A stretch of 64,000 nucleotides of DNA from Lineus longissimus (Eukaryota > Nemertea > Pilidiophora > Heteronemertea > Lineidae). The position numbers were made by a program, and so were the translations under genes. The notes beneath the pieces were generated by a model. It had not been told where the DNA came from. It saw nothing but the letters and a program-made list of their open reading frames with translations, and made no database searches. Location: contig NC_088324.1 of NCBI RefSeq assembly GCF_910592395.1, forward strand, positions 3,410,001-3,474,000. The letters are read 5' to 3'. Within the stretch, counting starts at the first letter, position 1. Each line of letters starts with the position of its first letter. Below, piece after piece: positions 1 through 64,000 of this stretch.

Positions 1-131
1 GTTGTGAGAAGTGAAGTGGGTCGGAGCATTGACGAGTTGGAACATGTTGAGGGAGTCTATGAGGAGTGATAGGTGACCTGAATTGCTATCTTGCCTAGCT
101 CGATTCACCGAGGCAACAGTCCAACTTAAAC

Positions 132-303
132 CCGGTGTAAAAGTAAAAAGTGTCCCCCCTAGAAAAAGTGTCCGGGCCTATTGTATTCTGACAGATTTTG
201 GCATATGGTTCTATAGAGGCAATGACCGTCAAAAGCTCAGCGCATAATATAATCCTTTGTTCCCGGATATTTTATCCTAGGACATTTTAAACTTCTACAC
301 CGG
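132..303. repeat. 172-bp MITE with CCGGTG termini
   Basis: The left end starts CCGGTGTAAAAGT and the right end finishes ACTTCTACACCGG, so the ends are imperfect inverted repeats continuing into AAATGTCC-type sequence. A longer relative with the same ends lies at 15341-16310 in the opposite orientation. No coding potential. I could not define a target-site duplication, so the superfamily is open. Confidence 0.7.
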
Positions 304-1180
304 CGAAAATGCATTCTTCAGTACCCAACAAATCACGCCGGCATTTCACAATAATACCAGAAAGTTGTCGAAGGATCTTTCCGCAGGCGGAGTTGATTTT
401 AGAATTCCCTGTTGCCAGCAATTTTCCAGGATTTTTCACGTACACTTTTCACTTAGCAGAGTGTCGAGTTACGGCATCTGAGTCACGCTGTTGTGGCCAT
501 ATTATTCGACTAATAAGCACTGTTATATATTAACTGCTATGAATTATCTGCTGATATAAATTAAGCACCAGTTCAGTTATTTTTTTCCTCCTTCAGTAAA
601 TTTGACACATGTAGTTGAGAATTTATGCAAAATTATGGGTTTTTGTTAGAAAGGTGTGATTAAAATCATAATTCGATTTTTTTTTAAATTGTTTTTGTAC
701 ACATGACCAGTTTGGCCCATTCTGACCAGGTTTTATATACATTATAACATTGTAAAATCATCACAAAACATGTTCTCTCACATTTTACACTTTTTGAATT
801 TTTGCTCCCGTTAATTGTGCGCTTGGAAAGGTTCATTTTCGTTAATTCGGTGCTTTAAGGGTTAAAATCTCATTTAAACTAATGTTTTAAACATAAAATG
901 TGGGATATAAAATAAAATAAAATAAACATTTTTTAAACATAAAATGTGGAGAAAGTTTGAAAGAATAACTGCACGAGCAATAGGGCGTAATCAGCGATGC
1001 AATAATTGTAACCAGATTGCACTTCACTTCATATTCATTACTCTCTTGTGTACGTCATAACGTTGGAATTCCCCCGCTGTTGGCTTTCGAGATCGGCGTG
1101 TATGGCAAGCCAAAGCGGAATTTATTCAAGACTTTAGAATTACCATTCAAGAAGTTAAATATAAGTTCAAGAAGGAAATA
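304..1180. other. AT-rich spacer, no gene seen
   Basis: This stretch is AT-rich with homopolymer runs. The short open frames have no recognisable domain and no splice context. I see no RNA gene or repeat worth naming apart from short AAATAAAATAAAATAAA runs near 905-925. Confidence 0.5.
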
Positions 1181-1325
1181 TATGTTCAAGACTAAAATAT
1201 GTTCAACCTTGAATAAAATATGTCCAACCTTGAACAAAATATATTCAACCTTGAACAAAATATATTCAACCTTGAACAAAATATATTCAAGACTCACGTG
1301 ACCATATTCAAGACGCACGTGACCA
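1181..1325. repeat. 21-bp tandem array with CACGTG units
   Basis: About seven units of 21 bp run from about 1181. The first type reads TTCAACCTTGAACAAAATA. The last two units switch to TTCAAGACTCACGTGACCA and TTCAAGACGCACGTGACCA, each holding a CACGTG palindrome. Because 21 is a multiple of three, frames on both strands stay open as heptad-like peptides. These are by-products of the repeat, not genes. Confidence 0.85.
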
Positions 1326-3488
1326 CAAAATTGATGACGTAGAGCGTAGAATCTGTGGTACTTCCGATGCGTTCTGTTTCACGACAGGCATTGCGCATTT
1401 TGAGCCTATAATTTGCCTGATGTCTGTGAAACATGTATCGACTCTGACATTCACTCGGCATCCATGTCATGATGTGTAGGATTACAGTACCAGTGCATTC
1501 TCCGCAAACAATAGTGGTATATCTACGATTGGTATTAGTGGCTTATAACGTACATATCCCACGATCCAAATCAGGCTGCCCCACCTTTCAGCTAGGGGTG
1601 GAACTAAACAGACATTGCGCTACAGTGGGATAATGATGAACTATAGCAACGAAGTATCTTTTAAGGTATGCGTGACGTCAGAGTGACATCATTTTGTAAA
1701 GAAAGGTATCCATCTATTCGCAAAACCAGCCCCTATAAATGTTTTAGATTTGCATTAGGTTTGTAGTAATCATATAGTTGCCCCCTTGACTGACAAACAA
1801 ACCCCAACTACACCGACAGCAAATCTAAAAACGATATCATTTTACATTTGGGGGTAGTCAGTCGAGGGGCCTGAGCTGAATTGAAGGGGTAGGGGGCAAT
1901 TGAGCTATTATATAATTTCTCGCGCCTGTGCGCAGTAGTTTCGAGATCTCGCGGGATACAGAACGTGCGACATTCGATTTATCGGATGGTGTTGTAGTAT
2001 TTCAGTTTTGCTCAATTCCATTGCTAATTTACGGTTTGAAGTACCGGTAGGCTATGAAACGTAGACCATGTCATAGTTAGGACCGCATCAAATATCATGA
2101 CCATGGAATTTGGTGGTAAGTATAGCCAGATGGTCGCCAAAGGTGTTGTTTTTTTGTCACCTAATTGTCCTAAATCGATCTGAGAAAAAAGCATGGCCGT
2201 CGCCCAGCCCCGGCCCAGGCCCAGCAGGGCACGTGCCAAGCTAGGCCTACCACCTGTATTGATAAATGAGATGCATCCCCATGCTGCTGCCGTAAATGTA
2301 TGTAAATGCTCGATGCGTGGACATCTTCATCATTATTTGTCATCAATCATTGACATATCACATTGATGTAATGGTAGGCCTAGTGCTAAGCCCGTGAACA
2401 TGAGACCGAAATCTGGCAGGTCAGCACTCCAAGTTACGAAGGACTGTATAAGGTCACTCAGGCCTCTCAATTACATGATTCCTACACCGTTACCGTACAG
2501 GATGTCCCCAAATTAGGTGGGTTTTTTTCTTTTTTTTTTAAATATGACCCCCCTGAAGCGTTTTTTGACCCCTAACATAACCAAATCTCATCCAAATGGC
2601 CTCATTTTAAAGTTTTCCCCTAAAATTATGATTTTTCTGGTGTATGTGGTGATATCAGTCACTAACTTTGATTTATGACATCGCTGTTCAGGCAAATTGG
2701 CGTGATGAATGAATGAATGAAAAGCATTTATAGGCGGCGCCTTTCCATGAGCCTGATCAAGGTGCCACCCCGTTCAAAACCGAAAACATCATTCAGAGAA
2801 GTGCTTCTTAAAAAAAAAATGTCTCCAAATTAAGCCAAAAAGCAAAAAAACATGTCCCCCAAAATAGGATAAAAAAATACAGGGTGTAGAGGTCTCCACG
2901 TTATTGAAAGGCCTGTCACTCTATCGTACAATGGCCCATTTGGATAGAATCATGGTGTTACAAAACTCAGTAGAAAAGTATTTTTGACTGCCCTCAGCGG
3001 ATCCTTTTCTCAAGCTGGGGTTGGTTCGAACCCCCCTGATCCCCCCCCCCCCGTCTACAGCCCTGACGTTAGATATTCCTAAAAATAGCACTGTGATAGA
3101 CCGTATCTGCATAGTAGTAAGCTTAAACTCGTTGCGCAGGAATTCCCTACCTTGATTGGCGCAGATACTCGACTCAATGGCGGATTGGAGCGTAGAACAT
3201 CGAGAGTATTCAAATGGGCTATCGTTGATTAGGCTCTGCTCATCCCGAGGCCAACCTTGTGTCTTCCTGTTTTGCCACCACATGTAGGTTCATTGGCAAG
3301 GATGTGGCCAATCAGGCGCCTCCCCTTTAACTATTGGCATTGTCTGAAGTTGTCTTAAGGCCTTCTGAAGCCTCGTGTTCGTTAAAATCATAGATCGAGT
3401 GTAGCCTGCATGGAGGCTGTATTTTGTCTATGCTAATTCATAGTTTTGACTATTAGTATTTTTTGCACTTTATGTGTTTGTTTTTCAG
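1326..3488. other. Non-coding stretch with one weak inverted-repeat block
   Basis: No gene is supported. Between about 1765 and 1915, ATATAGTTGCCCCCTTGACTG and a related complement around 1855-1905 (GGGGGCAATTGAGCTATTATA) form loose arms, perhaps an old MITE. A run of 12 C lies at 3041-3052. The rest, including the poly-T and poly-A rich block at 2520-2880, shows nothing I can assign. Confidence 0.45.
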
Positions 3489-6449
3489 CATCATCCAATG
3501 GTAATGATGACAATCCTTCTGGTGAGAATGCAGGGCATTATGCACGAATCAAAGAGTTGGCTGCCTCCTATCGCAGGAGAAAGAGGAACACCTATCCTAA
3601 AAAGAACTTAGCCATATGATAAGGCTCCATCCAGGGACATCAATGGTGCTATAGATGGTCCATCAGTTCCCAGAAGAGAAAGAAAAGGGAAGAAAACCTC
3701 AACGACAGGTAGATGGTTTTTGGTTGACAAATGCCTTCACCTCGTCTGAGCCATCAATATTCAATTAGGCTTTAAACATGGAAAAATATTGCTGCTAGAC
3801 TAGGCTTACATTAGTGCAATTAACTGATAATTTCATGTTCTGGACAAATGGTTTATGCCTACAAATCCAACCCTATCACTGCTATACCTCTTTAAAATTT
3901 CTCACCAATCTTTAAAATCAAACCAGAAAAATTAGTCTTTTCCACCCTTTTTATGTAAGAAATTCCATGGAAGAAATTGCATCTTTTCTGGCGTAATCTG
4001 CATTTGGCCGTAATTTCAAAATTGCTTGTTTTTCCAGAGAAACTAAAGGACATTCCTGAGGAATTGCTACCAAGTAATCATGAAGTAGAAATCGATGCAC
4101 CTTTCGATTTTCAAGTGTTCCAGCAAGGTTTGTGATTTGTCTTTTTAAGGTCTTTTTATTCATCAGCTAGTTGGCTCTATTCCAAGACACAAATCAAGTT
4201 GTGTATTTTATAAGGAGTAAGTTTCCGATTTGACCTACCATACTTTTTACGGCTGCAGAGGTCAAACGACGTGAACTGATTCATCTAAATTTTGAATTTT
4301 GTGTTGATCACAAGTCAGGTTATAGTTTGCAAATGATTTATTCTTTTTTAAAGGTTAATTGGGCAACACTGGCTGCTGATTAAGGCAAATAATGGTATTT
4401 TCGAATCAACACTTAGGAACTTTTTTTTTCTTTCCCGGTAGTATTTATCAATGCACTTTTAATTTACAGTGAGAGCTGAACTTATGGAGCTTCTGAATGG
4501 GATTCGGGCTTCCAATAGTACTGAAGTGCCAGGCACTGAATCTGAATGGAAGAAAAGGCATTTTGTTGCGCATGCTGACCGGAAGCAAAGACAAGAGGAG
4601 AGTTGGGAGGAGGTGCGGGAGCCAGTATTGAGGTCAATACTTAGGAAAATGGGAAAACATACCCGGTAGTTCATCATGTGCAGTTTGTGTCTCATGTGCG
4701 TCGTCAGCTGTTATCAGGTATGACATATTTGTAGGAGATAAATTTGTTTTCAAAGTGTACATGTAACAGGCACTAAAAATAACTGAAGGAACACAGCTAT
4801 TTATTCAAAACACAATTTCTTCTCTAGAATGTGATTCAGAGTCTGGAGCTGAAGATAGAAGCTGCAAGAACACCACGGTTTTCCCTTGTGCCATGGTCAA
4901 CCCAGTTTGTTGACCAGGTTTTCCAGCCTTCTGCCCTATCTTCGGGAGTTTTTCAATTTAATTATATACACACTTTCATTCTTTTCAGATTCTTATAAAG
5001 TTCATTGGTTTAAATAACATGACATGATTTGAAAGAGAGCAATTAACACGACAGTATTAAAGGGGCTTTCTTCATATTAGCAGTTTGTGCAGTTACGATG
5101 CATGTCGAGTTCACTGCTATATCGATCAGTTTAAAAGTTTATCATTTTCATTTCAGATGCTTCAAAGAGTCGGGCTTCTCTACGAAAGTGTCTTGAAAAG
5201 GAGAGAAAGCAACTTCAGCATTGTGTTAGTCTGCTGTCATGTTTCTTTGGACGAAGTCACGCAAGAGGACTATTTGTTGCCTTGGCATAATCCTGCAGGT
5301 TGGCATTCACTTCATATTCATTTACCCACAAACTTCACTTAGTACATGTAACACAAAGTCCAGGACACAAATAACTCCAAGTGGTAATGTCCTGCAGTCA
5401 TTTTCGATTGTTCAGAGAAATTGATCCAGCTGTTGTTTATCAAGCAATTTGAGGTTTAAAGCCTGGGTCGGCATTTTGCTCTAGGCTTACTGGTACATTG
5501 GTCTTCAAGTGATGTAAAGTACATTCTACCTTGTACATTTAACACAATTTGGTTGCAATGTAGCATTGGTTGCAAGTAAAATGTTAAGTTGCGCCTCAAT
5601 CTTATAGTCACATTTCTGACATATCCAGCATGTATTTTTACCAGAGTTTCGTATGTACATGTAGGAGGGATGGAGCAAGAAACTTTTAGCCTGTAGTCCT
5701 AATATTTGTTTCTTCAATTCAGGGAACAAGGGAGAAACATTTGCTTTGAAGAAGAAAATAGTTGATATACATGAACACATGACCAGGTACATCGAGGAAT
5801 TGCCTGTGCTCATTCAAGAGATGGTATCAACTGTTCTTTTCTTCAAGAAAAAAATCAACACCTTGGAAGACAGAATCAACACCGTGAACAATGAGGCCAT
5901 CAAAAACCAAGGTAGTGGCCATGCAATTATTTTTACCCAACATTTGTGGTGGTTGATGCATACATGTACTTGTCTTGCTGTGGCACTACCTCTGAATTAA
6001 CCTGGGCTGTGGATGCAGATCAGGATCTGATTGCAACTTCGTTCTTTCCCAGCTCAGGTTCAGTTTACTAATACAAATGTACTACGCCCTGCTTTGAATT
6101 AATTCAAACCGAATGCCTTTCATTAATCTAACTGGACAGACATAAACTATTGGTTTGCAGATGTATGTGCATTACCTTTGTTGATGACTTCCGAATTTTA
6201 ATGTCCAGCTCTCCTTCTATTTAAGAAAACCATGGATTGGTGATGTTGCTGCTGGAATCAAAGGAATTCTACACAGACCTTCTCCTAGAAGCAACAGATG
6301 TATTTGAATGTATAGACACTGACATAGAGATCGTGGTGGATTTTGAGGAAGGGGAGGTGCAACCTGGTGAAGAATCAAATTCGGAGGAGGATGCGTCTAG
6401 CTCTGAGGAGGAGGAGGATTGTGATGACATTGGCATTGAGTACGTGTAA
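3489..6449 (+). pseudogene. Degenerate multi-exon gene of unknown function
   Basis: I do not recognise this protein. Plausible exons begin after good acceptor sites at about 3489, 4043, 4469, 4830, 5158 and 5723, with donors at about 3711, 4128, 4720 and 5912. Phase is consistent across the junctions 3711/4043 and 4128/4469. The first exon is basic (YRRRKR near 3570). The exon at 4469-4666 is charged. The exon at 5723-5912 encodes a likely coiled coil. The last segment (6237-6449) ends in an acidic Ser/Glu-rich tail and a stop. Frameshifts are needed near 3618 and 4655, so it is probably decayed. Nothing links it to a transposon except its surroundings. A real but poorly sequenced gene is an alternative. 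Confidence 0.45.
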
Positions 6450-7399
6450 TTAACCCTTTGAAGCCGGATTTATCTCAGAAATCCCGATATTTTTCGACTT
6501 GATTTGGTCTAAGTTTGTCTAAAAGGGTATAGTGTCCCCAAATGTCACTCGAAGCTAACAAAGTATGCCACGAGATGCTAATGTTTTCGGAACTCTGTGG
6601 CATCTCTTAAGGCCCTTGCAGAGGTTCTCAAGAAGCATGTTTGTGAATAAGGTGACTTTTTCTGGTGAAAGTTCGAACTTCCAATGCAGTTTATTGGGAA
6701 ACTACGCCACAAATCAGGTGTTGTGACGACCCTAAAATGACGTCATATGGCAAAAAGTGTCAACTGAGGCAAAACTGTTCAGTGAGAGTTTTTTTTTGCT
6801 CGTCTGGCGCTCAGGAATCTGCCAACTGTTCGACGATACAGCGATGTTCCGGCCCTCGGGACGAACTTAACCATGAGGGGGGGGGGGTACCTGCTGCTGG
6901 TTAATTTTTTTATCTGACCACAGGGGGCTAGGCTGATGTCCTGCAACTCCCAAAACGACTTAGAATTATTGCCGGACCACTAGGGACCTTGGAAAATGCC
7001 TTTTGTGTAATCTGATATATTGTGAATCCACCAATTATGTATAAGCAGATTTGTATTACTGGCTGAATGTGAATTTCAGCAGCAATAAAATGATTCTTGC
7101 ATCAAAATACATGCACTTGTTTTCATTGTTGCTCACCTTGGGTGAACACAGCTGATACTATCAGGCTGCCTACATGTATAAAGAAACATCAATTTTTGCC
7201 GGAAATTAGCAGACAGGTGTCAAAGATGTGTATGGTCAAGTAGCATCTGCCTCATCTTGACTGAGAAAGGTTGTGTATTCAAGTTGCCCTTGTCCTTGTG
7301 TCATCCCCTGAAGGCCACGCTTTGAAGTGTCTGACCATTGTATTGTCCTGCATGTACATGTATACATGTAGCGGGCTGTTGGATTACTGAGAAAAATCA
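6450..7399. other. Spacer with a lone piggyBac-like end and poly(A) signal
   Basis: TTAACCCTTTGAAGCC at about 6452 resembles a piggyBac-type terminus with its TTAA target, but I found no matching inverted end nearby. A run of 11 G occurs at 6877-6887, and AATAAA occurs at about 7084. No open frame here has a recognisable domain. Confidence 0.4.
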
Positions 7400-8330
7400 A
7401 ACTACTCTGAATGACATCTTCAAAGACCGTACTTCAGTATGCGGTAGGTGTATTCTGGTTGGATGTGACATTGTCTCAAGTAAACCATCATTCTGAATTA
7501 CATACCATATGCAGCTGCAGTATTTTGGTTAGAAGTGACATTATATCGTACATGTAGGTAAACCCAACTCTTCTGAATGATATCATCAGAGTCATTATTT
7601 CCATACGATCAGGCGTATTCAGGTTGGATGTGACATTGTGTCGAAAGTAAACCGACCATTCTGGATGACGTCTTCAGAGACGGTATTTCCATACGATCAG
7701 GCGTATTCAGGTTGGATGTGACATTGTGTCGAAAGTAAACCGACTATTCTGGATGACGTCTTCAGAGACGGTATTTCCATACGATCAGGCGTATTCAGGT
7801 TGGATGTGACATTGTGTCGAAAGTAAACCGACCATTCTGGATGATGTCTTCAGAGACGGTATTTCCATACGATCAGGCGTATTCAGGTTGGATGTGACAT
7901 TGTGTCGAAAGTAAACCGACCATTCTGGATGACGTCTTCAGAGACGGTATTTCCATACGATCAGGCGTATTCAGGTTGGATGTGACATTGTGTTGAAAGT
8001 AAACCGACCATTCTGGATGACGTCTTCAGAGACGGTATTTCCATACGATCAGGCCTATTCAGGTTGGATGTGACATTGTGTCGAAAGTAAACCGACCATT
8101 CTGGATAATGTCTTCAGAGACGGTATTTCCATACGTTCGGCGTATTCAGGTGGGATGTGACATTTTTTTAAGCATTTTCCATGACATCTTGTGTATATTC
8201 TGGGTGGGTGTGACAAATCCTTAAGTAACCCAAACATTCTGAATGACGTCTTCAAAGGCAGTATTTCCGTATGTGGCAGGTGTATTCTTGTTGGACGTGA
8301 CGTTGTCTAAAGTAAAGTGTTACCTTGCTG
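7400..8330. repeat. 88-bp minisatellite
   Basis: The word TTGGATGTGACATTGTGTCG recurs every 88 bases (for example 7624, 7712, 7800, 7888). About six units between 7600 and 8130 are nearly identical. Diverged units extend the array to roughly 7400 on the left and 8330 on the right. Each unit also holds GACGTCTTCAGAGACGGTAT. The homogeneous core with decayed edges is typical of a minisatellite kept uniform by unequal exchange. Small open frames across it are repeat products. Confidence 0.9.
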
Positions 8331-8557
8331 TTAGGACACTCCAATATCGTCCGCAATTGAAAGGCGTCCTGGTTGTGGAATTCCACCCACAATTATTAGA
8401 GAGGTATCCACCGAGGGAGGCTCCAAGTCCAATGTACATGTAAAGTACGCTGTAATTTGCAATCCTAGCACATGTAGCCAGACTTCTCTATTGATGCCAA
8501 TTCAAGAGAAACTCGGTATCAAGTGCCGGTCTGGATATTGTCTCAAGGTATGCATTC

Positions 8558-8695
8558 AGGGACCATCTCGCAGGTACATGTTTTTTGAAGCAAAAATGAC
8601 TCAAGTCACTTAGTCTTGGGTGTGACCACACTCAAAAAGACTAAATGACTTACCCGTAGTCTTTTAGGCTTCAAAATACTTTTGAGATGGTCCCT
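8558..8695. repeat. 138-bp foldback (hairpin) element
   Basis: The left end AGGGACCATCTC and the right end GAGATGGTCCCT are perfect complements. The arms continue inward with TTGAAGC, GACT and AGTCTT against their complements (AAGACTAAATGACT, GCTTCAAAA). The element would fold into a long imperfect hairpin. Non-coding, probably a MITE. Confidence 0.75.
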
Positions 8696-9662
8696 TATAA
8701 TACATGTAGTCAAGTCGCTGTGAGGTAGCAAAGATAAAGGCAAGACTATATGTATCTAATAGTATGAAAAACGCCACGTTTATTAAATGATACATGTATA
8801 CAACAGCCACAGATTGTCTGAAAAAACAATAATTCCACAGTACATGTACATGTAACTTACATTTACTTTTAATGAGACCTTTGAAAGATATGATAAGTTT
8901 ACATTGTTACTATATTTGTGCCAATTCAATATTATCCATTATGTAATCTTTCATCAAAAGTGATCATGTGAGTTTATGTCAGAATGAATAATGCGTGGAG
9001 GTGAAGAAGGAATACCGAAATACGTGAATTCCACTGAACAAAAAAACACAGGTGGGAGGATTTGCACAAATTCACATAAATTTTTTCAACAATCGAAAGG
9101 GCTAAGACATGAGGTGCATCACTTCTTGTGCGTTCCTGAACCTAAAATAGAGGAAATTAAAAGAACCACTATTATGCAGATATTAGTATCACACGACATC
9201 ATATCATTTTCTTCCAAGGGTACACTACCAAAATATATGGAATTAAGGCGAAGAAAACAAGCAAATCTCAATTACACTGCATTCATGCTGCAACCTCATA
9301 CTAGTTTGAGATGCCTTTGAACCAAAGACTTCCACTGCTTTGAAGAGTTCCCAACAATTTTCTCACCAGCGAAGTGTTTTTATTGAATAGAAACCGTTCT
9401 GTAATTGCAATACAAAAGCCTTTTGAATGGACAGGTGAGTTTTATGACATCTTTTAATGTATCATCTGAAGGAATTTCAATAAATTGATTGTCAATCCTT
9501 CCTTTTGACTCCACAATTCTGATAAACGATAATTATGTGATAAGCTACAGTTGTTCGAATTGGGCACTACCTCTAAGAAACTGCTGCATCAGCCTGACTC
9601 ACAACCACTACAACATCAACTGCATAGAGCACACAGCCATAATCCTTTCAATCATGATTTAC
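8696..9662. other. AT-rich spacer, no gene seen
   Basis: TACATGTA words are frequent near 8700-8860. Open frames of up to 109 codons exist but show no domain, no codon structure and no splice context that I can support. Confidence 0.45.
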
Positions 9663-9816
9663 CTAATTTTTCTTTGTAAGAAGAGATGAGAGGAGAAGTT
9701 ACGTCTTCCGCTTTCACCCATGAGTTGTGGGACGCATCATATCCTTGCCACTTTATGTAATACGTGTTGTTTTTGGGGTCGTAGTTGTCTATTCTCTCAG
9801 CTGCGCAATAAGTCTC
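9663..9816 (-). CDS. Chromodomain exon
   Basis: Read on the minus strand, an acceptor (TTTTGCAG) precedes 9816 and a donor (TTAG/GTAAAT) follows 9663, giving a 154-bp exon. Its peptide contains AAERIDNYDP, YYIKWQGYD, SWVKAEDV and ISSYKEKL. This is the chromodomain pattern with aromatic-cage positions: Tyr/Trp in YYIKW and the later W. Chromodomains bind methyl-lysine histone tails and occur in host proteins and on some retrotransposon integrases. I could not find the other exons with confidence. The 10080-10292 minus-strand frame, rich in Lys, could be one. Host gene or transposon gene is undecided. Confidence 0.6.
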
Positions 9817-10027
9817 CTGCAAAATAAGTCCATTACATTTCATTTTGATGGCCATGCGACCAAATTGTCCCCCCCCCGATTGGATATGAGGATACAGGGG
9901 TCAGTTCCTCATTAAACCTTTCAACAACTGAACATTTGGCTAAATGTTTCTTTGTAATCTCATTGCATCATGCACTCCGAGGAGTCCATTATTTCAATGG
10001 AAATATCACATAACTGTTTGTTTTTGC

Positions 10028-10096
10028 ACCGCAAATTAAATTTCTAAATCAGCTTATGGTTGCAAATTTCTAAATCAGCTTATGGTTGCAAATTTC
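10028..10096. repeat. 29-bp direct repeat
   Basis: CAAATTTCTAAATCAGCTTA followed by TGGTTG is repeated in tandem at about 10029-10087, with a partial third copy (GCAAATTTCTA). Short local duplication, no function inferred. Confidence 0.7.
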
Positions 10097-10323
10097 TATC
10101 AAAAATCCTATCCTCCTGATGATGTGATGCAATGATGCCATGAAGACAAGTGCTACATTTTCTATATATCTTATGACCACTGTTATTTCCAACACGGCAA
10201 CTTGAATCTAATAAAAATTTCTTACCCTTCGCCTTGCTTGCTTTTCCCTTGCTGGGCTTTTCTTTTCTGAAAAAAGTGGTACGTGTTTCCATTGATAGTG
10301 CTTCTTACATGTACATGTACAAT

Positions 10324-10461
10324 AAGAAAACCGCACGAGTGTCTGATCCGAGTATCCAGATTGCACGAGATGATTTTCTACGGCTTGAAAAGCTCTCACC
10401 CTGCGTAGAAAATCATCGAGTGCAATCTGGATACTCGGATCAGACACTCGTGCAGTTTTCT
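10324..10461. repeat. Long near-perfect hairpin
   Basis: The left arm (about 10325-10382, containing CACGAGTGTCTGATCCGAGT) is matched almost base for base by its reverse complement at about 10404-10460 (ACTCGGATCAGACACTCGTG). Arms are close to 58 bp with a loop near 21 bp. The arms are much better preserved than most repeats here, so it is young or conserved. Non-coding; open frames through it read the two arms. Confidence 0.85.
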
Positions 10462-10822
10462 ATTTATCATATACGTCTGCCAGATCACTGCACTTAGGGT
10501 ATATGATAAAAGTGCTTAACGACAGACAAAGTCAAAGCCAACAATGCTGGACAAGATGAAATCGTAAGGATATAAGCTCACCCATGTGAGCCAAGAATAG
10601 AAAATGCCACAACATTACCATGACAAAAAAGGGAACTATTGACTTTTACACTAGAATTAGAAATTACAATTAGAAAATTAGACAACCAAACCATTGGGTA
10701 CATGCGTACTGGTTATCAAATTGGATATTGGTGGTGCAATAATAACACACACTCAGGTTTGGTAAGAAAGAATTTGAAAATACACTATCATTTCTTGAGA
10801 CCAAGGCAAAAATTAGAGAGTA

Positions 10823-11850
<1,028 letters not shown>

Positions 11851-12504
11851 TTTTCCCATAAAGTCATGATGGACATGACAAGTTAAGTCTGAACAATCTC
11901 AAGGTCTAAAAAGAATTCGGTGATGGAAACTTGGTCACACACATACCTTAGCTTTGACTGACTTCCCATTGTTCACAGGTTGAGAAGTTGCCTCAGGCCT
12001 ACTTGCTGGTGCAGCCTGTAAAAGAGAAGGCAAACACATCTGGGTCAGACGGTCTAGCAAAGAGGTCACATGCGACAATCTGAAGATTATTGTCAGTCAC
12101 TTTTAGTGGCAGTGTATCTGCTTCTCAATCTTTTGGGTATTATTTGTACCTCTGCATACAACCAATTGGCAATGGAATCGGAAAAAAGATTTCAAAGATG
12201 GCTGCTATGCAGCCAGAATTTTCGCAAAGATGAAGAAGTTAAAATTTAGAATGGCAATTCCCAATGATGCTAACATTGCACGATAATATATCGCCAGGTC
12301 TGCTTTGTATCCCCATTTTACTATTTCTGTCATGCAGACATGGCGCTAATTTAATTACCCTTTAAAAAGTGGCAGTACTGTACTGTCATCATAATCATTG
12401 TGGGTCCACTTTTAATAACCATTCCTGGTCCTCAGTGGTTCAGTCACAATAACAGCGTGCGTGAGGAAGTCACTCATAATTCATTAACTAAATTAATGTA
12501 CCGG
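11851..12504. other. Spacer, nothing recognised
   Basis: No open frame with a domain, no repeat structure and no RNA gene could be supported between the Tc1 relic and the foldback element. Confidence 0.4.
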
Positions 12505-13912
12505 TAGGCCTGGCCTGAGGGTTTCTTTTCTGCGAGTTGCGAGTTGCGAGTTGGATTTGCGAGTTGTGAGTTACATTTGCGAGTTGCGAGTTGGATTTGC
12601 GAGTTGTGAGTTACATTTGCGAGTTGCGAGTTGGATTTGCGAGTTAAAAATGCCAGATGCCTTCTTTCAATTCCAGTGTCATTAAATGGGTCTAAAAATG
12701 TCAAACTAGCCCAAATCGCAAAAGAAAACCCCCGGGTAAATCTTTTCTGCGAGTTGCCAGCTGAAATTGGCAAAGCATGGCCAAATGCCCTTGTATTTAG
12801 TCATGTATGGCCACACTGGTAGGATGCCTCATATCAGAGATGCCCCCTCTCATTTCCAGTGTCATTTATCGGGTCTAGAAATGGCTAACTAGCCCAACTC
12901 GTAGAAAAGAAAACACCCTGGGGTAATTCTTTTCTGCGAGTTGCCAGCTGAAATTGGCAAAGCATGGCCAAATGCCCTTGTATTTAGTCATGTATGGCCA
13001 CACTGATAGGCAGCCTCATAGCAGAGATGTCCTCTTTCATTTCCAATGTCATTTATCGGGTCTAGAAATTGAAATTTACCATGGTTGGCTAATTTCAGCA
13101 GACAACTCGCAGAAAAGAATTACCCCTGTGGATTTTCTTTTCTGCGAGTTGGGCTATTTCAACATGTTTTGCCCATTGAATGGTACTGGGAATGAATGAG
13201 GGCATCTCTTATATGAGGCATCCTACCAGTGTGGCCAAACACTGCCAAATTCAAGAGAATTTACCATAAATTGCCAATTTCAGCAGGCAACTCGCAGAAA
13301 AGAATTACCCCGGGGTTTTCTTTTCTGCGAGTTAAACTAGCGCAACATTTCTAGACCCAATAAATGACACTGGAAATAACAGAAAGCATCTCTGATATGA
13401 GGCAGCCTATCAGTGTGGCCAAACATAGCCAAATTCAAGAGAATTTACCATAAATTGCCAATTTCAACTGGCAACTCGCAGAAAAGAATTACCCTGGGGG
13501 TTTTCTTTTCTGCGAGTTGGGCTAGTTAGGCATTTCTAGACCCAATAAATGACACTTGAAATGAGAGAGGGCATCTCTGATATGAGGCATCCTACCAGTG
13601 TGGCCAAACATGACCAAATTCAACAGAATTTACCATGATTTGGCAATTTCAGCCAGGCAACTCGCAGAAAAGAATAACCATGGGGGTTTTCTTTTCTGCA
13701 AGTTGGGCTAGTTCAACATTTTTTGGCCATTGATTACCAGTCGTTCATTACCAGTGTCATTGATTGGGTCTAGGAATGTCTAACTTAGTTGCCTGCTGAA
13801 ATTAGCAAATTGTGGTAAATCCAACTCGCAACTCGCAGATGTAACTCGCAACTCGCAAATGTAACTCGCAACTCGCAACTCGCATGAAAGTCGCACTCGC
13901 CTGGCCTGGTGG
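12505..13912. mobile_element. 1.4-kb foldback element built of GCGAGTT repeats
   Basis: The left end has GGCCTGGCC, then TTTCTGCGAGTT followed by tandem GCGAGTTGCGAGTTGGATTT and GCGAGTTGTGAGTTACATTT units (about 12525-12650). The right end is the complement (AACTCGCAACTCGCA and ATGTAACTCGCA, about 13820-13890), then CGCCTGGCCTGG. Between them, units of about 190 bp starting TTTTCTGCGAGTTG run forward on the left half (12740, 12930) and inverted on the right half (13280, 13465, 13655 as CAACTCGCAGAAAAG). The symmetry axis is near 13140-13210. No coding potential. The layout matches foldback-type DNA transposons. Confidence 0.8.
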
Positions 13913-15340
13913 GCTGCTAAGCTTCTGTAAATGCAGTGCTAGATACCATGGCTATCTACATTTGTACCATACCATCATCTTCTCACGATGTGGCAGTACA
14001 ATAGACAGTTTCGAGAAAGACCCTGACCAAACTCCTCGCATGCGTGGAGAGTGTCCAGAACAATACGAGAAGGATTAAAACTTTATTCTCTCCATTGTTT
14101 GGTTGCAGAGAGAGGGAAACGGGAAAGAGTCACAGTTGCATCTTTTTTTTTCACAATCCAAATGCCAATTTTGTTTGCACATTTACCAAGTTTGAGGGGA
14201 ACCTTTTCAGAGTAAGCCTATGACTGTAAATAAGTGTAATGTATTTGCTGTAGTAAAAGTCCAGATTTCCAAGATTACGTAACAACTTGGACAAAACTAT
14301 AGCCTCGCTATACAATACTCGCATTTCATGATTTTGGCATCGACATTATTCAATTGTGATTGTCGTCACACTGTGGGCTAATAATAAACCGTGAGATGCA
14401 CTTAATGATTACCTACCCATATCGCGATATCACAAGTTTGTATCTCACAGTTTATGTGATTTATAATAGCCCACACTGTCACTGCGTCTGCATGGCCATG
14501 GCCATGATGGCCCGTGAGTGTGAGCGTCAACAGTGAGTGTGCTCACCTAACATAACATTAACAATAATCCCAATACTAAGTAATAGGCCTACCCATCTCC
14601 TATAGGTGAAACAAGCAAACAAATCAAGATTCCGCTTATTAATGTCAAGGGTCCATAAATAACTTTATACCTCTGTCAGTCTGCACAGCAGCTGTTCATG
14701 CATTTCATTTCAGTTACATTCGATGCATCATGTGCATAGGCCTATGTTATTGACATTGTATGCAGTCTGTACCGAAAGGGGCTGGCTGGTTTGGTTGGCC
14801 AAACGCCGCCAATGTCGATTATGTAAAGAAAACTTCACAATAATATTGATACCTGCTAAATCTTCATTAACCATGCTATTACCTGTATCATTATTGTTAC
14901 TGGTAGAATCCATTTCGTCCCGATGGTAAGCGATATATTACGACAAATGAATTGAGGTCCGACTCTTAAGAAATTCTGCTAACCGGGCATTTCGCAATCT
15001 TGAGACTGGAGGCGCTGATTTCGTCACTTTCGCAATGCATTCGTAGAACCTCTGTTGCCAACAGTGTTGGCGTCGTGATTACGTTCGGTTGACTAATCAC
15101 CCAGCGGAATAGGAAAAAGTAGGCCTATCATCCTGAGCTTGGGGGCATTTCCAATCAAACGTGAGGCGGAGAGAGTAAAAAAATCAATGTGCAGCCAAAG
15201 GCGTGGTGGTGGTTGGGGTCCGTGGGCGGGCACGTTTATGGGTGGGGATCAGGGGAGGGTACTCTTCCACTATTTTCCTTGTGCTTGCAAGCTGACTCGG
15301 GCTGATATCTTCAGAGGACTACAATAACGATTACACTTGA
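13913..15340. other. Non-coding stretch with one inverted-repeat MITE
   Basis: ACACTGTGGGCTAATAAT at about 14368 is mirrored by TATAATAGCCCACACTGT ending about 14479, with CGTGAGAT and ATCTCACAG inside. This is a probable MITE of about 112 bp. The rest, including a Gly/Arg frame at 15139-15327, has no recognisable gene. Confidence 0.5.
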
Positions 15341-16310
15341 CCGGTGTAGAAGTTTAAAATGTCCTAGGATAGAATGTCCGGGAATCAAAGGATTCTATTA
15401 TGCACTTCAATCTCTGAGCTATTGCATTGTTAGTCATGGTCTCGATAGACCATTACCAGCTATTGCGGGCCTAGCACACTCTGTTTTGAATAGAGGGAGA
15501 CTCCATCATTCCTATTGTTTGAGATTGGAAAGGTGTGAATTAATCTGGCAATTAGCCTCCTGTGCATTGGTGCATACAAACACTAAAATGTTTGGTTTTT
15601 GCTGATTTAGGGTCAAATAAATCAGCCAAAAGTTTTGAAAGCTTCACAAATGATTGTTGCAAGGAAGTACTTTATGATAGTTTGCGAAATTTTGATTAAT
15701 TCTAGGTGGAAAGTAATATTTTTCGCATATTTGTTGGGAAAAAAATTGAAAATCCTCCAATTTTCAACCCCCCTATGGACACTATGAATTTTTCTCCAAT
15801 AAAGCTGAAATCTTGGGAAGATAATCCTAAGAGTTATATCAACCACGTCTGAAGTCGGGAGTTTGTATCAAATGTATAGTTTCGGAGCTAGCGCAGCTAG
15901 AAAAGCCCCCAAAACCCACTTTCTCAGGAATTTACACTACGGGCTACGAGTGAAGCATTACAGATTTACCAAAATTTTCAACCTATAGATGGACACATCG
16001 AATTTCCATCCAAATCACTCCAAATTTTGCCAGTAAATACCTAGACATATATAGAATTGTGTCAGAAGTCGGGAGTTGGGATTATTTTAACACCCCGCCC
16101 AAAAAGCCAACTTTATTGATATTTCCTATGCATTTTCCATTAGGCTTGCCAGGACCAATTAAGCAGGTGCACTAATTGGCTTAATTGGCTAGGCCCGCAA
16201 TAGCTGGTAATGCCAGATAATAGGACCATAAAAATATTATTATTATAGCAGAATAGGCTACAATAGGGCCGGAGACTTTTTCCAGGGGACATTTTCTACT
16301 TTTACACCGG
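15341..16310. mobile_element. 970-bp element with CCGGTG termini, longer relative of 132-303
   Basis: It starts CCGGTGTAGAAGTTTAAAAT and ends CTACTTTTACACCGG. Both ends match the 172-bp MITE at 132-303 in inverted order, so they belong to one family. The family's subterminal TGTCC and CCGGG words are kept at both ends. The interior is non-coding and holds a second inverted-repeat block (15451-16212). No transposase seen. Confidence 0.7.
15451..16212. repeat. Block bounded by a perfect 24-bp inverted repeat
   Basis: CATTACCAGCTATTGCGGGC followed by CTAG at 15451-15474 is exactly complementary to 16189-16212. It lies wholly inside the 15341-16310 element, so it is either an inner part of that family or a nested MITE. 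The arms are perfect while the interior has no coding potential. Confidence 0.8.
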
Positions 16311-17078
16311 CAGTTCGTACTGGTCGGGTCGCACGGTCGGAGCGCATAACCAGATGTTCGGTAATTCAAAGCATTGCCTGCAGTAAAAAGGGTAGGGCAA
16401 ATGCGGGGTCTATGGTAGGGTGGAATCGGAGGGGGGGGGGGGCGGGCGGGCGCCCGGGGAGCGGGGACGAGCGGTCAGTGACCATATATTAAAACAAAAG
16501 ATCAACAACCTAACCTCCTTCACTATAACGGACTCCTGATTGGCTGTAGAATGCCCACGATATAAAGGCCAGATGTCAATCGTACATATACCACGTTTGT
16601 TTGGAGGAGACTACGTTGGGCTACCAGACGACAGCAAATAAATTGAAAGCAGGCAGATTCAACCGCGAATATTCCTGTTCTATGACACTCGACGTTGATT
16701 TGCTGGTTGCTTTTACTAGATGAGAGCTGAAACACACCTGTTCAGTGATAGGTTTGATGAAGCTGTCCTGAAAAAGTAGATAAATCGGTGTTTTTGTAGC
16801 TCTTTGCCGAATTAATACACAATTAAGGCACAATTTGCGCTTGGCGGACAGTGATTTGCTGACACTGTCCCAACCCCTCGACTTTACCGGCAGACTGTGA
16901 GCAATAATACCAGCGAACAGGTGGGTTTCCACGGTCAATGTTATTTTCAATCCATAATTGCAGGTCACGTGATGTAAATAAACGCACGTGGACACACTTT
17001 GCATTCCTACGGTGGCTTGGAAAGGACATCGGAAGATTTACGAAAACGAAAAGTCAACGAAAAGAAAACGAAAAGTAG
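16311..17078. other. Spacer with G-rich run, no gene supported
   Basis: A G-run at 16431-16442 continues into GGCGGGCGGGCG. Overlapping minus-strand frames of 70-127 codons at 16523-17029 show no domain. TATATAA-like words at about 16558 could be a promoter but nothing downstream supports it. Confidence 0.35.
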
Positions 17079-17613
17079 GTTGCGCATGCCAACGATGCTA
17101 AGAAGCGTTTCGGAGATCCCTTTATCGTGTCAAACGCATCTCGCGACAAGTTAGACTCGTGGCCCCGTATACCGCCACGAGATGGGAAGGCCCTTCGAAA
17201 ACTCTCAGACTTTCTTCGTCAGTTTGCAACTCTCATGAGGTCCAATATAGAACATTACGCATAGGCCTACTGGACGATGATCGAGAAAACAGAAAGTTAC
17301 TCACAAAATTGCCCGATTGGATCGCGACACGTTGGGCACGTATAGTCGCAGACTAGAAAGAGAAACGAAATTCCCGCCGTTCACTGAATTTTATACTAAA
17401 TTCATAGCCAAAGAAGCCAACATCGCATGTGATCCGGTGACTCAACTCCAGTCTTTGAGGGACCACACTGCCAGTTGCCGAGACAGAGAGACCTCAAAAC
17501 ATGGACCTAAAGATCGCAAAAGGACCGTCGGCGCCAGTGTTAAGAATACACACCATGACGAGATAGGAAAGTCCTCAGCCGCCTCCTGTGCCTTGTGTAG
17601 TAAAAGTCTCAAA
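17079..17613 (+). pseudogene. BEL/Pao retrotransposon gag fragment
   Basis: The frame at 17079-17260 contains KKRFGDPF, DKLDSWPRIPPRDGK and LSDFLRQF. After frame changes, LDDDRENRKLLTKLPDW and then FTEFYTKFIAKEA with IACDP follow, up to about 17460. These are in the order seen in the gag-like N-terminal part of BEL/Pao polyproteins. Reading frame changes near 17255 and 17340 and a stop at about 17258 show decay. No protease, reverse transcriptase or LTR is nearby. The fragment ends where a Harbinger-like terminus begins at about 17616. Confidence 0.75.
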
Positions 17614-17615
17614 CT

Positions 17616-17850
17616 GGGGCAATATTCATAAAAGTTCTTAACTTAAGTGCAATAAAATCCTAAGTGGTCAACTTCCCAAAGTTCCCCACCTAAAATGGGA
17701 TTCATAAAACTACTCAGCACTCCACTTAGCCATGCAGGTTAAGTTTGACCGCTTAAGTTTGAGTGTAACACTTATCTTTCTTCAAAAGGCACATCAGGTA
17801 CCCGTGTCATATTTCTTGTTGATTTCTGCTACCATTCATTGATCGTGGGT
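17616..17850. mobile_element. Diverged end of a Harbinger A-type element
   Basis: The segment from AATATTCATAAAAGTTCTTA through AACTTAAGTGC, CTAAGTGGTCAACTT, CCCCACCTAAAATG and GCTTAAGTTTGAGTG to GGTACCCGTGTCA matches, in reverse complement, the right-terminal 240 bp of the Harbinger element ending at 47652. It differs by scattered substitutions and small indels. No transposase accompanies it, so it is a solo end or a deletion derivative inserted next to the gag relic. Confidence 0.8.
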
Positions 17851-19146
17851 AGGCCTATTCAATAGTGCAAATTACAAATCTTTTTTTTTCTGTACACAAT
17901 TGTATCATCGTTGCCCGGGGATGTTATGGTTCAAAAAAGGCGTCATAAGGCCGCAATGGATACCCCTACTCTTTGTTTTCACAAATTGGCATAAATTACT
18001 TTGCCAATTTCTTCAAAGAATTGGGGGGGGGGGGGGGGGGTGACGATTTGGCTCATTTCAGTAGCCATGGTTACGAAATAGGCCCGGCCAGCTCCAGTGT
18101 AGCCTAGACCTCAGTAGTGTACAGTAGTGTAGGCCCTAGCCCCGTGTATAGGCCTTAACCTACGATAGACCTACTGCTTATTTTGACTTTGTCTCGATTA
18201 CTTTCGATGGAATCTGGTTACCTATAGTTTTATCTACCGGTAGGGCCTAGGCCCTGTTAATTTCGGTGGAATCTGAGAGGGTAGGCCCTACCTAGTTTTA
18301 TACCGGGTAGGCCTGGTAATGTCGCCTATCGTAGGCATATCTCTCGGCAACGTCCACATTTCATTGGAACGTCTAAAAACGGCAGTGGTCTTCATCACTT
18401 TAAGCACTAGCGAAGACTATAATAATTCAAACTTCCCGCCCAACACATCCCTCTGACGATGCCTGAGCTAAAAATAGCCACATACAATTCATCGACACAG
18501 TCAATGAAACTTCGGGTACCGGTAAATTGCCAAATCGTTGTGCATGGCTGCTCGGTTTGCGGATCCAGGACTGAGGATGAGCTGAGGAACAGAATGTCTC
18601 AATCAAGTGGTTATTGCGAAGAAAATGAGAGTGCCAGTAAAGAAAGAAAACCCGTTAGCCCTGTCAAATTGCCGCACTGTGGCTCTTGGTGGAAAGAAAG
18701 ACATGTAAATTCTATACTGCTTTTTTATACTTTGGCTCCGGCCATTTCTGAAAGCACACCCAACAGTTACAGTGCATGTCCAGCAGCCTCGTGTATTTCC
18801 TGGACATGGCCGTCCTGCGCCGGATGATGATACACATGTATGCAGCCGCACTGCCAGTGCCAGTAATATCGCTTCATGTAGTACTAGCAGGCCTAGTACC
18901 GGTGCTATTAGTGTTTTGAAAAGTGCGACCACTGGACAATGCTGGACATCTAACTCCTCCTGCTGTATTGGACGGCAAATGTGTCCCTGATGATTTTTGT
19001 AAACTGAAGGATTTTTCACATGTTTTTGGACTACGCTTGGGCCCTATATATTTTTCAAAGTTGCGGATATTAATGCCGATGAAATGGGAATGTTTCTGCC
19101 ACCAAGCCTTAGGAAACTGAAACTAAGATGTTTTCTCGTGGCAGTT
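17851..19146. other. Spacer with an 18-G run, no gene supported
   Basis: A run of 18 G lies at 18023-18040. The stretch 18090-18310 is full of GTAGGCC and GGCCTA words. A frame from 18459 (122 codons) and its antisense show no domain. They could be a first exon for the weak gene that follows, but there is no support beyond an ATG. Confidence 0.35.
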
Positions 19147-21238
19147 TCTGTTCGACATAAGGCATGCTGGGAACTCCTCTAAAACTGCAATGGAAATTTT
19201 AGAGAGTCCGAAAAATGTTGTCGGTATTGAACTTGAAGAAGATGAGAAGTCCATCCTGGATCAAGTTGAAAAGTCTCTATCGGATCAACTGCATAGTGTG
19301 ACTCGTAAGCGCTCAATGCTTCGATCAGGTTCACTTGGCCCGGATAGCCTAACAACATACTAGTAGCCTATACATGGTAAGTTCTACACTTTTGTCGGTT
19401 TTGAACGGTCATCCTAAACAGCGTGCACCAGTGTCCAGTAGCGTCCACCAAGATTAAAGTCGGATATAAAGTCATCAAAATAAGTTTAAAGTCGGATATA
19501 AAGTCATCAAAATTAATCGCAAACGAAATAAATAAACCAAAGACGCCTTTCTTGAAAATTTCATGACATTTGGGTGTATAAAGATAAGGAGGTAATAAAA
19601 ACTGATCGGTCATTTTTCGTACTTTGCAGTTCACTGAAAAGTGAGTAATCTAGACCACACCAACATGACCAATGATCATAAGGATAATGGAAAGCATGTT
19701 ATTTGTTACCAATAGGAGATAGATCATGAATTTTAAAATGAATTTTTTTTTCAGCATGGGCGGAAGTATAAAATTTTTGGATCAAATGAAGAAGATGCTG
19801 CGGAGATGCTCAGCGATGGGTATTGCACCTAATGAACGAAATTTTGTCAGTTTATTCCAGTCGTTGGCTGATATCTTTGGAATACAATTTGAGTAAGTAC
19901 ATTCTAGAATTCTAAGAAGATCTATGTGAATGTGATCTATTGTAACTATCTGACATTTTACAGTGTCAACCAGCAACGATTCTGCGTCATGTCTGGCTCC
20001 TGATATTTTTTTCTTTTGCGTCTTTTGCATTGTGGTGCTGATCCGGTGACTCGGACTGGTCACTCAATCGGTTTTCTTATTGTATCAACTGTTCTGATTG
20101 TGTGAGAATGAGAATAAAGGCATTTTTAAAAAGTGCCATTGCTTGTTTATTGCAGTGAAGGAAGATCAACTACAGCGATATGTGGGCAGAAAGTTGAAAG
20201 TATCCCTGATCTACTCCGTGAAAAGACACAGGAAACTAACAACCAGCCTGGTATATATCAGTTGTGACTGTGGCAGAGGTAAGATGACAATGAGACCAGA
20301 GACTGATACATATAGCGGGATATAGGCATACATTTGTTACCTGTATGAACAGGTCAAACTGACAACATCGTTTCATCAAACTACATGTATATACTTTGAT
20401 TGTTAACGTAATAAGTCTGGTCAACATATCCTAATGCAAAATGTCTCCTGTCAGTTGAGGCAGCAGTATTCCTCATGTTCATGGAGTCTTGGATTTGGTG
20501 GATGAAACACATCCGGGGCATTTTCGATGAGATTGATCATGACAATGTTTTAGGATAAGCTAACCGCAGTTGTAAATGTTTGAATGGTAAAAGACCAATA
20601 AAGAAGCTGGTAATGCATGAGGTCAAGTGTTAAAAAAGCTGTTCACTGCTAAATCTTAACCCTTTGGCTGGCAAATTCGGACCATCTTGATCCGCCGTCC
20701 ACTTGTGGAGTATCAACTCCCTCATTCACAAGTTCTGACATATATATGTAATCAGAAAGAGCTGGGCATACAATCTTGAAAGATTGGATGCGAGTAAGTT
20801 CATCCTTAGTAGAATTCTTATCCATGGCCATGGGCTTGAAGTGTAAATGCAAATTCCATTTTCCTGAAACTGGACATATTTTTAGGTTAAAAAGAGAGAG
20901 TTCAAGGAAAAAGAGGAGGTAGACAATAAGCCATGGACACGTGCATCAAGCAAACGTCGTCGTATAGCACATTCAGAAGATGATAAAGAAGTTACTGACC
21001 TCAGCAGACATTGTCGGAGAGGCTATGTTGATGATGTGGAAGATAAGGATGAAGAGTCAGAGGAGGAAAAAGAAGATAAAGATAGCGAGTCGGACGTTGC
21101 CAATGATATTGACCTCCCTTCTGAAGTAAAAGGACGACATGCCTCCCAGCTGCTCACGAAGCTGCCATATTCATGTCTTGGGAAAAACTTATTCGATCGA
21201 CAGAGAATCATGGGACTTATTATCCAAGGAACTCATGT
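19147..21238 (+). CDS. Possible multi-exon gene, unrecognised
   Basis: I do not recognise this gene. Candidate exons are 19147-19365 (charged, ending at a stop, preceded by GTGGCAG), 19755-19892 (after TTTTTTTTCAG, donor GTAAGT), about 20156-20268 (after TTATTGCAG), and about 20887-21238. The last is long and acidic, with a Glu/Asp-rich stretch near 21036-21090 and a KRRR cluster near 20955. Exon edges look real, but I could not confirm phase from one exon to the next. It may be a decayed transposon protein like the others here. Confidence 0.35.
19450..19515. repeat. 33-bp tandem duplication
   Basis: TTAAAGTCGGATATAAAGTC followed by ATCAAAAT occurs twice in a row (about 19455-19482 and 19487-19514). 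Simple local duplication. Confidence 0.75.
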
Positions 21239-22153
21239 ATGTACACAGCTCTTTAGCTTTCCTATATGATACTGCATCCTGAACCTTATGGTATTATACT
21301 GCCTTTGAACATATGACGATAATGTGGCTTCCGTCTTTCGTTAGCAAAACACAAAATGTAACAGCTGGGGCTAGATGGCTGAAATATGGCATGGTAGTAG
21401 CTATGGGCAGAATACCAAAACCCTAGTATTGATCTTTTTTTGCGATTTGATCGACTTTTTCCCTCTAGTACAAGTAGCCATCTTGTATGTCCTTAGGGCA
21501 GAGACATGTATTCATCCACGACCGGAAGTGTGGCACATAGAGCTTATCAAAATGTCAAGTTGTGGTAAATACATGGCTGGGATGGACCAAAGTGGAATTA
21601 ATTCTCAATCTGTGGTTGATTCTTAATCTACAGAGTCAGGCCATCACAGAAATATGCTTTTTGATAATATATTTAAGAAAATGTGGTCTCACTGGTCAGT
21701 TTAGAACTTGTATTTTGACAGGGCCATATCAATGCGCCAGTGACGTTTTGATGGATATGGTGTACGGAAATCTTTTTTTCTCAGGCAATGGGTATTGGAA
21801 TGTTTTTAAACTTCATTATGCTATTGGCAAAGGGTTCTTCTTGACACATATAAAATTTTGTGCGGATTGTCCAAGGTGTACTTTTGTTTACCAAAACTTA
21901 TGCACAACAATGTACACGTAATGTACACAGGTTTTAATAGAGGGCTCTGGCCTTAGTTATTCTTACCAAGTCTAGCATTGTGCAAGAAGCATTTTGACCT
22001 AGACCTAATTTTCATGGTGAAGGAGGCCAACTCTACAATTTAAAAGCTTCACAAACGTTTTGGTCAATGTGACCGAAGAAACATTTACTCAATCACTGTG
22101 CTTTTCAAATGTACCTCTCATTGAGTACTTGTAACCCAATCACGGCTTACATT
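21239..22153. other. Spacer, nothing recognised
   Basis: Two plus-strand frames (21375-21626 and 21562-21921) overlap in different phases and show no domain or conserved pattern. No repeat or RNA gene seen. Confidence 0.35.
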
Positions 22154-22238
22154 GGGTGAGGTCAAATATCAAAGAAAGCTGTGGCAAGCCAAGTTGTTAA
22201 CAATAGTTCCATTAATCCCTGAATTTGACCTCCCACTG
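22154..22238. repeat. Short inverted-repeat element with Harbinger B-like ends
   Basis: GGGTGAGGTCAAATATC at 22154 and the complementary GAATTTGACCTCCCAC ending about 22236 bound an 85-bp segment. The left word differs by one base from the terminal repeat of Harbinger B at 44402-50259 (GGGTGAGGTCAAATCTC), so this is likely a tiny relative or MITE of that family. Confidence 0.6.
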
Positions 22239-22312
22239 TGAGTTGAGTTAACCCTGAAGTTTACACTTTTAAACCCTTTTCCCTTTGGAATATGTTCCGC
22301 AAAACACATTAA

Positions 22313-22994
22313 CCCTTTTGCTGCGGATGTACGCATTTTTGCGACCAAAAAAAATTTCCGATCTGTGCGGATGTACGCAGAACTGCGACTTGGGAGAGAC
22401 CTGAATCAGACGATGTTTTCAATAGAAAATTAGTACAAGAACTTGTCGCTAGGTGTCCTGCCATGTTGTTTACTGCTAAAACTTCCGATTTCTAGGTGAA
22501 AACTTCGGTGTTTTTATTCAAAGTTTAGGCGATATTTTGAGTCCAAAGTTTTGTAAACAAATTTAAATGCCTCAGTCACGTGTTCGACGAACTGCAGAAT
22601 CAATAATTGATGAAATAGTGAATTCGAGGCATTAGAAGACGAGTCTGATTAGTGATTATGATTCTGAACATAATGCCGATGTACACAGCGTGCATGGGGA
22701 TTGAAAGTGTGCATGATTCAGGGTCCGAGGGGGATGATAGTGATAGCCTGGGTCAAGATGAAAAATGGTGTTTTTCTCCTCGTTGATTACTAATTAGCGT
22801 TATTTAGTTAATTAACATAATTTCAGGTGATTGACAAATGCATAATTTGAAAGTCCATGCTGTCCCCAACAACCTTTTCCAATAGTCCAAAGCTCTATCT
22901 CTTCTCCTTCAGGCTGTAAAAATTGGCTTTTACAGTATTTTGGGGGCAGCAAGGAATCAATATTGAAATAATTTTGAGCGGTGCAGCGAAAGGG
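22313..22994. mobile_element. 682-bp piggyBac MITE in TTAA
   Basis: The element is flanked by TTAA at 22309-22312 and 22995-22998. Its ends are CCCTTTTGCTGC and, as complement, CCCTTTCGCTGC. A subterminal direct repeat GCGGATGTACGCA occurs at about 22323 and 22367. Inside, an ATG at 22567 opens a short frame. Later frames read acidic peptides (SDYDSEHNAD; DSGSEGDDSDSLGQDEKW at about 22708-22765). These resemble the acidic N-terminus of piggyBac transposases, so the MITE probably arose by internal deletion of a full element. It sits at the 3-prime end of the ubiquitin-protease-like frame and supplies that frame's last residues. Confidence 0.85.
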
Positions 22995-22998
22995 TTAA

Positions 22999-24360
22999 AA
23001 ACAGATTTGATTGAGAAAAAAAACTTTGAGACATCAAATATGACCCAGGCAAGCACCCCATTGGTCACCAAATTTATGTGTATTGTTTTCCCGTACAGTA
23101 TAAAACAGAAAACATTTGGGCACCTTTGCGGTTTGACTGTAAACAGATTGCGTAAACGGAGAGCGAAGTGTCCAATCCGATGTTGTCTGTTCGCATGTGT
23201 TTTGTGAACTATAGCAGACCGCAGAGTGTACGTTGTGACGCCTTTTCTATCGGTTACCGTAAGCTGGTCAGATGGTTCAACTGGTGTTTGCATCTTTTCA
23301 ATGCCACTTCCTTGATTTCTTGAGACGATAAAGACAAGCACGTCTGGTGGACTGAGTATTTCAGTATGCTTGTACGTGCTGACATCATCCAGACACTGGC
23401 ATTCAAATCCAGTGAGCCATTCTTCCTTTGGATATTCGTCAAGTATCTCTTGCAATTTGATGGTAGGTGCTGTAGTGACTGGCACCACAACCTCGGTATT
23501 TTCGATGATTTTTGGTCGCCCTTCAAACCCACAGGCATCACACCTTACCACTTGCTCTGTAACCATCACATTTAACCCTAGTGATTGTATCATGGCCCCA
23601 AAGCCTTGCAAAATGAACTCATGGGCATCATTTTGTGAGCCAAACCTGAGGCTGCCACCTGATTTCTCGGTCACCTTTTTTAGTTGTTCTTTAGTGTGTT
23701 GTGAGAAACACTATGACATTTACTGCTGGTCATATAGTCCAGGAATTCCTGTAGTACCTCACCAATGTCATTGAACTGCTCTACTGGAAATCCGATCATT
23801 TTTTTTTCTCACTGCAGGCGGAACAGCCAGAACCGCCTGAACTGTTGCATTGAACCAACGGTTATTATCGCGGTTAAACATCTGTTTGATACCAAGGCTT
23901 GAAAAGAAATCACTACCATGTCTAACCACTGGCTCTCGGATTGGTGTGGTCGCTGTCGTAGCCTTCGCCCTCGCTTTAAGGTTTCGAACTTGCTTCTTTT
24001 CTTCCGACATGTCAGAAAACTTGAAAGGCTTGGCACTTGTCTTTCCAACATCATTTTTATCCTTTGCCAGCGATTTAATTTTTGGACCTGGCTCCTTTTC
24101 TTGCGACATTCGGATTTTAGGTATGTTTAGGCTGCTGGTACTTTCCTAATTTCTTGTCCTTCACCTGTGGTGGTTCCCTGCTCTTTTTATCCCACTGTTC
24201 CTCTACAGGTTTAGTTGTTTTGTCTTCCTTTTTGCCTGCTGCTCCCTTCAGACATGACTTTATCGTTAGCATGTGAAGCACTCTGGTACTTTCTTCCAAT
24301 TTGGAAGAGAAGACATCAAGCCTGGTATGGATAAGACACTCCATGTCGTGAAAGATCACC
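22999..24360 (-). pseudogene. Ubiquitin-specific-protease-like tail of the Mutator-like gene
   Basis: On the minus strand, from about 24000 down: GIKQMFNRDNN then WFNATVQAVL (a USP Cys-box shape), QNDAHEFIL (the QDAHEF motif), RCDACG and ECQC (the paired zinc-ribbon cysteines), and GHFALRLR near 23125 (His-box shape). The order and spacing are those of a USP domain. In the Cys box, the position expected for the nucleophile is Arg (NNRWFN), so protease activity is doubtful. Frame changes occur near 23805 (an A-run) and 23700. The end is replaced by the MITE at 22995. Upstream, 24117-24359 is a Lys/Glu-rich linker joined to the exon that carries the piggyBac. Confidence 0.65.
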
Positions 24361-24545
24361 GACCATGAGTGCCGACCAGAGTGGGATTGTTGGTAAAAGG
24401 AGCCTTACCAATTCCTCAATGAACTTTGGGCTGTACCTGGCATTCTCCGGTTCGTCGACGACCTCATCTTCTCCGGCAATATCACACCTTTTTTGAACTG
24501 TGACCTTAGCCCACTCAGTAAATCGAGTTCCTTCTGCCCTATTAA

Positions 24546-27171
24546 CTCTTTCACTGCCAGATATTTTTTCGATAAATACCCCTAGTTTGCCAGGAATTGC
24601 TGTATTTTGACCATTTTTGTGAAATAAAAATGAAATAGAAATAAAGAAGATATACCAATGAAACATGTCTTATTTTCTTTGTCTATGCTTCCTCTTCATG
24701 AAACAATTCAATAATACTTTCTTTCTGAGTGGTATACATTGAAACATTCATCTGGACAAAGGGTAACTTTGCACTTTACACAAAAGTAGCGAGAATCGCG
24801 CCTTTTTCCCTTTTTTTGACATACTCTACATTTCTTCTGCTTATGCTTCTTTCCCTCCCCAGCAGGGAACATAGCCTTCTTGTGGACTTTAAACCCACCA
24901 ATGAGCCTACCTTGGGGGTCATGAATGGGTGCTCTACGGGGTGGTTGGGGTGCTGGAGGGGGGTTCTCATCATCTGAGCTGGACGGCATTTCCTCATCAG
25001 TTTTGCATAATTCTTTGATTATTGATAGCTGAAAGTCCAGTAATGACAACTTGTCATTTGGGTTATTGTCATTGTAAATGACATGGGCATTGTGTAAGGA
25101 CAGTTCTAACAAATATAATACAAGTTTCTTGGTCCACTTGATTGTTTTTCTCACAGAGGGGTAGTACGAAAGCATCTGGTCAATGCGGTCAACCCCATTC
25201 ATATTCTCATTATAATCTATGACACACACAGGTTTGTTCACATTGGTACGAGCGCCACCCCTTCCCCTGATCTGAATTTCTCTCATTGCATTGTCATGCT
25301 TTGTACTTATAACTCTCACAGTTCGATTGTCCTGCCAAGCCATTATAAGGCAACGTCCATTGTCTCTGGCAATAGTATCTCCTTTCTGAAGAGCGTGTCC
25401 ACGAGTCCCAGCTTCACGAATCTCCAGTGGCTCTCCACGGTTTTTCCTCAGTGTACCAACAACATAGGTGTTCCTATCAAGTAATGTTTCACTCAGAGCA
25501 ACTGAATTATAAAAGTTATCCATATAGAGTGAGAAGAAGTGTCCCAGTAGTCTGCCACAAAGAGCCATTACTATCTCCCGAAGTGTGTTTCGAGTTCCAT
25601 CATAGATCTGCAAGTTCCAGCAGTACGCTGTATGAGAGTCTGCAAGGATGTAACTCTTTATACCGTACTTGATTGGTTTCATAGGGTTATAAACCCTGAA
25701 TGCTAGCCTCCCTTTCCAACGGAGCATACCTTCGTCTATGGATATGTGCTCATTCGGAGTGTAATAAGCACGAAACTTAGGAAGTAATGCGTCCAGGACA
25801 GGCCTTATTTTATAAAGCTTGTCTGCGTTGTCAGCAGGCATCGCTGCATTATCGTTGAAATGCAGGAACTTCATCAACAGCTGAAACCTGTTTCTAGACA
25901 TAGTGTTATTGAAGAATGGGGTGGCGAGCACTTCATCAGTAGACCAGAACATAGATAACTCAGGCTTTTTCGTGATACCAGTCAGCATGAGCAACCCGAG
26001 TAGTTTTTTCAACTCATCCATAGTCATAGCATCCCACTTTCGAACTCGTGAATGAGGGGAGGGAATAGCATTCAGACCAGTGAAGTATTGATCTGCATAC
26101 CTGTTTGTTTCATTTACGATACCTTCCAAGACATCGTCATCAAAAAACAGGCGGAAATGATCGAGTGGGTTATTCCCTAGGTTGCGTGCAGGCCCTCTAG
26201 GCCCAGGGTTCCCGTCACAGGGCTGCACCACTGGCTGACGTCCAGCAGGCCCAAATGGATTAGGGGGAAGAACTTGTGGTCTCCCTCTGCCTCTCCTGGC
26301 TCTTGCAGGTCCTCCACGATTCTGTTGGCCCCGGGCATGATTTGGTTGACCTCTACCTCGATTTTGTTGACCTTGGGCCCCTCTCCCCCTTCCTTGGTTC
26401 CCTCGTCGACCTCTACCTCGTCTACGTCCCCTGCCCTGTCCCCTAGGAGTAGCAACTGGTGCTAGAGGCCCACCATCACTATCTGAATCACCTGAGGCAT
26501 TCCCTGCATCACTCCCGGAAGTGTCCATGCGGGCTGGACTATGGCCATGGCGTGCCCTTATTCTAGCACCACGGCGTACAGCCCCACGACCCCTAGCTGC
26601 ATTAGTAGTAGTACTAGGCCCTGGTAAAGGTTCATTATCAACAGTGCTACCATCGTCACTATGTATATCTATATCTAAATCAGGCCTATTACTGCCGAGA
26701 GCATCGCCACTTTCACTGTCACTTTGATACACAGGCACATAGTCATTGTCTCTACCATTATCGTTATCAGAGTCAACATCTGGGCCACCAAAATCGCCAT
26801 CAACAGACTCAACAGCTCTCTCACCTGTATCAAGGCCTTCCTCAACATCACAATCATATTCAGTGTCTGAATCATCGCCAAAAGGATCGCTTTCCGAACC
26901 AGAATCAGCGCAAATCTCAGCGACTTCTTCCACAGTGAAAGTTTTCCCTCTCCTGCCCGCCATTTTTGGCCAATGACGTCGCCTCGTAATGCTTACGCAC
27001 ACTTTCGATCGTCTGCTTGATGCCACATGAGTCATACATTGATTCTATGAGCTCAAATCGCCACGCCATCTGCTATAAGACCTTGAACTAAAAAAACGTT
27101 GATCGACGTCCTTTGGCAGTCAAGTGATTTATAGCAAAAACGTCGAACGACGTCCTTTGGCAGTCAAAGAG
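24546..27171 (-). mobile_element. Complete piggyBac element in TTAA
   Basis: TTAA at 24542-24545 and 27172-27175 flank a 2,626-bp element. Its ends read CTCTTTCACTGCCAG on the left and, as complement, CTCTTTGACTGCCAA on the right. ACGTCCTTTGGCAGTCAA is repeated inside the right end (about 27107 and 27151). The transposase gene fills the interior. Removing the element together with one TTAA restores a continuous frame in the surrounding minus-strand exon (FLN/RAEGT), which shows the insertion point and its relative youth. Confidence 0.93.
24708..26963 (-). CDS. piggyBac transposase, intact
   Basis: It excises and inserts its element at TTAA through an RNase H-like DDD domain. The start at 26963 (MAGRRG) is preferred over the in-frame ATG at 27035 because it sits closer to the usual family start and has a better context. 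This gives 751 residues. The order is: a long acidic Ser/Asp/Glu N-terminus (to about residue 110); an Arg/Gly-rich and Gln/Gly-rich tract (about 165-235, RGRGQ-type); the catalytic domain with HISIDEGM, YMDNFYNS and IDYNENMNGVDRID, each keeping the key Asp; and a C-terminal cysteine-rich zinc finger from CRVCQKKGKR to the end. No stop or frameshift. With both ends present, it could be active. Confidence 0.95.
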   Translation of the reverse strand: MAGRRGKTFTVEEVAEICADSGSESDPFGDDSDTEYDCDVEEGLDTGERAVESVDGDFGGPDVDSDNDNGRDNDYVPVYQSDSESGDALGSNRPDLDIDIHSDDGSTVDNEPLPGPSTTTNAARGRGAVRRGARIRARHGHSPARMDTSGSDAGNASGDSDSDGGPLAPVATPRGQGRGRRRGRGRRGNQGRGRGAQGQQNRGRGQPNHARGQQNRGGPARARRGRGRPQVLPPNPFGPAGRQPVVQPCDGNPGPRGPARNLGNNPLDHFRLFFDDDVLEGIVNETNRYADQYFTGLNAIPSPHSRVRKWDAMTMDELKKLLGLLMLTGITKKPELSMFWSTDEVLATPFFNNTMSRNRFQLLMKFLHFNDNAAMPADNADKLYKIRPVLDALLPKFRAYYTPNEHISIDEGMLRWKGRLAFRVYNPMKPIKYGIKSYILADSHTAYCWNLQIYDGTRNTLREIVMALCGRLLGHFFSLYMDNFYNSVALSETLLDRNTYVVGTLRKNRGEPLEIREAGTRGHALQKGDTIARDNGRCLIMAWQDNRTVRVISTKHDNAMREIQIRGRGGARTNVNKPVCVIDYNENMNGVDRIDQMLSYYPSVRKTIKWTKKLVLYLLELSLHNAHVIYNDNNPNDKLSLLDFQLSIIKELCKTDEEMPSSSDDENPPPAPQPPRRAPIHDPQGRLIGGFKVHKKAMFPAGEGKKHKQKKCRVCQKKGKRRDSRYFCVKCKVTLCPDECFNVYHSERKYY

Positions 27172-27175
27172 TTAA

Positions 27176-28284
27176 GGAAGTCCTCTTCGCTATCATTAGT
27201 GTCTTCAAGCGATTCAACAAGAAATTCATCAACTGATCTGAACTCATCGGTTGAAGTATCCTTAGATTTCTGCCCCGCTTGTTTCTTTTCACTTCTTTTG
27301 ATGCTGTTTATTCTTTTGCTCATTCTTTCGCCTGCCTCGCGGACGGTGGTTGTAAGGTGAGTTCCATGTGCGATGATAAACAAATCCAGCAAAGCTGCTT
27401 CAGCCTCATAAAGAAAACCGGCATTTAATATGGTGCTAAAGCAGTACATTCCATGTCTTCTGAGTAATATTTCTTGAATATACCTTTGACGTCCTTCATG
27501 ACATGGCTGCAGCATGCGTGTGGAAGTGTTTTTTTCGTCAAATCATTATCCTGTTGCCTGCCCCTTAACAATTCTCCATGATCTTTCAAGGAACCCTTTT
27601 AGGGTCTCTCCATTAAACTCCTGGAGGATAGCCAAGATGAACACCATAGCCCTGTCCATATTTATTTGACATGGGATTGCTGCTCGATTATAACCATATA
27701 TCAACGTTTCATGCCGACGGAACTCTGATATCCAGTATCGAATGAGGGGAAGAGATTGAACTGTGCTAAGCATTGAAAACAGAGGGATTGGCGGTGAGCC
27801 TGCCACTGGATTCCGCATGCAAACCTCATAGAACAAATACTTCTTCCCTTTCTTTGGTTTTCGGGCTACTTTCCCCGTTGCATCGATTACCGCTGCATCC
27901 CTCTGACTTAGGTCGTGGAAAAGGTGGATCCCATCTTCCCGCCAGTAGAAGACAAATTGTGGGTCTAACGCGATTAACTGAATGAAGCCAGGTATTTTTG
28001 CATTTTTATTATCAGCCGCCATTTTGGACTTCATCTTGAATAGACTCGTCATTTCATCTCTGTCGAATGCAAGTTGCATGTTTGCCTCATGTGCTATTTG
28101 TCGGAAAACCTGACTAGTCTTTCCAATATCATCACAATTTCCATGCACCTCCAACAGGTCTGCACCCTTCTCAGTGATGCGCTTAAGATATTCATTGTGC
28201 GGCATCTCTCCAGATGCAAAAATTCTTTGGAGATCTCGTCGTTTTTGGCCACGGACTGACGCATGTATTGATCTTCCTCAATGT
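27176..28284 (-). pseudogene. Mutator-like (MULE) transposase core, decayed
   Basis: The frame from about 28284 downward contains CDDIGKTSQVFRQ, then AVIDATGKVAR (first Asp region of MULE-type DDE domains). It continues with PLFSMLSTVQSLPLIRYW, INMDRAMVFILAILQEFN (second Asp region), and after a frame change near 27545, LPHACCSHVMKDVK. This matches Mutator-like transposases as selfish-element proteins in many animals. The protein needs frame changes near 27545 and 27440, with in-frame stops between them, so it is inactive. It continues across the piggyBac at 27172 into the exon at 24316-24541 and then into the USP-like tail. Confidence 0.6.
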
Positions 28285-28627
28285 TTAGTGTCTACGGCCT
28301 CGTCAGGTTCGTTTCGTGGGGAAAATAAAGGATTTAAACAACGTTTCTCAGTTTCTTATTATATTGGCTAGCAATTGTTCATAACATCGTTGAATCACAT
28401 GTACAAAGTATGTTACATAAAAGAACGCCAGGAGGCAGCACCTACTGGGCGCTAAATTTAAAGAGTACTTAGTACCATGGGAACCATACAACGCATTTTG
28501 TGACAAACTGTTCCACTGTATATAACCCTCACATTTAGGTTCCGATCGAGTTTAACGACTGCGTCGATTGAACATAGCCCCGTTTTAGAGCGCGCACAAT
28601 AGAGATGTGCAGTTAACAGATGGTACA

Positions 28628-30630
28628 TTACGGGTTACTTTCCCTTATTCCCCTGACGATCGATTTGTACCACATTCCTCTTTTAAGGTAGTTTTTAGAT
28701 GCCCCTTCTTGCATAGTATCCCACTGTTCCTGTGTTATGCGAAAAGTGGCTCGCTGGGGGATTTCAGGTTCAAAGTCAATGGCCTTTCCGATTGCAGCCT
28801 CTACTGTCTGATAACTAATTGGAATGTCATCTGCAATCTGTTCCAATCCCTCATCTCTGTCTCCTATAATAGCCTCCCGTCTATTTGCCCACAACTCTTC
28901 TCTAGCAACTCCCTCAAGCCCACCTTTTCCTCCAGCAAAACCAAGATATCTCCTGCCCTCACCAACGTCTTCTTCTTGTAGACTTTTGTTGTCCTCTCTT
29001 GTTGCCCTGCCCTCCATGCGACCTTCTCCTATATATTCACCGTCCTTGCCTATGTCTACAGCACCTTTCATCCTTGACCCCGACTCACTTCCGTAACGTT
29101 CATCAATGTCTTTACCCTCATTGTCCAAGTGTTTGGAACATTTTTTCTCTGACCTCGATTTGCCACGGCATTGGTCTTCCATATCTTCATCCTCCTCACC
29201 GTCGCGTTCTACTCCTGATCTCTCTGGATCTGCTTCGCGTTGGCTACTTTCTGCCTCCTGTTCATCTTCCTTACCAGCGTCCTGCTGGACAATTAATCGG
29301 GGTCTCTTTGGAAGAATATCATCAGGAACAATCCAGTTGTTGGAGTACATGGTCGCGGTTCGAGATGGTTCCTTTCGAGACTGATTATCAAATGACGTTC
29401 CATTGCTGGTCTCAGTTGCTGGCACACCCTCACCACCGGCTTCGGACTTAGTTGAATAAGCGCCACCAAGGTCTGTTGGGGGATTTGCACTAGTCATTGG
29501 GGCATCTTCAACCACAGCTTTTTTCCTTAACATCAAATAAAGTGTACAGTCCGTCGTGTAAAATCCACGTGCTTTAAGATATTGGCCATAATTACAGGGG
29601 TTACACTGAATGTCCACGAAGTGAGTCGGTATGTTTCCTTCCCTATCGCCCAGACTTAAATCCATATCTGCAAGTGATCCGAATTTTGATTTTCCACCCT
29701 CAAAAAACAACACCTTCGCTTCATCAATGATATCCTCCACACTCAAATCTAGCGTATGTTGTGGAATTTTTCTCACCTTGCCCCCATCAGATGTAAATAC
29801 CTGCTTATAGCCAGTGGGCTTGTGATGTTTCCAGCCAACTCTGATAATGGGATTCTTTGTCCTTGTCATCCTTGCCTCGACTGACACATCACTGCCTTCC
29901 TGCAATAATAAGAGAAGAAAAATAAATATCCCCTGCAACACTGTGTAATTTTGCTGCCTGCATTCAATCCTGGCGAAAAACTTACGACAGCGTATTCTCG
30001 GTGTTCAGCCGGAGGCGCGCTTGGTTCTATTCATCTCATAACTAATTCTTTTCTTTTAAATATTATTTCGTATGATACCAGTACACATTAGTGACTGAAA
30101 TACTTTATTAAATTTTCATTAAAATAATTACAACTTATCCTCGCAGATGGCGTTGGTTTCAAGGTCCCACAGCATTGAAGGAGGGCTCTTGCGACTGAAA
30201 CCTGGTGGAGCTTGCAGGTTTGCATCAACTTGGAGCGCACATTGATCAACGCAAACTATAAACCACTGACCAGTAGAGCAATCTGCGAGAAGCCCAGATA
30301 ACTAAAAGCACGGAGAGCCACGTTTTCTATTAAAACTCCCATGCATGCCGTCATATGACGGGCCCCCGTAGGCAAGGGGTTAATTCAACAATCATTTTCA
30401 AGTTGTTAAGAGACAAGTTGTTGGTTCCTCAAACTTACCCTCGCTTTTTTTCCACAGCTTGATTTCACGTTTCCTTTGCGTTTCCGTATCTTGTCCATAA
30501 TTTCTTTAATTTTATCATCGGCGTTCTTGTTGTTGTTTCTATCTCTGCTGTCAGATACAAATGAAGATTTTGATATGATTACCGACATAGCATTATATTT
30601 CCTAAGTGCACAGGACTCTCTCCCACACAC
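28628..30630 (-). pseudogene. N-terminal exons of the Mutator-like gene
   Basis: Exon 1 (about 30437-30630) is Lys-rich (KIRKRKGN, CGKKAR) and ends in a GTAAGT donor. The next exon begins after TTATTGCAG at 29898, in phase. It reads RVGWKHHKPTGYKQV, GGKVRKIP, EAKVLFFEGGKS and a Cys/Tyr-rich stretch, an N-terminal module I associate with large mobile-element proteins of marine animals. A long acidic Glu/Asp/Arg-rich linker follows (about 29460-28900), then TFRITQEQWDTMQEG near 28720. I infer that it belongs with the MULE core downstream because strand, order and spacing fit. The exon junction between 28690 and 28284 was not resolved. Confidence 0.5.
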
Positions 30631-31018
30631 AGGTGACCACAGGTCTTCAAAAAATGGCGTTGATTGACCCCTTTCGTTTCATATCAATGTATTTTGAGGT
30701 CATGTTCTCGCTATGCATATATAGCACCCAAAGTAGTAGATTTTAATAATTTTTCTTATGATAACCTAATCTGAAATTTCCAAAATAGCCTGCAGCAATT
30801 GCCTGTCAGCAGTTTACTTGTCACCCCATGTCTTGAACAAGGAGTGAAATAGAGCAAATTATTTTTTACCAGGGGAAATGGAAACAGTACCAAAGTTCAA
30901 AAATAAAACATAGATCCTTAAATGAATAGCCTTCACAATGATTGTGTAGCCGGGGACAGACAAACTGCTTCTTCCGGATGACAATAGACTTTCTTCTTCA
31001 GAGCAATAACTTATGACA

Positions 31019-31228
31019 CTTCTGTAAATGATATAGATATATATTTTAAACCTCTCACACCGACATAAACTGGTCAAATGTCTTTTACAATGATGACAAA
31101 ATATGAAGCACTTACAATGATGACAAAACATGAAAATACACAGAAAACAAATGAAACTGCACTAACCTGTAAATGATATAGATATATATTTTAAACCTCT
31201 CACTCGGACATGAACTGGTCAAATGGCC
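31019..31228. repeat. 60-bp direct repeat, 147 bp apart
   Basis: CTGTAAATGATATAGATATA followed by TATTTTAAACCTCTCAC occurs at about 31021 and again at about 31168, with matching flanks (AACTGGTCAAATG). Between them AATGATGACAAAA repeats twice. Local segmental duplication; no gene. Confidence 0.75.
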
Positions 31229-31820
31229 CAGAACACAGGTAGGGAGAACCCACATAGGCCTACACCCAATATTAGAATCACAAAGGAAATAGGCCTACTA
31301 CTGAATTACCCTGTACGGAACCAATGTCCTGACATGACCCAAAATAAATAAAGCTAGGCCCTTAACCCCCCAAGCTCTAAATTCCTAGATCTGGTAACAA
31401 TTGGTATCATGGCTGCATAACATGATCTTATTGCCTCGGGCAAAATGCGAGGAAGTTTACAGCAGATAGAGCCACTTTTAATTTTTTACGGCAACATGAA
31501 AAATCAGTGCCTGCCATGAGAAAAATCCATGGGTACCATCAGTCACTCCCGCAACCCTTTCCACGGGCACTATTTTTTTCACTCCCGCCAGCTGTCCAGC
31601 GGGCGGGCCATGCCAGTAAACGGGTGTGATCACGCCCGCCCCCGTGATCACGCCCCCTGCGCCCGCAAACTACTGCCATGAAACGGGCGCGATCACGCCT
31701 GCGGCTGCATGAGACACCTGTAAACAATTCCAGAGTAAAACAATTTCTGGGCAAGTCGCAGGACTAAGTCATGCTGCACGTTGGGCATGGCAATTTATTA
31801 TATTATGAACAAGGAATTTA
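31229..31820. other. Spacer with GC-rich patch
   Basis: A GC-rich patch at 31555-31710 is built from GATCACGCC and GCGGGCGGG words, with short inverted matches (GGGTGTGATCACGCCC). No protein domain on either strand. Confidence 0.4.
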
Positions 31821-31823
31821 GAC

Positions 31824-32430
31824 AAAACCCCTGGACATTACAGCGCTGAATGAGGAAGACTCTGTCCTCAGGAACCGCCTTTTCTCCATGTACTTCTCCA
31901 GAGCAGAATCAATGATTTCATCCCTATCTTGGTCAGACCAACTGAAATCATTGATTTTGATCAGGAGAAGGTTTTCCATAGTATTGTGGCTGGTGCTGAG
32001 GCGGCGATCAGACAACATAGCGGTGAGGTGACTGAAGCCAGCCTCGACTAGGCCATTGGTGGCTCCAATGCACAGGACATGTTCTGCAAGAATGCAGATG
32101 TTTGGGAACGACTTTTGTCGGAACTGAAAGACTTTCCTCCAAAGTTCTCGACATGTGCAACCACTGTAAAAGTTGCGCGCCAAGATTCTGAAGTCTTTCC
32201 ACTCACGATGGAGCTTCGACTTATCAAAAGAGCTGTGCTGAAGGGGCTCCTGAAAGAAGTCTGCAAGCTTCTCAATGTCAACGAGATCAGACTCTGGTCT
32301 ATCTTTCCAATTAGCTGATCAACCCAACTCTTAGACATGAACACCTCCTCCCTAAATGATCCAAACCTGTCCTCCAAGCAATCACTGATTTGTGTCAGCT
32401 GCCCACTCAGACCTGTAATCACATCATTTG
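31824..32430 (-). pseudogene. hAT transposase C-terminal fragment
   Basis: The minus-strand frame ending at about 31824 reads RELWRKVFQF, NICILAEHVLCIGATNGLVE, AGFSHLTAMLSDRRLS and ENLLLIKIND. This is the conserved hAT dimerisation region at the C-terminus of Ac/hobo/Tam3-type transposases (the usual SxxxERxFS core is altered to NGLVEAGFS). Upstream sequence (DLVDIEKLADFF, DKSKLHREWKDF) stays in phase back to about 32310. There a frame change is needed to join MSKSWVDQL. The fragment stops where a CAAGAA-rich repeat begins at about 32440. The BED finger and catalytic region are absent. Confidence 0.8.
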
Positions 32431-32439
32431 TATTCTCCC

Positions 32440-33042
32440 CTTAGGAAAATAAATCCAAGAAAAACCCAAGATCATCTTGCATAATCTTGCATGCATCTTG
32501 GGTTTTCTTGGGTCCTGTACAATTGTGTATATCAATGTATTAATACCCAAGAAAACACCTGGCGAAGCGAAAAATCCCTGTGTTTTCTTGGTATTGTCTT
32601 AGAAAATTTTATTCCATTGACCTCTGTTTGTCTTGTATTTTCTTGGATAATTCTTGGCATTTCTTGGATTGTACGAAAGTAAACACAAGAAATTGCAAGA
32701 ATATATCTTTGATGGCTCTTGCAAATTCTTGTTAATTCTTTTAAATTCTTGTGTGCGGGTCAGTATCTTGGGTCTTCCTATGAACACAAGAATTGTCAAG
32801 AAAGAGTTCTTGGCAATTCTTGGATTTGTCATGAACCCAAGAAAGCGTCTTGGGTCTTTCTATGAACACAAGAATTGGCAAGAATTGATGGTTGTATTCC
32901 AAGATTCGCCAAGAAAGAAATCTTGGCAATTCTTGGATTTGTCCTGAACCCAAGAAAGTGTCTTGGGTTTTTCTATGAACACAAGAATTGGCAAGAAAGT
33001 ATTCTTGGCAATTCTTGGATGTGGCCTGAACCCTAGATGCCC
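32440..33042. repeat. 600-bp CAAGAA/TTCTTG repeat block
   Basis: CAAGAA, TTCTTG and CTTGGG words recur throughout. Three larger units start CTTGGGTCTTCCTATGAACA (about 32769), CTTGGGTCTTTCTATGAACA (about 32849) and CTTGGGTTTTTCTATGAACA (about 32961). Each is followed by CAAGAATTGGCAAGAA and a TTCTTGGCAATTCTTGGATT complement, so every unit is itself an inverted repeat. It abuts the truncated edge of the hAT relic. Confidence 0.85.
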
Positions 33043-33156
33043 AAAAACAAGCAAAATGGATGAAACTGAATGACGCATTAGCAATTTTTTTCAAATTTTA
33101 TTCTGCCAAAAATATTTAACGGAGCGCCTCCTCAACAGTTAAAAGCTTAGGCACTT

Positions 33157-34112
33157 TTAGTCCCTGGAGCTATGCCCCTTAGAGTTTGTTGATACTTTAT
33201 CGTCATCACTCCCTGCTTCACTGATATTTCCTTCGTCGTGCCTGTTGTCAACACTGTCATCGCTCTCGCTCTCGATGACATATTCCTTGGTTTTGATAAT
33301 TTTTTTTTTGGGTTTTTTACTCTCTTTTCTCTCTTCCTTCTTGGTGTCATGACACCTCTGTACCAACCTGCTTCGAATTTTTGCAGCTGTTAAGGGCTTT
33401 CCATCTTTTCCCTTCGCCTCTGGGAATAGATGATGGGCTGTATCTGAAGATAGAAAAGATTTTTTTTCTTCAAAAATGTTTGGTCTCAGATAATTCTGAT
33501 GAGGTATAAGTCATGGCTCAAATTGGTCTGTGTGGTTTTGAAACCTGTGTTTGAAATAAGCCCTACTTCTGTTAACACTATTTCCCACTTCATTAGTTAC
33601 TAAACCCAGCTAGAGAGGTCGCGCTTGCGGTATATCAAGCTGATATGCTTTACATAATATGCATTCATTTCAGTTAACCTTTTCAATCCGACATCCCTCA
33701 TCTCATACCGACCGGTCTGCCCTGAGCGGAATGACATACTGCATCGCTAACTCAAGTTCTGACTTGTGGCGCCACCCTCGATAACTCTAGATACGGGATA
33801 GTATCCCGCTCTGGGCAATTGAAATGGTTGAATAAGTTGAATCGCTGATGTTTTGCAGACGTGCTTGGTTAGGGTCAGCCCAGGATTGAAAAGGTTAACG
33901 AACTGCTCTCAGTCTGAACAGCTTATTTTGGGATAGATGTGATGATCTTCCATAAAAATGTTTTGCAAGAGTATACAGTACTTACCAGCAATAGCAGAAA
34001 TAATTCTGTTATCCAATTTCTTCTTCCCATTAGCCCCCGATAAATTGTAATTCCTCAGGTCTTCCTTATCATAAAAGGTTCCCATGGCTGCAGAGAGGCA
34101 ATAGGTAAGGTC
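33157..34112 (-). CDS. BEN-domain gene, two exons
   Basis: BEN domains bind DNA or chromatin. Exon 33986-34112 follows the acceptor AACTTCAG and reads MGTFYDKEDLRNYNLSG and GKKKLDNRIISAIA. It joins in phase to exon 33157-33443 (acceptor CTATCTTCAG), which continues HHLFPEAKG, LTAAKIRSRLVQRC, then a Lys-rich tract (KKPKKKIIK) and an acidic tail to a stop. The K-x-LD...I..A I pattern followed by FP and a basic helix is the BEN signature split by an intron. A 217-bp MITE lies in the intron without disturbing either exon. Upstream exons are uncertain; the MADS-like frame at 34709 is a candidate. Confidence 0.65.
33678..33894. mobile_element. 217-bp TTAA-flanked MITE
   Basis: TTAA at 33674-33677 and 33895-33898 flank ends reading CCTTTTCAATCC and, as complement, CCTTTTCAATCC (12 bp perfect). 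The TTAA target suggests a piggyBac or Kolobok derivative. It lies in the intron of the BEN gene. No coding content. Confidence 0.85.
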
Positions 34113-34708
34113 CTGAAGTTGGAACAAGAAAAAGGGGACCACATGTACTAAAATACCAACTACTTTCCTTAAATCAGACAGAATTCATTATAATATCTGA
34201 ATAGTATATGAACTAAGCATTCAGTAGATACTGTTTTTTATCATTATATAACTTGTTACCATGGCAACAGCAGCCATATTGGATTTTTTTGCTTAATACC
34301 CTGTGTCAATGATTGCTCCTCAACCACTGCTTATTTTTTAATAGTATTTTTTTTGTAAATGGATCAAATGCTAATCTGTGATTTAACAGACCAGTTTTTG
34401 TTCCAGAATATATTTCTGGTGTTAGAATGCGACTTTTGAAGGGACCCTGAAACCAAGGTACCTAATTAGCAATGCATGATCAAATCATCTTCACCCCCAT
34501 ATGTTAAGTCATACCCCTGGTTGTTTTCTACACCTCCCTCTTGCGTATTATAAGAAGAAAAAGAAACCAGAACCCGAGTGATATCAATATGGTCCCACTG
34601 CTCTGACGAGACTGTGGGACCATAATTATCTAAAACAATGCTTTTTAAACATTTTATCTTGCATTTTCTTGTGTTTGGACTCTGTCGCCTTTCTGAAGGT
34701 ATAAAAAA

Positions 34709-35178
34709 TTAAAAAAACACGTTTTGGGCCGGCTTTTGCTGGGCTAACTGTCCTTTTCCCTGTAATTTTCCTATTACTAGGTGAATCATCGATCGGTTTG
34801 TATGCCTGGAGTTGTTTGGGCAGGGAACTGCACATATACTCGGTATCGTTGCCTCGTCAATATGAATGCTGTCCGACAGTTGGTCTTGTTGACCGACGTA
34901 CAGGTCAACAAGAGTTTGCTTACTTCCAGAATCACGTTTTATGCCTTCAAGTTCGTACTTGTGTACTAATTTATCTGACCCACTGTACTGGACACTTGTC
35001 TTTCCATTGCAGTTGGTAGACTTTATCATTACGAAGACTTCCACCTCTGGACATCGTCTCCACAGCTCGTATCCCTTACTGAACAGGGTTGTCCTCCTTT
35101 TGCACAGGGTGGTTCTCTGCGCTGCCGCGGTTTCTGGCTTTTCCAACACCAATCTCTTCTTTGTGGGTGGCTTGTCTC
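34709..35178 (-). CDS. Possible MADS-like exon
   Basis: After an acceptor-like site (TTAACCAG) at about 35179, the frame reads RRDKPPTKKRLVLEKP and then a stretch TLCKRRTTLFSKGYELW followed by CPEVEVFVMI and GKTSVQYSGSDKLV. The KR..LF.KGYEL..C..EV..MI pattern resembles the DNA-binding helix and first strand of a MADS box, but the match is partial. It ends at a stop at 34709 or at an undetected donor. It could be an upstream exon of the BEN gene. I am not sure of the family. Confidence 0.35.
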
Positions 35179-36098
35179 TTCTCTTAACTGGTTAAATCTG
35201 AGGTGGAGAGGCGATTCGGTTTGGCTGAACTTGTAGTGTAATTTTAGAATGAGAAATGACTTCTAAAAAAATTTATTAAAAAGTTTGACGAAAAGAGTTG
35301 CCCAAATTGTTGATCGTGTAAGGCTTGCCCTACCTAGGTCTATGTGGGGTTGAATAGTATAAGAACTAAGATCCACAGCTGAATTTGTGTGACTATGATG
35401 AATATAATATATCTCTTAGTCTTCTTTTCGTGGATGATGGTGAATGTCTATTCAGGGCCAAGCCAACTCTCTCTCTCTCTTTTTCACAACAAGCCCACCA
35501 CCCTTTGTAACCAACCATACGTCATCCCATCTTCCCCAAAATACCCCAATCAGGACTTGGCTCTGACCAACATATAATATGGCGTGATACGACCAGATGT
35601 ACTCCTTTTTTAACCCCTGTGGCAAGTTGCCACAAACCAAATTTAGCAATACTCCCTTACTAATTTATAACCCTCTCAGACCCAAGGGTATTTTTACCCT
35701 GCCTAAAATTATTTCCTGCAATGTGTTGGCTATTTGGACATAAATAAACACATTTTTGGCATCAACATTTTATTTTGATCAAAAGGGGTCTTTTTGGACC
35801 CTGTTACACATATGTAACATCGGGTTTTGATGGATGTAATCATTCATGAAAACAACTTAGGTAAAACATTGAGCAGAGCTCTCAGGTATGAGAAACTGGT
35901 CCCTTCATTAGCTTTTGATGCATTGAGAATTAGTCTTATCATGCTGTGGAATTGATCTGGATACTTCACTACTGTCCCTCCATGCAGACGGCAACATCTA
36001 TGAATGTCTCTAACCACGGTAACCCTACCACAAATGATGGTTCCCCACAGATTTTAGAATACTTCTATTCACCACAACTGACTGTTCTGGATGCAAAA
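35179..36098. other. Spacer downstream of the piggyBac relic
   Basis: ATAACCCTCTCAGACCCAAG at about 35669, followed by GGGTATTTTTACCC, could be the degraded 3-prime terminus of the piggyBac relic that follows, but the TTAA is not intact and no partner end was found. Otherwise nothing is recognised. Confidence 0.35.
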
Positions 36099-37065
36099 TT
36101 AGTTATGGTATGATTTGAAACAATTGCGATCATGCGTAAAGCAGAGGCGGACATCACACTTCTCGCAGAGTGTGTCCGTATTGTTCACAGAGCACAATTT
36201 GCACCGGCCACGCTTTTCACTCTTTACCGGCCAGTGTCCGTACTGATCCTTTTGAACATCAGCAGGCGGTGCAACACGCGCTCTCTTCGGTGGTGCTGGT
36301 GTTGGTGTAGCAGGTGGAGAGTCCAATGATGGCCGTCCCGGTCTCCGGGCTGCATTTATTAGTATCAGGCTAGAAGCGATCTCACCCTGAAACTTGCGCT
36401 GTGATTTGACCTTTTTGACTCCAAAACTTGCACACGCCCTTCGCTAAAGCATCCAAGAATTTACGACGGCAAGGATGATTGTTTGCCAAAATAAGTACAG
36501 GTACCACCTCCGTGACCTCATATGGTACTTATACCTTGCCACACAAGCATCTATCAGATCTATCCCGCCCATGAAACGGTTGTATTCTTTTACAATGAAT
36601 GGACGATCCACTATAATTTTTCCTTTTTCTTTTTGTCCCATCGTGTACATGTGTCCATAGGTTGTTCTCCTGCGTAGGTTGATAGTAATGTAACAGACTT
36701 ATTGTCATACCACTTGACAATCACTGCATCTGACTTGGTCTCCACACAGCTATCAATGGAACCACGCCCCTTAGCTTCCATAGCCTTGTCAGAAGCAAGG
36801 GGACATCCCCCTAGACGGTTTTTTCGCACAGTCCCAACATACAGAATACCATCCTGAAGTAACTTTTCTGCCAGAGCGATGGAGGTGAAAAGGTTATCAG
36901 CAAAGACTTTGTAGTTTTCATGTTTTGGAAGGGTATCACAGAGTTTTACCACAACATATCCACCCATGCCCAGTTCAGTTTTTTTCCAGTCCCTCCTTGG
37001 TATACATCAAAGTCACACAATAACCCTGTGTCACTAGAGCATGCCCATACTTTCAGTCCCCATGA
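36099..37065 (-). pseudogene. Decayed second piggyBac transposase
   Basis: The C-terminal half only. The order on the minus strand is LCDFDVYQGGTG (about 36990), VFADNLFTSIALAEKLL (36880-36920, the second Asp region), YVGTVRKNRLGGCPL, then after a frame change near 36650 RPFIVKEYNRFMGGIDLIDA (third Asp region), HMRSRRWYLYLFW, and after a further break the Cys-rich C-terminus CKLCSVNNTD with CEKCDVRLCFTHDRNCF (36105-36230). The N-terminal half and any 5-prime end are missing. It differs clearly from the intact piggyBac at 24708, so it is another family. Confidence 0.85.
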
Positions 37066-37643
37066 GAGAAACCACCAGTGTTGGGTTGAACGTACAATAT
37101 TTTATTTATGGCCCCTACAGAACATTTTGTGTACACATGCCATTCAAGTCCTAAACGATATTTTGGCAAACTCCCTTGCATCCGGAACAAGCTAATGAAC
37201 ACTGAAGTCCTTGGCGGCGGCATCCACAACGCATAGTTGTGCACCCTGACTTGCATTTGCAACTGTGACCACCTTGCTGTGATTGTGGTGCTGCATCCAA
37301 CTCCAGGTCTACTGGCTCGGTCATGTTGGTAGAATCATTAGAAGTGACACACTCTGTGTCCGAATCGTCACTTGGAGGACAGACAATAAATCTACTCCGG
37401 ATTCCTTTCAGAGCGTCTTTGATGCATGGTTTGTCGTATTGAGAGGAAACCGGTTCTGGCTGTGTAGCTCGCCTTGATGTGCCGCTTTCTTTCGCAACGA
37501 CAGCCTCCATTAGATTCTCGAAGCACGCTGAGACATAGCCTAGAAATAGAAGTTAAGAAAGGAATGTATTTACATTTTCAATGTAATTATAACTGCTCCA
37601 ACATGAATCATAATTGACTTTCTTTTTTAATTTTACAATACAG

Positions 37644-37659
37644 CCCCCCCCCCCCCCCC
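37644..37659. repeat. C16 homopolymer
   Basis: Sixteen consecutive C in the intron between the last two exons of the THAP-type gene. The window has five more long G/C runs: 3041-3052, 6877-6887, 11733-11750, 16431-16442 and 18023-18040. Confidence 0.9.
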
Positions 37660-40119
37660 ATTATACTGAGGTACCCACCAAACGATGCTCCGACTAGAAT
37701 CTTCCGTACTACGCAATTTCCCGATCTCCCTCTGGGAAAGTCGATCCGGTACCGCTCCTTCCCGGCTTGAGTAACAGCTTGCAGTCTGCCAGCATTTTCA
37801 TTGTAGTGCAGAGCAGCAAGTTGTATCCTAAAAGAAAAGGGCATTCCATTCAGTGAGGAAAAGTGAAATGAAATTGCATGCAACAAACTGAAATGCCTCC
37901 TTGAAATGAAGACTGCTACTGACTTAATGAATGTGCACCTACCGACTGATCATTCCATTGTAGGAGAAGTGAATCATCTTCGCTGCGAAATGATTCAGGA
38001 GGCTGTTGAAGGATTCCACACCACTGGTCTGCCAAAGAGGGGACATTTTTGTTATGTCCTTCAGCAGTTTTGGTTCTGTCAACAAATCCACGCATTTGTC
38101 ACATGCCTCTGTACCTGGAAAGTAAAGTGAACACATTAATTTTGCCCAGATGCACAAGTAATTAATAAAAAGTAGATAAGAAGCATCATTCTCCCGAGAC
38201 AAAACATGTCATTTACATGTCGGTGTACCTGGTAGTCAGAGTGCTGTCTCCAAATGAAAACAATGGATGCTCACCTTCTCGTAACCACACCTTCTGTTTT
38301 TCTAGTGGACCATGGCTACATCCCTCGTGCTTGTTTTGGATATGGTCCACACACGACAACCATTTCCTCTTGATCGCCTCCTTATCTCCAAAGCGAGATG
38401 ACATGACGCACCAGTATAGATGATAACGGATACTTTTAATCCCATCCTTTATTGGTCGTCTGGCTTTCTTCTTGGCCAATTCATCCAATTTCTTGCAGAG
38501 TCCTGTAATCAATGAAATGTTTAAAGAGGTATTCTAGTATGAAATGTACATTATGCAAGGAATCAGCAAATAAGCTGAGAATGATGAAACAAAGCTTACC
38601 TTTAACAACATGCCAACAGTCAAACAAATGAGTGACAGCCCAGTTTTACGAAGCCACTTCTGGATCTGTGAGTGCCGGTCGGTTATGAAGGCCTTGATGT
38701 TGTAGCCATCAAACAAAGAAACACTTCTTTTCAACCCTTCTAGCTCCATATGGTAGCTACTTGCAACCTCATTTTTTCTGAAATTTAAATGAATAGAGGT
38801 TGAAATACTGTGAATGCTAAATGAGAGAGCTAGTTCTATATTGAATACTAACTAACAGATTTAGTACCTGGACAAGCTGCGTTGACAGAACCTTATTCAT
38901 GTTCATCTCCATCATGACATAGCATCCAAACTTTGCTGTTTTGCCCATGGAGTCGCATCTCCCGTCACCTCCTATAACCAATTCCCTATCTTTGATGGAC
39001 TCGAATAGGGCAGACTGGCATTTCTCCCATGTCTTCTGCACGGCATCATGCAGCAGATTCTTTTGATGCCGGTAGAATGTCCTCGAGACATGGCGCTGGA
39101 TTTTGAGGGTTCTGAAGAACAGAAAGTTTCAAACTACCGGTAATCATAAATTTGCTAAGAATTATGTGTTGACAAGTACAATTGAAATTTCTTCTCAATT
39201 AACCAAAGCAATCTGAGACTCATAACATTCACAAGTGAAAATGTGGTTCTCTACTTACTGAAACATTCGCAGGACTTTGGTTGGAAGTGATCCTGTGAAC
39301 AGGATGGCTCCACTCAACAGCACATTGAAGATGGGCCTCCCTGCTACTTTAGGTTGGCTGTCCCAGTCCCTTGTGCATCCACACTTGTCACATACAGCCC
39401 GAACTGTCAGCATCGAGCCCAACGCTCTCTTGAAGCATGTGCTTGGCCCTCCACATCTCATGCAAACAGAAAGGAGCCCAAGGATTGCCGACTCAAAAAC
39501 AATATACTTGTTTTCATCCAGTGGGGACTTTCTGGGCTCTGCTCTGGAAAAATGATAACATCAAAACTGTAAACAGATGATCTTTTGGATGTTTGCAATA
39601 CGGTACCAGTATTTCAAAGCAATTCATCCTGATAAACACAGTGATTATCAATATGATAAGATGATAGCAGCCTGAAAGAAACATCACATATTTCCTCTCA
39701 TTAGACTCCCTTCATTGAGTTCAATGCCTACCTCATTTCATCAAATGTAGCCTTGTGTGATAGTTCCTCCTCCTCATCACTTTCGCCAATGTCGAGGTCT
39801 TCTGATGGACGATAATCTTCATCTTTTGGATCGTCGAACCATTCTTCCTCTGAATCATCAGAGTCCATCTCGCCATCCTCATCTCCATCGAAGTCGGACC
39901 TCGCCAACTGAATTGCCAATCTTTGACTTTTTGTGGAAAGGCTCATCTTCATCAGTGCACTGCACTGCAGCATCAGCGGTGTCTGGCACCCACGGCTACG
40001 TTTGTGCAGCTGAAAACATATGAAGGATAAACAATGTTGTCATACATTTTGACAATGATAGTTACATGCCAGAAATGATAAATTAGGCATAGTGATGCAC
40101 AGTTAACAACTACTGACTA

Positions 40120-40746
40120 ATGCTGCGTTCACACTAGATGCGGATTTAAACCGTATTCCGTAGTCCGCACTTCGGAATGCGGATTAAGCCCTCATTCCGA
40201 ACTAGCCGTGTTCAGACAATAATCTCACTAGTCCGTATTTACCACAGCGCCATCTACAAAAGACGAATCAAACTGCTCTAGTTAGCGGTCAAGGTCATTC
40301 ATTCCAAGATGGCTGCACCCATAAATGATAATCTGCTGAATGAGGTAAACGCAAATAATCGTGAAAATGAAGGGTTCGCTATGGTTTTTGCATCCATGAT
40401 CACCTGTTATCACTCATCATGTAAATCGGGGCAGAAATTTTGGAATTGACTGATGAAACCTCGTGCTGATCTCCAGTGGAAAAAACGGAAGGAAGTGATC
40501 TAGTCAGCAATGCGCATGCCCGTACGCTGTACTACCCGGTAAATCACGTTAATGCGCACTACGGCGTTCATACCGCAAATGTTGATGCGGATTAAGTAAG
40601 TGCGAATTAATTAATACGCATTTAAAACCGTATTTGTTAATTCGCATATAATCCGCATTAAGGGGCCTCTAGTCTGAACGCTCAATCCGGATTAAGCAAT
40701 AAATTCGGTTTAAATGCGAATTAAAACGCTAGTGTGAACGCGGCAT
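40120..40746. mobile_element. 627-bp MITE with ATGCTGCGTTCACACTAG ends
   Basis: The left end ATGCTGCGTTCACACTAG and the right end CTAGTGTGAACGCGGCAT are complementary except one base, each bordered by TA, which would fit a TA target. The interior is rich in AATCCGCATT and GAATTAA words in both orientations, so it is partly self-complementary. It lies in an intron of the THAP-type relic. No coding content. Confidence 0.85.
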
Positions 40747-41776
40747 TAGAGTACCGGTAGACATGAGAGCAGCTGAAACTAATTTTGTTACCTTTAGATT
40801 CTGTCATTGTCGGAGGTAAAGAAGGGCCAGGCATTGCCTCTGCAGCTGCAGGGAAGTTCTCAGGTGCGATGTCAAGGTCAATGTCATCATCTACATCAGA
40901 TTCAGGAGCAGCAGCTGGCACATCAGGTTCCATCCGTGCAGGGGGTGTTAAAAGAGGGCTTACTAGCCTTTCGCGCTTCTGATAAGCACCCGACTTCCGT
41001 TAGGGCGTTTCCTTCACATTTGGTGCTGGTGCGTGAATGGTGGGGACTGCATCCTTTTTCAACAATAGCCTATGAAGACAAAAATAAAAACATTCAAAGA
41101 TAGTAGGCCCTATACTATGAATATGATACATAAAAATGGGCCTAGGCAAATCATTTTGGTGTAACGTTAGGATTAGATCATGAGCGCGAGATAGAATACA
41201 AAAAGGCAAATTGCCAAGACTGCAAGGGGCCAAGACAATTCTTTCATGTAGCCTAGGCCTACATTTTATAGGCTGGATCCAAAGGACAGAATTACAAATT
41301 GAGCACAATCTGTCGTCATCACTACGACATGAGGCCTAGGCTATCACTTAGTATCAGCCATGTTAGCAAGGAGCTCAATGCATCCATCATCAAAACAAAG
41401 AAACAGCTGATCGCGAGCATGAGGTCAACTCAGGCTCCGTGGTGCATGCCGCCACACGGGCCCTACCTGTAGGCCTTAATCGCGCATAAGTGCGCCGAAA
41501 TATGATCACAACATTTTACCCCGGATAGACAAGAAGTCAGAGGTTGTAAGGAATGACGTACTTTTTCGCAAATGGTTGTTGGAAAACGAGCAAGTTTTCA
41601 AAGCACGCATCCTCGAAATGCTTGTAGTACAAGACGCTAGATTTTGTGATTTCCCATTGTGCTCTTTTGGCTTTCACGAACAAAATCCAACGTTTTCTCG
41701 TTCCAACATCCTTCGGAAACTCGAACAGTCTATTATCCGTGTGTCCACAATAGACTGTGACACATCGCCGAGGCAT

Positions 41777-44401
41777 AATTGATAGAAATTCACGATATTG
41801 AGATGATTGTATTGTAATGATAATTGCACTGGCTATCTCGCGGATTCCCGGTGTGAAGTCACGCGATAAGTGCGCGAGGGCGGGAATTTTGAATGGTAGC
41901 TAATCAAAAACATCGTTTTTCTTAGCACTAGGCCGAGGGATCTCTCTGAAATTGATAAGTTTTGTCAAGAGTAATGTTACAAACAAGAATCGGGCAATAT
42001 AATCAGCATTTTGGGGATGTCAGTACCCCTTTAAGTTGTTCTGGCCAAGGCAAGAAAAACCCAACTTAACACAATCTAATTTCGTAATAGGCCCGAACGG
42101 CACATTATGTACCCGTTCAAATCATTCTTACATCGGATAATACATCATGCAATACAATTCATGCCATAAAATTCATGCGATACAATTCATGCGATACCTT
42201 TCATGCGAAACAATTTCAATAAAACAAAACTTCCATTACAAGGCTCAAAATAACTTTTTTTCACTTGTATAGCAAAGTTGCTATACAAGGTCTTGACTTG
42301 TATAGCAGTTTTGAAGCTATGTATAGCAACTTTTTCCCACATCGGACCAACGTGCGTTGATATTTCAATAAATGAATAAAAAAGACTTACTTTCATTATT
42401 ATTTGCCTTTATTTATCAGAAACTGGTGAAAATGATAAATGAATCACAAGAAAAAATAGAGAGAATGCTGTTTTTCTTCAATTTATTCATTTGAAACTAA
42501 CATCAAGTAACAGTACACCAATAAGTTTATATTAGTCTTGAATAAAAACTTGCGAGATATTGCCACTTGAAAACAAAGTTTAGCAACTCTACTCCGCTTT
42601 GACGGGAACTGGCGCCAAAATCTTCCTATTACATATTGTGACATCATCTTTTATTCACAAACAGAGCTAGACCAAGAGAAATTAATATAAAAGCAGATGT
42701 TACCAAGACCAGTCAAAACCACGTGCGTTTTGTAGGCTGTTTTACGCTAATCTGACTTGTGAATATTGTGCGTTTTCCAATCATCCTTTACTAAACGCTG
42801 TCTTGTCTCCTCGTATGCCTTCTTGGCATCTTTTGGAAGGGCCTGGGGTGTTTCTGCCGATCGCTTGCGTTCTGTGGCAAGTGGTAATGCGGGAGTGCGG
42901 TTTCCAAAATGGTCCAGTTGCCTCGACATTTTGGAGCAGACGACAGATTTTGACAATCGTTTCAGTGGGAGTAAATTAGAACAACCGCCCATGATGCCTT
43001 GCGCCACACCTGCGGACATTCTATTTGCCTCCCACTGTCAAAGAACCTTGTTCCCGCTGCTGATACGCAATGCAGTAGACCACTCATTCGCCGTACTTCA
43101 AAAGCGCTGGGGACTAGGATAACTTGGATCCAAACAATGTATTTCCAATACCAGAAATCCCCGACCTCGAACTTGCGCATGCGCACTAATTACCATCTCG
43201 GTTGATCAACGCAGTAGTGCGCTTGGCTTAGGGCAATCTCCAAAAGCAGAGTTAATCAGGCGGTGGGGAGCATTACTCACTTTGCCGATAGCCCATTGGT
43301 TTCCTCTAATGTCTAGCTAATACTGTGCGAAATTTCAGTGAATTTAGTCAAAAAAATCCTTTGTCCACCTTTGTACCGCCGCTTTGCATGCATTGATGAA
43401 GTTCAAACAGGGAAAATCAGGAAAATAAGCCTTTGAGGCGTTTTTACGGCTCAAAAACTGGCATTTCTAGCGATAATATTTTAGTTGCCGATAGATCCGC
43501 GAGAGGGCAATACCATCTAGAGTCATAATAACACTGCTTCTGGTGTTTTGGAACATTTTTTTCTTTGTCCACTTGCATGCCGAAATTGGAGGTTTTAATG
43601 ATGTGACAGCAAAAAATTGAATTGGTCATTGCGAGGGGGTCACTAGGGAGCTTGGGGGGTTGATCTATGCAATATACCTAGTTTTAAATCGTGCTTGTTT
43701 CATGCTAATGTGAAACACCATCATTCTGATACTACTGAGATTTAAATTTTTCACTCAAGATTTTAAATGAAGTTTGAAAATTCATTTTTCACTTGATGAT
43801 CATGCTAATCATGACTGCATGAGTCCAGTTTCCCTGCACCCAAAGTTTATTACTGATGGTAGCTTTCCTATATCTAATTGTCTAATGTAAAAAAGTTGGG
43901 CATTTTGTGGGGGGTTTACTGTGGTCTTGGCCTCTCCTACCTTGGGGGTGGGGGTGGGGTGGGGTGGAGGTTGGTCTTGTTGGCATCCAGGTTTGAAATT
44001 AATGTAGGCATTCCAGTAATTTGATTGCAAATTTGTTAGATCCTCTAGTGAACAGTCATATCAGGTGGGAGCATACAAACAAGGACATCAGGGACGCTGT
44101 CCTAAATAAAGAGGTGTCCTGATTATGATCACCTGTGTCCTCGAACACAAGACGTACGATCGTTTAGCCAAAACATACTGCGAGCCGTACTTTTGAGGTA
44201 CATTGTGTCTCCGCGGTATAATACGATATCAATTTAGACCAAGGGACCAAACAATGCTGTCCTCTCTCAAAGGTGTCCTCACACAGAAGGTAATTCTCTG
44301 AATACACCCCAAGCTACGCTTGTCTGTATAGCCATAAAGGACGTCTTACTTAGGAAGGACAATATTGTCCTTCAGGGAGGGGAAGGATGTCCCTACAGGA
44401 G
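41777..44401. other. Long spacer with small repeats, no gene supported
   Basis: At 42143-42212 ATTCATGCGATACA-type 16-bp words repeat about five times. At 42264-42289 CTTGTATAGCAA and TTGCTATACAAG form a perfect 12-bp-arm palindrome, with two further TATAGCA words alongside. A minus-strand frame at 42747-42926 (TERKRSAETP) could be a small exon but has no domain. From about 44080 to 44400 the DNA is rich in AGGACA and TGTCCT, like the region after 50280. Confidence 0.4.
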
Positions 44402-44887
44402 GACAATGGGTGAGGTCAAATCTCAGAGTTTACTAAGTGTTAACACCAGGTGTTAAGAAAGTGTTCCAAAACCCCGAGATTTGACCTCCTCACTTGACTC
44501 CTAGTTAACACTTTCTTAACACCGAGTTGACACTAAGTTAACACTTGGTAGACACCTAGGGAACACTTTGATCGCTCAGGTGTTCCCTTAATCTGAGGAA
44601 GTGGCCAAGTGTTAAGAAAATGCATTACAGATCGTGTACATCAGGTGTTAACCTCCTGGGCCCATATTCATAAAGCAACTTAAGTCAAAGTGGGGCACCT
44701 AATATGCATCTTAAGTTTAAGTGGGGTACTTACTTAAAATAAGTCATATTCGTAAACATACTTAAGTCAAGTGGACCACTCAAATCGAGTCTTAGATTTG
44801 AGACACCTCTGGAGCAGTCTTAACTCTAAGTCCCGCTCTAAGTGGACTGGTTCTTTCAGTTCATTTTGTGCACGGTGCTCAACGGAG

Positions 44888-45949
44888 ATGGCTGCGTTGA
44901 TGTTAGCTTGGCAACATGCATTTGCACACAGACGTGCAATTCGCAGGGAAAGGGTTTTTCGTGATCGGCTGCATCCACTGGACGCTTACAATGACTTGGA
45001 ATTGTACCAGCGATATCGGTTTGATCGGCAGACAATTCTTCAATTGATTGATCTTGTGAGGGATGACCTAGAATCGAAAACTAGGAGGAATTACGCGCTG
45101 CCTGCTGAGTTGAAGTTGCTTGCGACTCTTCGGTTTTATGCTTGCGGATCATTCCAACAGGTTACTGGTGATACTGTCCACATTTCGCAGCCAACCATGA
45201 GTCGAGTGATCGCGGAGGTAACAACCACACTGAACAATTCTCTAAAACACATCATCAAATTTCCGAGACAAGAGGACACACCTCAATTATCTGCAGATTT
45301 TTACGAGATAGCTCGATTTCCCGGTGTTATCGGTGTGGTCGATGGAACGCATATTTGGATTCTAGGACCTTCGTTTCATGAGTGGAGATATGTAAACAGG
45401 AAAAACTGGTATTCCATCAATGTACAGGTTGTTTTTGATGCACATTTTAGGTTTATGAATGTTGTGGCTAGATGGCCCGGTAGCACCCATGACTCCGTTG
45501 TGCTCCGAGAAAGCGCCGTAACCGACATTATGAGACGTTGGCAAGGAGATGAGGTCATCCTTGGTGACAGTGGGTATCCATTGAGTCCTTGGCTGATGAC
45601 GCCATTTTTGAACCCTAACACCCCCGGGCAACGACGATACAATCGGTCTCACAAGAAAACTCGGTGTTTGGTTGAAAGGGGCATCGGTCAATGGAAAAGG
45701 CGATTCCACTGTCTGCATGGAAAACTGCGTTATACACCGGAGAAAGCATGTGCAATCATTACTGCGTGTGCAATGTTGCAAAACATTGCTATCAACAAAG
45801 CTCTACCGGATTTCGATCCAGCAGACATGGATGATATCGAACATCGGCCACAACCCGATGAGGATGGGAACGATGAAGGGAATATCGTAGCATTTGCAGG
45901 TGTAAATGGAACTGCTACAAGAGATCACATTGTCCAGCAACATTTCTAA
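44888..45949 (+). CDS. Harbinger A transposase, intact
   Basis: It cuts and pastes the element by a DDE/RNase H-like mechanism; the family is that of the domesticated vertebrate gene HARBI1. The start at 44888 (MAALML) gives 353 residues. The upstream in-frame ATG at 44771 lies in terminal-repeat sequence and is less likely. After an N-terminal helical region (FDRQTILQLIDLVRDDL) and a helix-turn-helix (ISQPTMSRVI), the catalytic residues are in GVVDGTHIWI, WPGSTHDSV and CLVERGIGQWK, with LGDSGYPL between. No stop or shift. The partner gene on the other strand ends about 80 bp downstream. Confidence 0.95.
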   Translation: MAALMLAWQHAFAHRRAIRRERVFRDRLHPLDAYNDLELYQRYRFDRQTILQLIDLVRDDLESKTRRNYALPAELKLLATLRFYACGSFQQVTGDTVHISQPTMSRVIAEVTTTLNNSLKHIIKFPRQEDTPQLSADFYEIARFPGVIGVVDGTHIWILGPSFHEWRYVNRKNWYSINVQVVFDAHFRFMNVVARWPGSTHDSVVLRESAVTDIMRRWQGDEVILGDSGYPLSPWLMTPFLNPNTPGQRRYNRSHKKTRCLVERGIGQWKRRFHCLHGKLRYTPEKACAIITACAMLQNIAINKALPDFDPADMDDIEHRPQPDEDGNDEGNIVAFAGVNGTATRDHIVQQHF

Positions 45950-46030
45950 GGCAAGTAAGTGTAACAAATACGTATCTATTATATGCTCATACACACAATT
46001 TATTTGTTTTCAAAGGTTTTTGACAAATAT

Positions 46031-47316
46031 TTACAACTGTGTAAATATGTTTTCATCGTTTGCCTGAAATGAATTTACAGAAGCATTTTCCATCTCCTTC
46101 TCCATCTTACTTGTTTTCATTTTCAACAATTTAATTTCTAGAACCAATTTTTCCTTTTCAAGTTTAAGCTTATCCATCTCGAGCGCACATCTTTCCTTCT
46201 CAGAAGCAAGCAGTTCTTTCTGCAGTACTACCATCTCGTCCGTATTTCCTAAATTCTTTAGGGTTTTATCCTTTTCAGTGTTCTTGGGAAGCGGTGGGCA
46301 AGGATTAGGCAATGAAGACCTCACAGGAGAAGGCTGCACCAATCTTTGGAATTTAGTTGAGGTACTGGCGAGGGCTGCCGAGGCACAACCAAGGGATGAT
46401 GAAGCTTTTCGTTTTTGTGTCCGCATCTTGGGTTCTTGAAGAAAAGACTCAGTTTGATTCTCTTCCTCATTCTCGCTGAAAGAACTGAAAGAAAATGCAT
46501 TTACTTTACTAACGATAATGCTTAATTTCAAGCAGATGGGCTAAATGTTAAAGTTTGATTGAATTAGTTGCTGTGTAAAATCGTTTTGCACATACCTGTC
46601 GTTGGTTGCAACGCTGTGGGTGATATTCAGGCGCGGGACAGTATTTACTGATGTAGCGATTTTAGGTTTCGGTGCACCGCTATCAAAGCCGCCATCTATA
46701 CCATACACGGATGGATCATCTTCGCCAATAACAGCTGCAACTTTCTGTGAAATTATCGACGGTTCCTTAGGAGGGGGTCCACCACCTGAAATGAATTTGA
46801 AATCGGTCATGTATTGTTATTCCTGTGGCACCATTTTGATTTTCAGCATAAAATGTGTTCATTTATGATCATTTATCAAGGGGTATTTTTTATCTTAATT
46901 TTCACGACATCACATATAAGAGTACCGGGTAATTTGCCGATGGTTTTTATGTTTGTATGTATGTACATACATAATTTTAGGATAGCGAGAGTGTGCAGAG
47001 TTGGCATAGAAAAGGTATTCAATGAAATAAATTCAGTTATTTACTAACCTGTCTTTCCTAGCGCTTTTTTGTATTCCCTATATTCGTCCTTCATAGCTGA
47101 TGTCAGATTCTGCCACTTTTTCTGTAGTTCTGTCATTTCTCGCACAACATGCGGATTTCGACTATTTACGTTATCTGTTATTTCAAGCCAAGCATCATGT
47201 TTGCGCCTCGATGAAACATTTGACGAAAACTTCCCCACTAGTAACCCTTTCCGAGCATCGTACGCCTCAATGAGGCGGATTTTTTCCGCATCAGAAAAGT
47301 TCGGTTTCCTCCCCAT
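46031..47316 (-). CDS. Myb/SANT-like accessory protein of Harbinger A
   Basis: Harbinger elements need a second, DNA-binding protein that carries the transposase to the nucleus and to the ends. Exon 1 (about 47050-47316) reads MGRKPNFSDAEKIRLIE, then KHDAWLEITDNVN and ELQKKWQNLTSAMKDE, a three-helix Myb/SANT-like fold with Trp at the usual places. Its donor is AAGACAG/GTTAGT. Exon 2 (about 46598-46787, after ATTTCAG) is Pro/Gly-rich. Exon 3 (about 46031-46487) has a basic patch (MRTQKRKA) and a C-terminal coiled coil rich in Glu, Lys and Leu (LEKEKLVLEIKLLKMK). Open throughout. Converges with the transposase. Confidence 0.88.
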
Positions 47317-47703
47317 AATTAACGAGCAAGTACATGCACTTTGTCTAAATGTGTCTCGTCTGCCTGTTAATCTGTATCTCCTATGGTGTAGGCCCTACAG
47401 AATGCACATTTGAATGCCCATGATCAATGAACAATGCAGTTACAACAAGCGCAAATCCACAAGAAATGTGACACGGGTACCTGGGAATGTCTTTTCAAGA
47501 AAGATAAGTGGTGCACTCAAACTTAAGCGGTCAACCTGGCCAAGTGGGGCACTGAGCAGGTTTATGAATCTCATTTTAGGTAGGGGACTTAGGCAAGTGG
47601 ACAACTTAGGACTTTTTGGCACTTAAGTTAAGAACTTTTATGAATATGGGCCCTGGAGGTTAACACCTGTGAGAGGTCAATTCTCAGAGTTACAAAGGCA
47701 GCC

Positions 47704-48648
47704 ATGTTTGCGATTCCTATGTTTCAAGTTGTTGCCCTAAGACATAATAGAAGAGCAGAGAACTTTATTCGAACGCCTGCCTACAGTGGAGAACCGATTG
47801 AGCGGCATATGAGGCTGAACCAAGAACAATTTGATCACCTTGTTGATTATTTTCATGGATGGAGGCAGGCTAATCACCAGGGGAATGGCCAAGTCAACGC
47901 AAGTACATCTTCAAGAAGAATGAAAACTTTTTTGCACTACCTCGCTTCAGGAGGCTTTCACAGACAGGTCGGTTATGCTGTTGGTTATGCTAAGCCAACT
48001 GCAATATTACATGTGACTGAGGTTTCTGACTTTTTCTTTGACATAGCTGCGCGTCATATTTCATTCCCTGAGCAGGATGAGTTTGATCAACTGGCCCAGC
48101 CTCTGGTTGATATCGACGGAGTTGAGCGGCAAGTGATTCTTTTCATAGACGGCGTTATTGTGAAAATCCAAAAGCCTGATAGGGCTGGTGATGCGTATTA
48201 CTGTGGGAGGCCGGGGAAATGTTGCGACTCCATCAACGTGCAGTACGTTGTAGATCGATTTGGCAGGGTAAGACACGTTATAAGCGGAGTACCTGGATCG
48301 ACGCACGACAAAACAGCGGCCGAGTGGTCTCGAGAATTGTTCGACTTCCTTGATCAACTTCCAGAGGAGTATGTTATGCTTGGTGATCCTGCCTACAGGA
48401 ACCTGCACCGATCTGTGCTGATTACTTTTACTGGAAATAATCTTCGACAGGAACAACTAGATTTTAACAACAGATGCACTCGACTCCGTCAAATAGTTGA
48501 GAGGTCTATCGGATGTACTGAACTGATATGGAGGATCAATCAGCTAAAAGAGAATAGGTACGCTGCGAAATATGGCCCTGTTTTTCCATCAAAATGCACT
48601 GTAGCAACATGCGTGTTACACAACCTTTACACCAATTTCTTGGCTTGA
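47704..48648 (+). CDS. Harbinger B transposase, intact
   Basis: 314 residues. The N-terminal part has NQEQFDHLVDYFHGW. The catalytic motifs are FIDGVIVKI (first Asp), VPGSTHDKTAAEW (second Asp), MLGDPAYRN and IVERSIGCTELIW (Glu). VVDRFGRVRHV fills the central sheet. It is diverged from Harbinger A; the usual DGTH is DGVI here. The ATG is 49 bp right of the Harbinger A insertion, so the promoter region of this gene was split by that insertion while the coding part is untouched. The companion on the minus strand begins at 49890. Confidence 0.93.
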   Translation: MFAIPMFQVVALRHNRRAENFIRTPAYSGEPIERHMRLNQEQFDHLVDYFHGWRQANHQGNGQVNASTSSRRMKTFLHYLASGGFHRQVGYAVGYAKPTAILHVTEVSDFFFDIAARHISFPEQDEFDQLAQPLVDIDGVERQVILFIDGVIVKIQKPDRAGDAYYCGRPGKCCDSINVQYVVDRFGRVRHVISGVPGSTHDKTAAEWSRELFDFLDQLPEEYVMLGDPAYRNLHRSVLITFTGNNLRQEQLDFNNRCTRLRQIVERSIGCTELIWRINQLKENRYAAKYGPVFPSKCTVATCVLHNLYTNFLA

Positions 48649-49104
48649 ACCATATGTGAAAGACAAAGACAAAAGTAAAATAACTGAAAATGATTGCTTT
48701 TTCTTAGTATCCTTAATTTAGTAACTGAAAGAGAAGCCTACTTGGCTGTCCAATCTGTGGCATGTCACTACTTGTAAACAAATCCTGAACCAAAAATATT
48801 ATGGAATAGTCATGGCTAGAACTGAAGAAACAAAATAGTCTGTTATCACACAACAATTGTACCTCTCTGTTTTGTGGGTGTAGTATAGATCAAGCCACCA
48901 CTATAAAGAGCCATCTATAAAATTAACTAAAACTAATTCCTTGCTGTTAGCGTGACAAATCGCAGTTTCTGTAACTGTTTTCATCAATAAAATGTTGTTC
49001 ACTCAGCAATCATGGTAATTAATTGCATAAAAAGAGTCTTGTCTGTATGACGGGACTCGGTGCTTGAAAAATCCGGTATTGAGCGGGTTAGTAGGGACTG
49101 TAAT
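48649..49104. other. Gap between the convergent Harbinger B genes
   Basis: AT-rich. AATAAA at 48988 lies downstream of the plus-strand transposase and could serve its polyadenylation. No other feature seen. Confidence 0.5.
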
Positions 49105-49890
49105 TTAGTCGGTATCAGGTAATTGTTCAATAATGGTTATTCCTCTCTCCTCCAACACAGCAGCACGGAATAAACGAATCTCGTACACAAGTTCACGGAG
49201 CGTATCCCTGATTTCTTTCATCAAGTCACAAGTTTGCTCTTGATGTTGCACAGAAGAGTTCATGAAATCACTTTCGTCCCTGGCCTTCTTTCCTGTGGTC
49301 ACCGGGGGCATCATTTGTGAAGCAGGACGTTTTTTTCCGGCACTGGTACTGGCATCGGTTCCTGCCTGAACAGTTGGCGTTCCAGACCTTGATGTCGAAG
49401 GGGATGGAGTACTCCTATCTGAGCTGATGACAACACCGCGGTCATCTGGTATGCTGCAGTTTTCATCGCTAGGGGTTTGGGGTCGGGAGTTCGTTGCAGA
49501 TCCTGGCCTAGTGATGCCGGTTGGTGTCATAACAATTGCAGGTCTGGCTGCCCCGCCCTTCGGATAATAAAGTCGATGGAAAGAGTCAAAAAGTTCAAAT
49601 AATTCACGAGAGTCCTTGAGTTTTAAACCAGGGTGCATATCATCTGTTGCAGCCCCTGAAGCCTGCTGTGTCTTGATGGCATCTCGATATTCCTTCCCTA
49701 GGTTCTTAAGCATATTTTCAACCACTTCGGCGTGGGTACCAACGTGGTTCCCTACTGCTGCATAAAATTCCTGGACCAGAGCATTCTTCTTGGCACGACA
49801 AAGTGCCTCATGGTGATCAATCATGTACTCAAGAGTTTGCATCCTCTTCTCGAGTGTCCACTGGAAGCGTTTCTTCCCCTTTCCGTCCAT
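49105..49890 (-). CDS. Myb/SANT-like accessory protein of Harbinger B
   Basis: 261 residues in one exon. The N-terminus KKRFQWTLEKRMQTLEYMID begins a Myb/SANT-like domain (to about residue 90, with FELFDSFHRLYYPKGG following). The middle is Ser/Thr/Pro-rich and probably disordered, with a KKRPAS basic patch. The C-terminus is a coiled coil (LRELVYEIRLFRAAVLEERG). The position, opposite and convergent to the transposase, matches the two-gene plan of Harbinger elements. Open throughout. Confidence 0.85.
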   Translation of the reverse strand: MDGKGKKRFQWTLEKRMQTLEYMIDHHEALCRAKKNALVQEFYAAVGNHVGTHAEVVENMLKNLGKEYRDAIKTQQASGAATDDMHPGLKLKDSRELFELFDSFHRLYYPKGGAARPAIVMTPTGITRPGSATNSRPQTPSDENCSIPDDRGVVISSDRSTPSPSTSRSGTPTVQAGTDASTSAGKKRPASQMMPPVTTGKKARDESDFMNSSVQHQEQTCDLMKEIRDTLRELVYEIRLFRAAVLEERGITIIEQLPDTD

Positions 49891-50290
49891 GATGACTGCT
49901 CAGATGACAGACTTACACTAAAGATCTACGCATAGTCCAATTCAACCTCTCTTCAACATGGGCAAAGTGCCAGACCTGTGCAACCAGGAAACCAAGTGAA
50001 ACTAACATCATTATGTAACTGTGGCATGGATTATTTACCACTGACATGTGCCAGGCTTGGCACCTTGCCCATGTAGAAGTAAAGTATCTAGAAGGTGTTA
50101 GGAAAGTATTATTCAAGTGTAATCTTGGTGTAACCCAGGTGTCACCAAGGTGTTAACCTGAACTTGGTGTCTAGGGTTCAGGTTAACACTTTTCACAGAG
50201 ATTACACTTGGATAATCTAGGTGTAGAGTTCACTCTGAGATTTGACCTCACCCATTGTCATTCTTCTGGTATGTGTTGAACACTTTCAAG

Positions 50291-50655
50291 TAAGGACAAC
50301 CTAGGGACAAGACATCCTTTATGATCCTACGAGTGACGCGATATGAATTCATTCATCCAAAGGATGTCCTATTTGGGAGATACGTTGCACAACTCTCAAA
50401 TCAGGACAACATGGACCAGCCTAATCCGTCAAATGGAAGGTTGTCCCAACAGGAGGATGTCCTCCTGAGTACGTGTTGAACAGACGTCTTTCGTGTTCAA
50501 GTAAGGACAACCTAGGGACAAGACATCCTTTATGATCCTACGAGTGTCGCGATATGAATTCATTCATCCAAAGGATGTCCTATTTGGGAGATACGTTGCA
50601 CAACTCTCAAATCAGGTCAACATGGACTCGCCTAATCCGTCAAACATTGTCCTGT
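50291..50655. repeat. Tandem duplication, period 211 bp
   Basis: TAAGGACAACCTAGGGACAA at 50291 recurs at 50502, and about 150 bp stay nearly identical (through CTACGAGTG, GATATGAATTCATTCATCCA, AGGATGTCC and GCACAACTCTCAAATCAGG). A diverged third partial copy begins about 50726 (AGGACAACCTAGGG). Similar AGGACA and TGTCCT-rich DNA lies just left of Harbinger B (44080-44400), so that element probably inserted into this repeat region. Confidence 0.85.
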
Positions 50656-52242
50656 AGGAGGAGGGGTGCTGCACTGAGCAGACCTCCCTTTGGGGTGCAC
50701 TTTGGAAAAAGACGGTCCTGCTATGAGGACAACCTAGGGATCAGATCAGACGGACATATCCTTTATAATCATAGGGAGGGGTCGCAATACGACATTCATT
50801 CATCTGATAGATGTTATTGTGGGAGGTATGTGGATGTGACATGTCTCCTTCAGGTTTGGGGGGAGAGTGCGGACGACTCTGCAATACTTTCCCCTGAATA
50901 TAAGGCGGTGTCCTTCAGGAGAGATTCATTCCCAGGAACAATATTAAGAGAAGTACATGCTCTCATATTTGATCGATCATCCCAGGTGTCTGTGCGAGGT
51001 GTCCTCAGAAGGTCTTTCTGCAAATCCCATTACATATATGCAGCTCCACTTCAGTTTCCATGAAATTATCAAACCAAGGTTGGTACACCTATGTACAAGA
51101 CATCATGCTACAGAATAATTTTACAGAAAAATAAGTTGTCGAATAAAATGCCTTTATTATTACAAAGTACATAAAATATATTTTCTGAAATTACAAGGAA
51201 GCACTTTTATAAACAATAGAAAGGCACCATTGCCACTGTCCAGCAGTGAAAAAAAAATCAACATGTTAATCATAATACCGGGTACAATGTATAAGGAATG
51301 AAGAAGTATCTTGGCAGCAGGAGAGGCCACACTACAAACATCGACATCTCAGTAAATAAATATACGGTACAGTCCGAGTCACAAATGTCATCACAAAAAT
51401 CGTATCATTGGTGTCACTTATGCGAAGGTCGCGCGTAAACGGTGTTAAATCGAGAGATGTGTGTCACTGCCACATCATTCGGCACAGACCTCAAACGCAT
51501 GTCATGCATCGCTTGATGTGACGCGAGAGGGATGACATTATGTGACTTGGACTGTATCATTTTTGTCCGTGGACAGGAGATTCAACATAGTGTGGTACAT
51601 ACCAATCACAGGATTTTGATTTTTAAATAAAAAATCCACACATACATGTATCACATTACAACCATACAAGAAATTTAAGTGAGACAAAGCTAGCTCACTG
51701 AGTCGAATTTAAGTTTTACCAAAATTAAGCATTACACTGGAGACTTTCATCTAAGATGAATCACAAATGACTTAGGGCAAGACGCACATCAAGACTTGAG
51801 AGCACACACTTAAATTTTTGATTAAAGGGGCTATTAATGATAACATTTGATGAAATCATTAGTACATGTAATGCCCAGCACCAGCAAGTCATATTTAGAA
51901 CATTATGTCTACAATGTAGAGTTACAATATCAACTAGAAATGTACAAGTAGATGTAATTCACTTGGTAAGCACCAACTTTACCGTAAAATCGAACAATAC
52001 AGAATATCATGCTTTCATGCTGCCGGACTTCAAACGCAAGTTTACTTTTAGGAGAGTCGCAATTTTGCTACATTCGTACGAATCTGATGGGATACCTTGA
52101 GCTCTTTAAGCATAGCTTTCATTTCTTGCACACTCATCGAATTTACATCGACATCACCAGATTTCTGAGCTTCAGTGCAAGTAACGACCGGCTCAACTCG
52201 ACGACGCTTTTCGAAAATCTGTTTCTGCCAATAGCCATCTTG
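50656..52242. other. Spacer, no gene supported
   Basis: A plus-strand frame at 50554-51063 overlaps the duplication and has no domain. AATAAA occurs at about 51142. The remainder is AT-rich with occasional TACATGTA words and nothing I can assign. Confidence 0.4.
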
Positions 52243-52298
52243 TTTTTAGCTCACCTCTTAGCAGAGGTGAGCTTATCCCATACCGTGGCGTCCGTCGT

Positions 52299-52330
<32 letters not shown>

Positions 52331-53360
52331 CGTCGTCCGTTAGCAGGGCACGTTTCGTAACTGTTAGAGCTATTGAGTTGAAACTTGGTACACATGTACC
52401 CTTATGTAATGACACCTTGGAGACCAAGTTTCGGTTTGATTCGTTTCATGGTTTGGCCACCAGGGGGCCAAACGTTAAAAGTGAAAATATGCAATATCTC
52501 CCTTAATAGTAGTCAGGAAATTTTGAAAAAAATATGGTAGGTACTTCTAGCAAAGGTGCATCATATATCCTCCGGGTTTTTGATTTGACCTCCTTTTCAA
52601 GGTCACAGAGGTCAAATGGTGTAAATTGGCCGTTAGGATGTAACGATGGCACGTTTCTAAACTGCAATGACTATTGATACCAAATTTGGTACACATTTAC
52701 CCCCTTAGTCAGGTGATCTCAGGGATTGAAGTTTGGTCCAATATGATTCACCACTTGACCACCAGGGGGCAAAATCCAAAAACCTTAAAATGTGATTATT
52801 CCTTAACTTCTTGCCCGATTGCCACCAATTTGATATCATGGGTACATCTAACCACCGTACAGTATATGTCGCACAGGTTTTTAATTTGACCTTCTTGTCA
52901 AGGTCACAGAGGTCAAATGGCGTAAATTCGCTGTCAGGCCGTAACTATGGCACGTTTCTTAACTGGAATGACTATTGATCACAAATTAAGTACACATGTA
53001 CCCCTTGGTCAGGTGATCTCAGGTACCGAAGTTTGGTGCAATCTGATTTGCCGTTTGGCCTCCAGGGAGGGGGCCAAATCCTAAATTCTTCAAAATGCCA
53101 TTATTCCTAGTAATGACTTGCCTGATTGGCACCAATTTCATATCATAGGTACATCTAATTCTAACAACCATTCAATGTGTCACCCGGGTCTTCTTTGATT
53201 TGACCTACTTTTCAAGGTCACAGAGGTCGAATGTACTGTAAATTGGCCATTTTGGGGAAATTGTAATTGCTTGGACCTACATCAAACCTAACACTACATG
53301 ACACAATACCATGCTCTTTATCCATCTTTCCTCCACATGAGGTGAGCACAATGGCCCTGT
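52243..53360. repeat. Dispersed repeat with GTC microsatellite and about 300-bp tandem units
   Basis: It starts TTTTTAGCTCACCTC and GCAGAGGTGAGCTTATCCCA, then a CGTC/GTC microsatellite (about 52288-52340). Three tandem units of about 300 bp follow. Markers are GGCACGTTTC, GGTACACATGTACCC, CCAGGGGGC, and AAGGTCACAGAGGTCAAATG at about 52600, 52900 and 53214. It ends near GAGGTGAGCACAATGGCC. This AGGTGAGC-bounded plan with nearly identical units looks like a non-autonomous mobile element. Non-coding. Confidence 0.7.
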
Positions 53361-53405
53361 CCATTTTTTACAGTAGGAATTTGGAGACCTTTTTTTATGG
53401 GCAAG

Positions 53406-55686
53406 CTAATTCTGCCTCCAAGTTGTTTTTACAATGTCACTACAAGCCCCTATTTTGTTCGAGTGCTGCTTATGTATGCTCTTGACATGATCATTCAGTT
53501 TTTCCATTCCCTGTGCACTGAATTTCTTAAGACCGTTGTGAGAGGCACACAATTTTGGTACATGGTAAACAGCAATATGCATATAAGGGGTCACACGTTT
53601 CTTCTCGTATCCTTTCCTTTTGTTCCCAATGGAGAGGAACAAGCGAATCCAGTCACGAGCCATACAAAAAACTGTTTCGGCGAGAACCTCATCATCGTGA
53701 TTAGCCGATATGAATTGATAAAATGTTGCAAAATCTTGCCAAATTTGGGCCACCACTGTCTCAGTTTGGGGGTGAAGAACCTTGTTTTGGAGTAACGCTT
53801 GGGGCAATAACTTCAGCAACTTTTTCTTTTCATCTCCAACTAAACTGGAGGAGTCAAAACCGTTCTTGCGGTTTTTATCGGTGGTCATCCACACCCTGAA
53901 ACTCACACCACAGGACCTAACCGCCTTTATCAATGCATTCAAATGTGAATCAGGATTTGCAAGGTTTTTTTCAATGCAACCTAAGTGTTCCTTTTCATCT
54001 AAGTCAAGACAATCCTGAATGAGGTTTTCCGTCATTCTATCAGTAATCCGGAGCATTAAATGCAACTCACCAACTATGATTTGATCAAATGGTAGCTTTA
54101 CAAGAGGCAAATTCACACAACTAAATGATTGTGATAGACAGCAAGACTCAACTTCTTCCATGCTACGAGCCCTTGGAAGGGTATCATAATAATCCATAGG
54201 TTTCGAGGTATCCCAGCGAGAATCAGGAGCAAGAATATCATTTTCAACCTTACAATACAAACATGCATACTTTGAGGTAGCACCAGACATACCCATGACA
54301 TTCTGAAGAAACTTGTAATCAGCCCCTAAGAACACTTTTAATGGGTAATCCTCTCCATCTATTTTTACAAAACCACGATCATGAAGCAGGTTCATGGCTG
54401 CCCAGACATTTGCAAAAGACGTTTCATACATCTCATAACTTTCGTGGCCTTTTACTACTGCAACGGCATGATGAGCACCTCCATTAGCAGTCTCAGGTTT
54501 GTCAGGAGAGTACAACGAAAAACTCATAACACACATACCATTTTTTCTCGAAACATTGGTGCCATCACCAGAAAACTTCACATGAAAAGATGGCTTTGTC
54601 TCAGACGCCTTCAGTTCTGGATGCTGATCAACAAGACACTTGATAGTGAACTCCAGTTCAGTCTCTATATCTAACTCAGCCCCTTCAGCAACACCTGGTG
54701 TTTTTTCTACATGGCAAAGTTTGTTCATATCATTGCGCAGCTGCTTTACCAAATACGACCTGGGAAGACCATCACCAACCAAAGTCATTTCGTGATAAAA
54801 GGCATCTGACACATAAAACCGATCTAAAAGGTACAAAACCTGCTCAAGGGAGCTCCTGTCAGAATGACTCAACGTACCAGATTGTATGTTGTGCTGGTTT
54901 CCTGCATCATCTTTCACACTCACCGAGTCTAGCTTTAAACCATACAATTCGAGGAACCACAGAGCACACTCTGCTCTCGACTTGACCTCTTTCAAGCGTC
55001 GCAGTTGATACGACCTTGAAAATTTGCTGAAATTCGACCGTGCACCTTGTTTTCCACCCTGGATATCGAGAGAAGTGCCACACAGCTTTTCTACATATGA
55101 CCGCAACGTTTGATTTGTTTCAAGCAAATTTGCTGCATTGTCTTTTTCAAGTTTCAAATCTTGATGCAGCAAGTCATTAAGCACCTTCAAGTCACAAATT
55201 TCCGAGTGCAGTTTCAAGATTTCTTGTTCGAAATTCGCAATTTGCTCATGAGCTACAGCCAACTGATCTTCCACCTCTCCAATTTTTTCTCCTGCCACAA
55301 CCAACTGTTCTTGTACGAATTCCAACTTTCTCTTCGTGGCTGGGAAAGTTGTCAGGTCTTCCCGTCGAATGTTCAATCGGAGCAGTTTGCTTAACAAAGA
55401 GACACGCTTTCTGCCAGTAGTTTTACGAACTTTTTTTTGCAATAACAGGGCATTCTCTACGAAGCCTTTCACCAAGACGAAAATTGTCACCTTTCAAATT
55501 CATGCAATAGTTCACACAAAGAAATCTCTCTAGAAGTGAAAAATACCTGGCGACAGACGATTGTGCTTCATCAAACCAAGAAATGGCGACAGAGTATGGT
55601 ATCTCAACGGAAAAAATGTAAGCGTCATTTTCTTTGAACATTGGACTGGTCACAAGGGACAACGCTGGTTTAGAAAGAGCAGGCAT
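53406..55686 (-). CDS. RAG1/Transib-core-like protein, probable transposase
   Basis: One long frame (694 codons, 53406-55490) with its probable true start at 55686 (MPALSKPAL), reached by one frame change at an A7 run near 55436. Numbering from the first codon of the long frame: a coiled coil at about 50-130; FSGDGTN (D309); LGADYKF (D391); C410-x2-C413; GELHLMLR at 475; YMHIAVYHVP (H638 and H643); GMEKLNDH (E663); and NKIGACSDIVKTTW at the end. In mouse RAG1 the second Asp lies 19 residues before its C-x2-C pair. The two zinc His are 5 apart, the second followed by VP, and the last Glu lies 20 residues later. All of those spacings are identical here. Function as a transposase is inferred. 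Confidence 0.6.
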
Positions 55687-56217
55687 TTTGGCTGATACGT
55701 GTACGATACGTGTACAGTTGTATGTTTCAATCAAAAGAATTCTGAACCATAACATCTAGTCAATGACATCATCAAAATCAAGTTAAACAAGAGTTGCCAA
55801 CCTAACTTTACATCTGGAGGACAAATAACTAATAGTCTGCAGGACAAAGATCAGAAAAGTTAACTGATCATGGAGGACTATACTTCACCAGTGTGATAAT
55901 TAAATAAGACAACCGAAATACACAGGAATATGCTGTACACGTACACTTGTAAATGTAAACTACAGTGTACTTACTACTAACTAGTACTATTTTGGATGAT
56001 TTGTGTGCATGTAAATGTTAGGAAACAAACATGTACATTTAGTACAACAATGTCAAATGGCTAGGTTGGCATCTCTAGTTTAGATTAGAATAACAAGTGC
56101 GTACAAATGTAGCAAATAGTATTCACATTCATTCAAGTACATGAAAAATGTCATTTTAATGCACAACACCAGATGAGCAGGGGGCAGGAGTCCTCATTTA
56201 AAAACCATACAATGTTG
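55687..56217. other. Spacer upstream of the RAG1-like gene
   Basis: AT-rich, with GTACATTT and ACATGTA words. I looked for CACWRTG-type heptamers that would mark a Transib-like terminus and found no convincing one in the right orientation. No gene. Confidence 0.4.
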
Positions 56218-56759
56218 TTAGTCCGACATGTCATTTTCAGCATCATGAATTGAAAACGGATCAACGCAACACTTGATCGCAAGTTTCTCCACAGGCAACC
56301 ATTTTAGTTCGTGAAGCTCTCCGTCCTGATTAAATCCATAGTTTTTAGGGGTATAGGAAACAAACACTTTCATTAGAACAGGAAATACAAGGCTCATACC
56401 ACTTCCTTCACAATCGACAATGTATCGCCACCCAGGCAGAAGGCCGAAACTTTCCAAATCCACCTTGGAATAAGCCAAATATCCCCGAATACGCGACTCG
56501 ACCGGCCTGGCATCTGAAGAAATATTCCGGAACGCATCAAGGAAAACGGTGATTGTCATTGGTTTTGTCTGGTTCGTTTTCCCACGTAAAATTGACTGCA
56601 ATGCAGCAGTGATTTGGCAGCGTGTCTGCTGAACCCTGGCCGGCTCTACTGGCGGATTTAGGAATGAGAGAAGAACGTCATCAGTAAGGTTGGTCTGGGG
56701 TTCCCACGAGGCATCTTCGATTGGGTAGCCCTTCCATTCAACAAGGTACTCTTCGCCCT
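56218..56759 (-). CDS. Chromodomain-containing exon
   Basis: After an acceptor (TTTTGTATTTTCAG) the exon starts GEEYLVEWKGYPIEDASWEP and QTNL, a chromodomain lacking its first strand, which must lie in an upstream exon I could not find. It continues for about 150 residues without another known domain (FLDAFRNIS, GYLAYSKVDLESFG, GWRYIVDCEG, ELKWLPVEKLA) to an acidic end and a stop at 56218. The chromodomain would bind methylated histone tails or act as a targeting module. It sits head-to-tail with the RAG1-like gene on the same strand, 530 bp upstream of it, but is more likely an independent gene. Confidence 0.6.
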
Positions 56760-56904
56760 GAAAATACAAAATTGAAGTTTGTTTTTGAATACTTTAGAAA
56801 GACAAAACAACTGGTAGGGGGATAAGGATACTGAAATCAAACACATTTCACTCCGATAGCAGGTACATGTACACTTCAGGGAAATAAAGAAATGTGCGAC
56901 AAAA

Positions 56905-58201
56905 ACAACTTGGCAATATCCCGAAAGATGCAAAATATATAGTCCACTTCGTAAGATAGAACGTTGCTCCGGTTTTCCTTGACACAAAAGGGAGTAGGCT
57001 TCTCCAAGGGTCGATACTACATAAGTTCCGTGTGTTATTTCTGTTACTGATTCGTTGAAGTCGCTTGTGCCGGTGATGGACACTCGGCAGTGCTCACGCA
57101 ATTCTTCTTCCCCTGTTAGGATCCCTCTAGGACAGAGTTTCTTCGCACGATCATACATCGGCCCGGTTCGACAGATTGTGGGCCGACTTCCAATGTACGT
57201 GCTCGGGAAGAATAGTCCTCCTGTTTCGGTATGAAGAGCTACATCCTGCGGAACATGTAGTTGAACAGCAACTCCAGTTACGTTTGAAGGGACTGGCCAC
57301 GTTCGTATATGGTAACGGAGGTACTTTACATTATTGACGAGTGGTAGAGAAGCTTTAAATACAAGTCTATCAGAATCTCCCCAGTACGGATGTATCTTGA
57401 TGTGTTCATAGTACCATGAAGGTTTCTCTTCTGGGCCATTCGAACAATCCGTGCAAGTTCATCTGGTGGCAGAATCTCTTTGGTTAACCAACCTAACTCA
57501 AGTGCAGCTCGCTGACGGTAAAACCTAGCTACTTGCCGTAGCCATCGATGGTGAACTGCTTCAATCATGGACAACACCCGATCAATCTCCGCGTCTATCT
57601 CTAGGATAACGATCTTGGTCCGGGTGTAGTTCAATATTTCCTCCAATTGAATGACGTGGGTTGCAAGCTTGGATATGTAGCCTTCGACTTTCGTAATGTG
57701 TTGGCGATTCTCCTTTACTTCTTGGCGAGTCTGGTTGACAACGGTGACTAGCTCGGCAGCAACATGTACTATTTTCTGGTCAGTGAGGGTCATCTCGTCT
57801 AGACGGCGCTTAATGGCTCTGACCTCAGCATTTGTAGACGTTCCGAATAACTTTCTGGCGATGGTACCAATAAATGGAAGGACAGCTGACCTGCGTCGTC
57901 GTGGGCGAGATTGAGGTAGTGTTTACATCATCTCCGCGATGCGCTGCATCGATATCTGCTTGGTTGAATTCGAAGATGATCGGAGCCAATGAAGTTTTCC
58001 TACCGCATGTTGGAAGGCACAAATTCGTTGTCGAAGGTGGGGATTGTTGATTGGTGTATCCAAGGTCACAATAATATCCCACATGGCAATGTGGCTGCGT
58101 ATCTCGTCTCCGCCTGTCACAAGTAGACCATCTTGTAGTTCCGCTGGTTGGTTAAAGGGCAAATCAACACCGGCTCCAAGGACGATGGTTGACGTGCACA
58201 A
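56905..58201 (-). pseudogene. Errantivirus/baculovirus F-type envelope relic
   Basis: The product of this gene class is a membrane fusion protein made as a precursor. Order on the minus strand: an ectodomain piece at 57923-58201, a furin-like RPRRRR site at about 57884-57900 with a hydrophobic stretch directly after it, a long helical heptad region (57450-57790), then a Cys-containing ectodomain (56905-57300, with WPVPSNVTG and ICRTGPMYDRA). Lesions: an in-frame stop at 57923-57925, a frame change near 57355, and no transmembrane anchor after about 56905. No gag, pol or LTR is nearby, so only the envelope part remains. Old, inactive copy. Confidence 0.7.
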
Positions 58202-58324
58202 AATCAGTAGACTTCGTCGTCGTGAAACGTGAAATAAAATGCCGTTGGTGAAATGCGAATTGTCCTCCTATAATCCCTTTGATAAATTTCAGCTATCAAT
58301 CAATCCAACGAAATCCTGTATAAT

Positions 58325-58344
58325 CATGGAGGTATTATTAAGAA
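58325..58344 (+). repeat. 20-mer shared with the palindrome at 58969
   Basis: CATGGAGGTATTATTAAGAA occurs here and, identically, at 58969-58988, where it forms the left arm and loop of a 30-bp palindrome. The two copies flank the first exon of the PHD gene. Confidence 0.8.
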
Positions 58345-58570
58345 GGAGAGAGAACGGAGCCCACTTCAAAGAATACAATCATCCTTCCGACCATAGATAT
58401 GTGTATTCGAAACCCCTCGCGTTAATCCCTTCCAATACCCCGGCCGGCCGAGCGCGTTATGACGGAAAGTATCCGAAACTGACGAACTAGTTTCAGAGTC
58501 GCGATCGGCAACTTCCGTGACTAATCGGGCGCCTTCTTCGTCATTTCACTGTGGCAACTCATTAAACAAC

Positions 58571-60345
58571 ATGGCGGCCTATGATCGGGATGAATACCTG
58601 ATGCTCGACGATTTTGAAAGTTTTTTTGCTGAAGAAGATGATCTTATCGCTCTCGAAGCTGACGATGGTGATGCCGATGTTTACTGTATATGCGGTGGAG
58701 CGGAAACTGATGAGATGATAGCCTGTGACTCTCCAGAATGCGTGATAGTGTGGCACCATTATAATTGTGTTGGTATGCAACCAGACACAGTGCCTGCTGG
58801 AGAGTGGATATGCATGAAATGCACTGACAGTGATAGCAGTTGCAACGAGATCAGTGCAATGGGCAAGGAAAACAGTTTAAAAGGTAAGCAACGGTTGAGA
58901 TTGAGATTAATATGATTTTCATTGACATTGTCCACCTGATGTGTCCTGACCAATGAGCCTAGTTATACCATGGAGGTATTATTAAGAATACCTCCATGGG
59001 CATGGTTATACTCGTACCCCATCCATATTAATTTATAATTACATCTCTTTATTTGACTTAAATTCTACATTTGATTCACTGAACTTTCTACTATTCAATT
59101 TCAGGGGTGAAAAGAAAGTCGCCAGATTCGGTCGCCAGCATCTTTGTCAGCGAGCCCAAGAAGAAAAATGAGATCACGAAGCCGAAGGAGAAGGCTTTGA
59201 AGAAAACTGCCCCGAAAACTGTACAAAAGCCTCATGGTAAGTTTGAATTTGAACTTATTTTTAATTTTGCATGATTAACATACATTTACAATTTACATTG
59301 TAGCCTGTTTTACCGGAGTGTACATGTGTACTAGTATCATGCTTGTTCTTAATTTTCTTTTTTTCATTTCAGTCACACATTTCAGTGAAGAGGAATTGAG
59401 AAGTAAATCCGCCGACATTCTTCAGCGTTCTCTCAAGAATGTTCGCCACAAGTTACCGAGGTTGGATAAGGAAGTTTCTCAATTACTGCAACAGTGTCAG
59501 ACCAGTGAAGCCTACAATGTTGTCAAAGACTTTGTTACGAAGCTGTGGAGCGGCATCAACGAAGCCAGCATCACCAAATCAAGGACAAATCAGAGCCTCG
59601 AATTTCAAGTGGAAGGTTTTCACAAATTGCGTCTCGATAAGGAGATGGACATTTCAAAATCTCATTAACGGCACCGTAGGCCTTGATAACCCCATCCTGA
59701 AACAGTTCATGTATCAGGAGACCGCACTGGAGGTGATCAAGTGCATTCAGTCAGGAGCGACAACAGGACCATCTGATGTGAAAGAACCGTCGTACAAACT
59801 CTCGCCAACTGAAGAACAGATTCTACGCTATGCTTCGGGATATGTTACGAAGAAACTTCGAAAGCACTTCAAAACACATGCCAAAAACAATCTGTGCTAG
59901 TGTTGTAGATTCATGGGACACCAAAGGAACTGAAACAGCTCCAAATTTCTTAGTTTACACAAAAAAGATGATCGATATCAAAGACAGGGGTGGTTTATTT
60001 CAAATCAACGATGATCTTTACATTCTCTTTCGAAGAATGGAACTAGTAGCTGGACCTCTGTTGTGTGCTTCGAACATGAAAAATCTGCAGAACTCAAATT
60101 TGCATCATAAGTTGACCACAGCCATTCTTGACAACAAACTTGTGCAACTCGGATTTCACAAACTGACAAATCTAGATGATGAAAAACTCAAAGAACTACT
60201 ATTGAGCAAGCTTGTGAAAAACTGGGTCACTCTCCGATGCAGGGCATTTGTTTCTGCATACTCCTACACACTGAGTAAGAACGAGAAATCTGTGTCACGA
60301 AAGTCCGAAAAACCACTGCGGAAAAAACTGAAGAAATCCACTTGA
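58571..60345 (+). pseudogene. PHD-finger gene, three exons, two frame changes
   Basis: Exon 1 (58571-58883, donor AAAAG/GTAAGC) starts MAAYDRDEYLML and ends in an ING-type PHD finger (YCICGG, MIACDSPECVIVWHHYNCVG, GEWICMKC), a fold that reads H3 tails, often H3K4me3. Exon 2 (59105-59236) is Lys-rich with VKRKSPDS. Exon 3 (from 59373) reads FSEEELRSKSADILQRSL, LDNPILKQFMYQ, RYASGYVTKKL, then SWDTKGTE, IDIKDRGGLFQINDDLYILF and a basic C-terminus. Phase is clean across both introns. Frame changes are needed near 59648 and 59880, so it is decayed or mis-sequenced. It converges on the P-type transposase with 46 bp between the two stops. Confidence 0.7.
58969..58998. repeat. 30-bp perfect palindrome in an intron
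   Basis: CATGGAGGTATT and AATACCTCCATG are perfect 12-bp arms around ATTAAG. It lies in intron 1 of the PHD gene. Its left 20 bp recur at 58325. The shape suggests a collapsed MITE or two joined transposon ends. Confidence 0.85.
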
Positions 60346-60391
60346 ATCATCTTTCAATGTCATGATTGAGATCCCAGAAAGATCGTAATGT

Positions 60392-63300
60392 TTATAGTCG
60401 TCTTTGTCTCTTTGGGAGGGGGGTGTCATCCATTACATTGTTGTTGCCTTGTCGATGTTGGCAGTTACCTCGAGTTGATGCTAGAACTGCAGGTGATCGT
60501 GCAACCTGAATCTTTAACGCATTGTTGCTGAACTGCTGCACATTTGGGTTATCACAACGGCCACCAATCCCTCGTTGCTGTGAGAAGTACTCTTCAAGCG
60601 GATCCTGTGACAGTTTTTCGGAGAGAAAGAATGTCACACCAGGCAACATCAGGAGATCTCTGGCCAAGGCAACAAATGATTTCACTGAAAACAAGAATGA
60701 TAACATGTATATGACGGTAGAATACTTCGGATGCCTATTACTGTTGTAGAATTATCTTCAATTGAGTGAATACATGTATTCATGACCTTTGTTTATACTA
60801 GTGTACAATAAAAGAAACAATATCATCTTAAAATATGTTGTTTGTGTTCAAAATTTCCCACTTACCAGTGATTCGGATTCCCTCTAGCGTTTCCCTACTG
60901 AGGCATAATCGATTCCTCTGGTCCTTACTCAGGTTAGGTACTGCCTGTGCTTCAGCTTCCCATTGGTCAATGAAGCCATGGAGGAAATCTTCTTCGAGCC
61001 ACTGCAAAGGAAAATAACATTTAGCATATATCTATGGCTGGTGCGCATTTATTTCATTTGAAATATACATGCAGTGTACACACATTCTACTAGTACATGC
61101 AGGAATCAAGACTGTCCAAGTCTTTGCAATAACTGATGCTTACCTTGAAACGCCAGTCATCAGGAGAAGTGTATGGTTCAAGAACTGGTTTCCTTTTCCT
61201 TGCACCAGTGCAGCGATTTGAAACATTCAGGCAGTCAAAGAACTGATCCATCATTCGGACAAACTTCTCGACAGATGTTGTGTCATGACCTCCAACAATC
61301 CTGAAGGCATCAGCAACACTTGTACTGAGGACCTGAAACATGAGGAATATGTTATTCTTCAAGTATACTAGTATGCATGTGTACATTTATTGATGGTCAG
61401 TCCAATACCGTTCATTTGTAAACAATACAATAGGTACATTGTTTTACATAGTTTATAAGTCACATTCTTGCTAACATGTCTCCTGATAAGTAACTAACCT
61501 GAGTTGCCAGCTTCACTTTCATTCTTAATGACGGTGTCAGATGCAGGTGATCATAGGTCATTTTGTTTGCAAGGCTGAACCTTCCTCCATCTTCTACTAG
61601 GCTTATTAACTGTGGCCATCTTATTGGTTGACCATTAAACTGAAGAAGAATGTTGGAATGTTATTTACATTAACATTTCTGAGGGGAGAAGGTGATAAAA
61701 ACAGACAAAATGATGGTACTCAATTGGGATGCCCACCGGTCAAAAAGACCAATAGTAGAGGTCTCCTTGGACGATTTAGGACAATTACTGATTATGTTTA
61801 ACACTAATATGGATGTTCATGAAAGTTATGGATACATACCATCAGATTTCTTGTTTTGTTGTGGAATCCACTATTCTCCCAATTATTTCTTGTGGTTTTC
61901 ATCAAGTGTGGAGGATCACAAATGAAGTAAATCTTCCGAGAAGGATCATATGGGTTTGTTGTGTGGTAAGTAGGTGCGTCATTTCCATGTAGGCGGTAAA
62001 ATCTTCTATTTGGAGATGCTCCATCTGATATAAATGCTCTGACGTAGAATCCAACACTTTCCAGTCGACCAACAGCCTCCCATACTACCCAGTACAACTG
62101 ATGGCTGCTGAAACCAGTACAGGGGAAATGAGCAAATGTCTCCTCCATATTGCTGAATAGGCCTCGGACCATAAAGGCTATAACATGTGTAGCCACAGTA
62201 GGAGTATCATCCCTTTCATCACACTGCCGTACCAACTGTGCTATCTCATTATTAATGTCACCAAGATCGCAGAATCCTAGCAGTTCGCCAGTAGCTGCAG
62301 AGTACACTAGTCCCGATTTTATCTTCATTTCATCGAAGAGCAAGCTAACATTAAACTTGAAATCAGGCATGTCTGATAGGTGGTCCTTCACTATCCTTTC
62401 TAGCACATGGTTATTGAAACCACTTGATGACTTGGTGAAAGAAGTATAATCCCTGAGAGTGGTTTCATGTGGTAAACGGAGAAATTTACTTCGGCCTATC
62501 ATCCGGTATGCAGCAGGCGACTTTGAATGGAGTGCTATGCACCACCGTATAAGAGCAGGATGCCATCTCATCTGTTTGCTAGGTTTTCTTGCTGCTAAAA
62601 GCTGCTGTTCCCAGAGCAGTTCCATGGGAGAACCAGCCTCAAAACTTTGGAGAACTTGACTGGTATTGTCTTCCATCACTTGCAGTAGGGACTTGTTAAG
62701 TGAATCTGCCACCTGCACATCTCCCTTTTTCAACAAGTCTTGAACTTTTTCCTTCAAGCTTTTCACATGCCGTTTCAAATAATGTCTCTCCTTTTGTAAG
62801 GCCGTCAGTTTACATTTCATTGCTCCAGGTGAGAGCCTATCATTTCTGGTGTGGGAGGAAAGGATGTGGTCACCTGGAGTAAGCCTGGTTCTCTGGGAAA
62901 ATGCAGCTTGTTTTGCACATAAGATGGGCCTGTATTGGGTGCAGACTGAGCAACGAACAACATTTGGAGGGGCATAAAGTTCACACTTTAAGTGGCAGAC
63001 TATTGAACTACTGCCTGTATGTTGTCCGTCTTCCTTTGCTTCAAGGGTTCCATCTGGTCGCCGGAATATAGCCAGTCCACTTGGGAAAAGGTCGCGGCAC
63101 AAGTCAGAAAATCCGCCAAGTCCAGGGCAAGGACGACAGTTACTCAGGAAATGGAGAAGCTTGCTAACGTCCTCCTTAGAATCTAAGACATGGGCTGAAG
63201 AGATATCCATCACTGGGTCTGTTATCAAATGTCCATATATGTACATTTCCCAAGTCCTGTCACTTTTCAGTTTAAAACATTTCTCAGGGAAACCGTTTTC

Positions 63301-63666
63301 CCCCATTAGCAGAAACAACAATCCAGTCTGTTTTTCCACTAAAGTATATCCGCATTCAGTACCTATGGCTTTGGCTTCATTGATATTCCACAAATTTTCT
63401 CCAGGAACGTCAAAACAACGTGACGAAACAGCTATATTAACACTTTGTTTCCGGTATTGTCCACTCCGCCACCATCTTTCCAGTTTCCTCTTGCAAGCTT
63501 CACAGATGTATGGGGGATAATTCTCATGATCCATGCACACGTCAAACCCGAGAGCTCTCTCTATAGCGACTTTGAACTTCTCCTTTTGGCAGGGCTGATG
63601 CCGGTGATGGCTATTCTTTTGTATGTTTTCTGAGCCACAGAGACGACACACATCGTGCAGATTCAT
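60392..63666 (-). CDS. P-element-type transposase with ZAD/RAG1-N-like zinc module, intact
   Basis: Five exons join in phase: 61840-63666, 61499-61639, 61144-61332, 60866-61001 and 60392-60684. This gives 861 residues with no stop. The start at 63666 is the first ATG, directly after a TTTCTCAG acceptor, so a 5-prime untranslated exon is likely. Residues 7-58 form a zinc module (C7-x2-C10, His20/His23, C55-x2-C58 in YPPYICEACKRKL) in place of the usual THAP. Then a coiled coil (about 290-330), and the P-type RNase H core: WHPALIRWCIALHSKSP, LLFDEMKIKSG (D445), FISDGASPNRRF (D548), ICDPPHLMKTTRNNW. The insertion domain follows, then LSQDPLEEYFSQQR and DNPNVQQF. Possibly functional. Confidence 0.88.
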
Positions 63667-64000
63667 CTGAGAAAGAAAAGAAATGAATACAATTAGCCGG
63701 TATTTGAATGTGACTATCCTGTCAAGTGTCATCATATTCACATCATCATCATCATCATATCATGACTGACTGATAGTGAATAAGTGATGACAATTGACAT
63801 GATGATGGACATGATCATGGAATGGATGGTAGGCATATATCATAGTCATCCTGTCTTTTAAACAGCATGGAGGTACTCCAGATGATAGCAACAACCATAG
63901 AAAGTAGCTAGAGAGAGGGGTGTGGCCATACTGCTTTTCCAGAAAACGGTGATCTTCAGAAACAAAATTCTAAATGTTCGCATCAGTTCGCATGCATTTG
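63667..64000. other. Upstream region with CAT microsatellite
   Basis: CATCATCATCATCATCAT runs from 63741. CATGGAGGTACTCCAG at about 63868 starts like the 58325 motif but is in the same orientation, so it is not an inverted end. The element's right terminus is not seen before the window stops. Confidence 0.5.

Follow-up and report, generated by a model that had tools for sequence, protein, structure and literature searches.

A probable decayed DNA transposon with two genes, of the CMCT clade that includes RAG1, in the genome of Lineus longissimus

The 64,000-nucleotide stretch of Lineus longissimus DNA that is analysed here (the window) contains what are very probably the decayed remains of an autonomous DNA transposon with two genes, a member of the CMCT (CACTA-Mirage-Chapaev-Transib) clade, the one that contains RAG1. 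The transposon nature of the gene is firm, as is the homology of its core to RAG1. Its transposase has RAG/Transib-like catalytic features, but its terminal inverted repeats (TIRs) and target-site duplication (TSD) are not those of RAG and Transib, which argues for a separate lineage of RAG1-CMCT transposons; to judge from the published descriptions consulted, it would stand apart from both RAG/Transib and Chapaev. A first-pass annotation had proposed a separate branch of the RAG/Transib superfamily: fold, DDE triad and zinc ligands agree with that proposal, while termini and repeat length speak against strict membership. The family may already have an entry in Repbase, possibly under another name. 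The features of the window copy are:

50253..56908, minus strand: transposon remnant, both ends missing by comparison with a 7881-bp copy on C11 (blastn to loci L009 on C11 and L016 on C9)
52048..52246, minus strand: C-terminal coding part of the transposase (KQDGYWQKQIFEKRRRV...), behind a stop and an insertion (tblastn, translation)
52248..53363, no strand assigned: insertion of ~1.1 kb that contains 301-bp repeat units and is lacking in the copies on C11 and C9
53406..55490, minus strand: transposase ORF, 694 codons from GTG (ORF list, alignment, predicted model)
55432..55686, minus strand: N-terminal part of the transposase (MPALSKP...VIAKK), in another frame, across an A8 run (tblastn, P0003)
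56221..56769, minus strand: second gene, upstream of the transposase, an open frame with a chromodomain (PF00385, Pfam 3.8e-8) and ~150 further residues

Searching the host genome (391 Mb, 30 contigs) for copies yields 42 matches; these represent exons and fragments, and not as many genes. The main pieces of the remnant are 98-99% identical to L009 and L016 (blastn), and these two loci still match each other past both limits of the remnant. Their match spans one element, 7881 bp long on C11, with abrupt ends, different flanks and the TIRs CAACACCAGAAAAACCCGACC / CAATACCAGAAATCCCCGACC. The C11 copy is 98% identical to the window copy and has an uninterrupted 875-aa frame; C9 holds a third copy, with an internal deletion. 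The window copy has been damaged by a frameshift at the A8 run, a stop ahead of the C-terminus and the 1.1-kb insertion, whose two flanking matches overlap by 5 bp in C11. At its end the inserted repeat has a CGT-rich run and a hairpin (52264-52337, GCTCACCTCTGCTAAGAGGTGAGC); similar CGT-rich runs are also present in the flanks of other loci.

The 694-codon frame thus covers only part of the protein. Residues 1-87 and 84-739 of the family protein P0003 map (tblastn) to 55686-55432 and 55442-53424, respectively, and residues 678-718 of P0002 map to 52242-52117; the same C-terminal stretch is in open frame in the C11 copy. Three helices are predicted for the N-terminal part (model pLDDT 74.9). 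In the 694-codon ORF a long helix (residues 49-137) is followed by a RAG1-like core (~210-694), and that helix in the predicted model bears out the suggestion of an N-terminal coiled coil in place of RING and zinc fingers. D309, D391, C410, C413, H638, H643 and E663 were found where the first-pass annotation had placed them, and the D-C, C-C, H-H and H-E spacings (19, 3, 5 and 20) are identical with those of mouse RAG1. The mouse residues named in that annotation (D708, C727, C730, H937, H942, E962) proved correct when checked on residues 620-1007, the letters of which were confirmed at 386 of 388 positions against a PDB alignment.

These residues are kept throughout the family. In the 52-row alignment A1 (gapped rows left out of each residue count), the candidate first Asp, D309, is present in 50/50 rows, D391 in 48/49 and E663 in 28/31; the four zinc ligands are kept in 48/48 (C410), 47/48 (C413), 31/32 (H638) and 33/34 (H643), and H477 of an ELH motif, which had been overlooked earlier, in 44/45. 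The full DDCCHHHE set is correct in 25 of the 27 rows that are filled at all eight positions, the two exceptions (P0023 and P0029) both deviating at E. Among 73 family proteins, a D[YMT]KF motif occurs in 58, with 19 residues from D to CxxC in 56 of them, and the HxxxxH pattern in 31, with 20 residues from H to E in 26; the remaining proteins gave no match to the respective search pattern. A parallel with the end of the RAG1 core, also proposed earlier, holds in part: S677 (26/30) and N678 (28/29) are kept in A1, K688 (4/29) and W691 (2/29) are not.

The 694-codon protein matches 51 proteins at E<=1e-3, a further 21 ids come from a profile search with a cut-off of E<=0.01, and none of these carries a functional name. 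The expectation that such proteins are usually left unnamed was justified, the family being without a Pfam name at the reach of the searches run. The few named sources are octocorals, stony corals, a sea anemone and a scallop. P0011 (Paramuricea clavata) has a fused N-terminal DUF4806 domain (1.1e-6). Of 52 members, 2 are matched at 1e-3 by the Pfam RAG1 model and 1 by DUF1280; at E<=10 each of these models matches four, and neither is found by the core consensus. DUF1258 (Mirage) and Transposase_21 (CACTA) are absent among the 10 Pfam families that are matched by the 52 members at 1e-3, and so is the model that we take to be that of Plavaka.

Used alone, the window protein retrieves nothing from Pfam or the PDB, RAG1 included. 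The whole-length profile of A1 finds it at 0.008, ranked below two coiled-coil proteins. A core-only profile, built from 13 of the 73 family proteins, retrieves 17 PDB sequences at E<=10, the first 16 of which are RAG1 or RAG1L (3.6e-4 to 0.022); BbRAG1L aligns with it as a single stretch, profile positions 204-487. HzTransib is absent among these matches at E<=10; as a yardstick, mouse RAG1 620-1007 alone reaches HzTransib at only 0.0066. Against the core profile of the family, mouse RAG1 reaches 21.6 bits and the best of 5000 shuffles 10.0, so that the resemblance goes beyond chance; in an hhalign comparison with mouse RAG1 alone, P is 0.0011 and the probability 20.5%. The predicted model has, as anticipated, a RAG1-core fold with an inserted helical/zinc domain, its nearest solved structures, in fold and in sequence, being RAG1, RAG1L and HzTransib; at best 397 residues align with HzTransib, versus 437 with RAG1.

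In the window copy and in those on C11, C15, C10, C1 and C12 the transposase has a chromodomain exon upstream of it, on its own strand (homologues so placed at loci L009, L010, L011, L012 and L047); this placement is conserved across three diverged lineages, with the exons of the other lineages 26-41% identical to that of the window. The Pfam chromodomain is found in every copy that was run (window, C11, C15, C1 and C10), and the matches start at position 15-17 of the 53-position profile, so that an upstream chromodomain exon is probably missing. Of the 76 papers matched by a literature search on chromodomains with Transib or RAG2, the 10 listed by title include no such element. Between the two genes lies a 21-nt inverted pair (55784-55804 / 56062-56082, 90% complementary, 257 nt apart) that could be a nested small element. 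A short PHD-finger ORF (58517-58915, plus strand) is located ~2.8 kb away from the transposase, in divergent orientation; lying outside the shared element, it offers no evidence for a RAG2-like partner.

The 64-kb window is dense in DNA transposons. It holds a long piggyBac-type transposase ORF (24708-27035, minus strand; DDE_Tnp_1_7, 1.8e-85), with a fragment at 36611-36967 that resembles it by eye, two DDE_Tnp_4 (PIF/Harbinger-type) transposase ORFs (44771-45949 and 47704-48648, plus strand), a Tc1-type HTH ORF (11220-11756) and a P element/THAP9-like transposase (61804-63741, minus strand; TNP-like_RNaseH_N 2.1e-21, and a zf-AD match that stays below its cut-off). A broken frame at 57326-57910 (minus strand), with a furin-like RRRR and a fusion-peptide-like stretch, looks by eye like the envelope gene of a Ty3/gypsy-type retroelement.

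Two further lineages of the element have been found in the genome, one (TIR CATTACCAGCAATYCCCAAC) with copies on C15 and C10, the other (TIR CATTACCAACTTTCGCT) with copies on C1 and C12 and shorter ones on C20 and C16; the C1 and C12 copies are 99.96% identical over 5.5 kb in different flanks. Inverted repeats with CA..TG termini are common to three element families (A, B and C below). The termini read CAACACC / CATTACC; the CACWRTG-like terminal repeats that the first-pass annotation had proposed to look for are not seen, and the TIRs do not begin with CAC as those of RAG and Transib do. The terminal 300 bp of family A, to which the C11 and C9 copies belong, occur at at least 40 places (non-query places 95-99% identical over at least 123 bp), at least 38 of them beyond those two copies; those of family B occur at at least 40 places, with 94-99% identity. 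(Forty being the number scored, known long copies included, these counts are lower bounds.) Many short, non-autonomous copies carry family A ends. The presence of near-identical copies at so many sites suggests recent activity.

The target-site repeat was examined at 18 further family A loci (L023-L040), of which 17 show both ends, ~1.1 kb apart; L032, for which one end was not found, was dropped. The base before the left end is the same as the base after the right end in 15 of the 17 (P = 7e-8 for at least 15/17 at 25%; the exceptions are L030 and L031), or 17 of 19 when the two long copies are included. No other pair of flank positions matches in more than 9/19, and longer repeats are rare or absent (2 bp 1/19, 3 bp 1/19, 4 bp 0/19, 5 bp 0/19). 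Instead of the 5-bp target duplication that had been proposed as a check (0/19 and 0/4), there is a match of a single base. In family B (two long copies and two short ones of 38 further places) the one-base match holds in 3/4, failing at L047; in family C it holds in 1/4, but all four copies have A directly after the right end, so this end may be set one base off, and moving it by one base gives 2/4 (read by eye). The flanks thus argue strongly for a putative 1-bp target duplication in family A, with mixed indications in the small samples of B and C. A match might also arise without duplication if the element inserts between two equal bases, as the mixed record of families B and C would allow; that only the pair -1/+1 stands out in family A weighs against this, and we regard it as quite unlikely. 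The matching base (T 6, G 4, C 4, A 3) points to no fixed target dinucleotide.

Published TSD lengths are 5 bp in RAG and Transib elements (PMC7204232), 3-4 bp in those of Chapaev (PMC4079192) and 2-5 bp across the CMCT clade (PMC12730594); the sole match listed by a literature search for 1-bp target duplications concerns a LINE-1. The clade is further described as having CA..TG termini in most cases and C(2)C, LH and H(3-4)H between the second D and E (PMC12730594). The present family has the DDE triad with these motifs, a predicted RAG1-like fold and CA..TG termini, but a repeat of 1 bp (17/19) in place of 2-5. Since C(2)C, LH and H(4)H are common to the clade (PMC12730594, PMC4079192), they mark the clade and not membership in Transib.

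How else might the family be placed? That it belongs, as a divergent member, to Transib or to the RAG-like (ProtoRAG) transposons in the strict sense is very unlikely, even with RAG1, RAG1L and HzTransib as its nearest solved structures and with D-C, H-H and H-E spacings identical to those of mouse RAG1, since the TIRs do not begin with CAC, the repeat is 1 bp instead of 5, the partner found is a same-strand upstream chromodomain gene instead of a convergent Kelch-PHD gene, and the CTT1 motif (Cx2Cx3GHx4C) is absent from the 73 family proteins, many of which are incomplete at the C-terminus. Chapaev (DUF1280) is the other branch close to RAG1 in animals, and a lineage of it is an unlikely but more serious candidate. 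P0009 matches DUF1280 at 4.3e-5, just under the cut-off; DUF1280 was taken as Chapaev transposases and grouped with RAG1 by Majorek 2014 (PMC3985635), and the motifs given for Chapaev in PMC4079192 include C(2)C, LH and H(4)H. Against this stand the 1-bp repeat (3-4 bp in Chapaev, TWA in Chapaev3), the CAA/CAT ends where Chapaev has CAC..GTG (PMC4079192), a DUF1280 match that passes 1e-3 in only 1/52 members, and N-termini in which no Cys/His-rich, Chapa-like zinc domain is seen, 17 of 18 chosen ones lacking CxxC in the first 130 residues.

The distribution of family members over several cnidarians and a scallop could also suggest a domesticated host gene of transposon origin, but the many diverged copies in one genome, the broken state of the window copy and the near-identical, TIR-bearing elements on different chromosomes make that highly improbable.

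RAG1 is the enzyme that assembles human antibody genes, and the usual account of the origin of V(D)J recombination is that a Transib-like transposon provided RAG1, to which a chromatin-reading partner was added. For the two-gene transposon preferred here, the proposed mechanism is that the coiled coil would hold together a transposase dimer that pairs the two element ends, that cutting would follow the nick-hairpin route, as for RAG and Transib, and that the 3' ends would be joined to the target strands with an offset of one base. Made together with the transposase, the chromodomain protein would bind methylated chromatin and guide or license insertion, much as the PHD finger of RAG2 does for RAG1; we infer this RAG2-like action by analogy. 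A more far-reaching proposal, which we offer tentatively, as possible rather than probable, is that these elements constitute a new superfamily beside RAG/Transib: an independently evolved, recently active two-subunit recombinase of RAG1/RAG2 type, with a coiled-coil RAG1-fold subunit, a chromodomain subunit replacing RAG2, one-base joining and CA..TG termini. A relative with a RAG1 core and another reader-type partner makes the repeated recruitment of chromatin readers testable, and a 1-bp versus a 5-bp stagger in a shared fold does the same for what sets the stagger. Since the near-identical copies suggest recent activity, the family may offer a functional system for structural studies and tool development.

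Among the closest known systems are RAG1 and RAG1L (ProtoRAG, RAGL), with which the family shares the core fold, the DDE triad, CxxC/LH/HxxxxH and, for mouse RAG1, identical spacings, as well as the organization as a two-gene element whose second gene has a chromatin-reader type domain. The family differs in having a long helix/coiled coil where they have RING/zinc fingers, CA(A/T) termini with a 1-bp instead of a 5-bp repeat, and an upstream, same-strand chromodomain gene where RAG-like transposons have their convergent Kelch-PHD gene. Transib (HzTransib) has one gene and 5-bp TSDs (PMC7204232), whereas the present element has two genes. With Chapaev and Chapaev3 (DUF1280) it shares the CMCT motifs C(2)C, LH and H(4)H, and differs in TSD and ends as described (PMC4079192). 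With EnSpm/CACTA, Mirage, Plavaka, ESTA and Lanisha it has in common CA..TG termini and DDE + 2C + 3H, with their TSDs of 2-5 bp (PMC12730594) set against its single base pair.
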